NCBI RefSeq assembly: GCF_032884065.1
Contig: NC_088883.1
Span: 25,539,637-25,603,636 of the forward strand
Reading direction: 5' to 3'
DNA from: Artemia franciscana
Lineage: Eukaryota; Arthropoda; Branchiopoda; Anostraca; Artemiidae
Length of the DNA: 64,000 bases
Shown in pieces: positions 1 through 64,000 of the stretch. The notes below the pieces were generated by a model. The model saw only the letters and a program-made list of their open reading frames with translations, was not told the DNA's origin and made no database searches. Numbering within the stretch: the first letter of the stretch is position 1; every line of letters begins with the position of its first letter. A program made the translations under genes and the position numbers.

Positions 1-391
1 AACATACCGTCTTTTTCTCCTTGTTTTTGCTTTCCTAGTTTTCTCTTCGATTAAACGTCGTGTTGTACTAAACGAATGTTCATGACACCCGGAACAACCA
101 CTTCGTTGTTTTAGATTTGTGACTTGCTTTTGGCCTATGGATATTGCAATTTTATCTAGAGTCACCCGGAAATAGTTTGATCTGAAATAGTTTTAGTTTT
201 TCTCCATAGCCTCAACTTTCTAAGCTACAAGTTGTTTCAAAGTCATACAATTATGGAATTATACTCTTCACAAAGAATAGCTTTATTCGTAGAATAAAGC
301 TATATTCATAGCTTAGAGTAAATATAGCGTATTATATATAGCGTAAATATAGAGTAAATATAGCGTAAAATAAAGCTTATTCATAGTTTAT
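1..391. other. AT-rich non-coding DNA with a small local repeat
   Basis: No gene is recognised. Around 270-385 short units of the type tatagcgtaaa / tagagtaaa recur several times, a degenerate short-period repeat. It lies upstream of the first visible SMYD5 exon, so it is probably SMYD5 intron sequence, but the preceding exon (MYND region) was not found in the window. Confidence 0.4.
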
Positions 392-1135
392 CTAGGTGCT
401 GCAAGTATAAATTGTGATTATACAAGTAGGAATTTTTATCACAAACGGTGAGTCTTCACTACACCGATATTTTTGGTAAGTTGCCAAGAGGGCTACTAAG
501 TCATAACCAAAAGCTAATCTAGGAGCCAAGCATTTTAAAGCTTCCCAATAGCTACTGGACAATTTTGGTATAACTCTATGCTCACGCATTTTCATGAAAG
601 TCTTTTACAATGTTCAAATTGATTTGATACCAACCACGCACTGCACTCCTGGCCGAAGGCAGAACATCAGGGGATCGGTACCTGTGCTACGTACACCATT
701 GGCTAACATGCGAAGAAGTTTTAATGTTCCTGTAACATCTGCCTCTTTAATGAGCTCCCCAGTTGGTGGACCATCAAACTCTAGAAATGCCGAAATGGGA
801 TACTTGAAATAGTTTCCTTCAGTTGCCAAAGCTTTACCAAATTTTTCCTCATTTTTTTATGCAGAGTCCGAAAAAGAGTTTCCTATCTGCACGCAAAGGG
901 GTAATGTAGTATGCTCGGATAACAAGGTTTAAGGGTTAGATTTTGCTGGTCAGTTTGACTGCACCCGATGCTTCTCACTTGCTCTGCTGTCCCACATACA
1001 CAAAATACAAGGATTCTTAGTATATCTGTGTTGCCGGCATATAAACATGCAGGACATTTTAAGCTCAGCATGAATGATCCATTCATGTACTTTGCAATAA
1101 ATCAATAGTTCTGCTTGTGCCTTCATATTCTTCAC
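392..1135 (-). pseudogene. unidentified decayed coding patch
   Basis: Three neighbouring open stretches on the minus strand (1135-883, 829-614, 595-392) read in the same direction and look protein-like in composition, with a cysteine pair KCPACLYAG, a GPPTGELIKEADVTGT stretch and a SYWEALKCLAPRLAFGY stretch. They are separated by stops and frame changes. I do not recognise the family. It may be a degenerate transposon-borne ORF or a decayed copy of a host gene. No splice sites were found that would join the pieces cleanly, and there is no start-to-stop reading frame. Treat it as a hint of former coding sequence only. Confidence 0.22.
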
Positions 1136-1869
1136 GCAAGCGAACTTAATGATCTTCTACGACTGAATCAGATTAAACGCCATTGCGGTGGAGGACATAT
1201 TTCAAGCTCCATTTTAAACTATTTAAGGCTGTTCAGTTTTTTCCATAGACTGAAATCCCCGACATCCATTAAACCACGCAACTAATGACAACTCATATCT
1301 TTACCATCACTTAAAAATGTTGCGGGAATTTCTGTTGATTAAAATTTGAATACTTTAGCTCCTTTTTGAAACAAATTTTTCTCGTACACCATTGATGCTA
1401 AAAGCTCTGAAGCTTTATTGGTTAGCCTCAGATCATGTGCTTAATCTTTCTGGTAGAGTCGCTTACGATCGGAATAATTTTTAGTTTCAATGTCGTCGGG
1501 GTTACTTCTATCTTCACCACGTTCGTATTCCTGTAATCCCGAAGAGAACAATTATTTGAAAACCTGCCCTGGGATTTTAGTCGAATGAGGCACGGGACGT
1601 GTAGCTGATGATAATGTAAGATACTCTGGTTGGAGGTTGCTTTTGTTTTCCTTTGTTTTTCTCCAGAATGGAAATCTCCTAGGCAGATTGGTACGCGTTC
1701 AGTGTTCTACGAAGGGTTTTGCTGTCAGTTGTAAGTGTCGTGTCATTAAGAATGTTCTCAAAAAGAGCCAAAAGGCAAAGAACTGATTGTCAATATTGAC
1801 TTAGCCATATGCTCATTTAACATCTATGGCCCAAAGGACAAAGATCATTGAATTAGCCAAAATTTAAAC
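1136..1869. other. no recognisable feature
   Basis: Both strands are broken by frequent stops and no repeat is obvious. The right part may be the eroded 5' part of the LINE that becomes recognisable at about 1870. Confidence 0.4.
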
Positions 1870-1874
1870 GATTC

Positions 1875-2366
1875 TTGTCCCTCACTCCTGTATTGTACCA
1901 CTCGGCTGATAATTTGTTGGCTCTTAGAATTAGTAATCTTGTATTGGTAAATGTTTATCCTCCTCATAACCAGAATTCACTGTCTTCTCTGACGAAATTT
2001 GCAACTGTGTGCTCCTCCATCAGCAGTCTGATCAAAAATATTGAAAGTCATGGATACGATTGGGATCTAATGGGTGACTTCAACTATCATTTATGCAATA
2101 AGTCAAGCCACGCTGAACTTATCTTAGAGTCTTTACCCGCTGGTTTCCGTATTGTCCCAAAAGATGCTAGACACACATACATTCATAACAGTGGAACTCT
2201 GCACAACATTGACCATTGTGTCTGCTCTGCTACAGTGCCCTCCTTGCATGTACATATGGACGAGGATGAGTGTGATTACGATCATCTCCCGATATCCTTA
2301 AGTGTGTCCATTTCCTTTTCACAATCCCGGCTGCCCGTAACTGGCAGTAAACTTGATAAGAAGTAG
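1875..2366 (+). pseudogene. LINE AP endonuclease domain remnant
   Basis: The reading frame carries hallmarks of the endonuclease/exonuclease/phosphatase fold used by non-LTR retrotransposons to nick target DNA. These are a VNVYPPHN stretch, the MGDFNYHL motif (GDFN core), a TLHNIDHCV motif (the I-D-x-h segment near the catalytic Asp) and a C-terminal CDYDHLPISLSV segment carrying the S/D-H motif in altered form. The frame stays open for about 160 codons and stops at 2366. The N-terminal third of the domain is missing or shifted. It is a fragment of the second ORF of the LINE and depends on the decayed RT downstream, so it is not expected to act. Confidence 0.65.
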
Positions 2367-3109
2367 TGGTATAAAAGTGAATGGAGGAAAATTGACCTCC
2401 AATTATACATTCCTACCATTGCTGCTCTCCTCTCAAGTATTCAAATCCCGTTCAGCTTGGTGTGCACTAGTGTTTCTTTACAAATGCTCGTTCCCTGTTT
2501 AACACATGTTACATTTAAATTGTTGTTTGTTTGAAACAAGCAGAAGGTGCTCCCGTTTCTCGTGTCTGAGTTCGTTTAAAAACTCGTAGTTCCATTTGGA
2601 AAGATGCCTCCGAATTAAAAGGCATGAGAAATAGAGTTAAGTTTTGGCTTCGTATCTTGATCGCCTGTGGTCGCCCAAATGTAGGCCATATTTTGATATT
2701 AAAAAGAAGACCAAAAAAAAAATTCAAGTGGCATTTGCGTAGTGTACGGTATAGTGGCTCTGAATTTACCAAAACTGCTTCTCCATGGATACAAGTGATC
2801 AGTTTCTCTTAGCTGGAACCCTCTGCTTCTAGTGATGTTATTCCTCTGGCTTCTTGGATTAAGCATTATTTATGTATATTCACTGTCGTTAATTATGCTG
2901 TGCATTCTCGTTTCTCGTATCTCCTTACTGATTTAGCTCCCTTGAAGCAGAAGCATATAATCTCCTTTAAACAAGTACTTAAAAGTATTAAACAAGTTAA
3001 CTCGAAATCTGTTGATCATGATGGTATTGCTGTCTCCCTCCTTTGAACGGAGTCGAAAAACTTCCTTTTTCAAACTCCTTGAACGGCTCCCTGATCAAAC
3101 TCCTTTGAA

Positions 3110-3136
3110 CGGCTGCAGGTGTTCCACCTGCAGCCG
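3110..3136. repeat. perfect 12-bp hairpin
   Basis: CGGCTGCAGGTG (3110-3121), a 3-nt loop, then its exact reverse complement (3125-3136). It sits between the endonuclease and RT remnants of the LINE beside short direct repeats of ctccttgaacggct (about 3040-3113), so this patch looks inserted or locally duplicated. Confidence 0.7.
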
Positions 3137-3279
3137 CTTTTCCAAGTGTGGTTGGTATCCTCTCTTGTCCCTGACTCCTTTCTAAGCGGTGCAATATCAT
3201 CGGTGCTAAAGTGTGGAAAGAATCCTTTAAGTTGTGATTCCTATAGACCCATAATGTTAGCAAGGTTTATGAATATGTT

Positions 3280-4251
3280 TTGTTACCTTTTGTAAGAGAA
3301 GTCATGGATAACAATCAATATCATTTTGGATTCAGGTGGCGTATTGGTTGCCAGCATGCCCACTGTGTTTTAATTTCTGTCCTATTAAAGGCTCAAGCCA
3401 GTGACTCTGAGGTCCATTTTTGTGCCCTGGACCTGTCTAAAGCTTTTGACAGTCTCAAGTTATGTTTTTCATTGTCAGTTCTGGAGTCAACGTTTCTGTC
3501 GTTCGGGTTCTTCAGTTTTGGTATAGTAATTAATTCTCATATTCGGTTAAAGTTTCACTCTAATTTTTATGGGAATATTCCAAACCGTTCCGGAGTGCGT
3601 CAAGGTGGTGTTCTTTCACCGTATCTGTTCAGTATTTATATCCACGACGGGCTATCCAAAATTATGCCCTCTTTTTTGTGATTAGGTAAATGTCTCTTAT
3701 ATTGCAAATGCGGATGATATACTTCTTTAAGCCGTTCTAGATCTAGCCTCTCGAATTCTGTGTCATCTATTTCAAAACATTTCCAAAGTGTTGGTTTGTC
3801 ATTGAATATTGATGAGTGTGAGTATCTAGTCTTTAATGCAAAGTCTATGCTCATTTGTCTACCGTGTTCTAACTTTTTCGTCCACTGTGTCTCTGAATTG
3901 CGGTGGTTAGGCATTCATATTTGCTCGAATCTATTAACTTTTAGGACTAATATTGTACGGGATGTTAAAGAAAAACTTAAAGTGGGCTATGGTAAAAAAG
4001 TGGCTAATCGTGGTCATTATTCTCGAAAAGCGTTTGCATTGCAATATAGTAGCTTTGTGACCAGTCCAGTCAATACATTTCCTGTCTGGTATTTCACCTA
4101 CTCTGAAAAAAAAAATCTGGCTGAATTGTGTATATTATATTTCCACTATTGTAAGCTTTTGCTTTATTTACCCCGGCCTTATAGTCTCTCGTATAGTTGT
4201 GTTATTTTTCTTTTATTATCTTTTATTTACTCCATTTGGCTTGTATTTTAG
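3280..4251 (+). pseudogene. LINE reverse transcriptase and C-terminal remnant
   Basis: The first frame (3280-3681) shows RT motif A as CALDLSKAFDSL and motif B as GVRQGGVLSPYLFSIYI. After a frameshift the catalytic box is found near 3695-3720 as a YIANADDIL-type sequence, where the usual YADD or FADD has become NADD. The thumb-like continuation (3760-4251) contains LSLNIDECEYLVFNAK and LRWLGIHI, typical of the region after the palm in Jockey/CR1/I-like LINEs. The changed active site, frameshift and lost N-terminal part make this a pseudogene. It is collinear with the endonuclease remnant at 1875-2366. Confidence 0.68.
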
Positions 4252-4280
4252 TGTGTTAAAAATAAATTGTTATTATTATT

Positions 4281-5200
4281 TATCATCTGTAATTAAACAC
4301 AAATTTGGTGATGACTATCTTTTCTTGTTAAATATTTGGTGTCTTCTAATGAGTGGTAGTGCTAACAGGTGACTTACCTCTAGAGTAGCGTGCTTAGAAA
4401 GTTTTTATACCTAGCTGGTTTCCCTGGTCACTATTGGATATCTGTATGGCCTTATTCCGTCTACTTCAACCAGCCAAACGGTTTAGAGTTTAAGGATCCT
4501 TTACAAGTTTCAATCTAATACCCAAATATCCATTCAGCATCATATTTATCAATGGTTTACCTTCTGTAGGATTCGGAACCGGTTTAGTTTTAGGATGTTT
4601 GCTGGTTGTGAGGAAATAGTTGTTTTTCCGTTTTTTTTTTTTATTATTATTTCTTTGTTATAGGTTTAAAATGATTGTAAAATTTTATATTTTTTTGTGA
4701 AAATTGAACGAATAATCGTTAGCATTAAGATCGTTAATAAATAATTAACAATATTACTATCGTAAAATTAATAATTAACGTAAAATAAATGTAAAGTTAA
4801 TATCGTTAGCTATTCTATTTTGTTTACCTTCTTTTTTCCTTCCTTTTTGTCTAGATATTAAATAGTGAATTAATATTAAGTAATTATGTATTATTTAATA
4901 TTAAAATATTGTTAGTCTATTATTATCTAATTTATCCATGAAATACTTAATATTTCTAACTAAATCATATGTATATCCACCTAAAATGTTTAGATGGCTA
5001 AATAAAATATCAATAGTTAGTATATTATTAATAATTATAAATATACAATTATTTTTATAACAATCAATTAGTTTTAACTTAATTTTGAATTATGTTCTTG
5101 TCTTCGTCAGAGGCCTTTTAGCTTTACAGAACAAATTTGGACTGTTTATTTTATATGATTTATCACTAATTAATGAGTACTCTACCTGATTATTTTAAAG
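4281..5200. other. AT-rich intron, no gene
   Basis: Strongly AT-rich DNA with many TTAATA/AATTAA runs and no coding sequence on either strand. The last bases (tattttaaag, 5191-5200) form the acceptor of the next SMYD5 exon. Confidence 0.6.
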
Positions 5201-5309
5201 GCAAATGCATTATCCGCCCGAAACTGCAACAGTGATGCTAATAGCAAGAATATTGGCTATTCTGAAACAGCATCCGTCCAAAGCAGAAATTCGCTCAACG
5301 CTTAAAATT
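5201..5309 (+). CDS. SMYD5: SMYD5, first exon in window
   Basis: SMYD5 is a SET/MYND-family protein lysine methyltransferase reported to modify histone H4 K20 and ribosomal protein uL3. This exon encodes HYPPETATVMLIARILA, which aligns to the IHYPPETASIMLMARM segment after the MYND finger of vertebrate SMYD5. The acceptor is AAAG before 5201 and the donor is GTGAGT at 5310. The exon begins with the last base of a split codon and ends in phase 0. Upstream exons with the SET N-terminus and MYND zinc finger are not visible and should lie left of the window. The six exons together encode about 246 residues against roughly 418 for the human protein, i.e. the C-terminal 60 per cent. Introns of 12.7, 6.9, 6.9, 5.0 and 3.4 kb follow. 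Confidence 0.9.
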
Positions 5310-5378
5310 GTGAGTATTTTATGCTATGTTTTGTCAGTATTTTCTTCAATACCGTCATCTCGTATATTTTTAAACGTA

Positions 5379-5744
5379 ACTGTGTATATTCTATTCCCAT
5401 CTGAGCTGTAGTGAGAAATCATTAAAACACTCTTCTTTCAATTCCCAAGCTGAAGTTTTTGAAGAGCTTAATGAGCTGTCCCTGAGAATCGAGGAGAATC
5501 GACTGTGTATATTCTATTCCCATCTAAGCTGTAGTGAGAAATCATTAAAACACTCTTCTTTCAATTCCCAAGCTGAAGTTTTTGAAGAGCTTAATGAGCT
5601 GTCCCTGAGAATCGAGGAGAATCGACTGTGTATATTCTATTCCCATCTAAGCTGTAGTGAGAAATCATTAAAACACTCTTCTTTCAATTCCCAAGCTGAA
5701 GTTTTTGAAGAGCTTAATGAGCTGTCCCTGAGAATCGAGGAGAT
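5379..5744 (+). repeat. 123-bp tandem repeat, three near-identical copies
   Basis: Copies start at 5379, 5502 and 5625, with one or two base differences. The third breaks off at about 5744. The period is exactly 41 codons and one forward frame has no stop, so an open frame without ATG runs from about 5380 through all three copies to a TAA at about 5879. It begins 70 bp after the SMYD5 donor. No splice acceptor was identified, so coding use is unproven. Confidence 0.85.
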
Positions 5745-5879
5745 AATTTCGCACTTCTTGAGAAATTTTAGAAAAGGAGATAAAGCTCAGTATATTAATG
5801 TAATTGGGATATATTGTCATTCAATCTGCTATTGTGGACAAGCACGTACGGAAGAATCTTTTTGGGGGGAGGGATAATA

Positions 5880-6234
5880 AAAAAAAATAACTTGACGATT
5901 TAAATAAGAAGTGCCCAGAGCTTCGGGAGAATTTAGGATTTTGAGGGAGGATGGTGGCTCCCCTCCTGACCCCTATCCTGCATACGTGTCTGGTAAAGTA
6001 CGCAGTTCATTTTTATCTTAATAAAGAACTGAAGAGATTTAAGCCTACACAAGACAATATCCAGTGGGGAGGGGTACTCTGTTTGACCCCCCCCCCCTGG
6101 ACTCTTTGTCTTACTCGAAAAAAAGTAACAAAATACATATAAATAAAATGGTGTATGCTTTTTTAAAGTTTTTCGAGCTCACCTCGAAATGTTTAAGTTA
6201 GGAGGCTCTCTTAATATATATGTATATATATATA

Positions 6235-6290
<56 letters not shown>

Positions 6291-7189
6291 TTGACACCGT
6301 TTTACAAGCTAAAAATATAGTTATTAATATTTTTTAATATTTTAAAATTTTCTGGCTCTTGTCTGTAAAAGTTTTGCTGTTTTTTTCTACCTTCTTTTGC
6401 ATTCCCAACCCTTTCAGTGAGAACGTGCTAATGGTCAAACTTGAAAAACAGTGACCTGGTGATGCGTCCTTTTCTGCTTTAATAAGTCTCGGGAATAAAA
6501 CTAAAAAATTGAATTAATATTGACGACTGTGCAATCCAAATTTTTATTCAACTACGTTTTTATGGCACTACTTCTGGAAATATTTATTTTTAGGCATGTG
6601 AAAATTTTGATTTAGGATTTAGCCAGTCTTTCAATTGTTGATATGCTTTCTGATACAGTTTTGTATGCTGGCTTCCAAATTTAATCAGGTTTTTTAGCAG
6701 CATGCTCGCTGTTTTACATAATGGTTTTTGTGATTTTTTTTTTATGTGTGAAACCCCAGAAATTCAACAAATTTTTTTAGAAAGCATTGAGTAAAAACTA
6801 TGGTTGCAAGAGAAAATTCGATTACATTTTTGAATTTTGTGTATGTAGCTGTATTAAAAAACTTTCCTTAATATTTAGAAAAATTCTTCACAAATCCATA
6901 TTTAACAAAAATGACAAAACTACCTTTTGCATAGAGAAAAATGATGTCTGCGAAGTGCAAGTGCTTGATTTTCTGCCCTCGACAACCTTTAAAAAACTTG
7001 CTTTAATCCGATTATAACAAATTTGACAAAATCATATATCTGAATGATCATAACACAGAAACTGTTGCTTTTAGATGAGTTCTGATTGCATATCCAAATT
7101 CAACTTAGAAATATACACTGGAATTCAAAGTCCCCCTTGATCATTCAGTATGATTTCTGCAAACCATTGATGTCTTTAATTCTTTTGAT
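5880..7189. other. intron with homopolymer and AT microsatellite
   Basis: No gene is recognised. It contains a C run near 6090, a (TA)n stretch (about 6212-6237) running straight into about 51 A residues (6238-6288), and AT-rich sequence to 7189. The TA-plus-A tract could be an old retroposon tail, but no element body was recognised beside it. Confidence 0.55.
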
Positions 7190-7925
7190 TAATTATTAGC
7201 TCATTCTTTTTTACATAACGTTTGTTGTGGTGTCTGATTTCCTTTTGGCCATTAAATAAACAAAACCCCCATTTTGTTTAATTATTAATTATAATTTTAA
7301 TTATAATTATAATTATAATTATTATTAATTATTAGCTCATTCTTTTTTACATAACGTTTGTTGTGGTGTCTGATTTCCTTTTGGCCATTAAATAAACAAA
7401 ACCCCCATTTTGTTTAATTATTAATTATAATTATAATTTTAATTATAATTATTATTAATTATTAGCTCATTCTTTTTTACATAACGTTTGTTGTGGTGTC
7501 TGATTTCCTTTTGGCCATTAAATAAACAAAACCCCCATTTTGTTTAATTATTAATTATAATTATAATTTTAATTATAATTATAATTATTATTAATTATTA
7601 GCTCATTCTTTTTTACATAACGTTTGTTGTGGTGTCTGATTTCCTTTTGGCCATTAGATAAACAAAACCCCCATTTTGTTTAATTATTAATTATAATTAT
7701 AATTATTATTAATTATTAGCTCATTCTTTTTTACATAACGTTTGTTTTGGTATCTGATTTCCTTTTGGCCATTAAATAAACTAAACCCCCATTTTGTTTA
7801 ATTATTAATTATAATTTCAATTATAATTATTATTAATTATTAGCTCATTCTTTTTTACATAACGTTTGTTGTGGTGTCTGATTTCCTTTTGGCCATTAAA
7901 TAAACAAAACCCCCATTTTGTTCTA
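7190..7925. repeat. six-copy minisatellite with variable AATTAT spacers
   Basis: A well conserved core of about 80 bp, starting gctcattcttttttacataa and ending near ccccattttg, occurs six times (starts 7199, 7335, 7465, 7601, 7719, 7843). Each copy is separated by an AATTAT/TAATTA microsatellite of different length, so spacing varies from 118 to 136 bp while the core hardly changes. It lies in the first SMYD5 intron seen here. Confidence 0.9.
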
Positions 7926-8600
7926 AAACACACAATTTGTTACAGACATACTGCTCTAACTTGCATCAAAAAGAAATCATAATAATTAAATCATAATAAT
8001 TAAATATAATTAAATAGTTAAAATTATTCATAATCATGTAATTCATTAAATATGATAATTAAACAATTCATCGTTTCCAATAGTTTCAGACGAAGATTTT
8101 CGATACCCTTATCTTTGACTTTTCAACTTTGTCTTACAGGATGATCTGATCTCTCTTGAAACATGGGGAAATTTACCCATTTTGGCACGTCGTGTTTTTC
8201 AACCATAAAAAAAAAACTCTAAAGCAAATTTTTAAAATGCACTTTAGGTAAATGGCTGAATCTGAATCTCGACTATCGAATGATATCAAAATTGTTGTGT
8301 TAAGTCGAAACATCAAGACCGTATGACTATAGAAAAGTAACATACAGAACTTGCGGAGGGAACATCTTAAGTATTTTAGCAAATTCAAATGCGGTATGCT
8401 ATTTACAGTATTTGGCCAGTACAGTATATTACTATTAAATATATCTCAGTGTAACGACTTCTAATAAAATATTTATATTTCTCACATTTTTTGAATTATC
8501 AAAGAATCAGTAGGGTTATTTTGGGGGGTGGATGTGTTAATGCAAAGATCACAAAAAATCTACTGAAGTTTCGACGTAATACCTTAAATTGCATATATTT
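7926..8600. other. intron, no gene recognised
   Basis: AT-rich DNA with short TAATTAAA repeats at its left edge (about 7975-8060). Small frames on both strands match nothing recognisable. Confidence 0.45.
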
Positions 8601-9410
8601 GTTTTTTCTAAGGCCACACTGCCTTTTTATGACGAACAAATAGAAGTTCAAATGGGGATAAGTCGATTTGTTAGATATTTGGACCAAATGATCCGTGATC
8701 GTCATCAGTGATCGATCGCTGTATATGTGGTCGAAACTACACTGTCTAATAAATGGCGACATAGACATTGACATGCCCATTTGAACATTTATTTGTTAAT
8801 CCACCGAATTAAAAGTTTCTTTTAATTTCCAAAGGTCATAAACGTTTTACGATTAAAACTTAACGCTAATTATTCAGAAGAAATCGGGTACTACAAGCCC
8901 TGTGTCCGTGGCTTCAAGACGATACGCAATTTAGTCTTCAAGAAAAATAAACAACCAACGCTATTTAATAATTCCCTAACAAAATCATAAAGTCAATAAT
9001 AAAGGCATTGTTTTTTCTAAGAACACAATGCCTTTTTATGACGAACAAATAGAAGTTGAAATGAGGACAAGTCGATTTATTAGATATTTGGACCAAATGA
9101 TCCGTGATCGTCATCAGTGATCGATCGCTGTATATGTGGTCGAAACTACACTGTCTAATAAATGGCGACATAGACATTGACATGCCCATTTGAACATTTA
9201 TTTGTTAATCCACCGAATTAAAAGTTTCTTTTAATTTCCAAAGGTCATAAACGTTTTACGATTAAAACTTAACGCTAATTATTCAGAAGAAATCGGGTAC
9301 TACAAGCCCTGTGTCCGTGGCTTCAAGACGATACGCAATTTAGTCTTCAAGAAAAATGAACAACCAACGCTATTTAATAATTCCCTAACAAAATCATAAA
9401 GTCAATAAAA
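8601..9410. repeat. tandem duplication of a fold-back element with a hammerhead-like arm
   Basis: Two copies (8601-9009 and 9010-9410, period 409) match closely over their whole length. Each starts with a CACACTGCC...ATGACGA end, then TTCAAATGGGGATAAG, and carries an imperfect reverse complement of it (GCCCATTTGAACATTTATTTG) about 170 bp later. Between the arms the plus strand holds a stem GATCGC / GTGGTC around a TGTATAT loop followed by GAAA (8714-8736 and 9123-9145). It belongs to the family also seen at 15803-16360, 41464-41643 and 55350-55915. Confidence 0.75.
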
Positions 9411-9454
9411 AGCCAAATATAGATACGTTATTCACGAAGACATGGTAGATACGT

Positions 9455-11009
9455 TATTCACGTGATGGTAAGACAGTAAACCTTATTGATTATGTTATAG
9501 TAAACTGAAGACTGGCAGTATCAATACAAGATACTAGGGTATATAGGAGTGCTGTTATCGATGTTAAAAGTAAATATCATCATATAGTAGTGTCTAGGGT
9601 TAATTTAAAGCTGAAATTTTTGAAGGATAACTACCTCCTGGGAAGCTATGATGTGGGTAGACTCCAGGATGAGAATTTGAGAGAAACTTTCCAGGAAAAG
9701 TTGAATAATGAAATTGAGAATTTAAAATTTGACAGTGTCGAAGATGATTAGAATAATCTTAGAAAAACAATTTGTGTAGTTGCTGATGATGTCTTAGGGA
9801 AGAATGTTAGGACTGCAGCTAGGAATTTTAGCGAAAAAGCTTTATGTTTAATAGAGAGGAAAAAGGGCTTGTACAGGAATTATCTGAGTGATAGATCATA
9901 TGAAAACAAAAGGAATGTAAAGAAAGTGTAGAAAGCATTAAAATATGAACTAAGGATGTGAAAAGTGGAGGCCATGGATAAAATTGCCCATAATCTGGGA
10001 GATGCAGCTAGACGGCATAATAGTAAAATATTATACTGGCATGCTAGTAAATCGAGAGGGAGTTGTCAGTCCGGACTTGTCATAGTTAAGGAGAGGAACG
10101 GGGCCACAATTAATGATAAGGAATGAGTTATGGAAAAACGGGTAGAATATTTTGAGAATGTGCTAAACCGAGATAGAGTTGCAGGAAAAGATATAGAGGA
10201 AAATGAAAAAATTTGTGATACCTTGGATGTGAAGGAAGATTTGTTTTATGAGTTTCTTAAATATGTTGGCTCTGAGATTAGAAATAAGTTACTGGAGATT
10301 ATGAATATGATTTTAGAAAAAGGAGAAGTACCTAACGATTTTAGGAAAGCCTTAATTAAACCAATGTATAAGAAAGGGGATAAGAGTGAGTGTGGTAATT
10401 ATTGAAGCATTAGTTTGGTCTATTTAGGTAGCAAATCATTCGGTAATATGTTAGTTTTTAGACTGAGAGATGCTGTAAACAAAGTTTTAAGAGAAGAACA
10501 ATACGGTTTTACAAAAGGTAGAGGATGTGTCGACCAAATTTTCACTCTTAGGTTAATAATTGAGAAGTGCCTGAGTTGTCAAACACCTTTGGTCCTCAGT
10601 CTTATAGATTATGAGCAAGCGTTCGATTCTGTTGATAGAAGAGCTCTAGCAAAGGTCTTATCCTTGTATGGTCTACTAGACAAATACATTATACTGATTA
10701 GTGCTATGTACGAGAATGACACTGCTGCGGTTAAGGTAGAAAATGAGATTAGCAGCTTGTTTTGTAGTAAATCAGGAGTTAAGAATGGTTTTTGTTCTAT
10801 CCTTCTTTATATGGATCATTTTGATGGATTTTGTCTTAAGGAGTATTGGAATGGCAATGGGAGATCGCGGAATTAAATGGGGAGGAAATACTCTCTTTGA
10901 CTTAGATTATGCTGATGATTTAAGCATCCTTGATGAAAGTGTGAATACAATGAATGAACTTGTTGAGGTTTTGTGAGTTCAGGGTTCTAGAATAGGTTTG
11001 AAAATTAAT
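9455..11009 (+). mobile_element. RTE-like LINE, 5' portion (interrupted)
   Basis: From about 9455 the plus strand reads as the end of an endonuclease domain (LIDYVIVN), then a connecting region and RT. RT signs are KALIKPMYKKGDKSE, EEQYGFTKGRGCVDQIF, SLIDYEQAFDSVDRR (motif A) and LDYADDLSIL (YADD intact, about 10900). Several in-frame stops, for example near 9750, 9930 and 10403, and a frameshift near 10800 make it inactive. The frame breaks off at GLKIN (about 11009) and resumes with KKTKSLRLG at about 13910, so one element was split by an insertion. Related RTE pieces are at 19471, 22936, 31535 and 54765. Confidence 0.8.
10130..10976 (+). pseudogene. RTE-type reverse transcriptase remnant
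   Basis: These frames cover most of the RT fingers and palm. Motif A reads SLIDYEQAFDSVDR, the motif before it reads GFTKGRGCVDQIF, and the catalytic box reads YADD within LDYADDLSIL. The frame is closed once by a stop at about 10403, where related elements read a tryptophan or arginine, and shifts after VKSGVKNG in motif B near 10790. As part of a LINE the protein would copy its own RNA at nicked chromosomal DNA. The stops and the split element mean this copy cannot. Confidence 0.75.
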
Positions 11010-13910
11010 TTTCAAGTTCAAGTTCTATTTATTTCGATAAAATAACAATAACAAAAACAATATCCCAAAGGGCTCGATGGCCCATTATTTGGGAAACGAC
11101 ATACAATAAATAAGGAATGATAAAACTTATCATACACATACTAACCAACATCTAAATGTAAATTTATAAGGAAAAGAAATCAACTCACCGGCAGTTCCCA
11201 CGAAACAGCGACCCTCACATCATCCAACAATAAAATACAAATTAAAATTCTCTGCGTCATCGAGGATACAACACCAACAAAACAACAGCTCCCCCCCCCA
11301 AAAAAAAACAAATAAACCATAAGAAACATTTAATAAGAACTTTTTCATCTGTCTCTTAAAGGAGCCAAGTGTTCGTGACTGCCGGATCTCAGTGGGGACC
11401 AAGTTCCAAGCACGCCCCACAGTCACAGCCAGGCCGAAGTCTGAACGAACCGAAGGACTAGCTGGAATCATCACATCCTCCCGGTTACGAACCATATACA
11501 AATTTACTTCCCCTACTAGTTTGAGCAGTCCCGAAAAACAACATGGGAGATCTCCCTGGAATTATTGATATGCCAACGAAGATAGAGATAAAACATAAAT
11601 ATCCTCAATCTTAAGGAGGTCAAAAAGAGTGTGTGTAGCCGACTGGAGAATTCTTACCATTTTCTCATGAAGACAGTGAATAGTGACAAGTACCGAGGGA
11701 AATGCGGACATCCACTCAGACGAACAGTAACATATATAAGGGTAAAAGAGAGAGAAGTATCCCAAGTACACGGGAAATTTTCACTCTTATTATTTGAACA
11801 TGCCACTTAAACGTAAATTTTCATCCAAAAGAACTCCCAGGAATCGCGCATATCGATCCGGGGACGACTTATGGAGTCTCTTGGTGTATGAAGCTCAGTA
11901 ATTGTGGGTCAGCTCACACCTTTGTGGGAAAAAATAAGAAGGTATGACTTTTTTACATTTAAAGTTAGTTGATTTACGTCAAACCAAAAGAGTATCTTCT
12001 CAGTCATTGCTTGAAGCTTTAAGGGATGACTCATCTGGAGCTGCAGCACCTAAAGTATTGTCATCTGTAAATGCTATAATTTCTTCTCGACTATCAGATA
12101 TGAACACCAACGTAGTCTGAGAGTAAGATTTGTGACACAACCTACAGCAAAAATTCTTAATTCGATTGTTGAAAAGTCGGTAGAGATCGTTCACATAGAT
12201 GAGAAAGAGGGTTGGCCCAAGAATAGAACCTTGGGGTACTCCGTATTAAATTGGAACTTTTTTGTCTGAAACTGCCGTGGTGATAGATCTGTCAGTTAGG
12301 TATGACGAGAGCCAAGACAATGCTTCCCCACGCACACCAAGATGAGAAAGTTTGCCGATGAAGATCTTATGTGTTAGGCTGTCAAAAGCTTTCTTCACAT
12401 TAAGAAAAATGGCTACAGGAATAAGATTAGAATCTAAAGATCGTCGTATAAACTGAAGAAATATATTACAAGCATGTTCTGTTGACTACTTTTTGCGAAA
12501 TCCAAATTGATGCTGATGGAAAATAATTTAGCTTCAAGAAATCTCACCAGACGTTTGAGCATTGTCCTTTCAAATATCTTAGAGAACACTGACAAAAGAG
12601 ATCGGCCTGTAGTTCCCAGGATCCTTACGGTCACCTCGTCTAAAGAGAGCTATCACATGCGCAAGTTTAGGACGTTGGGGAAACACTCCTAGTTGAAATG
12701 ACCTATTAATCAAATGGTAAATTGGGGTGATAAATCGATGGAAGAATATGTTTAATTACTTTAGCAGAAATTTGGTCAAAACCTGCTGAAGAACTCTTTA
12801 AAGACAAAACAATATTTCTAATTTCCTGCACCGCAACCTCCTCAAGAACCATTGATTTCAAGCACGAGGGACCTAGGAACTGCTTCCAAGACTGTGACAC
12901 AGAGGAATAAGAAACGCTATTAGAAGTTTTTTCCCTATATCCGCAAAGAATTTGTTCATGTGATATCGTATTTGGCCTTTTTCTGTGACAAGTTGATCAT
13001 CTACAATGAGAGACTTAGGGAAACCTTCTGGTTTCATGGACGGCCGACTAACTTCCTTAATCACGTTCCACGTCTTTTTTGTATTTTTACCGCAATCAAC
13101 AAATCTTTTTGTAAAATATACTGTTTTAGCTCTGCGAATAATTGATTTCAGAACATTACGGTACAACTTAAATGTTTCTAACTTAGCATTATTTGGTCTT
13201 TTTTGTACTCTTTCCAAAGGTTTTGCTTCCTTTTTATTGATTTTAGGACTCCAGATGTTAGCCAGGGAGCTACAGATGTTGGTCTTTTTTATCGAGGATT
13301 TTTTAAAGGAGCTTTTAGGTAATAAGACGTGATTTTTTCCTTAACAGTGTCATAAAACCGACCAAATATGTCGTTATAATTGCCTAAACTAATATTTTCT
13401 GGTAAAGAAAAGTCCCATGAATATGTACCAAGATCTTCTTTCAATCTATCCAGCTCCACTGGTGAGCAACAGAATCTCGGTTTATCCTGGGGGACTAATC
13501 TTTGTGGATTTTGGAGGATTTGAAATAGGGCTGAAACTGACAAATGGTCAGAAATGTCAGTAAGCAGTACTTCATTCCTAATGGAGTGTAGCAATGAAAA
13601 AATATTGTCAATTAATGTTGCTGACTGGTTTGAAATCCTTGTCGGTATGTTTGTACAAGGAGCCAATTCATACAAAATTAGTGAAGACAAGAGATTAGAA
13701 GCCGGCCTAGATGACGATTTTGCAAGGTCAAGGTTAAAGTCACCCATCAATACAACTTCATATTTTTCAGCACAAACTTTCCTAAGAATGTCTTCTAATA
13801 TTTCAAGGAATTCAGTCGTAAATCTGCTTGGAGAACGATATACTTCGTCAATTATTACCCTTTCCTTAGCGTTAATTGGGATTTCAATAAAAAGTGACTC
13901 AAATAATCTT
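11010..13910 (-). mobile_element. CR1/Jockey-like LINE inserted into the RTE element
   Basis: Read on the minus strand from 13910 to 11010, this is a 5'-truncated LINE with endonuclease, linker, RT and C-terminal tail in the expected order. The tail encodes GLAVTVGRAWNLVPTEIRQS, like the terminal domain of CR1/Jockey-like elements. Its 3' end (about 11012-11040) carries a repeated GAACTT unit after ataaatagaacttgaac, a common CR1/L2 tail type. The flanks on both sides are the two halves of the RTE reading frame, which fixes the edges to within a few bases. Stops and frameshifts show decay, though the endonuclease frame is still long. Confidence 0.8.
12000..13217 (-). pseudogene. CR1/Jockey-like linker and reverse transcriptase remnant
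   Basis: The minus-strand frames 13217-12873, 12900-12706, 12634-12434 and then about 12430-12000 read in succession as the region between endonuclease and RT (TKKTWNVIKEVSR), the RT start (EIRNIVLSLKSSSAGFDQIS), SLLSVFSKIFERTMLKRLVR, a motif A region ending KKAFDSLTHKIF, motif B (YGVPQGSILGPTLFLIYVN) and an altered catalytic box FTDDN where FADDT is usual. Frameshifts separate the pieces. The order and motifs identify the family with good confidence, and the altered box and frameshifts argue against activity. Confidence 0.7.
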
Positions 13911-13918
13911 AAGAAGAC
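13289..13918 (-). pseudogene. LINE endonuclease domain, 5'-truncated
   Basis: A long open frame on the minus strand shows VIIDEVYRSPS, the VVLMGDFNLDL motif (GDFN core), LIDNIF (catalytic D-N segment) and LLTDISDHLSVSALF (SDH motif). All belong to the APE-type endonuclease of CR1/Jockey-like LINEs. The N-terminal part with the first catalytic Asn/Glu is absent because the copy is 5' truncated. The frame runs open upstream of the true edge into the flanking RTE sequence. It continues in other frames into a linker (13217-12873) and RT (12900-12000). Confidence 0.75.
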
Positions 13919-14600
13919 TAAGTCACTAAGGCTAGGAACAAGTGAAGATGAAAAGGTGACGTTGAGTAACAAAAAGATTGATCAGGTGGGCAGTTTCACA
14001 TACCTTGGCAATATTATTAGCAAAGACGGTGAAAAAGATGTTAAAAGTAGAATAGCCAGGGTGTTTTTTCACAGCTAAAAAAGTTTGGAAGAATAGGAAG
14101 ATAAGTCTGCAAACCAAGATTAGAATATTAGAAGCTACAGTGATGACAGTGGTCAAATGTGGCTCTGAAGCAAGGGCGCTCCGAAGAGCAGATGACGATT
14201 TGCTTGAAGTTTCCCAGAGAAATTGCCTACGGGTTGTTCTGGGTATCCGACTAACTGACTGTATTTCAAACAGTAGGCTGTACGAAAAATGTGGTTCAGT
14301 CCCGCTTCCTAAGGCTACAATGAAAGAAAGGTTGATGTGGCTAGGGCACGTTGTGCGGATGATGGATGACAGATTGTCAAAGATTGTCCTTTTCGGCCAA
14401 CCGTCTAAGGCTAAACAGAAAGCAGGTCATCATCGTCTTGGATAGGAGGACGTCATAAAGATAGATTTAAAGAAAATGGAAATTTCCTGGGATGGTGTAA
14501 AAAGGGAGGCTTTGAATAGATTGGGAGGGAGTAGGAGCGTTCGTAGCTGTGTTGGCGTCAGGCGTCTTGCTGCTGCGGTGAATTGTTAGTAGTAGTAGTA
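13911..14600 (+). mobile_element. RTE-like LINE, 3' portion after the insertion
   Basis: Continues the frame interrupted at 11009. It carries SLRLGTSEDEKVTLSN, QVGSFTYLGNIISKDGE, ISLQTKIRILEATVMTVVKCG in shifted frames, and the C-terminal part (14140-14445) with ERLMWLGHVVRMMDDRLSK and IVLFGQPSKAK. The element ends with GVGVRRLAAAVNC-like coding and then (TAG)n at about 14587-14605. The same C-terminal block and the same TAG tail occur at 31535-31700 and 54765-55110, so TAG repeats are the family's 3' tail. Confidence 0.8.
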
Positions 14601-14605
14601 TTAGC

Positions 14606-15160
14606 ATCTTATTTTATGTGTTTGATCTGTATATACCAGTGTTTACTGTTGATTTAGTTTTCTTCCTCTATCTGTCCGAACAGTGAATTCTCGTGGAAAA
14701 TCTTCTTTTTATCTCATATATTTTTCTTTAAATGCAAAATATATTTTATATTAGAAAATCATTTTTCAAGCCGTGTCCAAGTGCCTCATACCTGTAATGG
14801 CCTCATTTTTGAACAGCTAGTACGTCGTTTTAAATCATCTAACATTATAACGATCTCCAAAGTCCTCAAGAACTTCGTTGCATCCTTTAGGCATTTCTTC
14901 TATGTAATCAAATTGAGTAACAGATAAATACTATTTCTATTTTCATAGGATAAAAAGGTAATTTAAAGCGGGAGTCGTATCTAGAGTTGCCCTACCGTGT
15001 ACTTGTAAATAGTAAGTGGGGGAAGGGGGCATACCCCGTGAAATGGTCGATATTATTACGATATTCTGTGTTTTCAATTCATCACATTTTTTTTTACCTA
15101 CCTTCATTATTTTTTTAACTTGTACTTTGATGGTTTTGCCGGAGCTATTAGACAGAATCT

Positions 15161-15224
<64 letters not shown>

Positions 15225-15802
15225 CGGCAGATTCATTGGCTTGCAGAATTGAATTTTGACTGCTCTTTCTTGGGATTGAATTTTGATTACCTTGACATTA
15301 CGGTTAACTTGTTGTTTGGTTAACTACTGTTGTACGGTTACTTGTAATTCTTCATGAAAATTTTACACAAGTTTGTGTGCCCAAAAGGCTGTGACTGTGA
15401 ATGTATAGCTATGATAACGTTGTTTAGATCAAATTTTGAATACTTTTATTTGAAGTCTTTTTACTAGAAAAAACATTCTCTTTAGTTATTAATTACAGTA
15501 TTAATTAAGTGCTAAAAATTAGGTGTAGTATTAATTAGGTGCAAGAATTAGTCTAAAAATCGAAGGCCTGCGCATATCTCTATAATGAAGTAGATGAAAA
15601 TGTTCTTGACTCTTTCAAAGACAAGTTATTTATTTAATGCTTAGAAATAGTAGACATTGTTGAGTTAGGTACTTGTTCTCCCAAATCCTGCGAACATATA
15701 GGCTAGCCGAATATCGCTGTATCAACTTCGCCAAAAATATGCATTTGCGCTTCCAGTAATAATACTGCAGTTATGAAAAGATTCATTTTCAATAATTTCG
15801 TT
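14606..15802. other. intron with a 59-base poly-T tract
   Basis: No gene. A homopolymer of about 59 T residues occupies 15164-15222. The surrounding frames are artefacts of it (poly-phenylalanine). The rest is AT-rich. Confidence 0.6.
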
Positions 15803-16360
15803 GACCACACTGCCTTTCCATGACGATAAATAAAAGTTCAAATAGGGATAAATCCTTTTATTAGACACAAAAAATGTTGAATACTCCGGTTACATGTACA
15901 GTGACCGTCATCAATTTTGCATGTTTTTCATGGGTGTTTATATATTTATAAACTGTTTTGGTGAAATTATCCCCGTAAATATGACAGAGATAATTTTGAA
16001 GACAACACTGCCTTTCCGTGACGATAAATAAAAGTTCAAATAGGGATATATCCTTTTATTAGACACAAAAAATATTGGATATATCGGTTACATGTACAGT
16101 GACCGTCATCAATTTTGCAGGTTTCCTATGGGTGTTTATATATTTATAAACTGTTTTGGTTAAATTCTCCTCGTCAATATGACGTAGATAATTTCGAAGA
16201 CAACACTGCCTTTCCATGACGATAAATACAAGTTTGAATGAAATAAATCCTTTTATTAGACAGTGATAATTCACAAAAAGTACTGGATATCTCGATAATT
16301 TTTGTGAATTATCAGTCTAATGAAAAGATTTATCCCCATTTGAACTTTTCTTTATCTTCA
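15803..16360. repeat. three-unit tandem array of the fold-back family
   Basis: Units start at 15803, 16001 and 16198 (period about 198), each beginning with a CACTGCCTTTCC-ATGACGATAAATA end followed by TTCAAATAGGGATA. In the first two units the minus strand carries TGATGA, a stem GGTCAC / GTAACC and a TGTACAT loop (15913-15888 and about 16111-16086), matching in layout the hammerhead-like motif of the 55.4-kb element. The GAAA box is changed to GGAG or GATA. The third unit ends in a palindrome (about 16256-16320) and an inverted end near 16330-16360. Confidence 0.75.
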
Positions 16361-17175
16361 TTTAATCCAAAGAGACACGTGGTACTTCTAATGTTTTTTG
16401 CGAACTTCGGACAAAATAAACTCTTCTGCCCAATGCCTTGTTTCTACGCTGAATAGCATTAAAAAAAAGGATAATAATAAATAGAATCACTGAATCACAG
16501 AAAATTAGACAGATCAGTTCCTTTTCGTATGATAGGAAAAGGTTGCATTAATTTCATCGGTTCAGTTTTATGACGAACACTTCCAAGCCGATCATTTTGT
16601 TTTGAAAAAATATTTCTTGAAGGTAAGGTCAGTCTTATCCGAAAAAATTCGAATAGCTCCGCCTTGTCCAACCTGACAGGATTTTCTGTGCTAAATTTTG
16701 AGCCAGTCAACGGATCGAACAGTTTTTGAGTCAAAAGATTCTTTTAACGTAATCTCATTGGTCTTTTGTGCCTCTATGCTCATAGCATGTGATAACTAAG
16801 AACACAAAAGTATTAAGCAAAGAAATAATAAAGGTTTGGTGAAATCCAAGCTTCAAATGATGAAATCCTTGAATTAATCCTTTAATTAATTCATTAAATT
16901 ATTTTTAATTGTTATTTAATTGTTTATGTTATGAAAGGTCTTCCTTATTTAATTGTTAAGTAACAATTGTTAAGTACAATTAAGTACAGTTAAGTACAAT
17001 TGTTATTTAATTGTAAAATTGTTATTAATGCTTATTTAATTGTTAAGGTCTTCCTTATTTAATTGTTATGAAATCCTTTATTTTAATCAAATACACAACT
17101 CAATAAATAATCCAACCAAGAAACAGAGCTTACCCATGGTATGGGAAGCGCTTTGTCAAATTAACTTGAAAAACG

Positions 17176-17207
<32 letters not shown>

Positions 17208-17837
17208 AAGAGCAGTCCAGACGTGAGACCTAATCTTAAATATAAAAAAATATACAAGTCTCCTAATGAAACCAAATAAACCTAAAACTGATAATTTGAA
17301 TATGAACTACTAATAATATTATTTTGGCAAAATGAGCCCAATGAATAGAATTTTTGTTTAATCGTCTGGATTATTTCGAGCTTGAACTCCCTTGTAAATA
17401 AAATACATTTTTGTCTAGTTGTAATGGCCCATGGAGCATATAAACTATTGCTTTGGCAGGTATCATGCGCATGGAAATGCAATGCATCTCAAGACTTAGG
17501 AATTACAAGAAATGCACCTGAAGATTAATGGAAAATTTATGGTTAGAATATTTAAAGTTGGTTACTAGCTAATGTTTAATAATTAGGCTATTGCTAAGTA
17601 ATGGAGATGTGGCTGCATAAAAAAGCTGCTCAAAGGATTAGAATGTAAACTTCATGCCTATTATAGTCTAAGATCTGTGAAAGGATGGAGTGTAAACGAG
17701 TGTGAGTAAATTCTAAGATGCGATTGTTACTTTTAACCATTATTAGGGTTGGCAACTCTCAAGTCCACTTCCTTCACTTGTTACCCATATGGCACGAGAT
17801 GTTTGTAAACGGTTAAGGCCTTCAATCGCTAGCGAAA
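16361..17837. other. intron with short simple repeats
   Basis: No gene. Repeats of AATTGTTAAGTACAATT type occupy about 16880-17070 and a (GA)n microsatellite lies at about 17181-17210. Remaining frames are short and match nothing. Confidence 0.55.
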
Positions 17838-17955
17838 TTTGAACGTTGCTGGGAACATTTGAATGGTTGGTGGGAACAATTGAATGGTTTTTGGGAACAT
17901 GTTAATGGTTGCTAGGAACAATTTACTAATTTGAACGTTGCTGGGAACATTTGAA
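17838..17955. repeat. 21-22-bp minisatellite upstream of a SMYD5 exon
   Basis: About five imperfect units of the form ttgaatggttgctgggaaca follow one another, the last after a short spacer. The array ends about 100 bp before the exon acceptor at 18053. Confidence 0.75.
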
Positions 17956-18053
17956 AGGAATATCAATCTATTACTTTCTCTTTGGGTGTTTGGAAAATTA
18001 GAGGATAGTACTTTGCGTGTGAAAACGAAAACTAACTCTTTGGTGTTTTTCAG

Positions 18054-18182
18054 TTTTGTCAGAAAACGGTTGAAGAAGAAGCTGCCCTTGCCCACAAACT
18101 CCTAGGGGACAAATTTGCTGATCAATTGTCAACTTTGAATAATTTATTTTGCGTGGCATTCCCTGATCCAGAGCTACAAGAA
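18054..18182 (+). CDS. SMYD5: SMYD5, second exon in window
   Basis: The acceptor tttttcag ends at 18053 and the donor GTAAAT starts at 18183. The exon is 129 bp, 43 codons, phase 0 on both sides. It begins FCQKTVEEEAALAHKLLGDK, which matches the [20 protein letters not shown] segment of vertebrate SMYD5, and continues with an NLF motif shared with LRRLF there. In SMYD proteins this segment lies between the MYND finger and the core SET part. The join from exon 1 (ending KI) gives an uninterrupted alignment, which supports both splice sites. Confidence 0.9.
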
Positions 18183-19214
18183 GTAAATTTTATTTTACCA
18201 TCAACCTCGTTTTTTTCTTTATCGTTTTTCTGTTGACTGTTTATGGAATACTACGAGACATTATACAGAGGGATGCAAAATCACTAAAGGGTTTTATTTT
18301 TAACAATCTACTTTTTGTGTTTTTTTGTTTGCTGTATATGTATCAAATCTGAAAACAGTATATCTAAGACGATATATAGTAGATTGATTTGTTTTAGTTT
18401 TTATCTATTCATCAAGTGGGTACCACATAAAGAAATTGAGTGATATAAATGGCACCAAATGTCAGCCTCGCAATTCCACTCCTTTTTAAAGGGCTTTCAA
18501 GTAGCTTAAAGGGTTTTAATGTTCAGTATGTAGCAATATTGCATATAAGTGATAAGCACGTTTGTAGTGGTATGTAGAGATTATTTGAGCTGTTCACGGC
18601 GAGTTATCTGCCAAATCTACATCCACAACCATTTGTGGCGATGGTTTCCCTTCCTTAAGGCAAAAAGTATATTTCAGAATGGCGGGAAAAATTACTTGCT
18701 TTAACAGGCTCAACTACAGTACAAATTTAAAGCTTCCCTTCCTTAAAATTCGTCTATATTGCCCTTACCCTACTCTCCAGAAAAAGGGCTTAAAAATGCA
18801 GTTTTTTTCCATGCTTTGGATCCCCTCCTCACATTATGTAAAATCAAAAAATAGAATGTCTAGCTTTATTTAAATGGCCGAAGGCAGGAAGAAATAACTT
18901 AAAATCAAGTAAGAAATAGGAAGAATCCCGTGAAATCTTTCTAATATATCTCTTATTTGTTTAAAATAATTGCATTTCTAAATAGATCCCTTGCTTCAGA
19001 TTTTATCTTAATTTACCAGATAGATTAAGCGAAGTTAAAAGATAGATTCAGACCCGAAGTTTACCTTCAGTAATATTTTTCTGAATTTAGAATCTTATCC
19101 CCCTTCCTTCTCCAAAGGAAAATAATATGGTATAAAATGCACTTTTTGTTTTCCAAGCCCTTCCAATTCCCTATATTATTATTAGAGTAGAAATTTAAAT
19201 ATATAGATTAATCA
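18183..19214. other. intron, no gene recognised
   Basis: AT-rich DNA without clear elements. The stretch near 18870-19190 has short similarity to the direct repeat described at 19215 (aggaagaaataacttaaa and similar words), so it may be an older copy. Confidence 0.45.
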
Positions 19215-19470
19215 AACAGGCAGGGAGGAATAATTTAAAGTGCATACAAAAAGAACGAATTCACTAAATTAAATCTCTAAATTAGTCCTTTCCTTATGAA
19301 TTGGTCTTAAATTATGTGTTTATCAATTTGGAAAATAGGATCAATTTGATTAAAAATCGTCTTGTTGCCGATCGGTTTAAAAATTTATGATTAAAGTATA
19401 GAAGTTCGATTTTTCCATCACAATTCAAATAACTATTCCTAAATTCACGACTGATCGTTGAGAATTAATT
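19215..19470. repeat. direct repeat flanking an RTE copy (left)
   Basis: About 255 bp similar to 20030-20285. Shared words include aggaataatttaaa, gtcctttccttatgaattgg and gtcaatttggaaaatagga-type sequence, ending in cgttgagaa followed by attaaaga. The two copies bracket the LINE fragment at 19471-20020. They may be a tandem duplication into which the LINE inserted, or part of a repeat whose unit includes it. Confidence 0.6.
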
Positions 19471-20020
19471 TAAAGATATGGCTAAAAACAAAAATCCAGA
19501 TCTTTGAAGCAACCGTCCTCTCCGTACTCCTTTACGGATGCGAGACATGGCCCCTGAAAGCAGCGGATGTTCATGCTCTCAAAGTATTCGACCACTCCTG
19601 CCTGAGACAAATCCTCGGTGTCTCCCTCCGAGACAGAATTAGCAACGTCGAAATTCGTAGACGATGCCACCAGAAGCATGACATTGAAGCCCTAATAAAA
19701 AAACGCCGCCTAACTTGGTTTGGCCATGTTTGTCGGAGGTCAGATGACACCCTCACTAAAAAGGCGCTATACCACAAACCCCTCGCACACTGGAAGAAGA
19801 AGCGAGGTGGACAAGTCAAGACCTGGCTTAACACACTCAAGGCGGACCTAGAGCCGATTGGTGGTTTCCGACGACACGGCCGAAGATGGGACAAGCAGTG
19901 GCTTGAAATATGTGCACCACACACACACGACCGAGCGGCTTGGCACTCAACCGTCTGCCAGATCATAGCGCCAGGGAGAGCTGAAGAGCTTGTGTCCTGA
20001 AACAAGTACAAGTAAGTAAG
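19471..20020 (+). mobile_element. 5'-truncated RTE-type LINE, 3' end
   Basis: An open frame of about 170 codons encodes the end of an RTE-like polyprotein: KTKIQIFEATVLSVLLYGCE, then TWPLKAADVHALKVFDHSCL, RQILGVSLRDRISN, RRLTWFGHVCRRSDDTLTK and TWLNTLKADLEPIGG. The stop is at about 20000. The GC content and intact frame contrast with the AT-rich surroundings and suggest a recent insertion. It is related to, but distinct from, the TAG-tailed family at 14140-14600. The 3' end runs into gtacaagtaagtaagta, a short tail repeat. Confidence 0.78.
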
Positions 20021-20029
20021 TACTTAGTT

Positions 20030-20285
20030 AAAAAGGCGGAGAAGAATAATTTAAAATGCATACAAAATTGAGAGAATTCAATTAATTCGCTGGATTCAAG
20101 TCCTTTCCTTATGAATTGGTCATAAATTAAGTGTTTGTCAATTTGGAAAATAGGACCAAGCTTAATAAAAACTGTTTATATTTTGTCCCAGTCGCGTTAA
20201 AAATTGATGAATAGCGTATAGTTCAATTTTTCCTTGACTTCTCGGCTAACTAATTCCTCATTCGGAACTTCTCGTTGAGAAGATT
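20030..20285. repeat. direct repeat flanking an RTE copy (right)
   Basis: Right-hand partner of 19215-19470, with shared order of words from agaataatttaaaatgcata to cgttgagaagattaaaga. Divergence is visible but the alignment runs the whole length. Confidence 0.6.
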
Positions 20286-20969
20286 AAAGACATGTTTCTT
20301 TAATATATTGCCTCTCTTGAGGGTTTTTACAAGAACATTCTTGATTTGTTTCTTCAACCGACTTAAGGCAGCAATTGTTTACGGTCTATGCTTATCACAC
20401 ATAATCTTTGCTAGTTTATGGGACGGTTTGCTCTTGCTAAGATCAATGATCATTGCATGCATCAAGAAAGATAAGAAGGAACTAAACTCACCATAAATAC
20501 TACGAAGCTCTAAAGACATAATTCAGAAAAACTCAGTGCCGGCTAAAGAAAACATTGGTCGCCAAATTGAATCAAGTTTTTCGTAAAACAAATACTTAAC
20601 CACCTTTTATTCTCTGTTTTTAATATTTTTTATTTTTGTTTTGTGCAAACTATTCCTTAGTTTGCACGAGTGTCTCGATTCTTCTTTTCATTTATTAGGT
20701 TTAACGTTCAATTTTGGCATAGCAACATTAAGACAAGAAACTAAAGACAGTTAGAAAAAAAAAGAAAGCCTCCAGCACCATCTAGCGATACTCATCCTGC
20801 TTAAGGGAATCAAAGTGTCAAAACCCATACACCTTGGCTAATTTCCTTGAGCAAACCATGTTTAGATATATATACCAGTTTCAAATTTTAAAGGTATGGG
20901 ATTTGGGATACAGGGCTTCTTAAATAATATCCCCCCTTGGCTCAATTACGTCCCTGGTCCTATTTAACT
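20286..20969. other. intron, no gene recognised
   Basis: No coding sequence or clear repeat. Small frames are not supported. Confidence 0.45.
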
Positions 20970-22190
20970 ATATTAAATAAAAAAACAAGTTTTTTCAACT
21001 GAAAGTATTGAGCAACATTAAAAGTTAAAACAACAGAAGTTGTTACATATATGAGGAGTTTGCTCCTCCTCAACACCTCACTCTTTACACTAAAGTTGTT
21101 TAGCACTCTAAAAAAGCTTCTTATGGTTCTAATTAAACGAACCTTGTGTTTCAGGAGTCGTTCTTAAAGAATTGGGAGAAAATTCAAACTTTAGCGTAAG
21201 GTGCGAGGTGCTGAGGAGGAGCAACCTCCCTCATATACATAATAATTTCTGTTCGTTTTAAATTTTAATGTTGCTCCTTATATTCAGTTGAAAAGACTTG
21301 TTTTTTTTTATTATTTAATTTCTGAACGTTTTTCAAATAATGCCATGAAATCCACCTCCACGGAAATATCTCTCCTCTCCACTGATATATACTCTTGACA
21401 ATCCAATCCCAGTAAAAATAGTTACCCTCCAGTCACTGAATAAAGGCACTAGAACTTTAAATTTCCGTTCCAATGAGTCCCCTCCTGATATTCTAGGACC
21501 ACTGGGTCGATAAGATCACCCTTGGGAAAAAAAATATTCACGCATTCGTGATCTTCCTTCTGGCAAAAATACAAAATTCCAACTTTTGCAGATAGGGACT
21601 CGAAACCTCTACAGTATGGTCCTCTGATACGCTGAATCTGATGGTGGGATTTTCATTAAGCTTCTATGACCTTTAGGGGTGTTTCTCCCTTTATTCGAAA
21701 ATCAGGCAAATTTTCTCAGGCTCTTAGCCTTCCATGGGTAAGACTAAACTGAATAAAACTCTATTATCTTCGTTTCTTAAGTTAAATTGTTTCCCACACC
21801 ATGAACAAGATCTGCTTTTTGGGCGGATTATTTATTATGTTGTGTGTTTGATTAAAATAAACGATTTTACAACCAATCATTTAAAGGTTGAATTTCACCA
21901 AACATTTCTATTTCTTTTGCACATTTTAGTACATGCTTATGCTTTAGTTGGCACATGCTTTGAGCATAGAAGCACAGAAAACCAGAGAGATCACATTAAA
22001 AAAAAATTTGACCCTAAAACTGTTCTATCCTTTGACTGGCTAAAAATTTTGCACTTATATATTGAAAATCATCATAATAAGCCGATTCTTTTGATATATA
22101 TATTGGTATCAAAATTCCTTTTTTTAGAGTTTCCATTGCTATTGAGCCGGGTTGCTCCTTACTTAAGTTTGTTCCCACGAACTGTTTGAT
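20970..22190 (+). mobile_element. non-autonomous fold-back element with terminal hairpin (copy 1)
   Basis: It starts with an A/T-rich edge (ttaaataaaaaaacaag), then a long imperfect inverted repeat whose arms (from about 20997, and back to about 21292) read aactgaaagta...gcaacatt and its reverse complement. Each arm carries CTTTACACTAAAGT-type sequence. The body follows, and the copy ends at 22141-22183 with gagccgggttgctccttact and a decayed hairpin (...TTTGTTCCCACGAACTG). The same architecture recurs at 58841-60590 and, inverted, at 23335-24413. No coding sequence is supported. Insertion mechanism and class are unknown. Confidence 0.65.
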
Positions 22191-22539
22191 ATGAGCAGTT
22201 GCTTACTTTTTGTTTTCTTTTCTCAATGTTAGCAAGTACTCTCTTCAAGGATAGGTGGCCCTATTTTTTTACCTTTATTATTCATTTTTTTTTACTCAAA
22301 TTTCTATGTATATTTTTTAAACTATTTTTCTTATATATATATTTTGAACAGTTTATAATGCACTCAAAAAGATTAAAAAGTAGCTAAAATTTCGGCTCTA
22401 TACACGGGACATCTTTCTTGATCCCTCATTTGAGTATTGAAACTCGCCTTATCTTAGTAAAAATTGGTAATTCAAAACTTTGCTTTTTTTATATTTTGTC
22501 TTAATATTACATTTTACTAAAATCAGTATCTGACTTAAT
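22191..22539. other. AT-rich intron, no gene
   Basis: T-rich sequence between two copies of the fold-back family. The apparent hydrophobic frame here is a consequence of poly-T composition. Confidence 0.5.
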
Positions 22540-22930
22540 TGGTCAGCTTACTACATATCTACTGCGGGTACTCCCCCTCCAAAATTCCTCCACAGAAAGA
22601 TCCTCCCACATACTCCCTCCACCTCCACCAGAAAAATACCCCTGAAAATGCCTGTATACTCCCATTAACCACTACTATATGTAAACAGAAGGGCAGAATT
22701 CATAACTTGCGGCCCTTCCCCCGGGATTGCAGGATTCCCCCCCCCCCCTCTCGGAAATCTGGAAAATTTTCTCAGGCTTTTGATGGGTACCATTAAATCT
22801 GATGAATTTTACATTTTTCAATCGATTTTTCGGGTGTATCTATTGTAATCAAGACTCTTTTTCTTATAGTTTCGGCTACTATTGATCAACATCGCTCCTT
22901 ACTTACAGTTCGTTACCACGAACTGTTTGA
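22540..22930 (+). mobile_element. truncated copy of the terminal-hairpin fold-back family (copy 2)
   Basis: Only the 3' half is present. It has the same block order as copy 1 and ends in a perfect hairpin: CAGTTCGT (22906-22913), a 4-nt loop, ACGAACTG (22918-22925). An RTE fragment begins within a few bases of this end. Confidence 0.65.
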
Positions 22931-22935
22931 TGCTC

Positions 22936-24565
22936 GTTAAAATGACTAATGCTATATACGAGAACAACACTGCCGCAGTTAAGGTGGGAAGGTATTCTAG
23001 TAGCTGGTTTGGCGTTAAATCAGGAGTTAAGCAGGGTTGCATCTTATCTCCGTTTATATAAACTTATTTTGACGGACCTTGTCTTAAGGAATACGGCAAA
23101 GGCTCGGGGAGAGCACGGAATCAAATGGGAAGATAAAACTCTCCTATACTTCGATTAAATAAGAGATCTGAGTGGTCTATATAAAAATCGTAGGAAAATG
23201 AATGAATATTTGGAGGTTTTGAAAGATTAGGGTGCAAGAATATGTTTGAAAATTAATATTAAGAAGGATAAGTCGCTTAGACTTGGAATAAACAAAGGTC
23301 AAGAGGTTATGTTGGGTAACGAGATGATTTATCAAGCAGTTCCTGGTAACGAATTGTAGTTAAAGAGTAACTCGACCGAATAGTAAACACTTCAAAAGGA
23401 TCGGCTTTTTTGCTGATTCCAAAAATATAAAATTTATTAAGTTTAATGTTACCAAATCAAAAGCTACGAGACTGATAAAACGTGACGGATTTTTGAAAAA
23501 AGGGGGAAACAAACCCCAAAAAGTTAAGTGATCTTAATGAAAATCACACTAACAGATTCAGTATATCTTATAACTCTTGTAGGAGTTTTTCAAGCTCCTA
23601 TATATAAAAAGGCGCAATTTTACATTATTTGTTTTTTATTGTTTTAGCCAGAATAGGGATCATGGATGCGTGTTTTTTTCGTAGGGTTGATCGTATCAAA
23701 CCAATGATCCTAAAAGATCTGGAAGGGGCTCATTTGAAATGAAATCAAAAGTTGTAATGCCTTTTTTAAGTGACCAAAAAGATTGACGGTAACTAACCCC
23801 CCTCCCACACCCCAATTCCTCAAAGATATTCGATCAATATTCTGAGATAGCCTTTTGATTCAGAATAATGGGAAGGTTCGCCAACTTACCTTTGGGGATG
23901 ACATGACCCTCTATAGTTCCTGGGGAAAGGGCTATAAATTACGCAGTTTGTCTGTTGTTCACATATATTATTTGTTATTGGGAAATATACGGAAATTTTT
24001 GTGCAGGAATTTTGTGCGGAAGAGGGGGGATGTTCTATGAGGAGAATTTTCTGTAGGGAGTAAAGTTTCCATGGTTAATCAAACGGTCAAAAATTTAATT
24101 TTTTTTTCAAATAAAAGCATGGAGCAGCAGTAAAGCTTGAACCAAACAGAAGTTATACTGTGCATGAGAGAGGCTATCGCTTTATCAACCCTTGCTCTTT
24201 ACGCTAAAAACTGATTTTTTCCACAATTCTTTAAAAAAGATTGCTCAAAAATAAGGGCGGTTGAATAAGATTTGTTTTTAAAGAACTTTAAGACTTTGGC
24301 GTAAAGATCAAGTGTTAATGAAGAAGCAGCCCTCCTCATAGACGGAATAATTTTTGTTCATTTAGGTTTTAATGTTGCTGCTTATTTTCATTAAAAAAAA
24401 AGCTCTTTTTTTAATTCAATCAAGTGGAAGGCTTCACTTACCTGGTTAGTATTATTAGTAAAGATGCTGGATGCAGGGAAGATCTAATAAGTAGAATAGC
24501 TAAGGTTCACAGTCTTTTCACAGTTGTAAACACTATGGAAGAATAGGAAGAAAAATTCAGCAAAA
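22936..24565 (+). mobile_element. RTE-like LINE fragment split by a fold-back insertion
   Basis: The left part (22936-23334) encodes TNAIYENNTAAVKVG, GVKSGVKQGCILSPF and, after frame changes, LKIN...KKDKSLRLGINKGQ and an MLGNEMIYQ-like segment. The right part (24414-24565) resumes with GSFTYLG-type sequence, a SRIAKV segment and LWKNRKK in shifted frames. The same order is continuous at 13911-14090, so the 1.08-kb intervening block is an insertion. Frameshifts and truncation on both sides show an inactive copy. Confidence 0.72.
23335..24413 (-). mobile_element. fold-back family element inserted in the RTE fragment (copy 3, inverted)
   Basis: The left edge begins CAGTTCCTGGTAACGAATTG, the reverse complement of the family's terminal hairpin with two changes. 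The right edge is the A/T-rich start of the family (...ctttttttaattca). The interrupted RTE frame shows ATCAAG on both sides (about 23328-23334 and 24414-24419), a candidate 6-bp target-site duplication. The interior has the paired CTTTACGCTAAA / TTTGGCGTAAAGATC words of the inverted-repeat block (about 24195-24320). Confidence 0.65.
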
Positions 24566-25097
24566 AATCGGCTAAAATATATACAATCCCAAGCAGCTGA
24601 AGAAGGTGTAATTGCCTTTGGGAGTCAAGAGAGTTTTAATTCCTTTAATTATTACGGGCAGAAAACGTTGTCGAATTTTATTGATAAGTTTTGCTTTTTT
24701 GTCTTCATGGGTTAACTTGGCAACACCGACGAGAACGTGATGCCAGCCTAAGAACTTCATTATTTTGAAATAACAATTCAACGGTGAAATCTGGTGAAAT
24801 ACCGGGATGCACTCTTCAAGACAATTTGTGGAACTATATTTAAAGATATTGGTAATTTTAATATTGACTAAATCAATAGTTTTTTTTCTTCTAAATTATT
24901 GAGATACGATTTTGCATTGGTACTATAGTATTTTCAAAATATTCCGATGCTGAACTTTCCAAAGTTTTATAAACCCTGTGTTTTGAATATAGAGGGTTAA
25001 AATTAGACTTTTAATTTGACTTGCTTGTTAACAGCTATTCAGAAAAATAATAATTAATTCTTTAAAATAAACTCTTTAACGCCATTCGTATTTCTAG
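24566..25097. other. intron, no gene recognised
   Basis: AT-rich. A minus-strand frame at 24781-24572 has a protein-like look but no recognisable motif or splice context. Ends with the acceptor tttctag at 25091-25097. Confidence 0.45.
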
Positions 25098-25275
25098 TTC
25101 CTTCAACCTGATGCGTTTCGTTCATTACTCGCTTTGATTGGCCGAAATGCACAAGGCATTGGCACAAGTCCATTTTATCAGTGGAGAACAGCCATTGAGG
25201 AATCGGACTTGCCTGAGAAAGAAAAGAAGCAGCTTGATAAGACTATTGATCAAATATACGAGGACATCGATCAAG
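25098..25275 (+). CDS. SMYD5: SMYD5, third exon in window
   Basis: The acceptor TTTCTAG ends at 25097 and the donor GTAATT starts at 25276. The exon is 178 bp and ends in phase 1. It encodes FLQPDAFRSLLALIGRNAQG followed by IGTSPFYQW and then the helical KEKKQLDKTIDQIYEDIDQ. These align with FTPDGFRSLFALVGTNGQG, IGTSSLSQW and REQLDAFIDQLYKDIE of vertebrate SMYD5. The IGT/Q-W segment and the following helix belong to the core SET region of the family. Confidence 0.92.
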
Positions 25276-25454
25276 GTAATTCTTGCTTCAACTTTTTGTA
25301 CCTTCATTTGCCTTAGCCAATGTTGTAATTAGTCCCCCCCCCTAAAAATACTTGACAAATCCAAAATAATCTGTGAAGTCATGTTTTGGCTTTTTTGTGC
25401 CGTAGTATAAATTAAACTATTGTATAAAGATACCATAAATCGAAATCCAGTGCA
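25276..25454. other. intron start, no feature
   Basis: Short AT-rich stretch with a C run at about 25336. Nothing else seen. Confidence 0.5.
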
Positions 25455-25783
25455 ATGAACTGTCGTTCACTCAGCTGTAACTTATTGATTCCAGCTGCCT
25501 TATTCCTGGATTTAAAGAAAGCCTTTGACACAATTGGCCATAAAAAATTATCACTAGAGCTGGATAAAATCGGCGTGACTGGAAAGAGCTTCTTATGGTT
25601 TAAATCTTACTTGAGTGGTCGGAAGCAAATCGTGGTGAATGGGTCTTCAACTTCTATAGCTAATGGGATAACATGCAGGGTACCCCAATAGTCTATACTA
25701 GGTTTTTTTTTTATTATTATTTTTATTACTCGAATTAGGTATTATTTGTCAGAGACTGGTATAATCCTTTTTACGGATTTTTA

Positions 25784-25821
<38 letters not shown>

Positions 25822-27075
25822 TTACAGTATAATCCTTTTAATCCTTTTAAATTATACAAAAACTAATTACATTTTATTTTCTCGGACATCTAGTATTGAA
25901 ACTAATTCAGAACTAATCGTAAATGGTAATCAAATAAAAAGTGTAAGGGTAACAAAGTATTTGGTTTTTATGATTGATGAAAATCTATCACGGAAAACAC
26001 ACTCTGATTTTATAGCTTAAAAATTGTCAAAATCTCTGGGTGTGCTTCGCCGAGTTGAAAACTTAGGTTCAAAGAAAATTATTAGATTACTTTATTTTCC
26101 TATTTTTAATCCGTATCTTTCCTATGGTTGCTCTGTATGGGCAAGTAATTTTGTGTCATGTTCTAAAAAAAAAATTCAAAATAAAGCTGTTAAAGTTTTT
26201 TCACCTAAAATTCCATTTCTCAAAATATTAATGAATGTTATATTAAGAATCAACTTCTTGGTATTTCAAAAACTTTAGATCATCTAGTTAGTATTTTTCA
26301 CATATAAATAGCTTAATAATTTACTTCCCTCTTCTTTCGGAAATATTTTTTTCCATTAATAGTGATCTCCATAGTCATGTTACACGAGGAGGATCAAATC
26401 TAGTACATCAATTTAGAAAAAAACGATTGGAGCTTCTTTTTTTTCTAATAAGAGATTGTGCTCCATGCGTGTGGGATATAATACCGGTTGCGACTCAAAA
26501 TGTAAGTCATCTGGTAACCTTCGAGGCAACAGCATCGTTTTTCGGTTGCCACTACTATATCCCACCAAGGACTTGTACTCCGATTTTGGTATTATCCCTT
26601 TTGAACAAATCATCAAAAAATTAAATCTATCCCTTGCATACTCCGCTTACCATAAAAATCTTCCTCCCCACTTATTATCTTATTTTAATAGTAATAATTC
26701 TGAAGGCCACTGTCTCCGTTCATCCAACCGTTCCTTCATTGTCCCCAGGTGTATCTCTAGTTCCGCCCAGCGATCCTCAATTTATAAATCTATAATTCAA
26801 TGGAATTTAATACCCTTCAGTGTCGAGCTATCCACAAGTTTTCGGACGCTATATAATAATGTACTAAAATCTTGATATTATATTTCTCTAAATGTTTATT
26901 CAATTTGCTTTAATTACCCTTGTTTTCTCTTTTCTTTTTTTCTTTTTTTTCTCTCTTCTTCATTCTCAATTTTTTGTTGTTGTTTTGGTCCTTAACAAGT
27001 TCGCTTCTAGGATCTTTATTATTATTGTTGTTATGTGTTTTTTTTCTTTTTGAATAAATAATTTTGAATAACAGC
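25455..27075 (+). mobile_element. Jockey/CR1-like LINE fragments
   Basis: The first piece (25455-25700) has RT motif A in FLDLKKAFDTIGH and a motif B VPQ followed by a stop and SILG. A T-rich segment with a poly-T run (about 25789-25815) interrupts it. From about 25895 the post-RT part follows: KSVRVTKYLVFMIDENLS, SKSLGVLRRVENLGSKK, NPYLSYGCSVWASNF. A C-terminal tail continues in other frames (26456-26875) with FEQIIKKLNL, SAYHKNLPPHLLSYF and SFRTLYNNVLKS. The end is marked by gaataaataattttgaataa near 27050-27075. Frameshifts and the gap make it inactive. Confidence 0.72.
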
Positions 27076-28829
27076 CAAAAGATTTTCCCTTGCAAAAGAA
27101 TATAATTTATGTATATGTTTTATGTAAGTAGGATGGTTGTTGTATATGTGTGGGTTTAGTATTATTACCAAGCAGAATAATATAAAATAGTAATTTTAGA
27201 ATATCTGGAATAGAAGATTCCCACCTGCTGCCAAGAAGCCCTAAAGGGTTTTCTTAGAAGGTGCAGCAAAAATGTTCATCTTTTTTGTCAAATAAAATTA
27301 TGTATCTTATTAATTAATACCATAAAAAGTAGGGTATGTAAGCCTTCCATTCGCACAAGGAATTATTAATGTCTCCAAGTGGGTTAATGTTGCCTTTAAA
27401 TAAGTATTCTTAGTTACTTGTTTCCTGAAGTATAGACGAGTTAATCTCGTCGATAGCTCGACTCTCGCTGGGATTTTGTTGTAAACATCCTCAGAAGACA
27501 TTGATCTTCTTCAGTTGAAAAAATGAAAAGAAACTACCGTCCTACTATTCTCTACTCTTGGAAATACACTCTTGGAATTCGACTTCCCTCGCACTACGTT
27601 GTTTCTACCAAATACTTGTATCTAGAGTCCATCTTTAAGGACTTTTTTATTGCTTTTTTAGGTTACAAACTTAAGGTACCTTGATAATTTTATGCTCAAA
27701 TTCTACTATAATCAATGGTATTATGCTTGAACACAATATTTTCCTTTTTCGTATGAATCAATAATGCAGATATGCAGATAAATGGAAAATCGAGTTATTT
27801 CAGGAGAAGATACTCATATGCCTCTGAATAGAACCACCTGGAAAAATCCTCCAAAATATTTACTGTGTACAACTAAGGGGCCGTATCCGCAGGACTTTTG
27901 TCTGACTCGTTCAAAACTCAACAAAAATGCATATAAACAGATTTTTTGTCTGTTTTTTAATTTTTTTTTTGTAAATGCCCGCCCTCAATACATTTTTGTA
28001 CGCCCTAAAAACTTGTGTTCGTAAACCACTGACATAGTTGCCATTTTCAAATGCCACTTGAAGGCACGGAGGGACAGATGGTGGCGAAAAATTGAGAGAC
28101 ACTGCAGAAAATCTCCAAAATTTTGGTGTCTTTTGGAAAAGGATGATTTGGTTCTCAGGTGGCGATCCATTATAAAAGTTACAGAATATTCAACTTTTAA
28201 TGAGTTTGTTCCGAATATCAGTTTATAAGTTCAGCCATTTTTTTAAATAAATGGAGGAGATCGTGCAGCGCTTACCATACGAACTGTACTACAAGGTCTT
28301 CTGTGAATCTTTGGAATAAAACTAGTAAAACATAATCAGTAACGAGTATTTTGTATTATCTATTAATTTTAGTTTGCAAATGTTGCATTAGTTTTTATTA
28401 TTTATTAATTAAAAAAACTTTTTCCACAAAGCAAGTTTTTCAAAGAAAAGTAAAGAGCTCTATTTAGCCAAGAAGGAGCAGAAATAGAGTCAAATAATCT
28501 TCCAAGCATAAAACTACCACAAATTACTATCAATAAATAAATGAAACTCAAAACGAACATAAATTACAACTCAAAATCCGAGTCAAACTGGAAACGACCA
28601 AAAACTAACATGGATAAGGATAAGGATAAGGCTGATAATCCCCATGCCTTCTCATAACCAGAACATAATTTGCGCTTTACTGAAAAAAAGAACAAAAAAA
28701 AAAAAAAAAAACAAATGACCGTGGATTGTCAGTTTAATTGACATATACTGATAGTTATTCCTTAAGGTTTTAATAATTTTTATTTATGCAAGTGAGAAAA
28801 GTGAAAACACCTAACACGTATTTTTTTTT
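27076..28829. other. intron, no gene recognised
   Basis: AT-rich with an A run (about 28692-28711). Overlapping frames on both strands around 27780-28170 are not supported by motifs or codon evidence. No repeat family was identified here. Confidence 0.45.
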
Positions 28830-29110
28830 ATACACTTAACACGATATATTGCTTAGATGTATTGTTGGCAACCATAAACACAATGCCTTTTTATTTATTT
28901 CGAAGCAACATTTAGTTTCAAAGCATAATGGGCCAATTGCATAATTGTTGGGGATTGACATGCTAATAACGACATAGTTGTTGGACCGTTCTACTATGCT
29001 GAACAAAATGGCTGTCGCAAAATTTGGACTGGATGCGCTTGGAAAATGAATGGGCTTGAGAGAAGGGCTGCTTGCCCTCAAATCTCTTTTTACTATTAAA
29101 AGGGCACCAG
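28830..29110. repeat. fragment shared with the fold-back family body
   Basis: The stretch ctatgctgaacaaaatggct (about 28993-29012) and the following sequence up to an aaaagggcaccagaa-type word recur at about 60100-60220 inside fold-back copy 4, and weaker versions occur at 30930-31060 and 40290-40400. It is an old fragment of the same family, in the same orientation. Confidence 0.55.
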
Positions 29111-29129
29111 AATTTTTAATTTTTGAATC

Positions 29130-30860
29130 GAATTAGCACCTTAAAAGTTTCCATGATATTTCTAGCTATTATAGAGTAGTGCTGCCTATGATATTGCTTA
29201 TATACTCTTTTGAAAACCTGTATGCCTTCAGCTTTTTCCTTTCATTGAAACTCCTAAACATTCCTTAAAAGTTTTATCTTAATACCCTTAGCGTCAGCAG
29301 TTACAGTAAATGTAGTGATAGTATTAAAAGTATACATATAGCGCCTTCTGGCTAGTTCAAAATCCCCCACAACTTACCCTTAAAGGTCTAAACTAGTAAT
29401 ATAGTTTGTTCTTCATATATTGCTTTGTCAACTTTTTGAAAGTCCACATGCTCATAGTTTGTTTTGATCTATTTCAATATCCGTTAAAATATTCCTTAAA
29501 TGCTTCACCTTCATACCCTTAGCTTGCGCAGTAGCAATAGCTATATCAGCATTAGTAGCAGTATGTGCATAGTACCTTTAGTTTCTTGATTATCCCCTTC
29601 AGCACACTCTGAAAGTTTCAACTTAATGCGTAATATCAACCTAACCTGACGCATTTCTGATGCGTCCGCTTGACAACCTGTGTGGGTATAGTATGTTTCG
29701 AGTTAGTTCCACACAGTTTCTATATATCCCGAATATTTGGGGTATATATATTCCAAGTTTTAATAGCAGTAGTAGCAGCAATAATAGCAGTAGAGTTAAT
29801 TGTAGTAGGCTAAGCTTTGGTGGTAGTAGTAGTAATAGAAGTAGCAATAATAGTAAAAGTAGCAGTAGTATGAGCAGAAGCAGTAGCATAAGGATGCAAA
29901 TATTTTCTTTTAGTTAGTTGAACATTCTTCACAACAAGTCCTGTTAGTTTCAACTTCTCACACCAAACTGTTCCTAAGATATTGCTGTTAAACCCTTTTG
30001 ACAACTTTCATACTGAGAGCATGTTCTGATTCAGATCATCATCGACCCCCCCCCCAAAAAAAAAAAAAAAATTCTTGAAAATTTCAACTTCTTACTCTTT
30101 AGGCATAGTTTTAATTGTAGTCACAGGAGTAGTATTGATATTACTAGTAATAGAATTGAATAACGGTAGTACTATTAGCAGCAGTAGTATTAACCTATTG
30201 TCTTTTGGTCAGTAGAACATCCCTTTTATCATGTCCTGGAAGTTTCAACTTAATAAAATTAGCCATTGCTATGACATTGTTTATATGTCCTTTTGATAAC
30301 CTGTATGTTCATATGCTTCTTAAAATTTTCATCTCAATGTTCTTAGCCCTGCAAGTAGTAGCAATAGAGGTAGCAGTATTTGGAAATGTAGCAGTAACAG
30401 TAGTATTAGCAGCAGTGTGCACATATTGCCTATTGGTGAGATGATCTTCCCCTTTAAGTATTCTCTGAAAGTTCCTACTTAATGCCCAATACAATTCTTG
30501 AGATACGCTATTTTGACGCTATACGCTATTTTATACGCTATTATACGCAATGTGCATGTACATAGCCGCATACACATAGCCTCTTTTAATTTAGTTCAAA
30601 TCTCCCCTTAATACTGTAAATGCAGTAGTGTGGTAGTTTTAGTGATGGTAGTTGTATTAATATTGGTAGCATGCAAATATTACCTTTTTGATAATCTTCC
30701 TTATCATTTCCTCAATGTTCTAAATTAATATACTCAGTTATTCATGTGTTGCACCCTTTTGACAATCCGTATACACATAACGTGTTTGGTTTAGTTTAAC
30801 ACTCCCCTCAACCTTCTTTGAAAGGCTCATTTGAATACCCTTCCTCTTCTTGGAAAGTAA
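29130..30860. repeat. degenerate ~250-300-bp array with embedded AGC/AGT repeats
   Basis: A set of words recurs in the same order at least six times: agtttcaacttaatacc, ttagc followed by (AGT/AGC)n, atgtgcatagt..cttt, tagtt.aacatcccc, gatattg-ttatac, cttttgacaacctgtatg. The trinucleotide core differs in length between units; it is longest at about 29765-29890. It explains the leucine- or serine-rich frames seen here. A further divergent unit lies at about 39880-40170. Confidence 0.65.
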
Positions 30861-30899
30861 AGTTCAAACATGCATACCTTTCTCATTAACATATATTGC

Positions 30900-31534
30900 G
30901 TATAAACAACGAACGAATTGCCTAACTTACATCCCCTTTTCCTGAGGACTGTGGGAAGGTCTTGCCCTCCAAGCACTTTCGACTATTGAAAAGGGCCCTA
31001 GTCCTCTCAATTTCCAATCGAATGTACCCTTTTCGAAGTTTCTATGACAATTCACTCGATAAAAAGTCCCCTGGTCTAAAACAAACCCCCCCCCCCAAAA
31101 AAAAATAATAATACTTTGTGCCCACATCGCCCTTTATTTAGGCAGCGCTACTGTAGTGCCTAAGATTTGCACTATTTATGGATTACAGTATGTATGGCTG
31201 GGGCTGCGCGCTCTCCGACTTGTTTCAATAAATCTTAAGCTATGTAATTTGTATAACAGATTTAGCTCTAGAGACATAGATAACAGTGAAATACAAATTT
31301 TTTTTTACCTTTGACCTTGAATGAATTTCCACGCAGACACGGGATTTTTTGAGGGTTTTGAGAAGGTGTTTGTGAATTTGCTGTTTATTATCTTTCCTTC
31401 TAGGTTGAAGCTCCAATTTTGACCTTTTTGACTAGACTGTGTTCCAGTCATGATTCGTGTGAAATAGGCTTTAGTACAATATCTAGTCTTGTAGACCAGT
31501 TTGCAGTAATCGTTTCATTTTTTTTAATTGCTTT
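30900..31534. other. intron with an old fold-back fragment
   Basis: The part at 30930-31060 resembles the fold-back family body (gaaaagggccctagt-type words). The rest has a C run (about 31087) and no recognised feature. Confidence 0.45.
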
Positions 31535-31700
31535 AACTCGGTGGGAGGATGTCGTAAGGAAAGGTTTAAGGGAAATGGAACTTCTTGGCAGGGTGTAAAG
31601 AGGGAGGCTTTGAATATATATTGGGATGGGGGAGGATCGTGTGTGACTGTGTTGGCCTCAAGTGACTTTGATACTGCAGTGAGTTGTTAGTAGTAGTAGT
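31535..31700 (+). mobile_element. RTE-like LINE 3' end with TAG tail
   Basis: It matches 14440-14605 and 54940-55110 in word order: gggaggatgtcgtaaggaa, gggtgtaaagagggaggctt, tgactgtgttggcctcaag, then gagttgttag and (TAG)n at about 31685-31705. It is the extreme 3' end only, a heavily 5'-truncated insertion. Confidence 0.75.
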
Positions 31701-32128
31701 AGTAATTTCTATAATGTAAGCCTTGAAAATTTAAATAATTCAGTTCAAGATAACAAATTGACAATTTGTTTACGACTGATTACAGTTTGATTGAATTTTT
31801 AAAAATTCCATTTTTGTACATGGTTCTTTCTTGAATACTGAAGGTTCTGCTTGAATCCCTCTATGCAGACACCAAGAATAGACAAATCATATGAAGAGTC
31901 TGAAAGATAATTAAAAAATTCTTAATTTTTTTCTGTGGGGGGGGGGGGGAGGGGAGTTACAAGCCTAAATGTTTTAAATCTTTCTTCTTGATGCATAGAT
32001 GACTGTTGCACATGTTCATGATGACAGTTTATTACTCTTTTGCTAAAATTTCCGTCTAAAAATATAATTTAATAATAAATAGTTTTGTTATTTAATCTTT
32101 AAAAAATGAAGCTTTTATTCTATTTCAG
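31701..32128. other. intron with a G-run
   Basis: AT-rich sequence with a G-rich tract (about 31938-31956). Ends with the acceptor ctatttcag at 32120-32128. Confidence 0.5.
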
Positions 32129-32240
32129 TATCTGGTACTTTTTTGAACACAGAAGGATCTGGCTTATACCTGAAGCAGAGTGCTGCCAATCATAGCTGTA
32201 TACCCTCTGCTCGGGTTACATTCCCTCAAAATAATCATGT
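32129..32240 (+). CDS. SMYD5: SMYD5, fourth exon in window (SET NHSC motif)
   Basis: The acceptor TTTCAG ends at 32128 and the donor GTAAGT begins at 32241, a consensus donor. The 112-bp exon completes the split codon left by exon 3 and ends in phase 2. It encodes [20 protein letters not shown] followed by [22 protein letters not shown] is the SET-domain NHxC motif that lines the S-adenosylmethionine pocket, and the GSGLY segment matches [20 protein letters not shown] of vertebrate SMYD5. The key Asn and His are kept, consistent with an active methyltransferase. Confidence 0.93.
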
Positions 32241-32573
32241 GTAAGTGGAATTAAGGAATATTTAACATAAATCGAAAAATTAAAAACTGTTTCTCGAGCC
32301 TAGTTTTGTCTTTTTTGAAGTTAAAGCCTACTGGTAAACGACATTAATTTATTTTTATCGATCGTTGAAAGTAAACAAAAAAACCCATCCAAATCCCTGT
32401 AATTATAAAACGTGGGTATTGGTCCTCTATGCATTTTCAGTTTCTTAACTATAGAACCATTTTCACTTTCTTTCTGTTATTTCTTTTTTAAGCTTTTACT
32501 ATTTTTTGTAGTCGTTACTAATGTTTATTTTTACTGTTACTATTTTTCACTATTAGTTTTTACTATGTTAGTT
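32241..32573. other. intron, no feature
   Basis: T-rich intron. A hydrophobic frame here reflects composition only. Confidence 0.5.
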
Positions 32574-33859
32574 GTGTTGCGAGAGCAACACTTTGGTTTT
32601 GTCGTGTTTTTTTTTTTTTTTGTTCCTAGCACCCCGATTTCAGCTTATTGCTAGAAAGTGGTAAGGGTCTAACCTCTGCGGTTTTTACGGAAAGTGTGGA
32701 CCTTAGGCCGGATTGATGAATATGACTTTACATTTTGGAAAGCTTCGTAGAACTCTTGCCTGGGGCCAAAAAAGATGGTTTTTGCTTGTCCTTGAGCCAG
32801 AGCCTATAGTGTGTGAAGTGAAGAGGAGTTGTATAGCCTATGTCAGAGAGGACTATCTGAAGTTATGCAGCCAAGCTTTCGTTTCATCAAACCATGTTTC
32901 TGCTTTCGAGTGGAAAGCTCCGTTCTAGCAGGCAAGCAGGGAGGCACCAGTTTCAAATTGAAGATGGACTAAAATCTATAAGTGTTAAATATATGCGACA
33001 GTTACCCTGCCCCACAGCCAATATATCTTCTTTGAGTGATAAATAGAAAAATTTAGAGAAGCAAAAAAGCGGCATTTTCCCACGGGTCCGAAAGTGCTGC
33101 CGTGATTTCGGCTGAGTTTATCATTCGGTTTTTCGCACTTGGGATTGCGGTAGAGAAATGGTATCAGATGTGCCTCTTAAACTTTAAAAGTTCTCTCATT
33201 GCTAAAGAAATTAGAGTTTATCCTTTGCTCCTTTCTAAGTGATGACGTTAGAAAGTTGGCCTACGGCAAAAAAGTCAACTTTTGAACTAAGACAGATAGA
33301 TTTTTTTTTTCGACGGCAGTCGATAGCTTTTGATGAGCTGATCAAAGTATATGTCATCCGTTTTTTTGTACAAAAATTCCTTCATGAGATATACCAGTTT
33401 GAAAGTTTAAAGGGGTTGACAACTTCAGTAGTAAGGTACACACAGAAACCAAAAATAGGCCGATACCAATTGTGAGACATATAGGGGAGTTGTAAGCAAC
33501 AGTCAGCTGTTAGCTCATAATCATCCTCGGCAATGAGGGGTTCGCAACTCTTACTAGTTGGTGTACCTATTTTTGTTTCCGTTGTATTTGATGGTAAGAC
33601 CAATTTGGTTCCAGTGGTAAGACATGTAGGGGACTTGTAAGTAATAATCGGCTGTAAGGCTACAATCATCTTTAGCAATGAGGAGTTTGCAACTTTTGCG
33701 AGTTGGTGTACCTAGTATGTATTTTAGCATCCTTACAGATTAAGAAGTTCAGCGTTTAGTCGCAGCGAGGAAACAAAACCAAAGTGTTGCTCTCGCAACA
33801 CTTTACTCGGCGAAGCCGAGCAAAGGTTGCCGCAACACCTCACGTTGCCCATGCAACGT
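32574..33859. mobile_element. non-autonomous element with inverted ends and terminal hairpins
   Basis: The left end GTGTTGC-GAGA-GCAACAC (32574-32591) followed by TTTGGTTTTG is matched in inverted form by CAAAACCAAA (about 33774-33783) and GTGTTGC-TCTC-GCAACAC (33784-33801), so the 1.2-kb segment is flanked by about 28-bp inverted repeats. Immediately to the right lie further palindromes: CTCGGC-GAA-GCCGAG (33806-33820), a GTTGC/GCAAC pair near 33826-33836 and ACGTTGC-CCAT-GCAACGT (33842-33859). The interior has no supported ORF. The class is unknown; no target-site duplication was identified. Confidence 0.6.
33473..33718. repeat. two-copy ~145-bp tandem repeat
   Basis: A block running from gtgagacatataggggagtt to gttggtgtacctattt is repeated as gtaagacatgtaggggactt to gttggtgtacctagta, with about 80 per cent identity by eye. 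It lies inside the inverted-end element. Confidence 0.7.
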
Positions 33860-35904
33860 AGATCTAGTTCTTATTAGTACCTGTGGACTAATAAGGTAAT
33901 ATACCATCAGCGGGTAAGAATATGATTTTTACTTTAAATAGATATAGATACAGTATGACTATAGTGAGTTTGCCTTACAATTGTTTATCTACTAAAATTT
34001 ATGAAGTGCATACCATTGTAAAGTGTGTGCACTAGATATTTTGAAAATAAAAAAAGAATATATAAACGATATCGCCATCTAGTTTTTAATCGTCCTGAAA
34101 CAAATGTCCCCATCTACTGGCAAAATCGCAAAATTGCTGAAAGTATAGTGTTGCTCTAAGTGAAATTTAGTGTCCTGGTGGAACGTAGAAGGACCATAAG
34201 ACCACAAGTGCAGATCTTATTTCCAATAATCGTAGCATTATCGCTAATCTTCAATGGTTTCCTTGCCTTGTAAAGAAACCCCATGAGATGCTGAAAACTA
34301 GTTTAAAACAATATAAAATACTGACTTATCTCACTCCTAAGCTTCCCTTTTGGCTCATTCCCCTTTACTACAGTAATATGTGGATTGTGGATACATATGT
34401 GGATACATACATACAATTGTATGTGGATACATACAAAACCTCACTTTTGAAAAGAAATTGATGTTCGATTGGGTAACCCTTGGGCAAATGGAGCCTTAAA
34501 TATTACCTCAATTTCAAATAACAAGTTTTGATATTTTTTTTTTTTTTTGTACTTTAGGCCTAACTTGAAACTAAGGACTGCTTATTTGGATTGTTTCTGT
34601 TAGTATTATTTGATTATTTCAAACGTTGTTATGAAAAAAAAAACTCTCAGGTAAAGAATAAATTCATGCTTCAGTCTTAATTGAAAAATCAATATTTAAA
34701 GAGCTTAGTACACTAAATCTAATTACGATGCAATAATAATAGAATAACATAACAGGAGTATTAATAATAACTATAGATACATAATAATTGAATGAAAATG
34801 GCTGAAAGCAGTCCTGACTGTAGACGATAAATCTGTTTAGCGAAAACAACCAAGTTATGTCTCAGCTCCTTTTCGAGTCGAGTCTCAACTTTTCGCCATT
34901 TTAAAATTTTACCACAAATAAGTACCTAAAATAACCTCAGCAGAGCAAAAGATCATGATTAATAGCCAAACATTGTTTTCAGTCTTGCCTAGGATTTGGA
35001 TCCAGAAGAACGGGGAGGGATCTTTGAAAACAATTAATTTACTTTTTTAGGGCACTAATTAGCCTGAGTGAAGAATGTGCGTGCAGTTTTTTATTCCAGG
35101 GGGAGCAATGGGAAGTGTTCAGCCTTGAATCTCCGCCCTTGGGCATGGTCTTGGTTTAAGTTGTTTTGGCTTCAAAAGCTGCAGTTAGGAAGGATTTTGT
35201 CATCACTTCCCCATCAGAAAATGATGATAACCTGAAAATGCACGTTATTTTTAGATTTAATTTAGGACTTTAATATATTATGGATCGTGCTTCTAAAATG
35301 ACAACATGAACTTTTGCCCTTGACAGTTATTCTTTTAGAAGCTTCTATTGCTACTAATAATTCGGATTCCGTCATAACGTTGATACCCCGAGGCAGAGCG
35401 GTTCTCAGGGTTGGTGAATCCCGGGGCAAAATTAACTACAGTACCCTCCTCCCAAATTGAACATAAGTAGAAAAAGCCGAATCGAAGTGAAAAGTTTGAT
35501 CAAAGTGGGCGATTCCCCTGCCGCAGTGCCCCCTATGCCACGGCGCTCGGGGCAACTGCCCAGGTTGCCACCCTCAGGAACGGCTCCGCCCCGAGGTCGA
35601 GTCTAGTGGTGAACACTCCTCCTTATTCTTGTTGAAACTTCTGCTTATTCCCTTCTCAAGATATTTATTATTTTAGGGATCATTATGATCTCTTCCTAGT
35701 TTAATTTGGGACAACCACCTTCTCAGCACCACCAATCAGCAGCAAGAGAAAATACTCCAAGGTTTTGAAATAATTGCCCGAGAAGAATCTTCGACCGAAA
35801 CTAGACAAAATACATATTTAACCAGGCAATACGCCAACGGACCGGTCAACCTCTTCATAGACATAACTAGTACCCAAAGATGAAAATGCCAGGGACATGC
35901 AACA
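33860..35904. other. intron, no gene recognised
   Basis: Contains a short cluster of gtggatacata words (about 34380-34432), a poly-T run (about 34534-34547), and a GC-rich patch (about 35385-35595) with ccccgaggcagagcgg and ggcgctcggggcaactgccc that stands out from the AT-rich context and may be a fragment of an unidentified repeat. No coding sequence is supported. Confidence 0.45.
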
Positions 35905-36240
35905 CGGATGAAAGACGACCAAACACTCAAAGCTATCTTATATTTGTACCCAGTGGGAAGGCGAATAAGACCAAAGAAAACACACCGCCAAACACACCAG
36001 AGGGACATACCAAACTCAAACAATTCCATCCGACCCCACTGGTTATACGTTTTGGGAATATGGCATTTGAGGGACGACTAAACACCCAAGGTTGTCTTTC
36101 ATTTGTAACCAGCGGGAAATCCGTGAATACCAAAAAAGACTCCGCCAAATGTACCGTAGGTACCTACTAAGCGCAAACACTTCTACCTAAACTAATTGGT
36201 ATATGTTATGGGGATGTTGTGTTTGGGGTTACGGAATTTC
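35905..36240. repeat. two-copy ~150-bp tandem repeat
   Basis: The words gacgaccaaacactcaa, atttgtacccagtgggaa and accaaa-aaacaccgccaaa recur as gacgactaaacacccaa, atttgtaaccagcgggaaa and accaaaaaagactccgccaaa about 150 bp later. Open frames on both strands over it follow from the repeat and lack motifs. Confidence 0.65.
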
Positions 36241-37256
36241 CTCAGGATCGTAGTGTTTGATTAAACTTAATGAACCTTACATATTTTTAATCGGCATAAG
36301 AATTCAATTCTTTTGATGTGTTAATTCTGTTTGATTGTAAGCCATATATTCTGCTTGTATTGTAGGTAGAATAAATGTAGGTAAAATTTCTAGAATCCCT
36401 TCTCCGCTTCGTTCTTATGTTTGTCGTGATTACTCTTTGGCTGCTCAATTTTAGATTGGAGTGGGGAGGGGCTTCAAAGAGGGGTTCTCTGGGGAGGGAG
36501 CTTTCCAAGCGGGAATACGCCGGACCTGGTTTCGCTTGAGGAACATTTCGTGTCTTCATCTATACCCTGGGTTCATCCGGAGGGAAAGAAGGATTAAAGG
36601 TCTGTGGCAAGTCTGAAAATTACGAATAATATGGATTGTATTTTTAACAAGAGTAGAATATTTGTATTTTTTTTATTTTAAGTATTCTCTTGTTCCTTGC
36701 TTGTTTGCTTGGCAATGTTGGAACAAGAAGAAAGAAAAACTTATATTAATGAGATGTTAGCACATTTCTATGTCCAGTATATAATCCAGAATAGGGGAGC
36801 CATTTCACGAAAAAAAAGAGGAGTCGAAAATGTATTTTTACATCCTCCACATCCAAAGTGTCTTACATCCAAGTGTCTATTTGGAGCAGCATATGACTTA
36901 CTATGGGACAGGTGAAGTTTGTCCTTTACTACTGTTCACTACTGGGATTATCCTTGAAACAGGATTGGAACTATTTTTCAATTGATATAGACCATGTGAT
37001 GGTCGCTATTTAACACTGTTCACTACCGGTATTGTCGATTTATTCAAGGTTAAGATAGCAGTGAGACTTGAGTCTTACGGTCAATAAGGGTCACAAAGAC
37101 ATAGTCATCATCATCATCATAAGGGTTGTAACTTATCGGGGTCGGGTAGAGATTAGTCTTAGCCAAAAAAAGTTTAGGGTTTAACTTATTTTACCTTTTT
37201 TTGTTTACTTATCTTTTTTTAATTTAAAAAAAAATAATTTGTATGTTTTATTTTAG
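36241..37256. other. intron with one dispersed repeat word
   Basis: Segment 36299-36361 (gaattcaattcttttgatgt to attctgcttgtatt) is nearly identical to parts of the tandem array at 38334-39010. An open stretch at 36697-36915 is not part of SMYD5 and has no recognised motif. The acceptor TTTTAG is at 37251-37256. Confidence 0.5.
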
Positions 37257-37367
37257 ATTGAGTCTTGTTGCGTCAAGGGCAATAAAAAAAGGTGAAGAAA
37301 TATTCATTAGCTATTTGGATGAATGTGAACTTAGTCGAAGTAAAACTTCTCGACAACAAGCACTAAG
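37257..37367 (+). CDS. SMYD5: SMYD5, fifth exon in window (SET C-terminal motif)
   Basis: The acceptor TTTTAG ends at 37256 and the donor GTAAGG begins at 37368. The 111-bp exon completes the codon split from exon 4 and ends in phase 2. It encodes LSLVASRAIKKGEEIFISYL and then DECELSRSKTSRQQAL. GEEIFISYLD is the conserved SET motif (GEEI-xISY-xD) whose Tyr closes the active site, and it matches KPGEEICISYLD in vertebrate SMYD5. The number of residues between NHSC and GEEI equals that of the vertebrate protein, which supports the exon 4-5 join. Confidence 0.93.
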
Positions 37368-38333
37368 GTAAGGCTTTTTTCATTTATCTTAAAAAGTAGA
37401 ATTTTAAATTGAATGTTGTATAATATGTCTTTTCAAAATACAATAGTGGGCAAAAACTTTGTTGGACAATTATGTTGCGTTAAACACTTCCCATCTAAAT
37501 ATAGTTTGTAGGCCGATTTTAACTATCTTACGTGGACACACAAAAGTAGGTCTGTTTCTACGAGACTTTTTAAAAAAATTGTTTGAAGATGTAGATACAG
37601 AAGATCATCTTAAACATGTCATTAATGACAAAAAAAAATCACACATAACTAAAAAAAGTATTATCCAAATGTACCTAATTCCAATGTTATACATGGATAA
37701 AATACAGTAGGCCTACAGTGATCTGAAGATCTAAATATATGAGGTCATTCTTTTATCCTAATGTATTGCTTTTTGTTTTTTCAATTTGATAATGTCTGCG
37801 GAAGCATTACGTAACCAACAGCTTTTGTGTAATAATATTAAAAAAAATCGTCCCATTTATCATTTGTCAAAAAAATTCTATGATCAAATAATAATTCTAG
37901 ATTTTTCAACAATTAAATATTTTTTCTGGCGCCCAACCTGTTTGTCAAAAATATTTGAATTTTTTTTTTTGGTGGAAGCTTCAACATTTATGACACAGAA
38001 AAAAGGATCAGTCTGTATGAACTTAACTATTTTTTTTTTATATTCAAAATTATTTAGTTTTCATAAAAATTCATGAAGTCTAAGTTTTATATAAAGAAAT
38101 TTCTTGAAGCTGATCAAAATTCACCCTACTTTGGCGGTCAAGGGGGTAGATAATTCAAAAGAAATTAACGTTCCGTTTCTTACCTTAGGTTGAAAGAACT
38201 GAATATTTGATATACAATGATATTAAATGGTGGAAGCTCAATTTACGACTTATAAGAAGAAAGCAATGATTGTTTTACTTTGAAATTCCCACTTATTTTG
38301 ACCAACAAGGTGATAAACAACGATTTCTATTTT
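37368..38333. other. AT-rich intron, no gene
   Basis: Highly AT-rich with many A and T runs. The short frames present have no recognisable motif. Confidence 0.5.
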
Positions 38334-39010
38334 AAATTGTTTTCATTCATAATGTTGATCAGCAGGATGACCAACAACATTTGAATTGATTGTTGATCAA
38401 CTATACATGCCAGAAAAGGCCTATAAGCGAGTGTTCCTTTCAAATTGATTATTTTTTTTTATCACAAAAGAATTCAATTCTTTTGATGTGTTAATTCTGT
38501 TTGATTGTAAGCCATATATTCTGCTTGTATTGGTTGTAAGCCATATATTCTGCTTGATATATATCTGCTTGTATTTTAACAATTTTAAATTGTTTTCATT
38601 GTTGATCAGTAGGATGACCAACAACATTTGAATTGATTGTTGATCAACTATACATGCCAGAAAAGGCCTATAAGCGAGTGTTCCTTTCAAATTGATTATT
38701 TTTTTTATCACAAAAGAATTCAATTCTTTTGATGTGTTAATTCTGTTTGATTGTAAGCCATATATTCTGCTTGTATTGGTTGTAAGCCATATATTCTGCT
38801 TGATATATATCTGCTTGTATTTTAACAATTTTAAATTGTTTTCATTGTTGATCAGCAGGATGACCAACAACAATATTGGTCGCCAGAATATCAGCAAAAT
38901 GTTGGTCAACAAATGTTTAATCAACATTTTTGCGTCAGAATTGATTGTTGATCAACTATACATGCCAGAAAAGGCCTATAAGCGAGTGTTCCTTTCAAAT
39001 TGATTATTTT
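38334..39010. repeat. ~250-bp tandem array containing 24-bp sub-repeats
   Basis: Units start at about 38334, 38587 and 38833. Each contains gttgatcagcaggatgacca, tgttgatcaactatacatgc and ccagaaaaggcctataagcg, and within the first two units the word ttgtaagccatatattctgc occurs twice. The third unit carries an extra 100 bp (gccagaatatcagcaaaatg and so on) before the shared part. Open frames on both strands are by-products. Confidence 0.8.
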
Positions 39011-40815
39011 TTTTTTTCACAAACTCATACATCCAGTCAGGTCACTGGCTGCTTTGAAGTATTTTAACTGAGCCGTTGGAATTTGCATTTATTTAGAGTT
39101 TATTCTAATCAACCCATTGTGGAAAATCCGCTATGATTTTTTATTTGTATTTGTCCCAATTTAAGTAACTGTTGTTTCACAAGATTATTGCCTTCGAAGG
39201 GAAAATAAAATAAAACTTAAAAATACTAATTACCCTTCATTAGCTTGACATAGAACAATTTTAGAAGCTGTGACTTTGTTGAGGCAAAATCTGCTGCTGT
39301 AGGCTTGCAGGCTAAGTTAGCCTGCATTAATTATTGAAGACAACATTTATCTCGCTGTATTTTGCGTGCCATTTTAATATTTAGATATCAAGTCCTTAAG
39401 TTATCCATTTTGTTCACTTTCCTTTGTAATCTAACGAAATATAGTGTGCAAATGACGCTTTGGATTTTAGAAGGTTTAAAGGGCGGTAGGCTAATTCCTG
39501 TTTGGGGTAATTTTTGTTTGATTTAAGATTTATGTTCTTTATGCAATATTCGGTATGTTGCTCTTTTGCTCTCCTGCGATTTTAATACATCAACAAAAGA
39601 GAGCAAATTTACTACTATTCCGTAGCTGAGATTTGTCTTACCGAATTAAATTTTTGAAATTGGGTGCACATGGTTTTTTATATTGAAAATCATTGACTAT
39701 TAGCTGAAGATTGTCCGAAAGGGTACATTTTTTTCCAGTTTTTACGAGTCAATGTTATTCTCTAAGCAAAGTGTAAGTGATATTTAATTCTTGTTTGATG
39801 AATGGATAGACCTAGAACTAATGAATCTAATGTCATAAGCATTTTGTCTTTTTGGCGGAAGTTACATCTGCAGGGATGTCGCAAAATATTTTGTTTCAAA
39901 GGGAACATAAACCTTTGAGATTAACACTAATATCCTCTGGAAATTTCAACTCAATCTCCGTATGTATTGAGATGTCGCCGACACTCTATTTTGTTGATCT
40001 GGGTGCATATAGTGTCTATCAATTTATATCGCTTCTTCATTTACCTCTGCTCCTTCAAAAATTGAAGTTTCTGGTCCAATTACCCCTTCCCCCAACACTT
40101 CCTGAGTTTCAACTCGTCGACTCCAACCCCAAACCACTCCCAAGATATATCAGATCACTTGAAAACTCAGGCCTATATAGCGTCTTCAGTACGTGTGTTG
40201 TATCCAGAAAACCCTTGTGAGAATCTTGGCCCAGCAAACGATACCTAAGACTTTTCCTGATTGCACAACGAACACCCAGCACGTCTGCCTTTTCTACTCA
40301 GAAAATGGCACAGGAGGGTGTTTGCCTTCCAATCACTTTGGGTGCTTAAAAAAGCAACGTAACTTTCTATTTTCAATCGAGTGGGTCCCTTTCTAATTTA
40401 TTAAGAGCATCTGTTCTATACGAAATGGGCGAAAACAAACAAACAAATGAATAAAATGGAGGCTCTTTGATTAGGAAGCAGTACAACACTGCCTCTGAAA
40501 GACAGTAAAGACGGTTTGCATTTTTTTTTTTTTTGGAGGCAGGGAGGATTGTCAGATATGTGAATTTAGAAATCAATTATTTGCATTGAACAGCTTTTTG
40601 TCATAATCCTTATTTTTTGAACATGCATTTCTCTTTTAACCATGAATGAAACTAAAATATTTATTAGTCTCGGGAAGAATTCTTTATTTAATATCAGTTG
40701 GGTACTTTCCTTGTGTACTCGTTCATAATAATTGTTCCTGTCAATTAATCTCGCTCTCTGTATCTCCTTTCTACCATGACAGGAAATATAGTTTACCTTT
40801 CTTCTTTTTTTTTAG
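39011..40815. other. intron with old repeat fragments
   Basis: About 39880-40170 is a divergent unit of the 29130-30860 array (ctggaaatttcaactcaat, gtgcatatagtgtct). About 40290-40400 resembles the fold-back family body. The rest shows nothing. The acceptor TTTTTTTTAG is at 40806-40815. Confidence 0.5.
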
Positions 40816-40918
40816 GGAAAATTACTTATTTAATTGCAATTGTGAAAGATGTGAGTTTGGTGACTCTGGGGAATCAAGCTCTGACTCAGGTGATGACGAT
40901 GAAGAAATGAGTGATTAA
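40816..40918 (+). CDS. SMYD5: SMYD5, last exon (post-SET cysteines and acidic tail)
   Basis: The acceptor TTTTAG ends at 40815 and the stop TAA is at 40916-40918. The first base completes an Arg codon split from exon 5, giving RENYLFNCNCERC, equal to RENYLFVCSCPKC of vertebrate SMYD5. The C-x-C-x2-C triad is the zinc-binding post-SET cluster. The tail is short and acidic (SSSDSGDDDEEMSD), as in vertebrate SMYD5 where a longer poly-Glu tract ends similarly. The total C-terminal part is slightly shorter than in vertebrates because of this reduced acidic stretch. Confidence 0.93.
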
Positions 40919-41463
40919 ACTCAACGAAAATTGTGATTATTCCAAGATCCTAAATTCTTATTTGGGTCTGTTACAACAAAGAAAACAGATATAAAAATAC
41001 ATTCTAATAAGAAAATATCACCGAAATATTTTTGAGTACATAAGAATCAACAATACTTACGTGTCTTTTTTATTAATTAACCTCGAGACAAGTATGTAAT
41101 TTATTTGCCTTCAACTCCAACCAAGCAGTATGAACATATATTTGCTATTGGGCCCATTAAGGCCTAGCGGAAGTCCAAGCATCTTACTCCCTAGTCAATT
41201 CTTTTTCAGAGGCGGCAACTCGGTCAAAGACAAAGTCATCAGTTTTCTTCGTCGCTTCAACTAAATAAACATGAGAAGGTTGAGCTCAAGGGGTTTCTCA
41301 CTCAAAATTACGATTAGGCTCAGGTTATCCTTAGCAATTCTTCTTGTAATTATTTATACAATATAATTTTTAATATATATTTATTAACCGGCAGTTTGAT
41401 GTCTGCACGCTGCCTATTCCCCAGACTCTGTATAAACCGGTTACAACTAGCTAATACTTCACG
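40919..41463 (+). other. SMYD5 3' UTR region with candidate poly(A) signal
   Basis: Non-coding sequence after the stop codon. An AATAAA hexamer lies at 41264-41269, about 345 bp after the stop, and is the best visible polyadenylation signal. Earlier A-rich words (about 41000) are not canonical. The transcript end is inferred only. Confidence 0.35.
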
Positions 41464-41643
41464 AAAGTAAAACAGTTCAAAATAGGGATGAAACATTTTT
41501 ATTGACAGTGAACAAATATAAAATTTCTGAATAAATATATAATGAACTATATCTGTTCATTCTATATAATGAACAGAATAAATTTTATATCTGTTCACTG
41601 TCAATAAAAAGGTTTCATCCCTATTTTGAACTGTTTTACTTTT
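41464..41643. repeat. 180-bp near-perfect palindrome, fold-back family ends
   Basis: The left arm starts aaagtaaaacagttcaaaat and includes gggatgaaacatttttattg and acagtgaac. The right arm is its reverse complement with few changes, ending at 41643. An inner palindrome around tgttcatt lies at the centre. To the right, tgtcatggaaaggcagtgg (41644-41662) is the inverted end seen in the families at 8601 and 15803, so this is a short deleted member. It lies just before the hAT element. Confidence 0.8.
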
Positions 41644-41815
41644 GTCATGGAAAGGCAGTGGTCTTCGATGTTATCTAATACTTAACTGAATCGCTAAAGA
41701 ACAATCCGAGTGGTTAGTCCCTTGGTCTAATTTATCCATTTTTACGCGCTCCGATTACAACTACATCTAGTCTTTTGAGGGGAATTTTTGACTTCGGAAC
41801 ACAAATATGTAAAGT

Positions 41816-41823
41816 ATTTGAAG
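41816..41823 (+). repeat. hAT target-site duplication, left copy
   Basis: ATTTGAAG directly before CAGTGCTG. The same eight bases follow the right end at 50334-50341. Eight base pairs is the length hAT transposases make. Confidence 0.9.
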
Positions 41824-42203
41824 CAGTGCTGTCACTTACTTGAAGTACTTTTACTTGAAGTACTACTTAAGTAAAATTTTCCAATACTTGTACTTGTACT
41901 TAAGTAAAAACTCTAGGGTGTACTTATTACTTGATATTTAAGTAAGATTACGAAATACTTATTACTTAAGATACTTTTAATGTACTTGTTTTTCAAATAC
42001 TTTTCAAATACTTTTGTGTGTGAGTGCTTTGGCAATGTACAAAAAAACATTGCGTAATAGAGACATCTATTATTAAAAACCGTAACAAGTTGCTGAGAAC
42101 AGATGGTGGTGAATAAACCGAATTCCCGACAGCATGTTTAAAGAAGAAGCAGGACCTTTTATGTCATAAGCGTCTTTAATCTCAAACTAACTGAAAAGTC
42201 AGC

Positions 42204-42362
42204 ATGGCCAAACAGCTTCCATTTATACTCCAAGGGAGGTACTTTACTGTGAAGGGGGAAATTGACCAAGACGGGTCTGTGAATGCATCCTGCAAGTTTT
42301 GCCCCAACAAAACTGTAAAGGGACACGTACATGCAACGACCAACTTCCACAAGCATTTGAAG
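42204..42362 (+). CDS. hAT transposase exon 1: BED zinc finger
   Basis: ATG at 42204 opens a 53-codon exon ending at a GTAAAT donor (42363). It encodes a BED-type finger: SCKFCPNKTVKGHV gives the Cys pair C-x2-C, and NFHKHLK plus the first residues of exon 2 (AGHP) give the two histidines H-x4-H. The join is phase 0. BED fingers of hAT transposases bind the terminal and subterminal repeats of the element. The N-terminal FILQGRYFTVKGE matches the aromatic start seen in ZBED-like proteins. The start codon choice is the first ATG in this frame before the finger; an upstream non-coding exon cannot be excluded. Confidence 0.8.
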
Positions 42363-42670
42363 GTAAATAACTCCTATTTGCTGCCTATTTGTATTTATGT
42401 CATGTGTCTTTTTTCTTTAGTGTCATACTTAGCCTTATTCCATCAATTAATGGGCCACTCCATCACTCCAGGGACTGATGGCCCATTGGTAAATGTCAAC
42501 TTTCGTTCCAAGTGCTCTAAAGTGTGTATTACTGCATATAGCAAGATTCTCATTTTGTTTCTTTGTCATTATTACAGAAGCGCATCCATTTTTTTGCTTT
42601 CTAAAATCCCCCTCCAACAAAACTAAAAATACGTAAAGTAGGCTTGTGGTAAATTTATGGCAGTTCATAT

Positions 42671-42926
42671 AGGGTAAGATGACCAGTACTGGGACACTTA
42701 AATCACTTTGCCTATTCTGGGAGAGAATCTTTGGTTGGATTGCAACATGTCCAATACTGGGACAAAAGACAACAGGTTTTTTGGAAGCAACCCAGAAAAA
42801 TGTATACATTGGGTGTCCAAGATTAATTCTTTTGTCCCAGTATTGGACATGTTGTAATCCAATCAAAGCTTCTGTCCCAGAATAGGCAGAGTGATCAAAG
42901 TGTCCCAGTACCAGTTGTCTTACCCT
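42671..42926. mobile_element. MITE with ~100-bp terminal inverted repeats
   Basis: The left end agggtaagatgaccagtact is matched at the right by its reverse complement (cttaccct, with ccagtaccag inside). The arms extend for about 100 bp, including ggacatgttg/caacatgtcc and ctgggacaaaag/cttttgtcccag words. No ORF is present. A related stretch at 43067-43126 has the same flanking words cagttcat and gacttaccaataaa without the element, which looks like a pre-insertion version of the target. Confidence 0.8.
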
Positions 42927-43189
42927 CACTGACTTACCAATAAAGTGAACATACCACTCTATGCCTTTTTTATGCTCTTTACGAATATAATAATTGCTTC
43001 TACCATAAATTCAAACTGAAGCACTTTTTGAGCTCTTAAAAATGACAAATTTTCAAAAAAAATATGACAGTTCATGTAAATGACTTACCAATAAAATGAA
43101 CATACCACTCGATGCCTTTTTTGTGGCACTTGTTAACCAAGTGACATATAGCAATTGCAAAGTTGGTCAGTCTATCTGTCTGTCGGTCC

Positions 43190-44640
43190 TGGTTTTGCTA
43201 CTTTAGGCACTTCCAGGTAAGCTAGGACAATGAAATTTGGCAGGCGTTTCAGGGACCAGACCAAGTTAAATTAGAAATAGTCTTTTTCCAGTATTGACCA
43301 TCTGGGGGGGAGTAGGGGGCCTGTTAATTCAGAAAAAATAGAAAAATAGAAGTATTTTTAACTTACGAACGGTTGATCAAATCTTAATGAAAGTTGATGT
43401 TTGGAAGGATATCGTGTCTCGAAGCTGTTATTTTAAATCCCGACCGGATCTGGTGACATTGGGGGGGGGAGTTGGGAGGGGGAATCTAAAATCTAGGAAA
43501 ACACTTAGAGTGGAGGGATTGGGATGAAAATTGGTGGGAAAAATACGCACAAGTCCTATATACATGATTGACATAACCAGAATGGATCCGCTCTTTTTGG
43601 GGTAGTTGGGGGGGGGGGGGGGTTAATTCTGAAAAATTAGAAAAAATGAGGTATTTATAACTTACAAACGGGTGATCGGATATCAATGAAATTTGATATT
43701 TAGAATGATGTTGTGTCTCAGAGCTCTCATTTTAAATCCCGACCGGATTTGGTGACATTGGGGGGAGTTTGGGGTGGGGGAACCTAAAATCATGGAAAAC
43801 GCTTAGATTGGAGGGATCGGGATGAAACTTGGCAAGAAAAATAAGCAGAAGTTTTAGATACGTGATTTACATAATTGGAACGGATCCGCTCTATTGGGGG
43901 GGAGGTTAATTCTGAAAAATTAAAAAATGATATATTTTTAGCATACGAAGGAGTGATCGGATCTTCATGAAACTTCATATTTAGAAGAACCTCGTAACTC
44001 AGATGTCTTACCTTAAATCTCAACCTGATCCAGCGTCATAGGGGTGAGGCAGTTGGGGGGGGGGACCAGAAATCTTAGAAAATACTTAAAGCCGAGAGAT
44101 CAGGATGAAACTGGATGGGAAGAAAAAAATCCTGTCTAAGATACATGACTGACATAACCGGACCGGATCTGCTCTCTTTAGTGGAATTTTTTTTTGGGGG
44201 GGGGGTAATTTTGAAAATTGAGGTATTTATAACTTACGAAAGGGTGACCAGATCTTAATGAAATTTGATATTTAGAAGGATCTTAAGCGTTAAAGCTCAA
44301 ATTTCAAATTCCGACCAGATTCTGTGACATTGGGGGGAGTTGGAGGGGGAAACCGGAATTCTTGGAAAACATGAAAATTGGGGTATTTTTATCTTACGAA
44401 TAGGTGATCGAATAGGTGATTTCGAAGGAATTCATGTCTCAGAGCTCTTATTTTAAATCCCGAACAGATCTTTTTACATTGCGGGGAGTTCGAGGGGGAA
44501 ATCTTGGAAAACACTTGGAGTGGAGGAATCAGGATGAAGCTTGGTGGTTAGAATAAGCAAATGTCTTTGATATGTGATTGACGTAACCATACCAGATTTG
44601 CTCTCTTTGGGGGGAGGGGTTCGGTGATTTGGCGAGTTTG
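43190..44640. repeat. ~290-bp tandem array with G-runs inside the hAT intron
   Basis: Repeat starts can be set at the word gatc.gatctt.atgaaa (about 43375, 43675, 43951, 44248, with a short one at about 44407). Each unit contains tttaaatcccgaccgga-type sequence, gtgacattggggg, ggaaaacactt..agtggagg and cataacc.gaacggatccgct, with G-runs of 6-14 that vary in length. A header near 43170 (tctgtctgtcggtcctgg) precedes the array. No coding role is supported. Confidence 0.75.
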
Positions 44641-45139
44641 GTGCTTCTGGACGTGCTAGGACGATGAAAATTGGTAGGCGTGTCAGGGAGCTGCACAATG
44701 CTTCTTAATGGGGAATTGGTGGTGTTCAACTAAAGCTTTGACTCACAAGAGATTTTGTGGACAAAAATTTAAGATAAAATCAATCCTCATTATGTCTGAA
44801 CTGCCAAAGTCTGCCTCTGGATTTAGAGAAAACTCACATATAGCTCCATGTCCTATTTTTGGAAGTGAAATAAGGTAATTGTTTATGACAGAAAAATTAT
44901 AGTATGATTATCACTCAGTTTAATTTTATTTAAAAGTTATATAATAATATTTTTTTTTATTATTTCACAGTTCACTGGTCGTCAGTGAGCTAAAATCCCT
45001 TGTTTTGTGCTAAATGTTGCCTAAATACTGTAGTCCATTAGTGTTTAATTTTTGTCATCTTGTCAACTTTTGGATGGTGGAAAAAATCCATCAAGATAGG
45101 TTTTTGGGATCCGTCTGTCCGTCTGTCTGGGCAATCGAT

Positions 45140-45830
45140 TATAGCGAAATCAAGAGAACCGCCAGTTGGATTTGGATTAAAATTGAACTATAGGTGCCCA
45201 AGACCATAAGACACATTAAGTTTGAAGATGAAGACCCTAGCTCAAGTAGGAGGAGGGGGAGGGGGCTTTAAGTGGTAAAAAAGTTATTTTTCGTTTAACT
45301 CAGTTTAACTAGCGAATGAAGTAATGGATCTCAATGAAAGATAAGCCAAAGATGCCAAATACCATAAGACACATGGTACTTGGAGATGAAGACCCTAGCT
45401 TAATTAGGGCGAGGGGTAGGGGGCTTTAAGTGCTAAAAAAAAGTTGAGTTTTTCATTTAATTCAGTGCAACTTGCGAATGGAATGATGGATATCAATGAA
45501 AATTGAACCAAAGATGCCCAAAACCATGAGACGCATCAAGTTTTGAGATGAAAACCCTAGCGCAAATAAAACGAGGGTGAGTGGTTTTTAAGTTCTGAAA
45601 AATTGAGGTTTTTGTTTAATTTAGTATAACTTGCAAATGGAGCAACGGATCCAAATGAAAGCTAGACCAAAGATGCCTAAGATTAGGGATTATACCGAAT
45701 TCTGATATCACAAACCCTATTTCAAACAGGGCGAGGGCGGCGGTCTCAAGTTTTAAGAAAGTTGACTTTACCTTCAATTTACTAGGGCCTATAACTTATG
45801 GATGGAGTGACGAATCTGAAATCAGATTCG
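45140..45830. repeat. ~160-bp tandem array inside the hAT intron
   Basis: About five units (words ggatctcaatgaaag / ggatatcaatgaaaa / ggatccaaatgaaag at about 45330, 45490 and 45650) each carry caaagatgcccaa-accataag, gatgaagaccctag and aggg.gagggg. A header gtccgtctgtctgggcaatc at about 45118-45137 precedes it and resembles the header of the 43190 array, suggesting a shared origin. Confidence 0.75.
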
Positions 45831-45940
45831 TCTGAATAACTGAATTTGCAGGAATGAATTTGACACAATACCACCGCATTGGGTCCCGCTAGAATTCACC
45901 AGACCTGTCGTTCTTGCTCTATAGAATCTTTTATTTTCAG

Positions 45941-47917
45941 GCTGGTCATCCCACCGCATACACTGAGTTTATAGCTACAAATTCAAGAAAATCAGGGAAG
46001 CGAAAACAAAATGAAATTCGGGAAAATGTATCTGATGAAACTGAAAATGAAACTGTAAAAGGGGAATTCTTTGGAAAGAAGCTAAGATCCACGAAAGAAC
46101 AAGCTAACCAGTTGATCATGGACTATGTTGTGACAGATATGCGACCATTAAGCACTGTGAATAGTGAAGCTTTCAAAAGCATGATTTTAGGCCTCAATCC
46201 GTATGTTGGCCCAATAATGTCTAGAGAGACGTTAGCAAAAAAGATCGACCAATCGCTGTTCGATACAAAGAAAAGAATTACTGAGATTTTGGAGAAAACC
46301 GATTACGTCACAATGACTTGCGATATCTGGTCTAGCAGCAACCGGAGTTTCATGGGTGTTACTGCTCATGTCTTAGATGGTAACAATCGTTTTTTGCCAA
46401 TGATTCTTGCTGTTAGAAGATTTAAAGGTTCACATACGTTTGACAGAATAACTGAAATGATCTTCAGCATTTTTCGAGAGTACGGTTTGGACACCAATTT
46501 AGAAAAAGTGAGAGCTATTGTGACGGACAATGCATCAAATTTTGTAAAAGCATTCAAACAAAATGCAAAGCTTACCATTGAGCCACAGATTGAAGAAGGT
46601 GACTCGGATACAGACATTGATTTTCAAGAGGGAGAGCCAGATAATATCGAGACAACTGATTTGCACGAAATTTTTGATACTTATGGACGTGTTGGTTTAG
46701 TGTCACCATCAGTCAACATAAGTGAATCTGCTACCACAACTTTTTCTCTTGTATGTGAAGATAGTGGCAGTGTGAATCACGCTTTAGCTTCTGACAATAA
46801 ACCAGGAACGGAAACTTTGAGTGACAACAGTGACCATGTTCATAAGTTTCCAGGTGAAGGGTCTGAGTACGAGCTGGAGATGTATTTGCCACAACATTTT
46901 CGCTGTTGCAGCCACACGCTGAACCTGTTGGCAACAACTGATGCAAAGCACGCCTTAGAAAAAGACCTTAACTTCAGGAGAGCACTGTTAAACGTCAGAG
47001 CAAAGTGTCAGTCAGTGTGGAATTCATTAAGCCACAGCTCAAAGAATAACGATCTTGTCATGGATGTTTTTGAGAAAAAGTTGATACGCCCTAATGCTAC
47101 AAGATGGAACTCTGAATATGATGCACTGAAAAGAATTCTTGAATGCCAACAAGCTGGAAAACTGACCACGGTTTGCGACGTACTAAAGAAACCAAGATTT
47201 AAGCAAAATGAGATAGACTTTCTAATCGAATATGTCTCTGTACTGGAACCTATAGCAATAGCCCTTGACATGCTCCAGGTAGAAGACAAAGCTTTTTTCG
47301 GGATAATTTTCCCTACTGTTCGGTCACTGGAAAGAAAGCTGCAAAAGCTCCAGCTATCTGTCAAGTATACAAAGGCACTGGTTGGGACCCTGTTAGAAGG
47401 ACTTAAGCAAAGGTTTCCATTCCTCTGTGGACCTCCATCTCTTTATGCTGACTACCACCTGGCCACCAGTTCTCATCCCTATTTTAAAGATAAATTTGTA
47501 AGAGATGAAGACAAGGAGACTGTTGTGAGAATGCTTGTGAACGAGGCAAAGGCATTAGGAAGTAAACAGAGTACCAGCGAAGACATAGTTGGATCTGAGT
47601 TACTGAGATCTCCACAGAATTTCTTTGAAATGTCTGACGAAGAGGAAGCCACCATTCAGTCGGATGAAATGAAAACAACAAGAGTCGAAGTTTTGCACTA
47701 TCTAAGCGACTCTAGAAAAGATCTGTCAGTTTTGAGACACTATCCTATGGTAGAGTTGGTTTTCTGGAAGTTCAACTGCGTAAAGCCTGCATCAGTGCCA
47801 TTGGAGCGTCTTTTTTCGAAGGGAGGAGTGATTCTCTGTCCAAGGCGTAGCTCCTTGGCAGATCACAGGTTCGAAAGCCTGGTTCTTCTCAAAGCTAATA
47901 GGAGCCTAAAAATTTGA
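45941..47917 (+). CDS. hAT transposase exon 2 (catalytic and dimerisation domains)
   Basis: This exon starts at the acceptor (45940) in phase 0 with exon 1 and gives 658 further residues, about 711 in total. The transposase excises and inserts the element in the nucleus. Candidate catalytic acids are Asp in TCDIWSS (46322-46324), Asp in VTDNASNF (46526-46528) and Glu in RWNSEYDALKRILE (47141-47143), each in the context typical of the hAT RNase-H fold. An insertion domain with an FRCCSHTLNLL motif lies between. The C-terminus has the hAT dimerisation motif (SVPLERLFSKGGVI, RRSSLADHRFESLVLL). No stop or frameshift was found, so it may be functional. In-frame sequence just upstream of 45941 is intron. 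Confidence 0.9.
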   Translation, partial: AGHPTAYTEFIATNSRKSGKRKQNEIRENVSDETENETVKGEFFGKKLRSTKEQANQLIMDYVVTDMRPLSTVNSEAFKSMILGLNPYVGPIMSRETLAKKIDQSLFDTKKRITEILEKTDYVTMTCDIWSSSNRSFMGVTAHVLDGNNRFLPMILAVRRFKGSHTFDRITEMIFSIFREYGLDTNLEKVRAIVTDNASNFVKAFKQNAKLTIEPQIEEGDSDTDIDFQEGEPDNIETTDLHEIFDTYGRVGLVSPSVNISESATTTFSLVCEDSGSVNHALASDNKPGTETLSDNSDHVHKFPGEGSEYELEMYLPQHFRCCSHTLNLLATTDAKHALEKDLNFRRALLNVRAKCQSVWNSLSHSSKNNDLVMDVFEKKLIRPNATRWNSEYDALKRILECQQAGKLTTVCDVLKKPRFKQNEIDFLIEYVSVLEPIAIALDMLQVEDKAFFGIIFPTVRSLERKLQKLQLSVKYTKALVGTLLEGLKQRFPFLCGPPSLYADYHLATSSHPYFKDKFVRDEDKETVVRMLVNEAKALGSKQSTSEDIVGSELLRSPQNFFEMSDEEEATIQSDEMKTTRVEVLHYLSDSRKDLSVLRHYPMVELVFWKFNCVKPASVPLERLFSKGGVILCPRRSSLADHRFESLVLLKANRSLKI

Positions 47918-50073
47918 ATGTTATGTGCCAACTTTTTATTCCTTCTGCATTAAAATTTTTCAGTGTTAAAGATTTCTCAATTGACAGAGGGGCTATTGTG
48001 GTATTGACCTCTTACGTTCGTTTATACAAATAGGTGGGGTTAAACTTGAAGAAGAGCTCCTGATTCGCTCGGCTCAAGTATTAACCACGGGTTGTGTTTA
48101 GTTTCTGAAAAACAGATACATGTACTAAAGAAATATCTGTATGCCGGCTTTCAATAAAGACTTGGCACTACTAGAAAACAGGGGATTACCTGAGATGTGT
48201 CAATAAAATTAGACTGTCTTAGTCAGAAAAGATTCAGTCAGTAGATTCCCAATTTCTAGAATAAGGCTTATTATCTTACATACAGTTTACCCATAATCTG
48301 GAAAATCAGAAGCAAAAAATATCCCTTTTTCAGAATTGAAAAGCTGTAAGATTTTTTAGTCTGGGTCTCATAATTTCATGACTTTTAATTCTACCCATGG
48401 CTTGCCCAAAGCCTAGAAATTATCCTTTTCCAAAATGAGCCATACTGAAGCCAACCTTCAACCGAATATTCCATCCCCAGAGAAGGACTACTTTTTTATT
48501 CTTTTTTTCTCGGGAGATTTTCGATTTAATTTCATGGCTTTTGCCACTTCGTAGTGTGAAAACTACTCCTAGAAATAGATAAGTTGCAACTTCTGCAGTT
48601 TGACCAACCGTATGGAATGCGTCTGAATCAGCGGGCTTGCTGCAGGCCAGTGATTTACCAATATACGTTTGTAGAGAGTTTTACTGACCATCTGAATTGA
48701 CTACGCAGCATGCGGCTTGCTTGATTGAAAACCAGACATGTAGGAAGTAGATGCCATACATTTTCATTGCGCGTCTGAAATGTAACTTGAAAACTTGAGG
48801 CAGTTTCCTTGCAAAGGCGCCGAGGGTGATAAATGTCACCGAAATAGTAGTAGTAGTAGGCAGGTTCAATAGCAAAACTTGACAGCTACCGATGATTTGC
48901 GTTTCTTTAAAACATATTCAAAATTAAGCTACGCTTGTAAATATAAATCAAACTATAAACATTGACTCTTATTGTACATATCGACGAAAACCAGGACGAA
49001 AGAATTATCATATCAGTTTGTTCTTGCTTTAACGGGAGCTAACTTATTTGCTTTCTCGTTCTTGATGGTAGAGGTTGATCAAATAGAATGTCACGGTTCT
49101 AAGATTTAGAAAGCAAGAACTTTCCAAAACTCATTATCAGTGTTTCATACCGATTTTGGAGTGACGACAGTCCAAGCACTTTCAGAACCTTTTCGTACGG
49201 GATGTCACGGCGGCCCAAGATGATCGATACCACTCACTTCTGAACCAATTTAAGCTCCTGACAAAGATACACTGTTCTAAGTGCTGAGGGCGCCCAAACA
49301 GGGCAAGTATATTCCAGAATGGGGCGGACGTACTTTATGTATGCATACTTGATACTCTCTGTGTTCGCACTGAACCTAAGCATACCGTTTAAAGTCAGTA
49401 GACTAGCATTTGCACTTTTAATCACGTTTTCGATATGTACAGCAAAGCTGAAGTCATATGAATCAAGACTTCATTTTCGTACTGTTCTTTTCTTTCAGCA
49501 CGCTGACAGCCAGTGACCTTCAGCTAGTTGCCGAAAGTGTGAACTTTCACTGCTCTTTTTTATTGAGCTTTGATTTCTCTAATTAAAAAAGTCTGCAACT
49601 GATTCAATTGACTCCTTACTTTAAAATTTGTGTTTTTTTTTGCTAAGGTTTTTGCTTATTGAAGAATGGACTACGTTATTACCTTTTATCTGTTTTAAAG
49701 CCAATCCTAAGTTTGTTTTTCTATTTTCCCGATTTTTTCAACCACTCCCAAACGTTTCAAAATAACCCTGTATTTCTTCAAATGCGCCAGATTTGACTGA
49801 ACACTAATCACCAGAAGTTTTTTTGGCTGCACTTAATTGTTTTGACAGTCTTTTGCATTTCAAGCCGTTGTGTTGAAAATCGGTTCAGATTATTTTTGAA
49901 CTTTGTTGGGTGTGTTGCCAAACGAAGAAAATGGTTAAAAACGACAAAATTGAAAGTCTGGTTCCTCGGTTAAGATTTTCAGGAGATGAATGGCGGGGGG
50001 GGGGACATGTTATAGGAAAGGGAAAGGGCTAAGAAGCCTTCAGAATGGCTTTAACAAAAAGGTAGCATGGGCT

Positions 50074-50143
<70 letters not shown>

Positions 50144-50333
50144 CTATGTCAAAATACATAGAGTAAGTACTTGAAGTAGTACTTGAAGTACTACTTAAGT
50201 AAAATTTTGGCATGTACTTGGTACTTAAGTAAGAATTGGAAGAGTACTTATTACTTGATACTTAAGTAAAAAAACAATGAGTACTTAATACTTGATACTT
50301 AAGTAAAAAATTGGAGTACTTGTTGCAGCACTG
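47918..50333. other. hAT 3' non-coding part
   Basis: After the transposase stop. It contains the LINE fragment above, an (AGT)n stretch (about 48847-48858), a perfect AT repeat of about 60 bp (50079-50140) and the right subterminal ACTTAAGT repeats. No further ORF is supported. Confidence 0.6.
49085..49440 (-). pseudogene. LINE C-terminal fragment inside the hAT element
   Basis: The minus strand reads KYAYIKYVRPILEYTCPVWA, then LCQELKLVQK, a stop, and VVSIILGRRDIPYEKVLKVL and SLQNRYETL. These are hallmarks of the region after RT in Jockey/CR1-like LINEs. It is short, contains a stop, and is nested in the 3' non-coding part of the hAT, so it inserted after the hAT arose or was captured by it. 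Confidence 0.65.
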
Positions 50334-50341
50334 ATTTGAAG
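50334..50341 (+). repeat. hAT target-site duplication, right copy
   Basis: ATTTGAAG directly after CAGCACTG, identical to 41816-41823. Confidence 0.9.
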
Positions 50342-50741
50342 GGACTGCAGCCAACAAGTATATATTATAGAAATAAGTTTCTGATTGTTGAGTAGAATAT
50401 CTTTTGCTACCCCACAACAACAGTGTCAAGTGTAGTAATCTAGAATGCAAACCCGAAACAGGTTTTATAACTATTTTGGAATTATAAAAAAAAATAATAG
50501 TCGACTTTAAGATTTGATTCAATCAAAATATTCACCAGATTTTTTATATCTATTAAAATAAAAACCGCCGTAATCACTAATTCAGGAACGTCAGGCAAAC
50601 TCCAAATGTTTAACATGGGAGGCATAGGAAGATTGCTTGAGAGCCCGTCCTGCCTTAAGAAGAAAGAGGAGTAATGCATAAGTTTCAAAGGAATTGTGAG
50701 TTTGTTATTGAAGGAAAGACGTACAAAAATTTAGTTTTCAG
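50342..50741 (-). other. region downstream of CCT7 (probable 3' UTR)
   Basis: Follows the CCT7 stop on the minus strand. No canonical AATAAA was found on that strand close to the stop, so the end of the transcript is not located. The hAT insertion lies just beyond. Confidence 0.35.
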
Positions 50742-50962
50742 TTACATCGGTCTTCCTCGACCTCTTCCAGCTGGCATTCCGCCCATGTCACCTCCGCCAG
50801 ATTTGGGATTCTTGACAGTTTCATCCACAGAGAGAATTAAGCACGCTGCTTCTGACGCAGCAGTTAAAGCATTGATTTTCACTAGACTCGGCTCCCATAC
50901 ACATTCATGGAAATTGTCTGCTATATCTTCATTCATAATATCAACTCCATACCATTTGTGAC
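50742..50962 (-). CDS. CCT7: CCT7 (TRiC eta subunit), last exon
   Basis: CCT7 is one of eight subunits of the ATP-driven cytosolic chaperonin that folds actin and tubulin. On the minus strand the acceptor TTCGTAG ends at 50963 and the exon runs to a stop at 50744-50742. It encodes [55 protein letters not shown] and a GRGRGRPM end, equal to [40 protein letters not shown] and GRGRGRPH of vertebrate CCT7. This is the C-terminal equatorial domain, including the helix near the ATP site, and the Gly-Arg tail projecting into the cavity. The four exons give about 237 residues of roughly 543. The rest should lie right of the window. Confidence 0.94.
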
Positions 50963-52230
50963 CTACGAAGAAAAAAGAAAATGAATTCATAATTGGAATG
51001 AATTCATAATGAAATAAACTAGCGAATGAATGTAATGTCAGGTGATAGAATAGATGAAGGATTTTCTATTTTTTGTTTTCAACACCCAGCTAGGTCACGA
51101 ATATCTATTATATTATTCAGTTACTTTATTTTTATTTATTTTATTATTATTTTTTGGGGAGAGAGGGGTCAGGGTGGCTGATAGTGAGTGTGTACGAAAG
51201 GTTTTTTAAAGGGTGATGTTTACCCATACAAATTTATAAACTTCGGATTTTATGTGTTTATTTCTTTTAATAAAACCCTTTGTCTTCTTCAGAAAAAAGA
51301 AATTCACTCATAATATCAACTTCATGCCATTTGTGACCTACGGAGAAAAAAGGAAATGAGATTCATAATTGAAATGAATTCATAATGAAATAAACTAATG
51401 GATGAATGTAATGTCAGGAGATAGAGTAGATGAATGATTTTCTATTTTGTGTTTTCAACATCCAGTTGGTCTATTATATATTCAGCTATTTTCTTTTTAT
51501 TTATTTTATTATTTTTGGAGGGAGAGAGGGGTAAGGATGGCTGATAGTGAGTGTGTACGTAAGGTTTTGTAAAGGGTGATGGTTACCCAAAAAGATTTAT
51601 ATAAACTTCGAGTTTTATGGGTTTATTTCTTTTAATAAAACCCTTCATCTCCTTCAGAAAAAAAAAAGAAAAAAAGAAATTCGTTCATAATATCAACTTC
51701 ATACCATTTGTGACCTACGGAGAAAAAAAGGAAATGAGATTCATAATTGAAATGAATTCATAATGAAATAAACTATTGAATGAATGCAATGTCAGGAGAT
51801 AGAGTAGACAATTGATTTTTTGTTTTGTGTTTTTAACATCCAGCTAGGCCAAGAATATCTATTATATATTCAGGTATTTTGTTTTTGTTTATTTTATTAT
51901 TACTTTTTGGAGGAGAGAGGTGTAATGATGGATAATAGTGAGTGTGTACGAACGTTTTTGTAAAGGGTGATGTTTACCCATACAGATCTACAAATTTCGT
52001 GTTTGTTTCTTTTAATAAAACCCTTCGTCTTCTTCAAAAAAAAAGAACTTCGCTCATAATATCAACTGCATGCCATTCGTGACCTATGGAGAAAAAAGAA
52101 TAATTCATTATTGAAATGTATAAAATGAATTCATAGTAAAATGAATAAACGAATTTAGTAAAATTCATTCATATTATTAACTCCATGCCATGTGACTTAT
52201 GGAGAAAAAAAGAAAATAATATTCCAGAGC
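50931..52230. repeat. ~375-bp tandem repeat that duplicates a CCT7 exon boundary
   Basis: The word cataatatcaact..atgccatttgtgacctac occurs at the true exon edge (50934) and again at 51309, 51686 and 52055, with a shorter, diverged one at 52170. Spacings are 375, 377, 369 and 115 bp. Each repeat also contains ggctgatagtgagtgtgtac-type and aaagggtgatgtttaccca-type intron words. On the minus strand each copy has a pyrimidine-rich CTCCGTAG acceptor followed by codons for G-H-K-W and a diverging V-D-I-M-S/N-E. Confidence 0.88.
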
Positions 52231-53635
52231 ATGGACTCATTTGCCTTTAAACAAAGTAATTTAGTACTCTGAAGCGTTGAAATAACTCTTTTTATTAAAA
52301 TGCACACAGCAACGAAGAATATGTTCAATATTAATCATTAATTATATCGTTTTATATTTCTCTTTTCTGTGCGAAATGCATGCTGTTATTTAAATCACAA
52401 CATTTAAGCTCACAAAAGGGATGTTTCGCTACAATAAGTTATGTGCAAACTATAAAAACAAACAAAATAAATAAAAAGAAAAAAAATTAAATATGCCATC
52501 TATGTGCTAAATTGGATGATAAAGTTAAACATTAAAACGCTTAACTAGTAAAGTGAACTCAAACACATTATAGACATGTCTGTTATACCACATAATAAAA
52601 TATTTTTAAGACAACTTAACCTAGAGACACGTTTATGGGCACGTTAAAGCTCTGTTGTCTTTATTCTATGAGCGTTCCAAGAGTTTTGTCAGCTTCTTCT
52701 TACAAACGATAATTTTCATGAATCATTATTTTTTTTTAATAAATAGCTCTCCCATTTCATTCTTCTCTTTTCCGTGTGAATGCTTGTCATAGGCTGAATC
52801 ACGAAACAAACTATCTATCAAGGAGAGATGTGGATACCCTTAGACAAATCGAGCATCCATGCTAACTTTTACAGACACCATTGATTCCGGAGAACTGGTT
52901 ATGGGCTTGTTACAGCTTTCTTATCCTTCTTCAATGAATTTTCCCATTCATGGAAATGTTCATTCCCATGAATTTTTCTAAAATGAATTTTCTGTCTCAC
53001 CTCTTCTCAAAAATAACAAATTTCATATATAGTTTAATCGCAAAATTAATAATCTATCGAAGTAAAATGTGGGTGACTGGTGCTCACGCAGGGTGGAGAG
53101 GGGCTTTGGCTCCACCCCACTTTTTCCTATAATTTTTTATATTTTCCATGTAATTTGCCGCTCTTTAGTACCATTTTCGAAGTTGTGCCCCCATACCCAA
53201 TTCTGCCGATGTGCCTCGTGGGGACCTTTAAACAAGTTCAGAGCTAAATATTCCATGATTTTTCAAGGATTTTTTTTTTCAACTCCTGTTATAAACGATA
53301 ATTTCATGATACACTCTTGCCATTTTCCGCCACAGTTCCTAAGTTCTCTGTGCCCTGAGATACTACTGCAAACTAAAAATGCAGGGTAGCAAGCTATTCT
53401 TTTCGAGCGAGTAATAGGAATTTATGCGAGTGGGAGGAGAGGGGTAAATTTCAATCGTCTGCAGAATACAAGCGAAGTGTAAGGCTTTTTCGGCTGCTCT
53501 GGTTTCCATTGGTGCTCTTGAAAGCGCGAAAGGCAAATCGGGCACACTGGAAGTGACTTTCTACGAAGAGTTGAAAGTGGTGAACACAAAGCTGTTTTTA
53601 CTTGGTCGCCTGAGACAAAAAGGCTAGCACCCTTT
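52231..53635. other. CCT7 intron, no gene recognised
   Basis: AT-rich sequence with a local ATTAA-rich patch. A minus-strand frame at 53727-53422 contains RRKSLPVCPICLSRF, but the cysteine spacing does not continue as a RING finger and no splice context was seen. Confidence 0.5.
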
Positions 53636-53665
53636 TTATGAGGCGCAAAAGATTGCGCCTCATAA
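53636..53665. repeat. perfect 12-bp hairpin
   Basis: TTATGAGGCGCA (53636-53647), a 6-nt loop, and the exact reverse complement (53654-53665). No other copy was noticed in the window. Confidence 0.8.
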
Positions 53666-53949
53666 ACTACTGTTTTGTGCCATTTCACGCCACCAATACA
53701 GATTCTGGAATAGATTTTATCGACCACACTTCACCATCAAAGCTCCATAGCTTCACCGTAATTACAGACGCTTCACCACCGTATTTCTTCTGAAGTATGT
53801 ATATTGAAGTATTACAATACAAAAACTTAAAGGCTATTTTAGGATTTCAGACACTTTGTTACAATCTAAAGACAGACGATTATGGAGAAAATCATAAGCC
53901 TATTCAGGTTACAGAGGGCAGGATACACTATGAAACATTTCCTCCGACT

Positions 53950-54510
53950 GAAGTTGGTCCAGTAAATGAATCAATGAAAGTTGGTCAATGAAATGAAGTA
54001 TCAGCTCACATCGACCGTTAAGGGTTTGTCTCGTTTCTTTCCTTAACGAATTCCGAAACGTGTTTTCCATCAAACCTACTTTAGCCATGGTTCATTCCAA
54101 TCTCCATTAATTTCTATATATTTTTATCTAATTTGTCAAGTTGTATATTTCTTGTCTGTGTTAAATATAGAAAAAAGGCATGATAATATGAAGTCATTTT
54201 TCAAAATAATACCTTTTCTCCGAATCTAGTTGGTTCAATAAATGAACCAATGAAAGATCGTCAATAAAATGAAGCATCTGCCCACATCAAGCCTTAAAGG
54301 TTTGTCTTAGGGGTTTCTTTCATTAACAAATTACAAAAGGTGTTTCCGCCCAATCTATTTCAGTCCTGATCTCTCCAAAACCTGCATTGATTTCTATTTG
54401 TATTTTATCCAACTTTTCAAGTTGTGTTGTTCTTGCCTGTATCAAATATAGAAAAAAAAAACATGATAATATGAAAAATACTTTTCTAATTTTCAAATTT
54501 TGAAAAACAG
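53950..54510. repeat. two-copy ~283-bp tandem repeat
   Basis: Words such as ccgaa-ctagttggt / actgaagttggtcc, aatgaaccaatgaaag, aagggtttgtct, caagttgt-tatttcttg and acatgataatatgaa occur in the same order twice, offset by about 283 bp. The copies differ at many positions. Confidence 0.65.
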
Positions 54511-54764
54511 CCGAGTAAGACGTCAAACTGAATCAAGATTATTAAGGGCACGTTTTCACAGTCCCATTTGTTGCTAACCCATTAATTGAAAGTAAGCCTT
54601 CGTTGTTGTGCAAAACAGCAAATACTCTTTACCCGAATTGGTGGGTAAAATTTTTGTGAATATGATTTGGCGTAAAATTTGAAATTAATCCCCAATAAAT
54701 ACAAACCAATTCTAGAAAGTAGCGAAAGGTTTATATACTAGGTACGATCCTTTTAACATAAAAC

Positions 54765-55110
54765 GTGACCATATTCCAAACAGTAGGTTGCACGAAAAAT
54801 GTTGTTCAATCCTGCTCTCTAGGGCTATAATGAAAGAAAGGTTGAGATGGCTAGACTACGTTATGCGGATGAAAGATGACAGATTGCCGAAGATTGTCCT
54901 TTTCGGCCATCTGTCTAGGGCTAAACGGAAAGCAGATCGTCCTCGTCTGGGGTGGGAGGGTGTCATAAATAAAGATTAAAAGGAAATAGGAACTACCCGG
55001 GAGGGCGTAAAGAGGGGGGCTTGAATAGATTGGGTTGGAAGAGGAGTGTGCGTAGCTGTGTTGGCCTCAGGTGGCTTGGTGCTCGGTGAGTTATTAGTAG
55101 TAGTAATAGT
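54765..55110 (+). mobile_element. RTE-like LINE 3' end with TAG tail
   Basis: The plus frame (54788-54979) encodes AIMKERLRWLDYVMRMKDDR and LPKIVLFGHLSRAKRKADRP, then RLGWEGVINKD and a stop. It is collinear with 14267-14600 and ends in (TAG)n at about 55094-55110. Truncated at the 5' side at about 54765. An insertion of the same family as 9455-14600. Confidence 0.78.
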
Positions 55111-55349
55111 AATATTTACAATTTCTTTAAATGAAACAATTATTTATGTTTAATACAAAAAACAAAAAGCAAACTGTAAAACGCGAGCAGTCATAAATTC
55201 CTTGTCAAAGAAGGAATTTTTGAATTTTATTTTTGTGCTTCTAATTTCCTGTTCTCTAGCTGACGTCGGGTCAACATTGCTTTTACCTGGCAACTTTTCC
55301 GAATATTTTCGGCATAATACCTTCAATTAGGTATTTTTTTTCCCAAGAC

Positions 55350-55762
55350 CACACTGCCTTTCTATGACGAATAAATAAACGTTCAAATGGGGATAAGTCC
55401 ATTTATTTAGACAGTGAGAAATGGTACGATATAAATTTCGATCACATATACAGCGATCATCATCAGCAGAAATACTAAAGTATTAAAATGTAAACTAACA
55501 TATTTATTCAGAACAAAATAATTACTTCCGGTTCATTCACTAGATTTGTCTGAGAGAGTTCAATAACTGGATTCATCCAAAGTCTTGAATTATAAATTTC
55601 TTCTTTGATATTGCCTAAATGTAAATTGAATTTCTAATGAAGGGTGCAAAAGCTTCTTCTTCTTCTCTAATTGCAAAAGAATTTTTTTTTTAATTTATAG
55701 TTATATACTTGATTTGCATGGGGAGATGTAACCATCAGTAGTATTTCTACTGATGACGCTCG

Positions 55763-55840
<78 letters not shown>

Positions 55841-55915
55841 ATATCTTGACTTTTTCACCTTCACTCTTTAAATAAATGGACTTATCCCCATTTGAACGTT
55901 TATTTGTTCCTGAAT
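55350..55915. mobile_element. fold-back element with hammerhead-like motif in both arms
   Basis: The left end (acactgcctttctatgacga, then ataaacgttcaaatggggat, then gtccatttatttagacagtg) is matched at the right by ctctttaaataaatggactt, atccccatttgaacgtttat and ttgtt, an inverted arrangement. At the inner end of the left arm, the minus strand has CTGATGA (55466-55460), stem GATCGC / GTGATC (55458-55453, 55445-55440) around TGTATAT, then GAAA (55439-55436). The right arm has CTGATGA (55750-55756), GCTCGC (55758-55763), an (AT)n of about 70 bp, then GAAA (55837-55840). No protein is encoded. Penelope-like elements are a known home of hammerhead motifs, but kinship is unproven. Confidence 0.7.
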
Positions 55916-56020
55916 ATTACATACGCATCATAGAAGGGCGTAGATATTTTTCCAGAATTACCACTAGGGAATTTATTTTTGCCTCTTAAGACTACGAAAC
56001 TTTTTTCCAAAATTAATTAC

Positions 56021-56209
56021 CTTGAGCATGTTTCTGTCGAAGCTTGTTTAGAATATTGGTAGAATCAAATCCAGCATTGTCACACAGCTGACGTGGGATT
56101 ACTTCCAAAGCTTTAGCGTAAGCACCGATGAGGAGCTGCTCTTTTCCAGCAATAGTCCTTGACACATCTCTGAGATATTTGCTTAATTCCATTTCAATTG
56201 CCCCACCAC
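56021..56209 (-). CDS. CCT7: CCT7, exon with apical-to-equatorial return
   Basis: On the minus strand the acceptor TTTTTCAG ends at 56210 and the donor GTAATT starts at 56020. The 189-bp exon (63 codons, phase 1 on both sides) reads [60 protein letters not shown] and AQ. It matches the vertebrate CCT7 segment [20 protein letters not shown] through HAQ. It contains the intermediate-domain Gly-Gly-Ala-Ile-Glu stretch, conserved in all chaperonins, and the NAG-D segment of the nucleotide pocket. The short 0.9-kb intron to the next exon upstream has no element. Confidence 0.95.
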
Positions 56210-57127
56210 CTGAAAAAGAATTGTGTAAAGTAGTAATTCTGGCAATAGCTGTAGTTGTCGGCAGGGCAAGTCACCTTCTTATTTATAAGGTGGAGTTAAG
56301 ATTTGGGATTAAATAATAAGATATGGAATAAACATCTCGGATTTTATATTTTTTGCCAGAAGAAAGATCATAGAAGATCACGTTTATTTGTTCTTTTTTA
56401 TAGGGGTGAACGTATCGAACCAAGAAAATAGGAAGAAGGCTCATTCGAGTTCTCTTTATCTTTGTATGTGTGCTCTTGAAACACCAGAAGAAAAAATATT
56501 CGTCAATCTCTTAAATGTTTCATGTAAGATACAAGCTGTACTGCTAAAAAATTTAATACTAGATTATTAACATTTCAACGTGAGAAGAGAATTCTAGTCT
56601 CACAGTGCTTGTGATAGAGTTGTGATAGAATATTAATTATCTTTACCTTTATTGTCGTTACATGTGTGCTTTCGAAACATCAGAAAAAAAAAAACAATGC
56701 CCGTTAGTCTATCTTAAATACTTCGTGAAAGATACTACTATTATTATATGTTGCCCACCCACACAATACAATAGCATAATACGAGGAGTAATACATAAAA
56801 AAGGGGAGAAAAAGCAAACATAGAAGAAGGAAAGAAAAAGAAACACTCACAACTGAAAGAATCTAATAAGGCGGTAATGTGGAGAAACACGAATGCAAGC
56901 TGTGCTTCAGAGCTCTTTGTGCAGTACTTCAAGTTTAACTGTAATATCAGGAACTGGAAATTTTCTAACAAGAGCCTTATTTTGTCCAAGGCAGAAGAAA
57001 AAACGAGAATTTTTAAAATCGAACATCTAATCGAGATTATTTTCCAATTTTTATCAGCTGAAAACAATTTATGACGAAACTGGCAAGGATCTATTTTCAG
57101 TAGCAAAATAATATTGAAGTAACTCAC
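56210..57127. other. CCT7 intron, no gene
   Basis: AT-rich. Frames on both strands here are not supported by motifs. Confidence 0.55.
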
Positions 57128-57279
57128 CAGCAACAATAGCGTCATTCTTCATAGCTCTCCGTACAATCATAATGGCATCATGAAGAGATCTTTCGGTTTC
57201 ATCCATAAATTGTTCGGCGCCTCCTCTCAAAACCACAGTACATGTTTTAGCATGGGGACAACCAGTGAAGAAGTTGAAC
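57128..57279 (-). CDS. CCT7: CCT7, exon of the apical/intermediate domain
   Basis: On the minus strand the acceptor TTTATTAG ends at 57280 and the donor GTGAGT starts at 57127. The 152-bp exon completes an Arg codon and ends in phase 1. It encodes [40 protein letters not shown] and [11 protein letters not shown], matching [40 protein letters not shown] and RAIKNDSVVAG of vertebrate CCT7. The LRGG and ERSLHDA segments are the chaperonin intermediate-domain signature; the Asp of SLHDA is the residue equivalent to the catalytic Asp required for ATP hydrolysis, and it is kept. Confidence 0.95.
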
Positions 57280-57373
57280 CTAATAAAATATTTTGTGATA
57301 ATGCAAAATTCAACAAAACAAAAAGATGGAGATGAAACGCATTCCTGAAACAACTTCAACTTAAAATAACCTA

Positions 57374-57950
57374 ATGAAAGAGAGGAAAACGGATCAAGGT
57401 TACATTTTCCGAACAGATTTTGTTCACGTTGTCCCTGTCCAAAAGGCAGATGGTGGTCCCACTGGAGTAGGATCGTATCGTCTAATTAGCCATCTATCCT
57501 GCAAAGGAAAAGTTTATAAAAGTGTCACAAATAAGTCATTTTTATCATTGCTTTCAGTCATATCGGTTCTTGGTTGAATCAAACTTAGTTGTCATAGATG
57601 TCAATCTACTTGGTTGAGCTCCAGCCTCAGGGACACGGCATTCGTTTTATCTCTTTGGACATAGTAAAAGCTTTTGATATTGTGTGTCATGACTGCCTTT
57701 TATGTAAAATAAAAGCGAATAGTGTTGATGGTCGGCTATTTGAGGTACCCGTGAACTTTCTTTGTCAACGATCATCACGAGTTGTTCCTGGTGGTTATGT
57801 TTCAAAATAGCATCCAGTGTTATTAGGAGTACCCCAAGGATGTCTGCTTGGACCAACTCTTCCTAGTGTCAATAAATGACCTCGGGGATAAACTTGTGAT
57901 AAAACCACTTTGCTGATAATACGACAATGATCCCGTCATGCATCAGACCA
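57374..57950 (+). pseudogene. LINE reverse transcriptase remnant
   Basis: Plus-strand pieces read [20 protein letters not shown], then ISLDIVKAFDIVCHD (RT motif A) and GVPQGCLLGPT (motif B), with frameshifts between. This fits a Jockey/CR1-like RT fragment. It lies in the CCT7 intron and lacks a YADD box and any ends, so it is a decayed internal fragment. The following 57950-58290 has weakly protein-like frames but no motif. Confidence 0.6.
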
Positions 57951-58840
57951 GTCAAGGAATATTCATGCCCTCTTTTTACCGGTGCTCCAAAAAGCCACAC
58001 TCCTCTTCTCCAACGTACTCAATATCGGACAGCTCGCACATAATCTTCTGGAAACCCTCATGCCAAACCCCAGCAATCGATCCAAAGTCGTTTCGATAGG
58101 ACAACTATGTAGGTCTTCTACAAATACGTGCATTCCCCTCCATCAGAGGAGTTATCGAAGGTCGTTCCCGAAACAGAAAAGCATTTCAGGGCAATTCGTC
58201 ACACAGCCCAGCAGGATTACCTAGGGATGGGCATACCCTGTCAGGAATAACTAAAAATGAGCTCCGCTCGACGATTTGTCACCGTTCAGAATTCCACCCA
58301 GCTGAAATAATCCTGAAAATCCCTTGCTTGAAACATTTAAGCAAAGGTAAAACAAATACACCAAAGCTGAAAATAAAATGAAGGAATTATTATGAAGAAC
58401 AGTATATCATCATTGTTGACAAGGCCACGAAGATTGTAATAAAAAATGTCTTTCTAGACTAAGTGGTTTAGTTATGTTAAGACAAGTGTAAACTTCCATA
58501 CTTAAACAAGTCTCTACAAACTAGGCTAAAGTAAAAATTCATTAAGCAATCATCATCATCGTCTAAAATGATCTAAGTCAACATGAACAAGCTACTCGAA
58601 GACTAAAAATACGGAATGGAGATTCAAGCATGAAAGGATTTATTTTCTACTAATTGTCTAACATATTTTCAAAACGTTTTTAAACTTCAAATGATCTACG
58701 TTACGGCCAAAGTTTGTTTTGTAAGATAACATAACGAACCGAAGATATTAAGTTACGCTAATATGACAGGTTTTACAAAGTAGTGTAAAAGAATCATTAA
58801 AACAAAGTATTTACTATACAGAGTTAATCTTGGTGGGCAA
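57951..58840. other. CCT7 intron, no clear feature
   Basis: No gene. A short ATC repeat (about 58548-58562) and plain AT-rich sequence. Confidence 0.5.
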
Positions 58841-60590
58841 TTAAATAAAAAAAACAAGTTTTTTTTTTTAACTGCAAGTAAGGAGCGACATTAAAACTTA
58901 AAACGAAAAGAAATTATTCCGTATATGAAAGGGGTTCTCCCCTCCACAACGCCCCGCTCTTTACGCTAAAGTTTGACTCTTTGTCACAACTCTATTTTTT
59001 AGAACAATAAAGAACTTTAGCGTAAATAAGGAGCGACATTAAAACTTAAAACGAAAAGAAATTATTCCGTATATGAAAGGGGTTCTCCCCTCCACAACGC
59101 CCCGCTCTTTACGCTAAAGTTTGACTCTTTGTCACAACTCTATTTTTTAAAACAATAAAGAACTTTAGCGTAAAGAGCGAGGCGTTGAGGAGGGGACAAC
59201 CTCTTTCATATACGGAATAATTTCTGTTCGTTTTAATGTCGCTCCTTACTTGCAGTTAAAAAGATTGTTTTTTTTTATTTAATTTCTGAACGTCTTTAAA
59301 TTAATGCATCTTTTAATTTTGTCTCACCGCACATGAATAATTAGAACCAAATTTTGCATATTAGATTTTTTTGTCTAAATGGCTTTCTCATATTTTTTTT
59401 TAAGACAATTTTCTTAAAAATAGGGTTGGGGGAGGAGGCCTAGTTGCCCTCCAATTTTTGGTAACTTATAAAAGCAATTAGAACTTTTTAGTTTTTTTTT
59501 TAAGAACGTTCTTGTTAGTAATAAATATACATAAATTACAAATTAACTTACGTAACGAAATCCTACATTTGTATATTTTTATTACATATATGAGGGAGTT
59601 TGTCCCCTCGTGAATACCTCGCTCTTTACACTAAAGCTTAAATTTTGTCCCAATTGTTTAAGAATGACCCCAGAATCACAAAGGCCGTAGAATAAATAGC
59701 CGAAATTACTAAAAGTACTTTAGCGGAAAGAGCGAGGTATTTAGGAGGACATGAGCCCATCATATGCGTAATACTTTCTGTTCGTTTTAAGTTTTAATGC
59801 TGCTCCTTACTTTCAGTTGAAAAACTTGTTCATATTTATTTTTTCATTGTTTCTTTTTAAATAATTCTAGAAAATTGTGCGCCCCCTTCATGGAATTTCT
59901 CTTCTCCCATGAAAAATCCTTCAAGTAAAGATCCTTCAACGTAGCTCCCTTCCCTCAACCAAAAAAATCACCCTGAAAACGTCTGTACACTTCCCAATAA
60001 CCATTATTGTAAACACTGGTCAAAGTTTGTAACTTGCAGCCCCTCCCCTGGAAACTATGGGGGAGTAAGTCGTCCCCAAAGATATCTTATTATGTTTTTC
60101 GACTATGCTGAACAAAATGGCTATCTCAAAATTTAGATCCGTTGACTTTGGGAAAAAATGAGCGTGGGAGGAGGCCTAGGTGCCCTCCAATTTTTTTGTC
60201 ACTTAAAAAGGGCACTAGAACTTTTCATTTCCATTTGAATGAGCCCTCTCGCAACATCCTAGGACCATTGGGTCCTACGATACGATCACCCCTGGAAAAA
60301 ATAAATAAACACGCACCCAAGATCAGTCTTCTGGAAAAAAATACCCAGTTTCACATTTTTGCAGATAGGAGCTTGAAATTTCTACAGTGGGGTTTTCTGA
60401 TACGCGGAATGCAACGGTGTGATTTTCGTATCTTTTGATGGATAAGACTAAATTTAATGAAACTTATATATTTGAAATCAGCATTTTGTTGTATCTATTA
60501 GTATCAAAATTCCGTTTTTTAGACTTTGGTTTACTATTGAGCCGGGTCACTCCTTCCTACAGTTCGTGAGAACGAACTACTGGATAAAGT
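58841..60590 (+). mobile_element. fold-back family element(s) with terminal hairpin (copy 4)
   Basis: It starts ttaaataaaaaaaacaag, then arm gcaagtaaggagcgacatta with CTCTTTACGCTAAAG and its inverted partner (ctttagcgtaaagagcgagg, then cgctccttacttgcagtt), the whole fold-back spanning 58870-59257. One arm is itself duplicated (58883-58990 and 59024-59130). A second, more diverged fold-back (59577-59823) follows, then the family body and an end at gagccgggtcactccttcct with a hairpin CAGTTCGT..ACGAACT (about 60560-60577). Two nested or tandem copies are likely. No ORF is supported. Confidence 0.65.
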
Positions 60591-61110
60591 TCGGAATGAG
60601 GGCTCGCTGTAATTACTTTTTATATATATGATAATTATAGTTACGCAATTACAGTTACAAGAATCTTTGTTTATGTTTGGTGTAAATTTCACCGGTAATT
60701 AAATAAAGATAGAAGAATAAAGAAACCTTTCACGCTTGAATTTGGACATTTAATAGAGAATATATTTTTACGCTCTATTTTTTTCCATTGTTCTCTCTCT
60801 TCTTAATCAGTCAATAGCAGCTAAGGATTGATAGAGAAGCACTTTAATTGGTAAAGACCTGTTCACAATGAAATTTTACTAATACCGAAAACCAGCCTGT
60901 TCCCAAACCCGGTACTAGCTGATATTAGTGATCAGATTCTACCTTTCGAATCCAATAATTTAAACACTGAAATCAATTAATACCGGATTAACCATGTCTT
61001 AATGTCAGTTCTCATATAGTCCTTGTTTCTCTTGTCGTGCAAATATTTTTAAGCTATGACGAACTCCAGTAGCTCCTCCCAAAATTACACGTCCTTTCTA
61101 TTTAAATTTT
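60591..61110. other. CCT7 intron, no gene
   Basis: AT-rich, no recognised element up to the SINE pair. Confidence 0.5.
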
Positions 61111-61263
61111 TCATTTTTTTTTTATTTTCTTCTTCTTCTTGTTTGCATTATGATGGGGACACATGTGCATTATCTTGTCGCCACAATCAAATTGCGGGTC
61201 CTGCGGCGGGTTGCTCTCTGGCTCCCGTATTACCAAGCAGATCCATCCCGCTGCGCCACCACT
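61111..61263 (-). mobile_element. tRNA-derived SINE, copy A
   Basis: Read on the minus strand it starts agtggtggcgcagcggga, giving an A box TGGCGCAGCGGG (61258-61247), followed by cttggtaatacgggagcc. The B-box position is degenerate (agagcaaccc). A unique body follows, ending in caaacaagaagaagaagaaa, a (GAA)n tail. The A box resembles a pol III tRNA promoter. The neighbouring copy keeps the B box. Confidence 0.6.
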
Positions 61264-61267
61264 GGAT

Positions 61268-61432
61268 ATTTATTATTTATTCTTCTTCTTCTTGTTTGGA
61301 TTGTTATGGAAGTGTGTTCGCATAATTTCATCGTCAGAACTTAGTTCGCCGCCTTGCAGGGAGTTAATGCATCTCAGTTCGAACCCTGAGACCCCTATTA
61401 CCAAGCCTAACCGTATTATACGCCACTACAGG
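61268..61432 (-). mobile_element. tRNA-derived SINE, copy B
   Basis: On the minus strand it starts tagtggcgtataatacgg, contains cttggtaataggggtctc and a B box GGTTCGAACTG (about 61385-61375), and ends in caaacaagaagaagaagaat, the same (GAA)n tail as copy A. The A-to-B box spacing of about 35-40 bp fits a tRNA-like head. The two copies are head to tail in the same orientation. Confidence 0.65.
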
Positions 61433-62557
61433 ATATTTACTGTTTGTTTTTTTGCAGTATTTTCTCTATCTAATTAAGGTTTGTGCACTAGCCATAGTTG
61501 AACCCGAAATTTAGCGTTAGCTAAAATAATCAATTTTTATCCACTCACAACAAGAATTACAAAATATAAAGAAAAAAAACGTATAGTAAATGAACACAAC
61601 ATGTAGCACTACAATGCAAGCACTACAAGCTACAAAAAAAAGAATTATCATCAATGCAAGGGACTAAGGGACCAAGAATAAGAAAAAAGGACAATAGGCT
61701 AGTTTTATGACTTGCGATGTCGTACGAAGACCTCACTGTGAATAGGCCCTAAGAAGGTACTGGATACGTATTGATGCCAACTCGGAATTACGACTGAAAG
61801 TTTTCAGTCGTTGTGGAATCCCATTCTTTTCTGTCCATCCGCAAAGAATCCTCAACGCGAGAAAGCATGGTGAAAAAGTTTTACATATATCTTCGCTGAT
61901 ACCAATTTTAGCCGAATTTTAGCCAATTTTCGCCGAAGCTTTACTGCAACGCACCAGTTCATCTTTTTTTTAACCAAAAAAGGTTTTCTTTTGCATCTTG
62001 TATTAAAGTTTAAGACTTTTCCTATGAAAAAAAAAACGACTGAAACAATGCTTGATTATAATACCAACTGAGAGATTTTCAATACGATCATCTTGTCTTG
62101 CAAAAAAAAATTGAGACGGCCCCTTCTTCCATCCTTATCTTACTTCCAGGTCCTCCTGTACCTCCAGTTGAACCTAAGTTGGGGGGCCAATTCACGAAAA
62201 AATCGATTTTGTCATTGATTTTTTTACTCTTACAATCAAAATACCAGAAAATGACATTTTTCTTAATCGAGAGGGGTAACTGTCACCCCTAATTTGACCC
62301 CTGCATCAAGGGCACTGACAAGGACTCTTCAGAAATCTCTGCATAATGGAGCAAGCAGAACATCTTCCCATTCGGATTAGAGGGACATTTTAAACATACA
62401 GAGATTTGTACGACCCTTCCTCTGATCATGCAAGTTACCTTGATATTTCCAAAGTCGTCCAATATCAAAACATGGCCTATACATTACCATCAACCTAGGG
62501 AGATGATGATAGTTCTACCTATCTTAATCATTAAGTATGTGAGTGATTATTGGATAC
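61433..62557. other. CCT7 intron, no gene
   Basis: AT-rich, several A and T runs. No element or coding sequence recognised. Confidence 0.5.
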
Positions 62558-62710
62558 CTGTCACTGCCAATTTGTTTCTCTTCAAAGCGTTCGCAGGTGC
62601 CCATGGTCGAATCCTTCAGGTCTCCCACTGTCGTTAAGACAGAGCCACCACAAGCTTTTATTGTTCGTTTAAGATCTTCTTCGGGGACTCGACCAGCACA
62701 AAACATGTCC
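62558..62710 (-). CDS. CCT7: CCT7, apical-domain exon (first visible)
   Basis: On the minus strand the acceptor CATTTTAAG ends at 62711 and the donor GTATCC starts at 62557. The 153-bp exon begins with the last base of an Arg codon and ends in phase 0 or 2 relative to the split Arg of GSDR. It encodes [40 protein letters not shown] and [11 protein letters not shown]. Vertebrate CCT7 has [20 protein letters not shown] and QVFEETQIGGERY here. This is the apical domain, which contacts substrate proteins. The upstream exon, with TQYFADR in relatives, was not found before 64000. Confidence 0.94.
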
Positions 62711-64000
62711 CTTAAAATGATAGTAAACTCTGACAATAAGAAAAGAAAAAGGAAAGGTATTCAACAAAAACACAAACACAGTAAAAATAAAATAACACTT
62801 TTTAGTTCAACATATTTGGCTTGTGATCACTTCGTTAGGTGTCTTAATAACCATAAAAATGCTTACTTCAACAAACCGACTCACCAAACCATCACTTCTT
62901 GATCTGGTAATACAAGAAAAAAGCGTGCAGAAAAAACACTAGGACACACAGTTTTTTTTTCTTGAAAAAAGCTTCTTTAAACTTTGAATGTAATTTTATT
63001 CTGAATTTAAATAGGTAACCATAACTTTTCCATCGCATTTAGTTCTGGCATAATAATCTTTTTAAGTTTGTTATTTTCTGGAGATTTGGATGTTTTCAGT
63101 TTGAAAACTTGATGAGGATTGCTCTTCCAGTCAGATTTCCACTATGGGTATTTTGGAGTTCCTTTTTGTTGGCTATTTGGGTTTCAGACAAGAAAATTGC
63201 TCAGATAAAAACTGTGGGCAATCGAAAACTATTTTTGTTCCTGTGAACCAGCGCAAAATGCTTTACACGAATTATATAATTTCACTTTAATTCAATAGAT
63301 TCTCAATTTGTTCTTCACTGTACATAAGGGTACTATTCATAAATTTCACAATTATTTTATTTAATAAATAAAATAAAATTCAGCTGGTCAGGGTGGTTTT
63401 CTAATGCAGTTCTGTATAACTGACTAGAACTCCGATTAAACTTTTTCTGTAGCCCATAGCTTTTTAGTCAGTATTTTTGAGTTTTTTATCCAGTTAAATT
63501 GTTTGGGTCTTGGACAAAAACAAACGACTCATTAGGTAAGATCAATAGTATTAGAAGAAATCTGATTAAGTTTTTGCATTTCGACGTGAAATCATGTTCA
63601 AATTTTTAAAGTACTAAAATGATTAAAAAGAAGAAAAGAAGATCTCCCAAACTTTGCAAAAAAAATCAACATTGAAAAATTACTGGATAAAAACTGAAGG
63701 CAGTGGAAAGATTTATTTTTTGCAAAAAAAAAAAACAAGTTCTAATAGGATCACAAACCATAGTTACTGAGCACAAAAAAAGAACTCCGCAATAGAGAAA
63801 AATCCTAAGAATCGGAACACTTTATTGTTTTTAATTTTCTAGCTCTAGCCTCCACGAATCTGCCCAACGTACAACCATGGTCACAAAATGCTCAAAGTTA
63901 TAACAGGTCTAATAGACATTAAGTTGTTGAGGCCTAACTCTTGATGGTCAGTTTAATTTTTTTTTTTTTTGAATCCGTAAATCTTTTATTTTCAACAATG
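62711..64000. other. CCT7 intron, no gene
   Basis: AT-rich with A and T runs to the window edge. No exon of CCT7 or other gene was recognised on either strand. Confidence 0.5.

Follow-up and report, generated by a model that had tools for sequence, protein, structure and literature searches.

A short fold-back repeat of Artemia franciscana with a probable degraded minimal hammerhead and homology to Penelope-like pseudo-LTRs

Introduction

Cervera and de la Pena are said to have described, in 2014, minimal type I hammerheads in the pseudo-LTRs (pLTRs) of Penelope-like elements, and pairing as dimers has been proposed for hammerheads with a weak helix III. Passages of two reviews present Penelope hammerheads as usually lacking helix III (PMC6155905, PMC7761336), and in part of a third the ORF of an Anolis Penelope-like element reportedly starts at the beginning of stem II (PMC11167929). 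Metazoan retrozymes, as characterised in sections of PMC7229834, are head-to-tail non-coding repeats of 150-450 bp with a GC content below 50% and target-site duplications (TSDs) longer than 4 bp, and these sections argue for a retrozyme-Penelope partnership from shared features and co-occurrence.

We analysed a 64,000-nt stretch of the A. franciscana genome (contig NC_088883.1; hereafter the window), in which a preliminary description had reported a hammerhead-like motif within fold-back elements. As far as the passages of PMC11167929, PMC7761336 and PMC6155905 allow a comparison, the repeat family and its relatives resemble the hammerheads of Penelope-like pLTRs in having CTGANGA, stem II, GAAA and no helix III, as well as tandem pLTRs, a frame starting in or at stem II, and a partner with reverse transcriptase (RT) and GIY-YIG in the same genome; unlike those hammerheads, the motif here also occurs in short non-coding repeats that are partly inverted duplicates carrying it on both strands. 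The short AT-rich non-coding repeats, head-to-tail arrays and TSDs longer than 4 bp are like those of the metazoan non-LTR retrozymes in the sections of PMC7229834, whereas the hammerhead here is minimal and without helix III, compared with the canonical form with loop-loop contacts expected of such retrozymes.

Results

The 55.4-kb copy and its relatives in the window

The features of the window that belong to the repeat are collected in Table 1. Re-reading of the minus strand at 55466-55436 gave CTGATGA-T-GATCGC-TGTATAT-GTGATC-GAAA, so the motif is present as described. The combination of CTGATGA, a stem of at least 5 bp and GAAA was matched twice in the window, at 55466 (minus) and 10912 (plus), and on average 0.02 times per dinucleotide shuffle (4 of 200 shuffles had a match); with the core relaxed to CTGANGA, the average was 0.06 (11 of 200). 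The surrounding region scored 86.1 bits (E 3.6e-15) with two broken stem I pairs against the family model R1, a score that is not independent, since R1 was built from 41 rows that include the 55.4-kb sequence. A second copy of the motif, inverted and located in the right arm, had been overlooked earlier; here a TA run substitutes for the loop and the 3' strand of the stem.

Table 1. Coordinates of the hammerhead repeat and related elements within the window
Feature	Position	Strand	Remark
Whole fold-back element, 602 nt, made up of left arm, spacer and inverted right arm	55308..55909	-	ends from family comparison
Left target-site duplication, CCGAATATT	55299..55307		8/9 identical to 55910-55918
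Right target-site duplication, CTGAATATT	55910..55918		pairs with 55299-55307
Inverted repeat (94%), left arm	55369..55417		blastn
Inverted repeat (94%), right arm	55861..55909		blastn
Core CTGATGA, stem II GATCGC/GTGATC, 7-nt loop, GAAA	55436..55466	-	sequence
Probable degraded minimal type I hammerhead region, left arm	55410..55490	-	family model R1
Inverted second motif copy, right arm: CTGATGA, (TA)n, GAAAATATC	55750..55845	+	sequence
Related 230-nt element	8568..8797	-	mostly inside 409-bp tandem duplication 8599-9007 / 9008-9415
Related head-to-tail trimer, units 198, 198 and ~169 nt, last unit fold-back	15792..16356	-	
Related 215-nt fold-back element without recognisable hammerhead	41460..41674	+	R1 19.9 bits, E 0.25

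The preliminary description had stated that stems I and III were not convincingly found at 55.4 kb. Stem I was absent in our pattern check as well, and in the 41-arm alignment described below this copy has a 5-nt gap where the family has the stem I sequence TAGA after GAAA; the unfound stem III is consistent with a hammerhead class that has no helix III. When the whole 55.4-kb element was folded, the inverted arm paired the entire core (CTGATGA pairing probability 1.00; stem II pairs 0.0), and its self-pairing exceeded chance with z -17, owing in part to the TA run.

The window contains one repeat family with 12 arms at four loci, and a profile built from these arms found no additional window arm above threshold. 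In the 8.6-kb element, the left arm retains CTGATGA with GAAA changed to CAAA, and the right arm retains stem II and GAAA with CTGATGA lost; in the first two units of the 15.8-kb trimer, the core is changed to TTGATGA and GGAG or GATA. The preliminary description had likewise noted an altered GAAA or CTGATGA in the 8.7- and 15.9-kb copies. Within the trimer, 16062-16130 scored 25.5 bits (E 0.017) against R1. Self-pairing of the 8.6-kb element was beyond chance (z -2.7), and that of a 198-nt unit at 15.8 kb was no better than chance (z -0.1). The element at 41460-41674 has kept a near-perfect hairpin (z -17) and a clean 9-bp target duplication, CTAATACTT (9/9 identical, 41451-41459 versus 41675-41683), despite having no recognisable hammerhead. 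A strict hammerhead descriptor had no match among the window copies, which, judged from their sequences, look dead.

An Rfam covariance-model search, the check proposed with the preliminary description, returned no hammerhead at the gathering score or at E values of 10 and below, whether in the window as a whole or in five sub-regions. Note that this silence says little here, because 20 relatives, including copies with an intact motif, were equally silent at E up to 10, and no known minimal hammerhead served as a control. The claim of compensatory base changes held. The sister stems at 15.9 and 8.7 kb have the sequences given for them and a double change exists, but the signal is weak on window data. 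Specifically, between the 55.4- and 15.9-kb stems one pair is changed on both sides and one is broken, random transitions yield at least one double-changed pair 33% of the time in this comparison, and the number of double-changed pairs in the window was reached by 358 of 500 shuffles, which is not beyond chance. On window-only data, with no Rfam match, no stem I and weak covariation, the hammerhead motif looks like chance.

Hammerhead anatomy across the genome

The window's own 1.27-Gb genome was searched with the 165-nt left arm, which gave at least 47 matches, window included; this copy number is a lower bound because 40 of 2225 first-look candidates were scored. We used 39 genome places besides the window and aligned 41 arms (40 genome arms and the 55.4-kb arm), near-identical duplicate loci being excluded from one family alignment and partly from another. 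The majority sequence of the 41 arms reads TCTA-CTGATGA-C-GATCGC-TGTATAT-GTGATC-GAAA-TA-TC-TAGA. GAAA is followed by TATC-TAGAC, in which TAGA pairs with the TCTA directly before CTGATGA as stem I. By its sequence, the family majority is thus a predicted minimal type I hammerhead that lacks helix III, consisting of stem I, CTGATGA, C, a 6-bp stem II, a 7-nt loop and GAAA-TA-TC. The extra C between A9 and stem II could pair with G12. Stem I adjoins C3 and H17 as TCTA/TAGA in the family and as TGTG/TACA in the Penelope-like copies presented below, and is lacking in the 55.4-kb copy. No convincing pattern of distal stem I pairs was found in the family copies.

A 44-base motif with at most 3 mismatches was found at 142 genome places, as compared with none for the reversed control. 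Among 77 model matches, some of which come from loci selected by the motif itself, the core was intact in 49, GAAA in 54 and UH in 66, at least 3 of 4 stem I pairs were present in 71, and at least 5 of 6 stem II pairs likewise in 71; core, GAAA, UH and both stems occurred together in 29. The strict descriptor found a complete minimal hammerhead in 6 of the 39 loci for which resemblance to the window copy was the sole ground of selection, and in 10 of the 20 chosen by motif pattern. These make 16 of 59 loci but 14 places, since two of the ten had been counted before. It had no match in 30 Mb of single-strand Markov sequence. In motif-intact copies, part of the core is paired in the free fold, which is more stable than the hammerhead fold by 2.7-8.9 kcal/mol. 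The hammerhead pattern had no match in viral contigs; one match among genome contigs, in Spirulina, was taken as chance, its surroundings being unlike the element by eye.

A Penelope-like partner in the same genome

GIY-YIG frames are abundant in this genome, where 1778 candidates yielded at least 150 scored matches. Five of these lie about 2.9 kb apart on one contig (C17), in a Penelope-like array with a GIY-YIG match every ~2.9 kb (G000:C17:23289952-23301559). The autonomous Penelope-like family may be young, because several genome frames near 890 aa have no stops. Locus L088, taken from this array, has an 889-aa frame with matches to RVT_1 (4.8e-12) and GIY-YIG (4.6e-8), and carries TGTG-CTGAAGA-C-GGCCCT-TGGACAT-AGGGCC-GAAA-TA-TC-TACA at 721 and 3623, that is, with a period of 2902 and in both pLTRs. 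This hammerhead anatomy is identical to that of the short repeat, and the stop-to-stop frame starts at 744, within the 3' strand of stem II. A second locus, L084, carries a third copy of the Penelope-like motif. A loose hammerhead descriptor found none in 7 of 9 scanned GIY-YIG loci, which are mostly 3.2-kb pieces possibly without a pLTR. An RT plus GIY-YIG frame with tandem pLTRs, present in L088, was not found in the 602-nt repeat, and the short hammerhead repeat is non-autonomous.

A 213-nt arm of the repeat is collinear with the pLTRs of both loci, with scores of 66 and 64 (L088) and 72 (L084) against shuffle maxima of 31, 31 and 38, respectively (300 simple shuffles each).

Covariation and predicted structure

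Covariation was found once the alignment was enlarged to family and Penelope-like rows. Eight hand-picked rows (6 family arms and 2 Penelope-like copies) had 96.3% of cells paired, as against at most 45% in slid versions, and 5 of 10 stem pairs, in 11 cells, were changed on both sides. Four of these five differ between the Penelope-like rows and the family, and the fifth is a within-family subfamily pair; in stem II, 3 of 6 pairs were scored as double-changed between GATCGC/GTGATC and GGCCCT/AGGGCC. None of 500 shuffles reached the cells paired, the double-changed cells or the covariation score, 7 reached the number of double-changed pairs, and 264 reached the pair types. RNAalifold predicted stems I and II unaided on these rows and added a seventh stem II pair from the extra C and G12. 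Covariation across the family and the Penelope-like copies is therefore strong.

Inside the family alone, covariation is modest and suggestive, and for the most part reflects a division into subfamilies. At pair 2.1-1.1, A-T predominates in one subfamily and G-C or G-T in the other (Fisher p 0.0015, uncorrected for relatedness and with the odd pairs GG and AA excluded). For the 77 model-fitted matches (75 distinct), none of 500 shuffles reached the percentage paired or the covariation score, 1 reached the double-changed cells and 266 the number of double-changed pairs. On 47 family arms, RNAalifold predicted four stem II pairs only, without stem I.

Repeat architecture and mobility signatures

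Measured from the core, 97 arm matches cross +60; 58 of these stop at +160-169 and 19 at +100-109, so that the arms fall into two end classes at about +103 and about +165. Terminal inverted repeats at both ends were not found, as arms end mostly at two different positions, and extension of the right arm into a full terminal inverted repeat reached p below 0.02 in none of 24 comparisons. A left arm and an inverted right arm lay within 800 bp of each other at 13 of 59 loci (two of them repeated places), with total lengths of 218-791. Model matches occurred on both strands at 12 of 39 loci; both DNA strands thus encode the motif in some copies, because it is present in the inverted duplicate. The 55.4-kb spacer is homologous to the spacers of L041, L044, L047 and L042, and to the arrays L068, L070 and L074.

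In L068, five same-direction arms stand 449-462 bp apart with an inverted arm at the end, and L070 and L074 are similar. The head-to-tail monomer of these arrays is ~455 bp; compared monomers are 73-85% identical, the motif being destroyed in several of them, and in L074 a step of 638 bp covers a unit in which no motif was found. The GC content was 0.29-0.32 in three monomers. Thus the retrozyme features of non-coding head-to-tail repeats, low GC and, in part of the elements, TSDs longer than 4 bp are present, the monomer length lying at or just above the upper end of the 150-450 bp range.

Target-site duplications were seen to some degree in 9 of 14 elements and were lacking in 5. They were 12/12 in L016 and L037, 9/9 in L047 and 8/8 in L041, and comprised 7 bases at 55.4 and 15.8 kb. 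For the 55.4-kb element the null fraction was 0.009 in the 12-base form and 0.05 in the 7-base form, and the 8.6-kb duplication falls within the control (null fraction 0.14). Over the 14 elements together, 0 of 20000 permutations reached the observed level. In a wide upstream search over 40 genome arms, L016 and L037 were clearly above control, L020 and two arms of L043 were marginal (p 0.03-0.05), and the rest were not above control.

Other features of the window

The CTGATGA..GAAA match at 10912-10938 (+) passes a loose full descriptor, of which shuffles average 0.58 matches; it is probably a chance match, because it involves codons of a Y-A-D-D box (recognised by eye) just downstream of a reverse-transcriptase frame. 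An inverted repeat at 42658-42939 has 112-nt arms that are 85% complementary and gives sub-threshold mir-3912 precursor scores on both strands (54 and 47 bits; cut-off 95). Pfam covered 17 of the 27 window frames of at least 110 aa. The 674-aa open frame at 45893-47917 (+) has no Pfam match at 0.001, and we take it to resemble a hAT-type transposase; the frame at 42195-42623 matches zf-BED, though below the cut-off of that family. At 5379-5747, three 123-bp tandem units, 96-99% identical, keep a single open frame made up of 41-aa repeats. A further fold-back with tandem units, at 58876-59236, consists of two direct copies of 148 bp (99%) and, after them, an inverted arm of 93% complementarity. 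Finally, the exon-like stretch at 57069-57482 (-) matches the TCP-1/cpn60 chaperonin family (6.7e-13) and probably represents a host gene or part of such a gene.

Discussion

The hammerhead repeat of A. franciscana is homologous to Penelope-like pLTRs, its structure is conserved, and it bears signatures of mobility. Descent from a hammerhead-bearing element, which the preliminary description had proposed, gains support for an element of Penelope type from the whole-genome stem I, the pLTR homology and the double-changed pairs. The 55.4-kb element is very probably an old, disabled copy of a non-autonomous repeat derived from a Penelope-like pLTR of the same genome, its motif being a hammerhead of the minimal type I class, without helix III and now degraded.

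Within the window, a chance match inside an unrelated palindromic repeat would be in keeping with the absence of stem I, covariation within chance, the silence of Rfam and the complete pairing of the core in the fold-back RNA. We nevertheless regard it as extremely improbable, given the 142 motif places against none for the reversed pattern, the strict-descriptor loci, the arm-pLTR homology, the covariation and the RNAalifold stems, and in our view the pairs that differ on both sides between the family and the Penelope-like copies refute it. A fold-back DNA transposon, Mutator- or Foldback-like and moved by a transposase, with arms that are merely hammerhead-like, is suggested by the fold-back arms and the ~9-bp target duplications in the window. 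The Foldback transposon Tetris, in the passages of PMC4079207 that describe it, has tandem repeats inside inverted arms and TSDs of 8-10 bp, and the present repeat is like it in its inverted arms and tandem units. Unlike Tetris as described there, however, the repeat has no matching terminal inverted repeats at its ends and does have a ribozyme motif and pLTR homology. The outer ends are not inverted copies (the arm stops mostly at +100-109 or +160-169), the right arm has no significant extension, the better TSDs range from 8 to 12 bp, and the arm has a homologue in a Penelope-like pLTR that carries the same ribozyme; we consider such a transposon very unlikely.

The repeat could also be a classical metazoan non-LTR retrozyme with a canonical hammerhead and no descent from Penelope pLTRs. 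The short, AT-rich, ~455-bp head-to-tail arrays with TSDs longer than 4 bp do match metazoan retrozymes in the sections of PMC7229834, but homology links the arm to an autonomous element's pLTR, and a minimal hammerhead without helix III is the Penelope type in the passages of PMC7761336 and PMC6155905, so that we give this origin very little credence. Descent from a Penelope-like pLTR is the reading we retain.

For this Penelope-derived repeat, the family sequence suggests how it may work. Transcripts of intact copies would cut themselves after TATC (TATC/TAGA), probably best as dimers joined through the self-complementary AUAU in the place of helix III. The unit-length RNA, perhaps circularised, might then be copied into new sites by a Penelope-like RT/endonuclease. 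In short fold-back forms, the inverted arm could lengthen stem I; it does so in L034 and L046, whose free fold nevertheless pairs part of the core and is stronger than the hammerhead fold by 7.4 and 4.3 kcal/mol, respectively. In long fold-back forms such as the 55.4-kb element, the inverted arm could instead bury the core in a long duplex, a trait that, going by the sections of PMC7229834, is like plant retrozymes and viroids and unlike most metazoan retrozymes. It is conceivable, if rather unlikely, that inverted pLTR duplication has produced a mobile element with a hammerhead on both DNA strands, whose RNA of either polarity would self-cut and whose two-arm RNA would hide the ribozyme in a duplex and so have a built-in means of switching between self-cleavage and the formation of circles or templates.

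Hammerheads of Penelope elements are already known; what varies here is the fold-back, both-strand form. We found no published description of a fold-back, both-strand hammerhead retroelement, judging by titles and abstract openings, and the terms 'inverted', 'polarit' and 'antisense' do not occur in the main text of PMC7229834. The case carries a warning, since neither an Rfam scan nor the window alone revealed the nature of the hammerhead motif. Here, a short ribozyme repeat is tied by sequence to an autonomous Penelope-like partner inside one genome. The inverted both-strand arrangement offers a testable link from retroelement ribozymes to the two-polarity logic of viroid-like RNAs, and self-cutting in both polarities, if true, would be as in viroids and delta-like agents.
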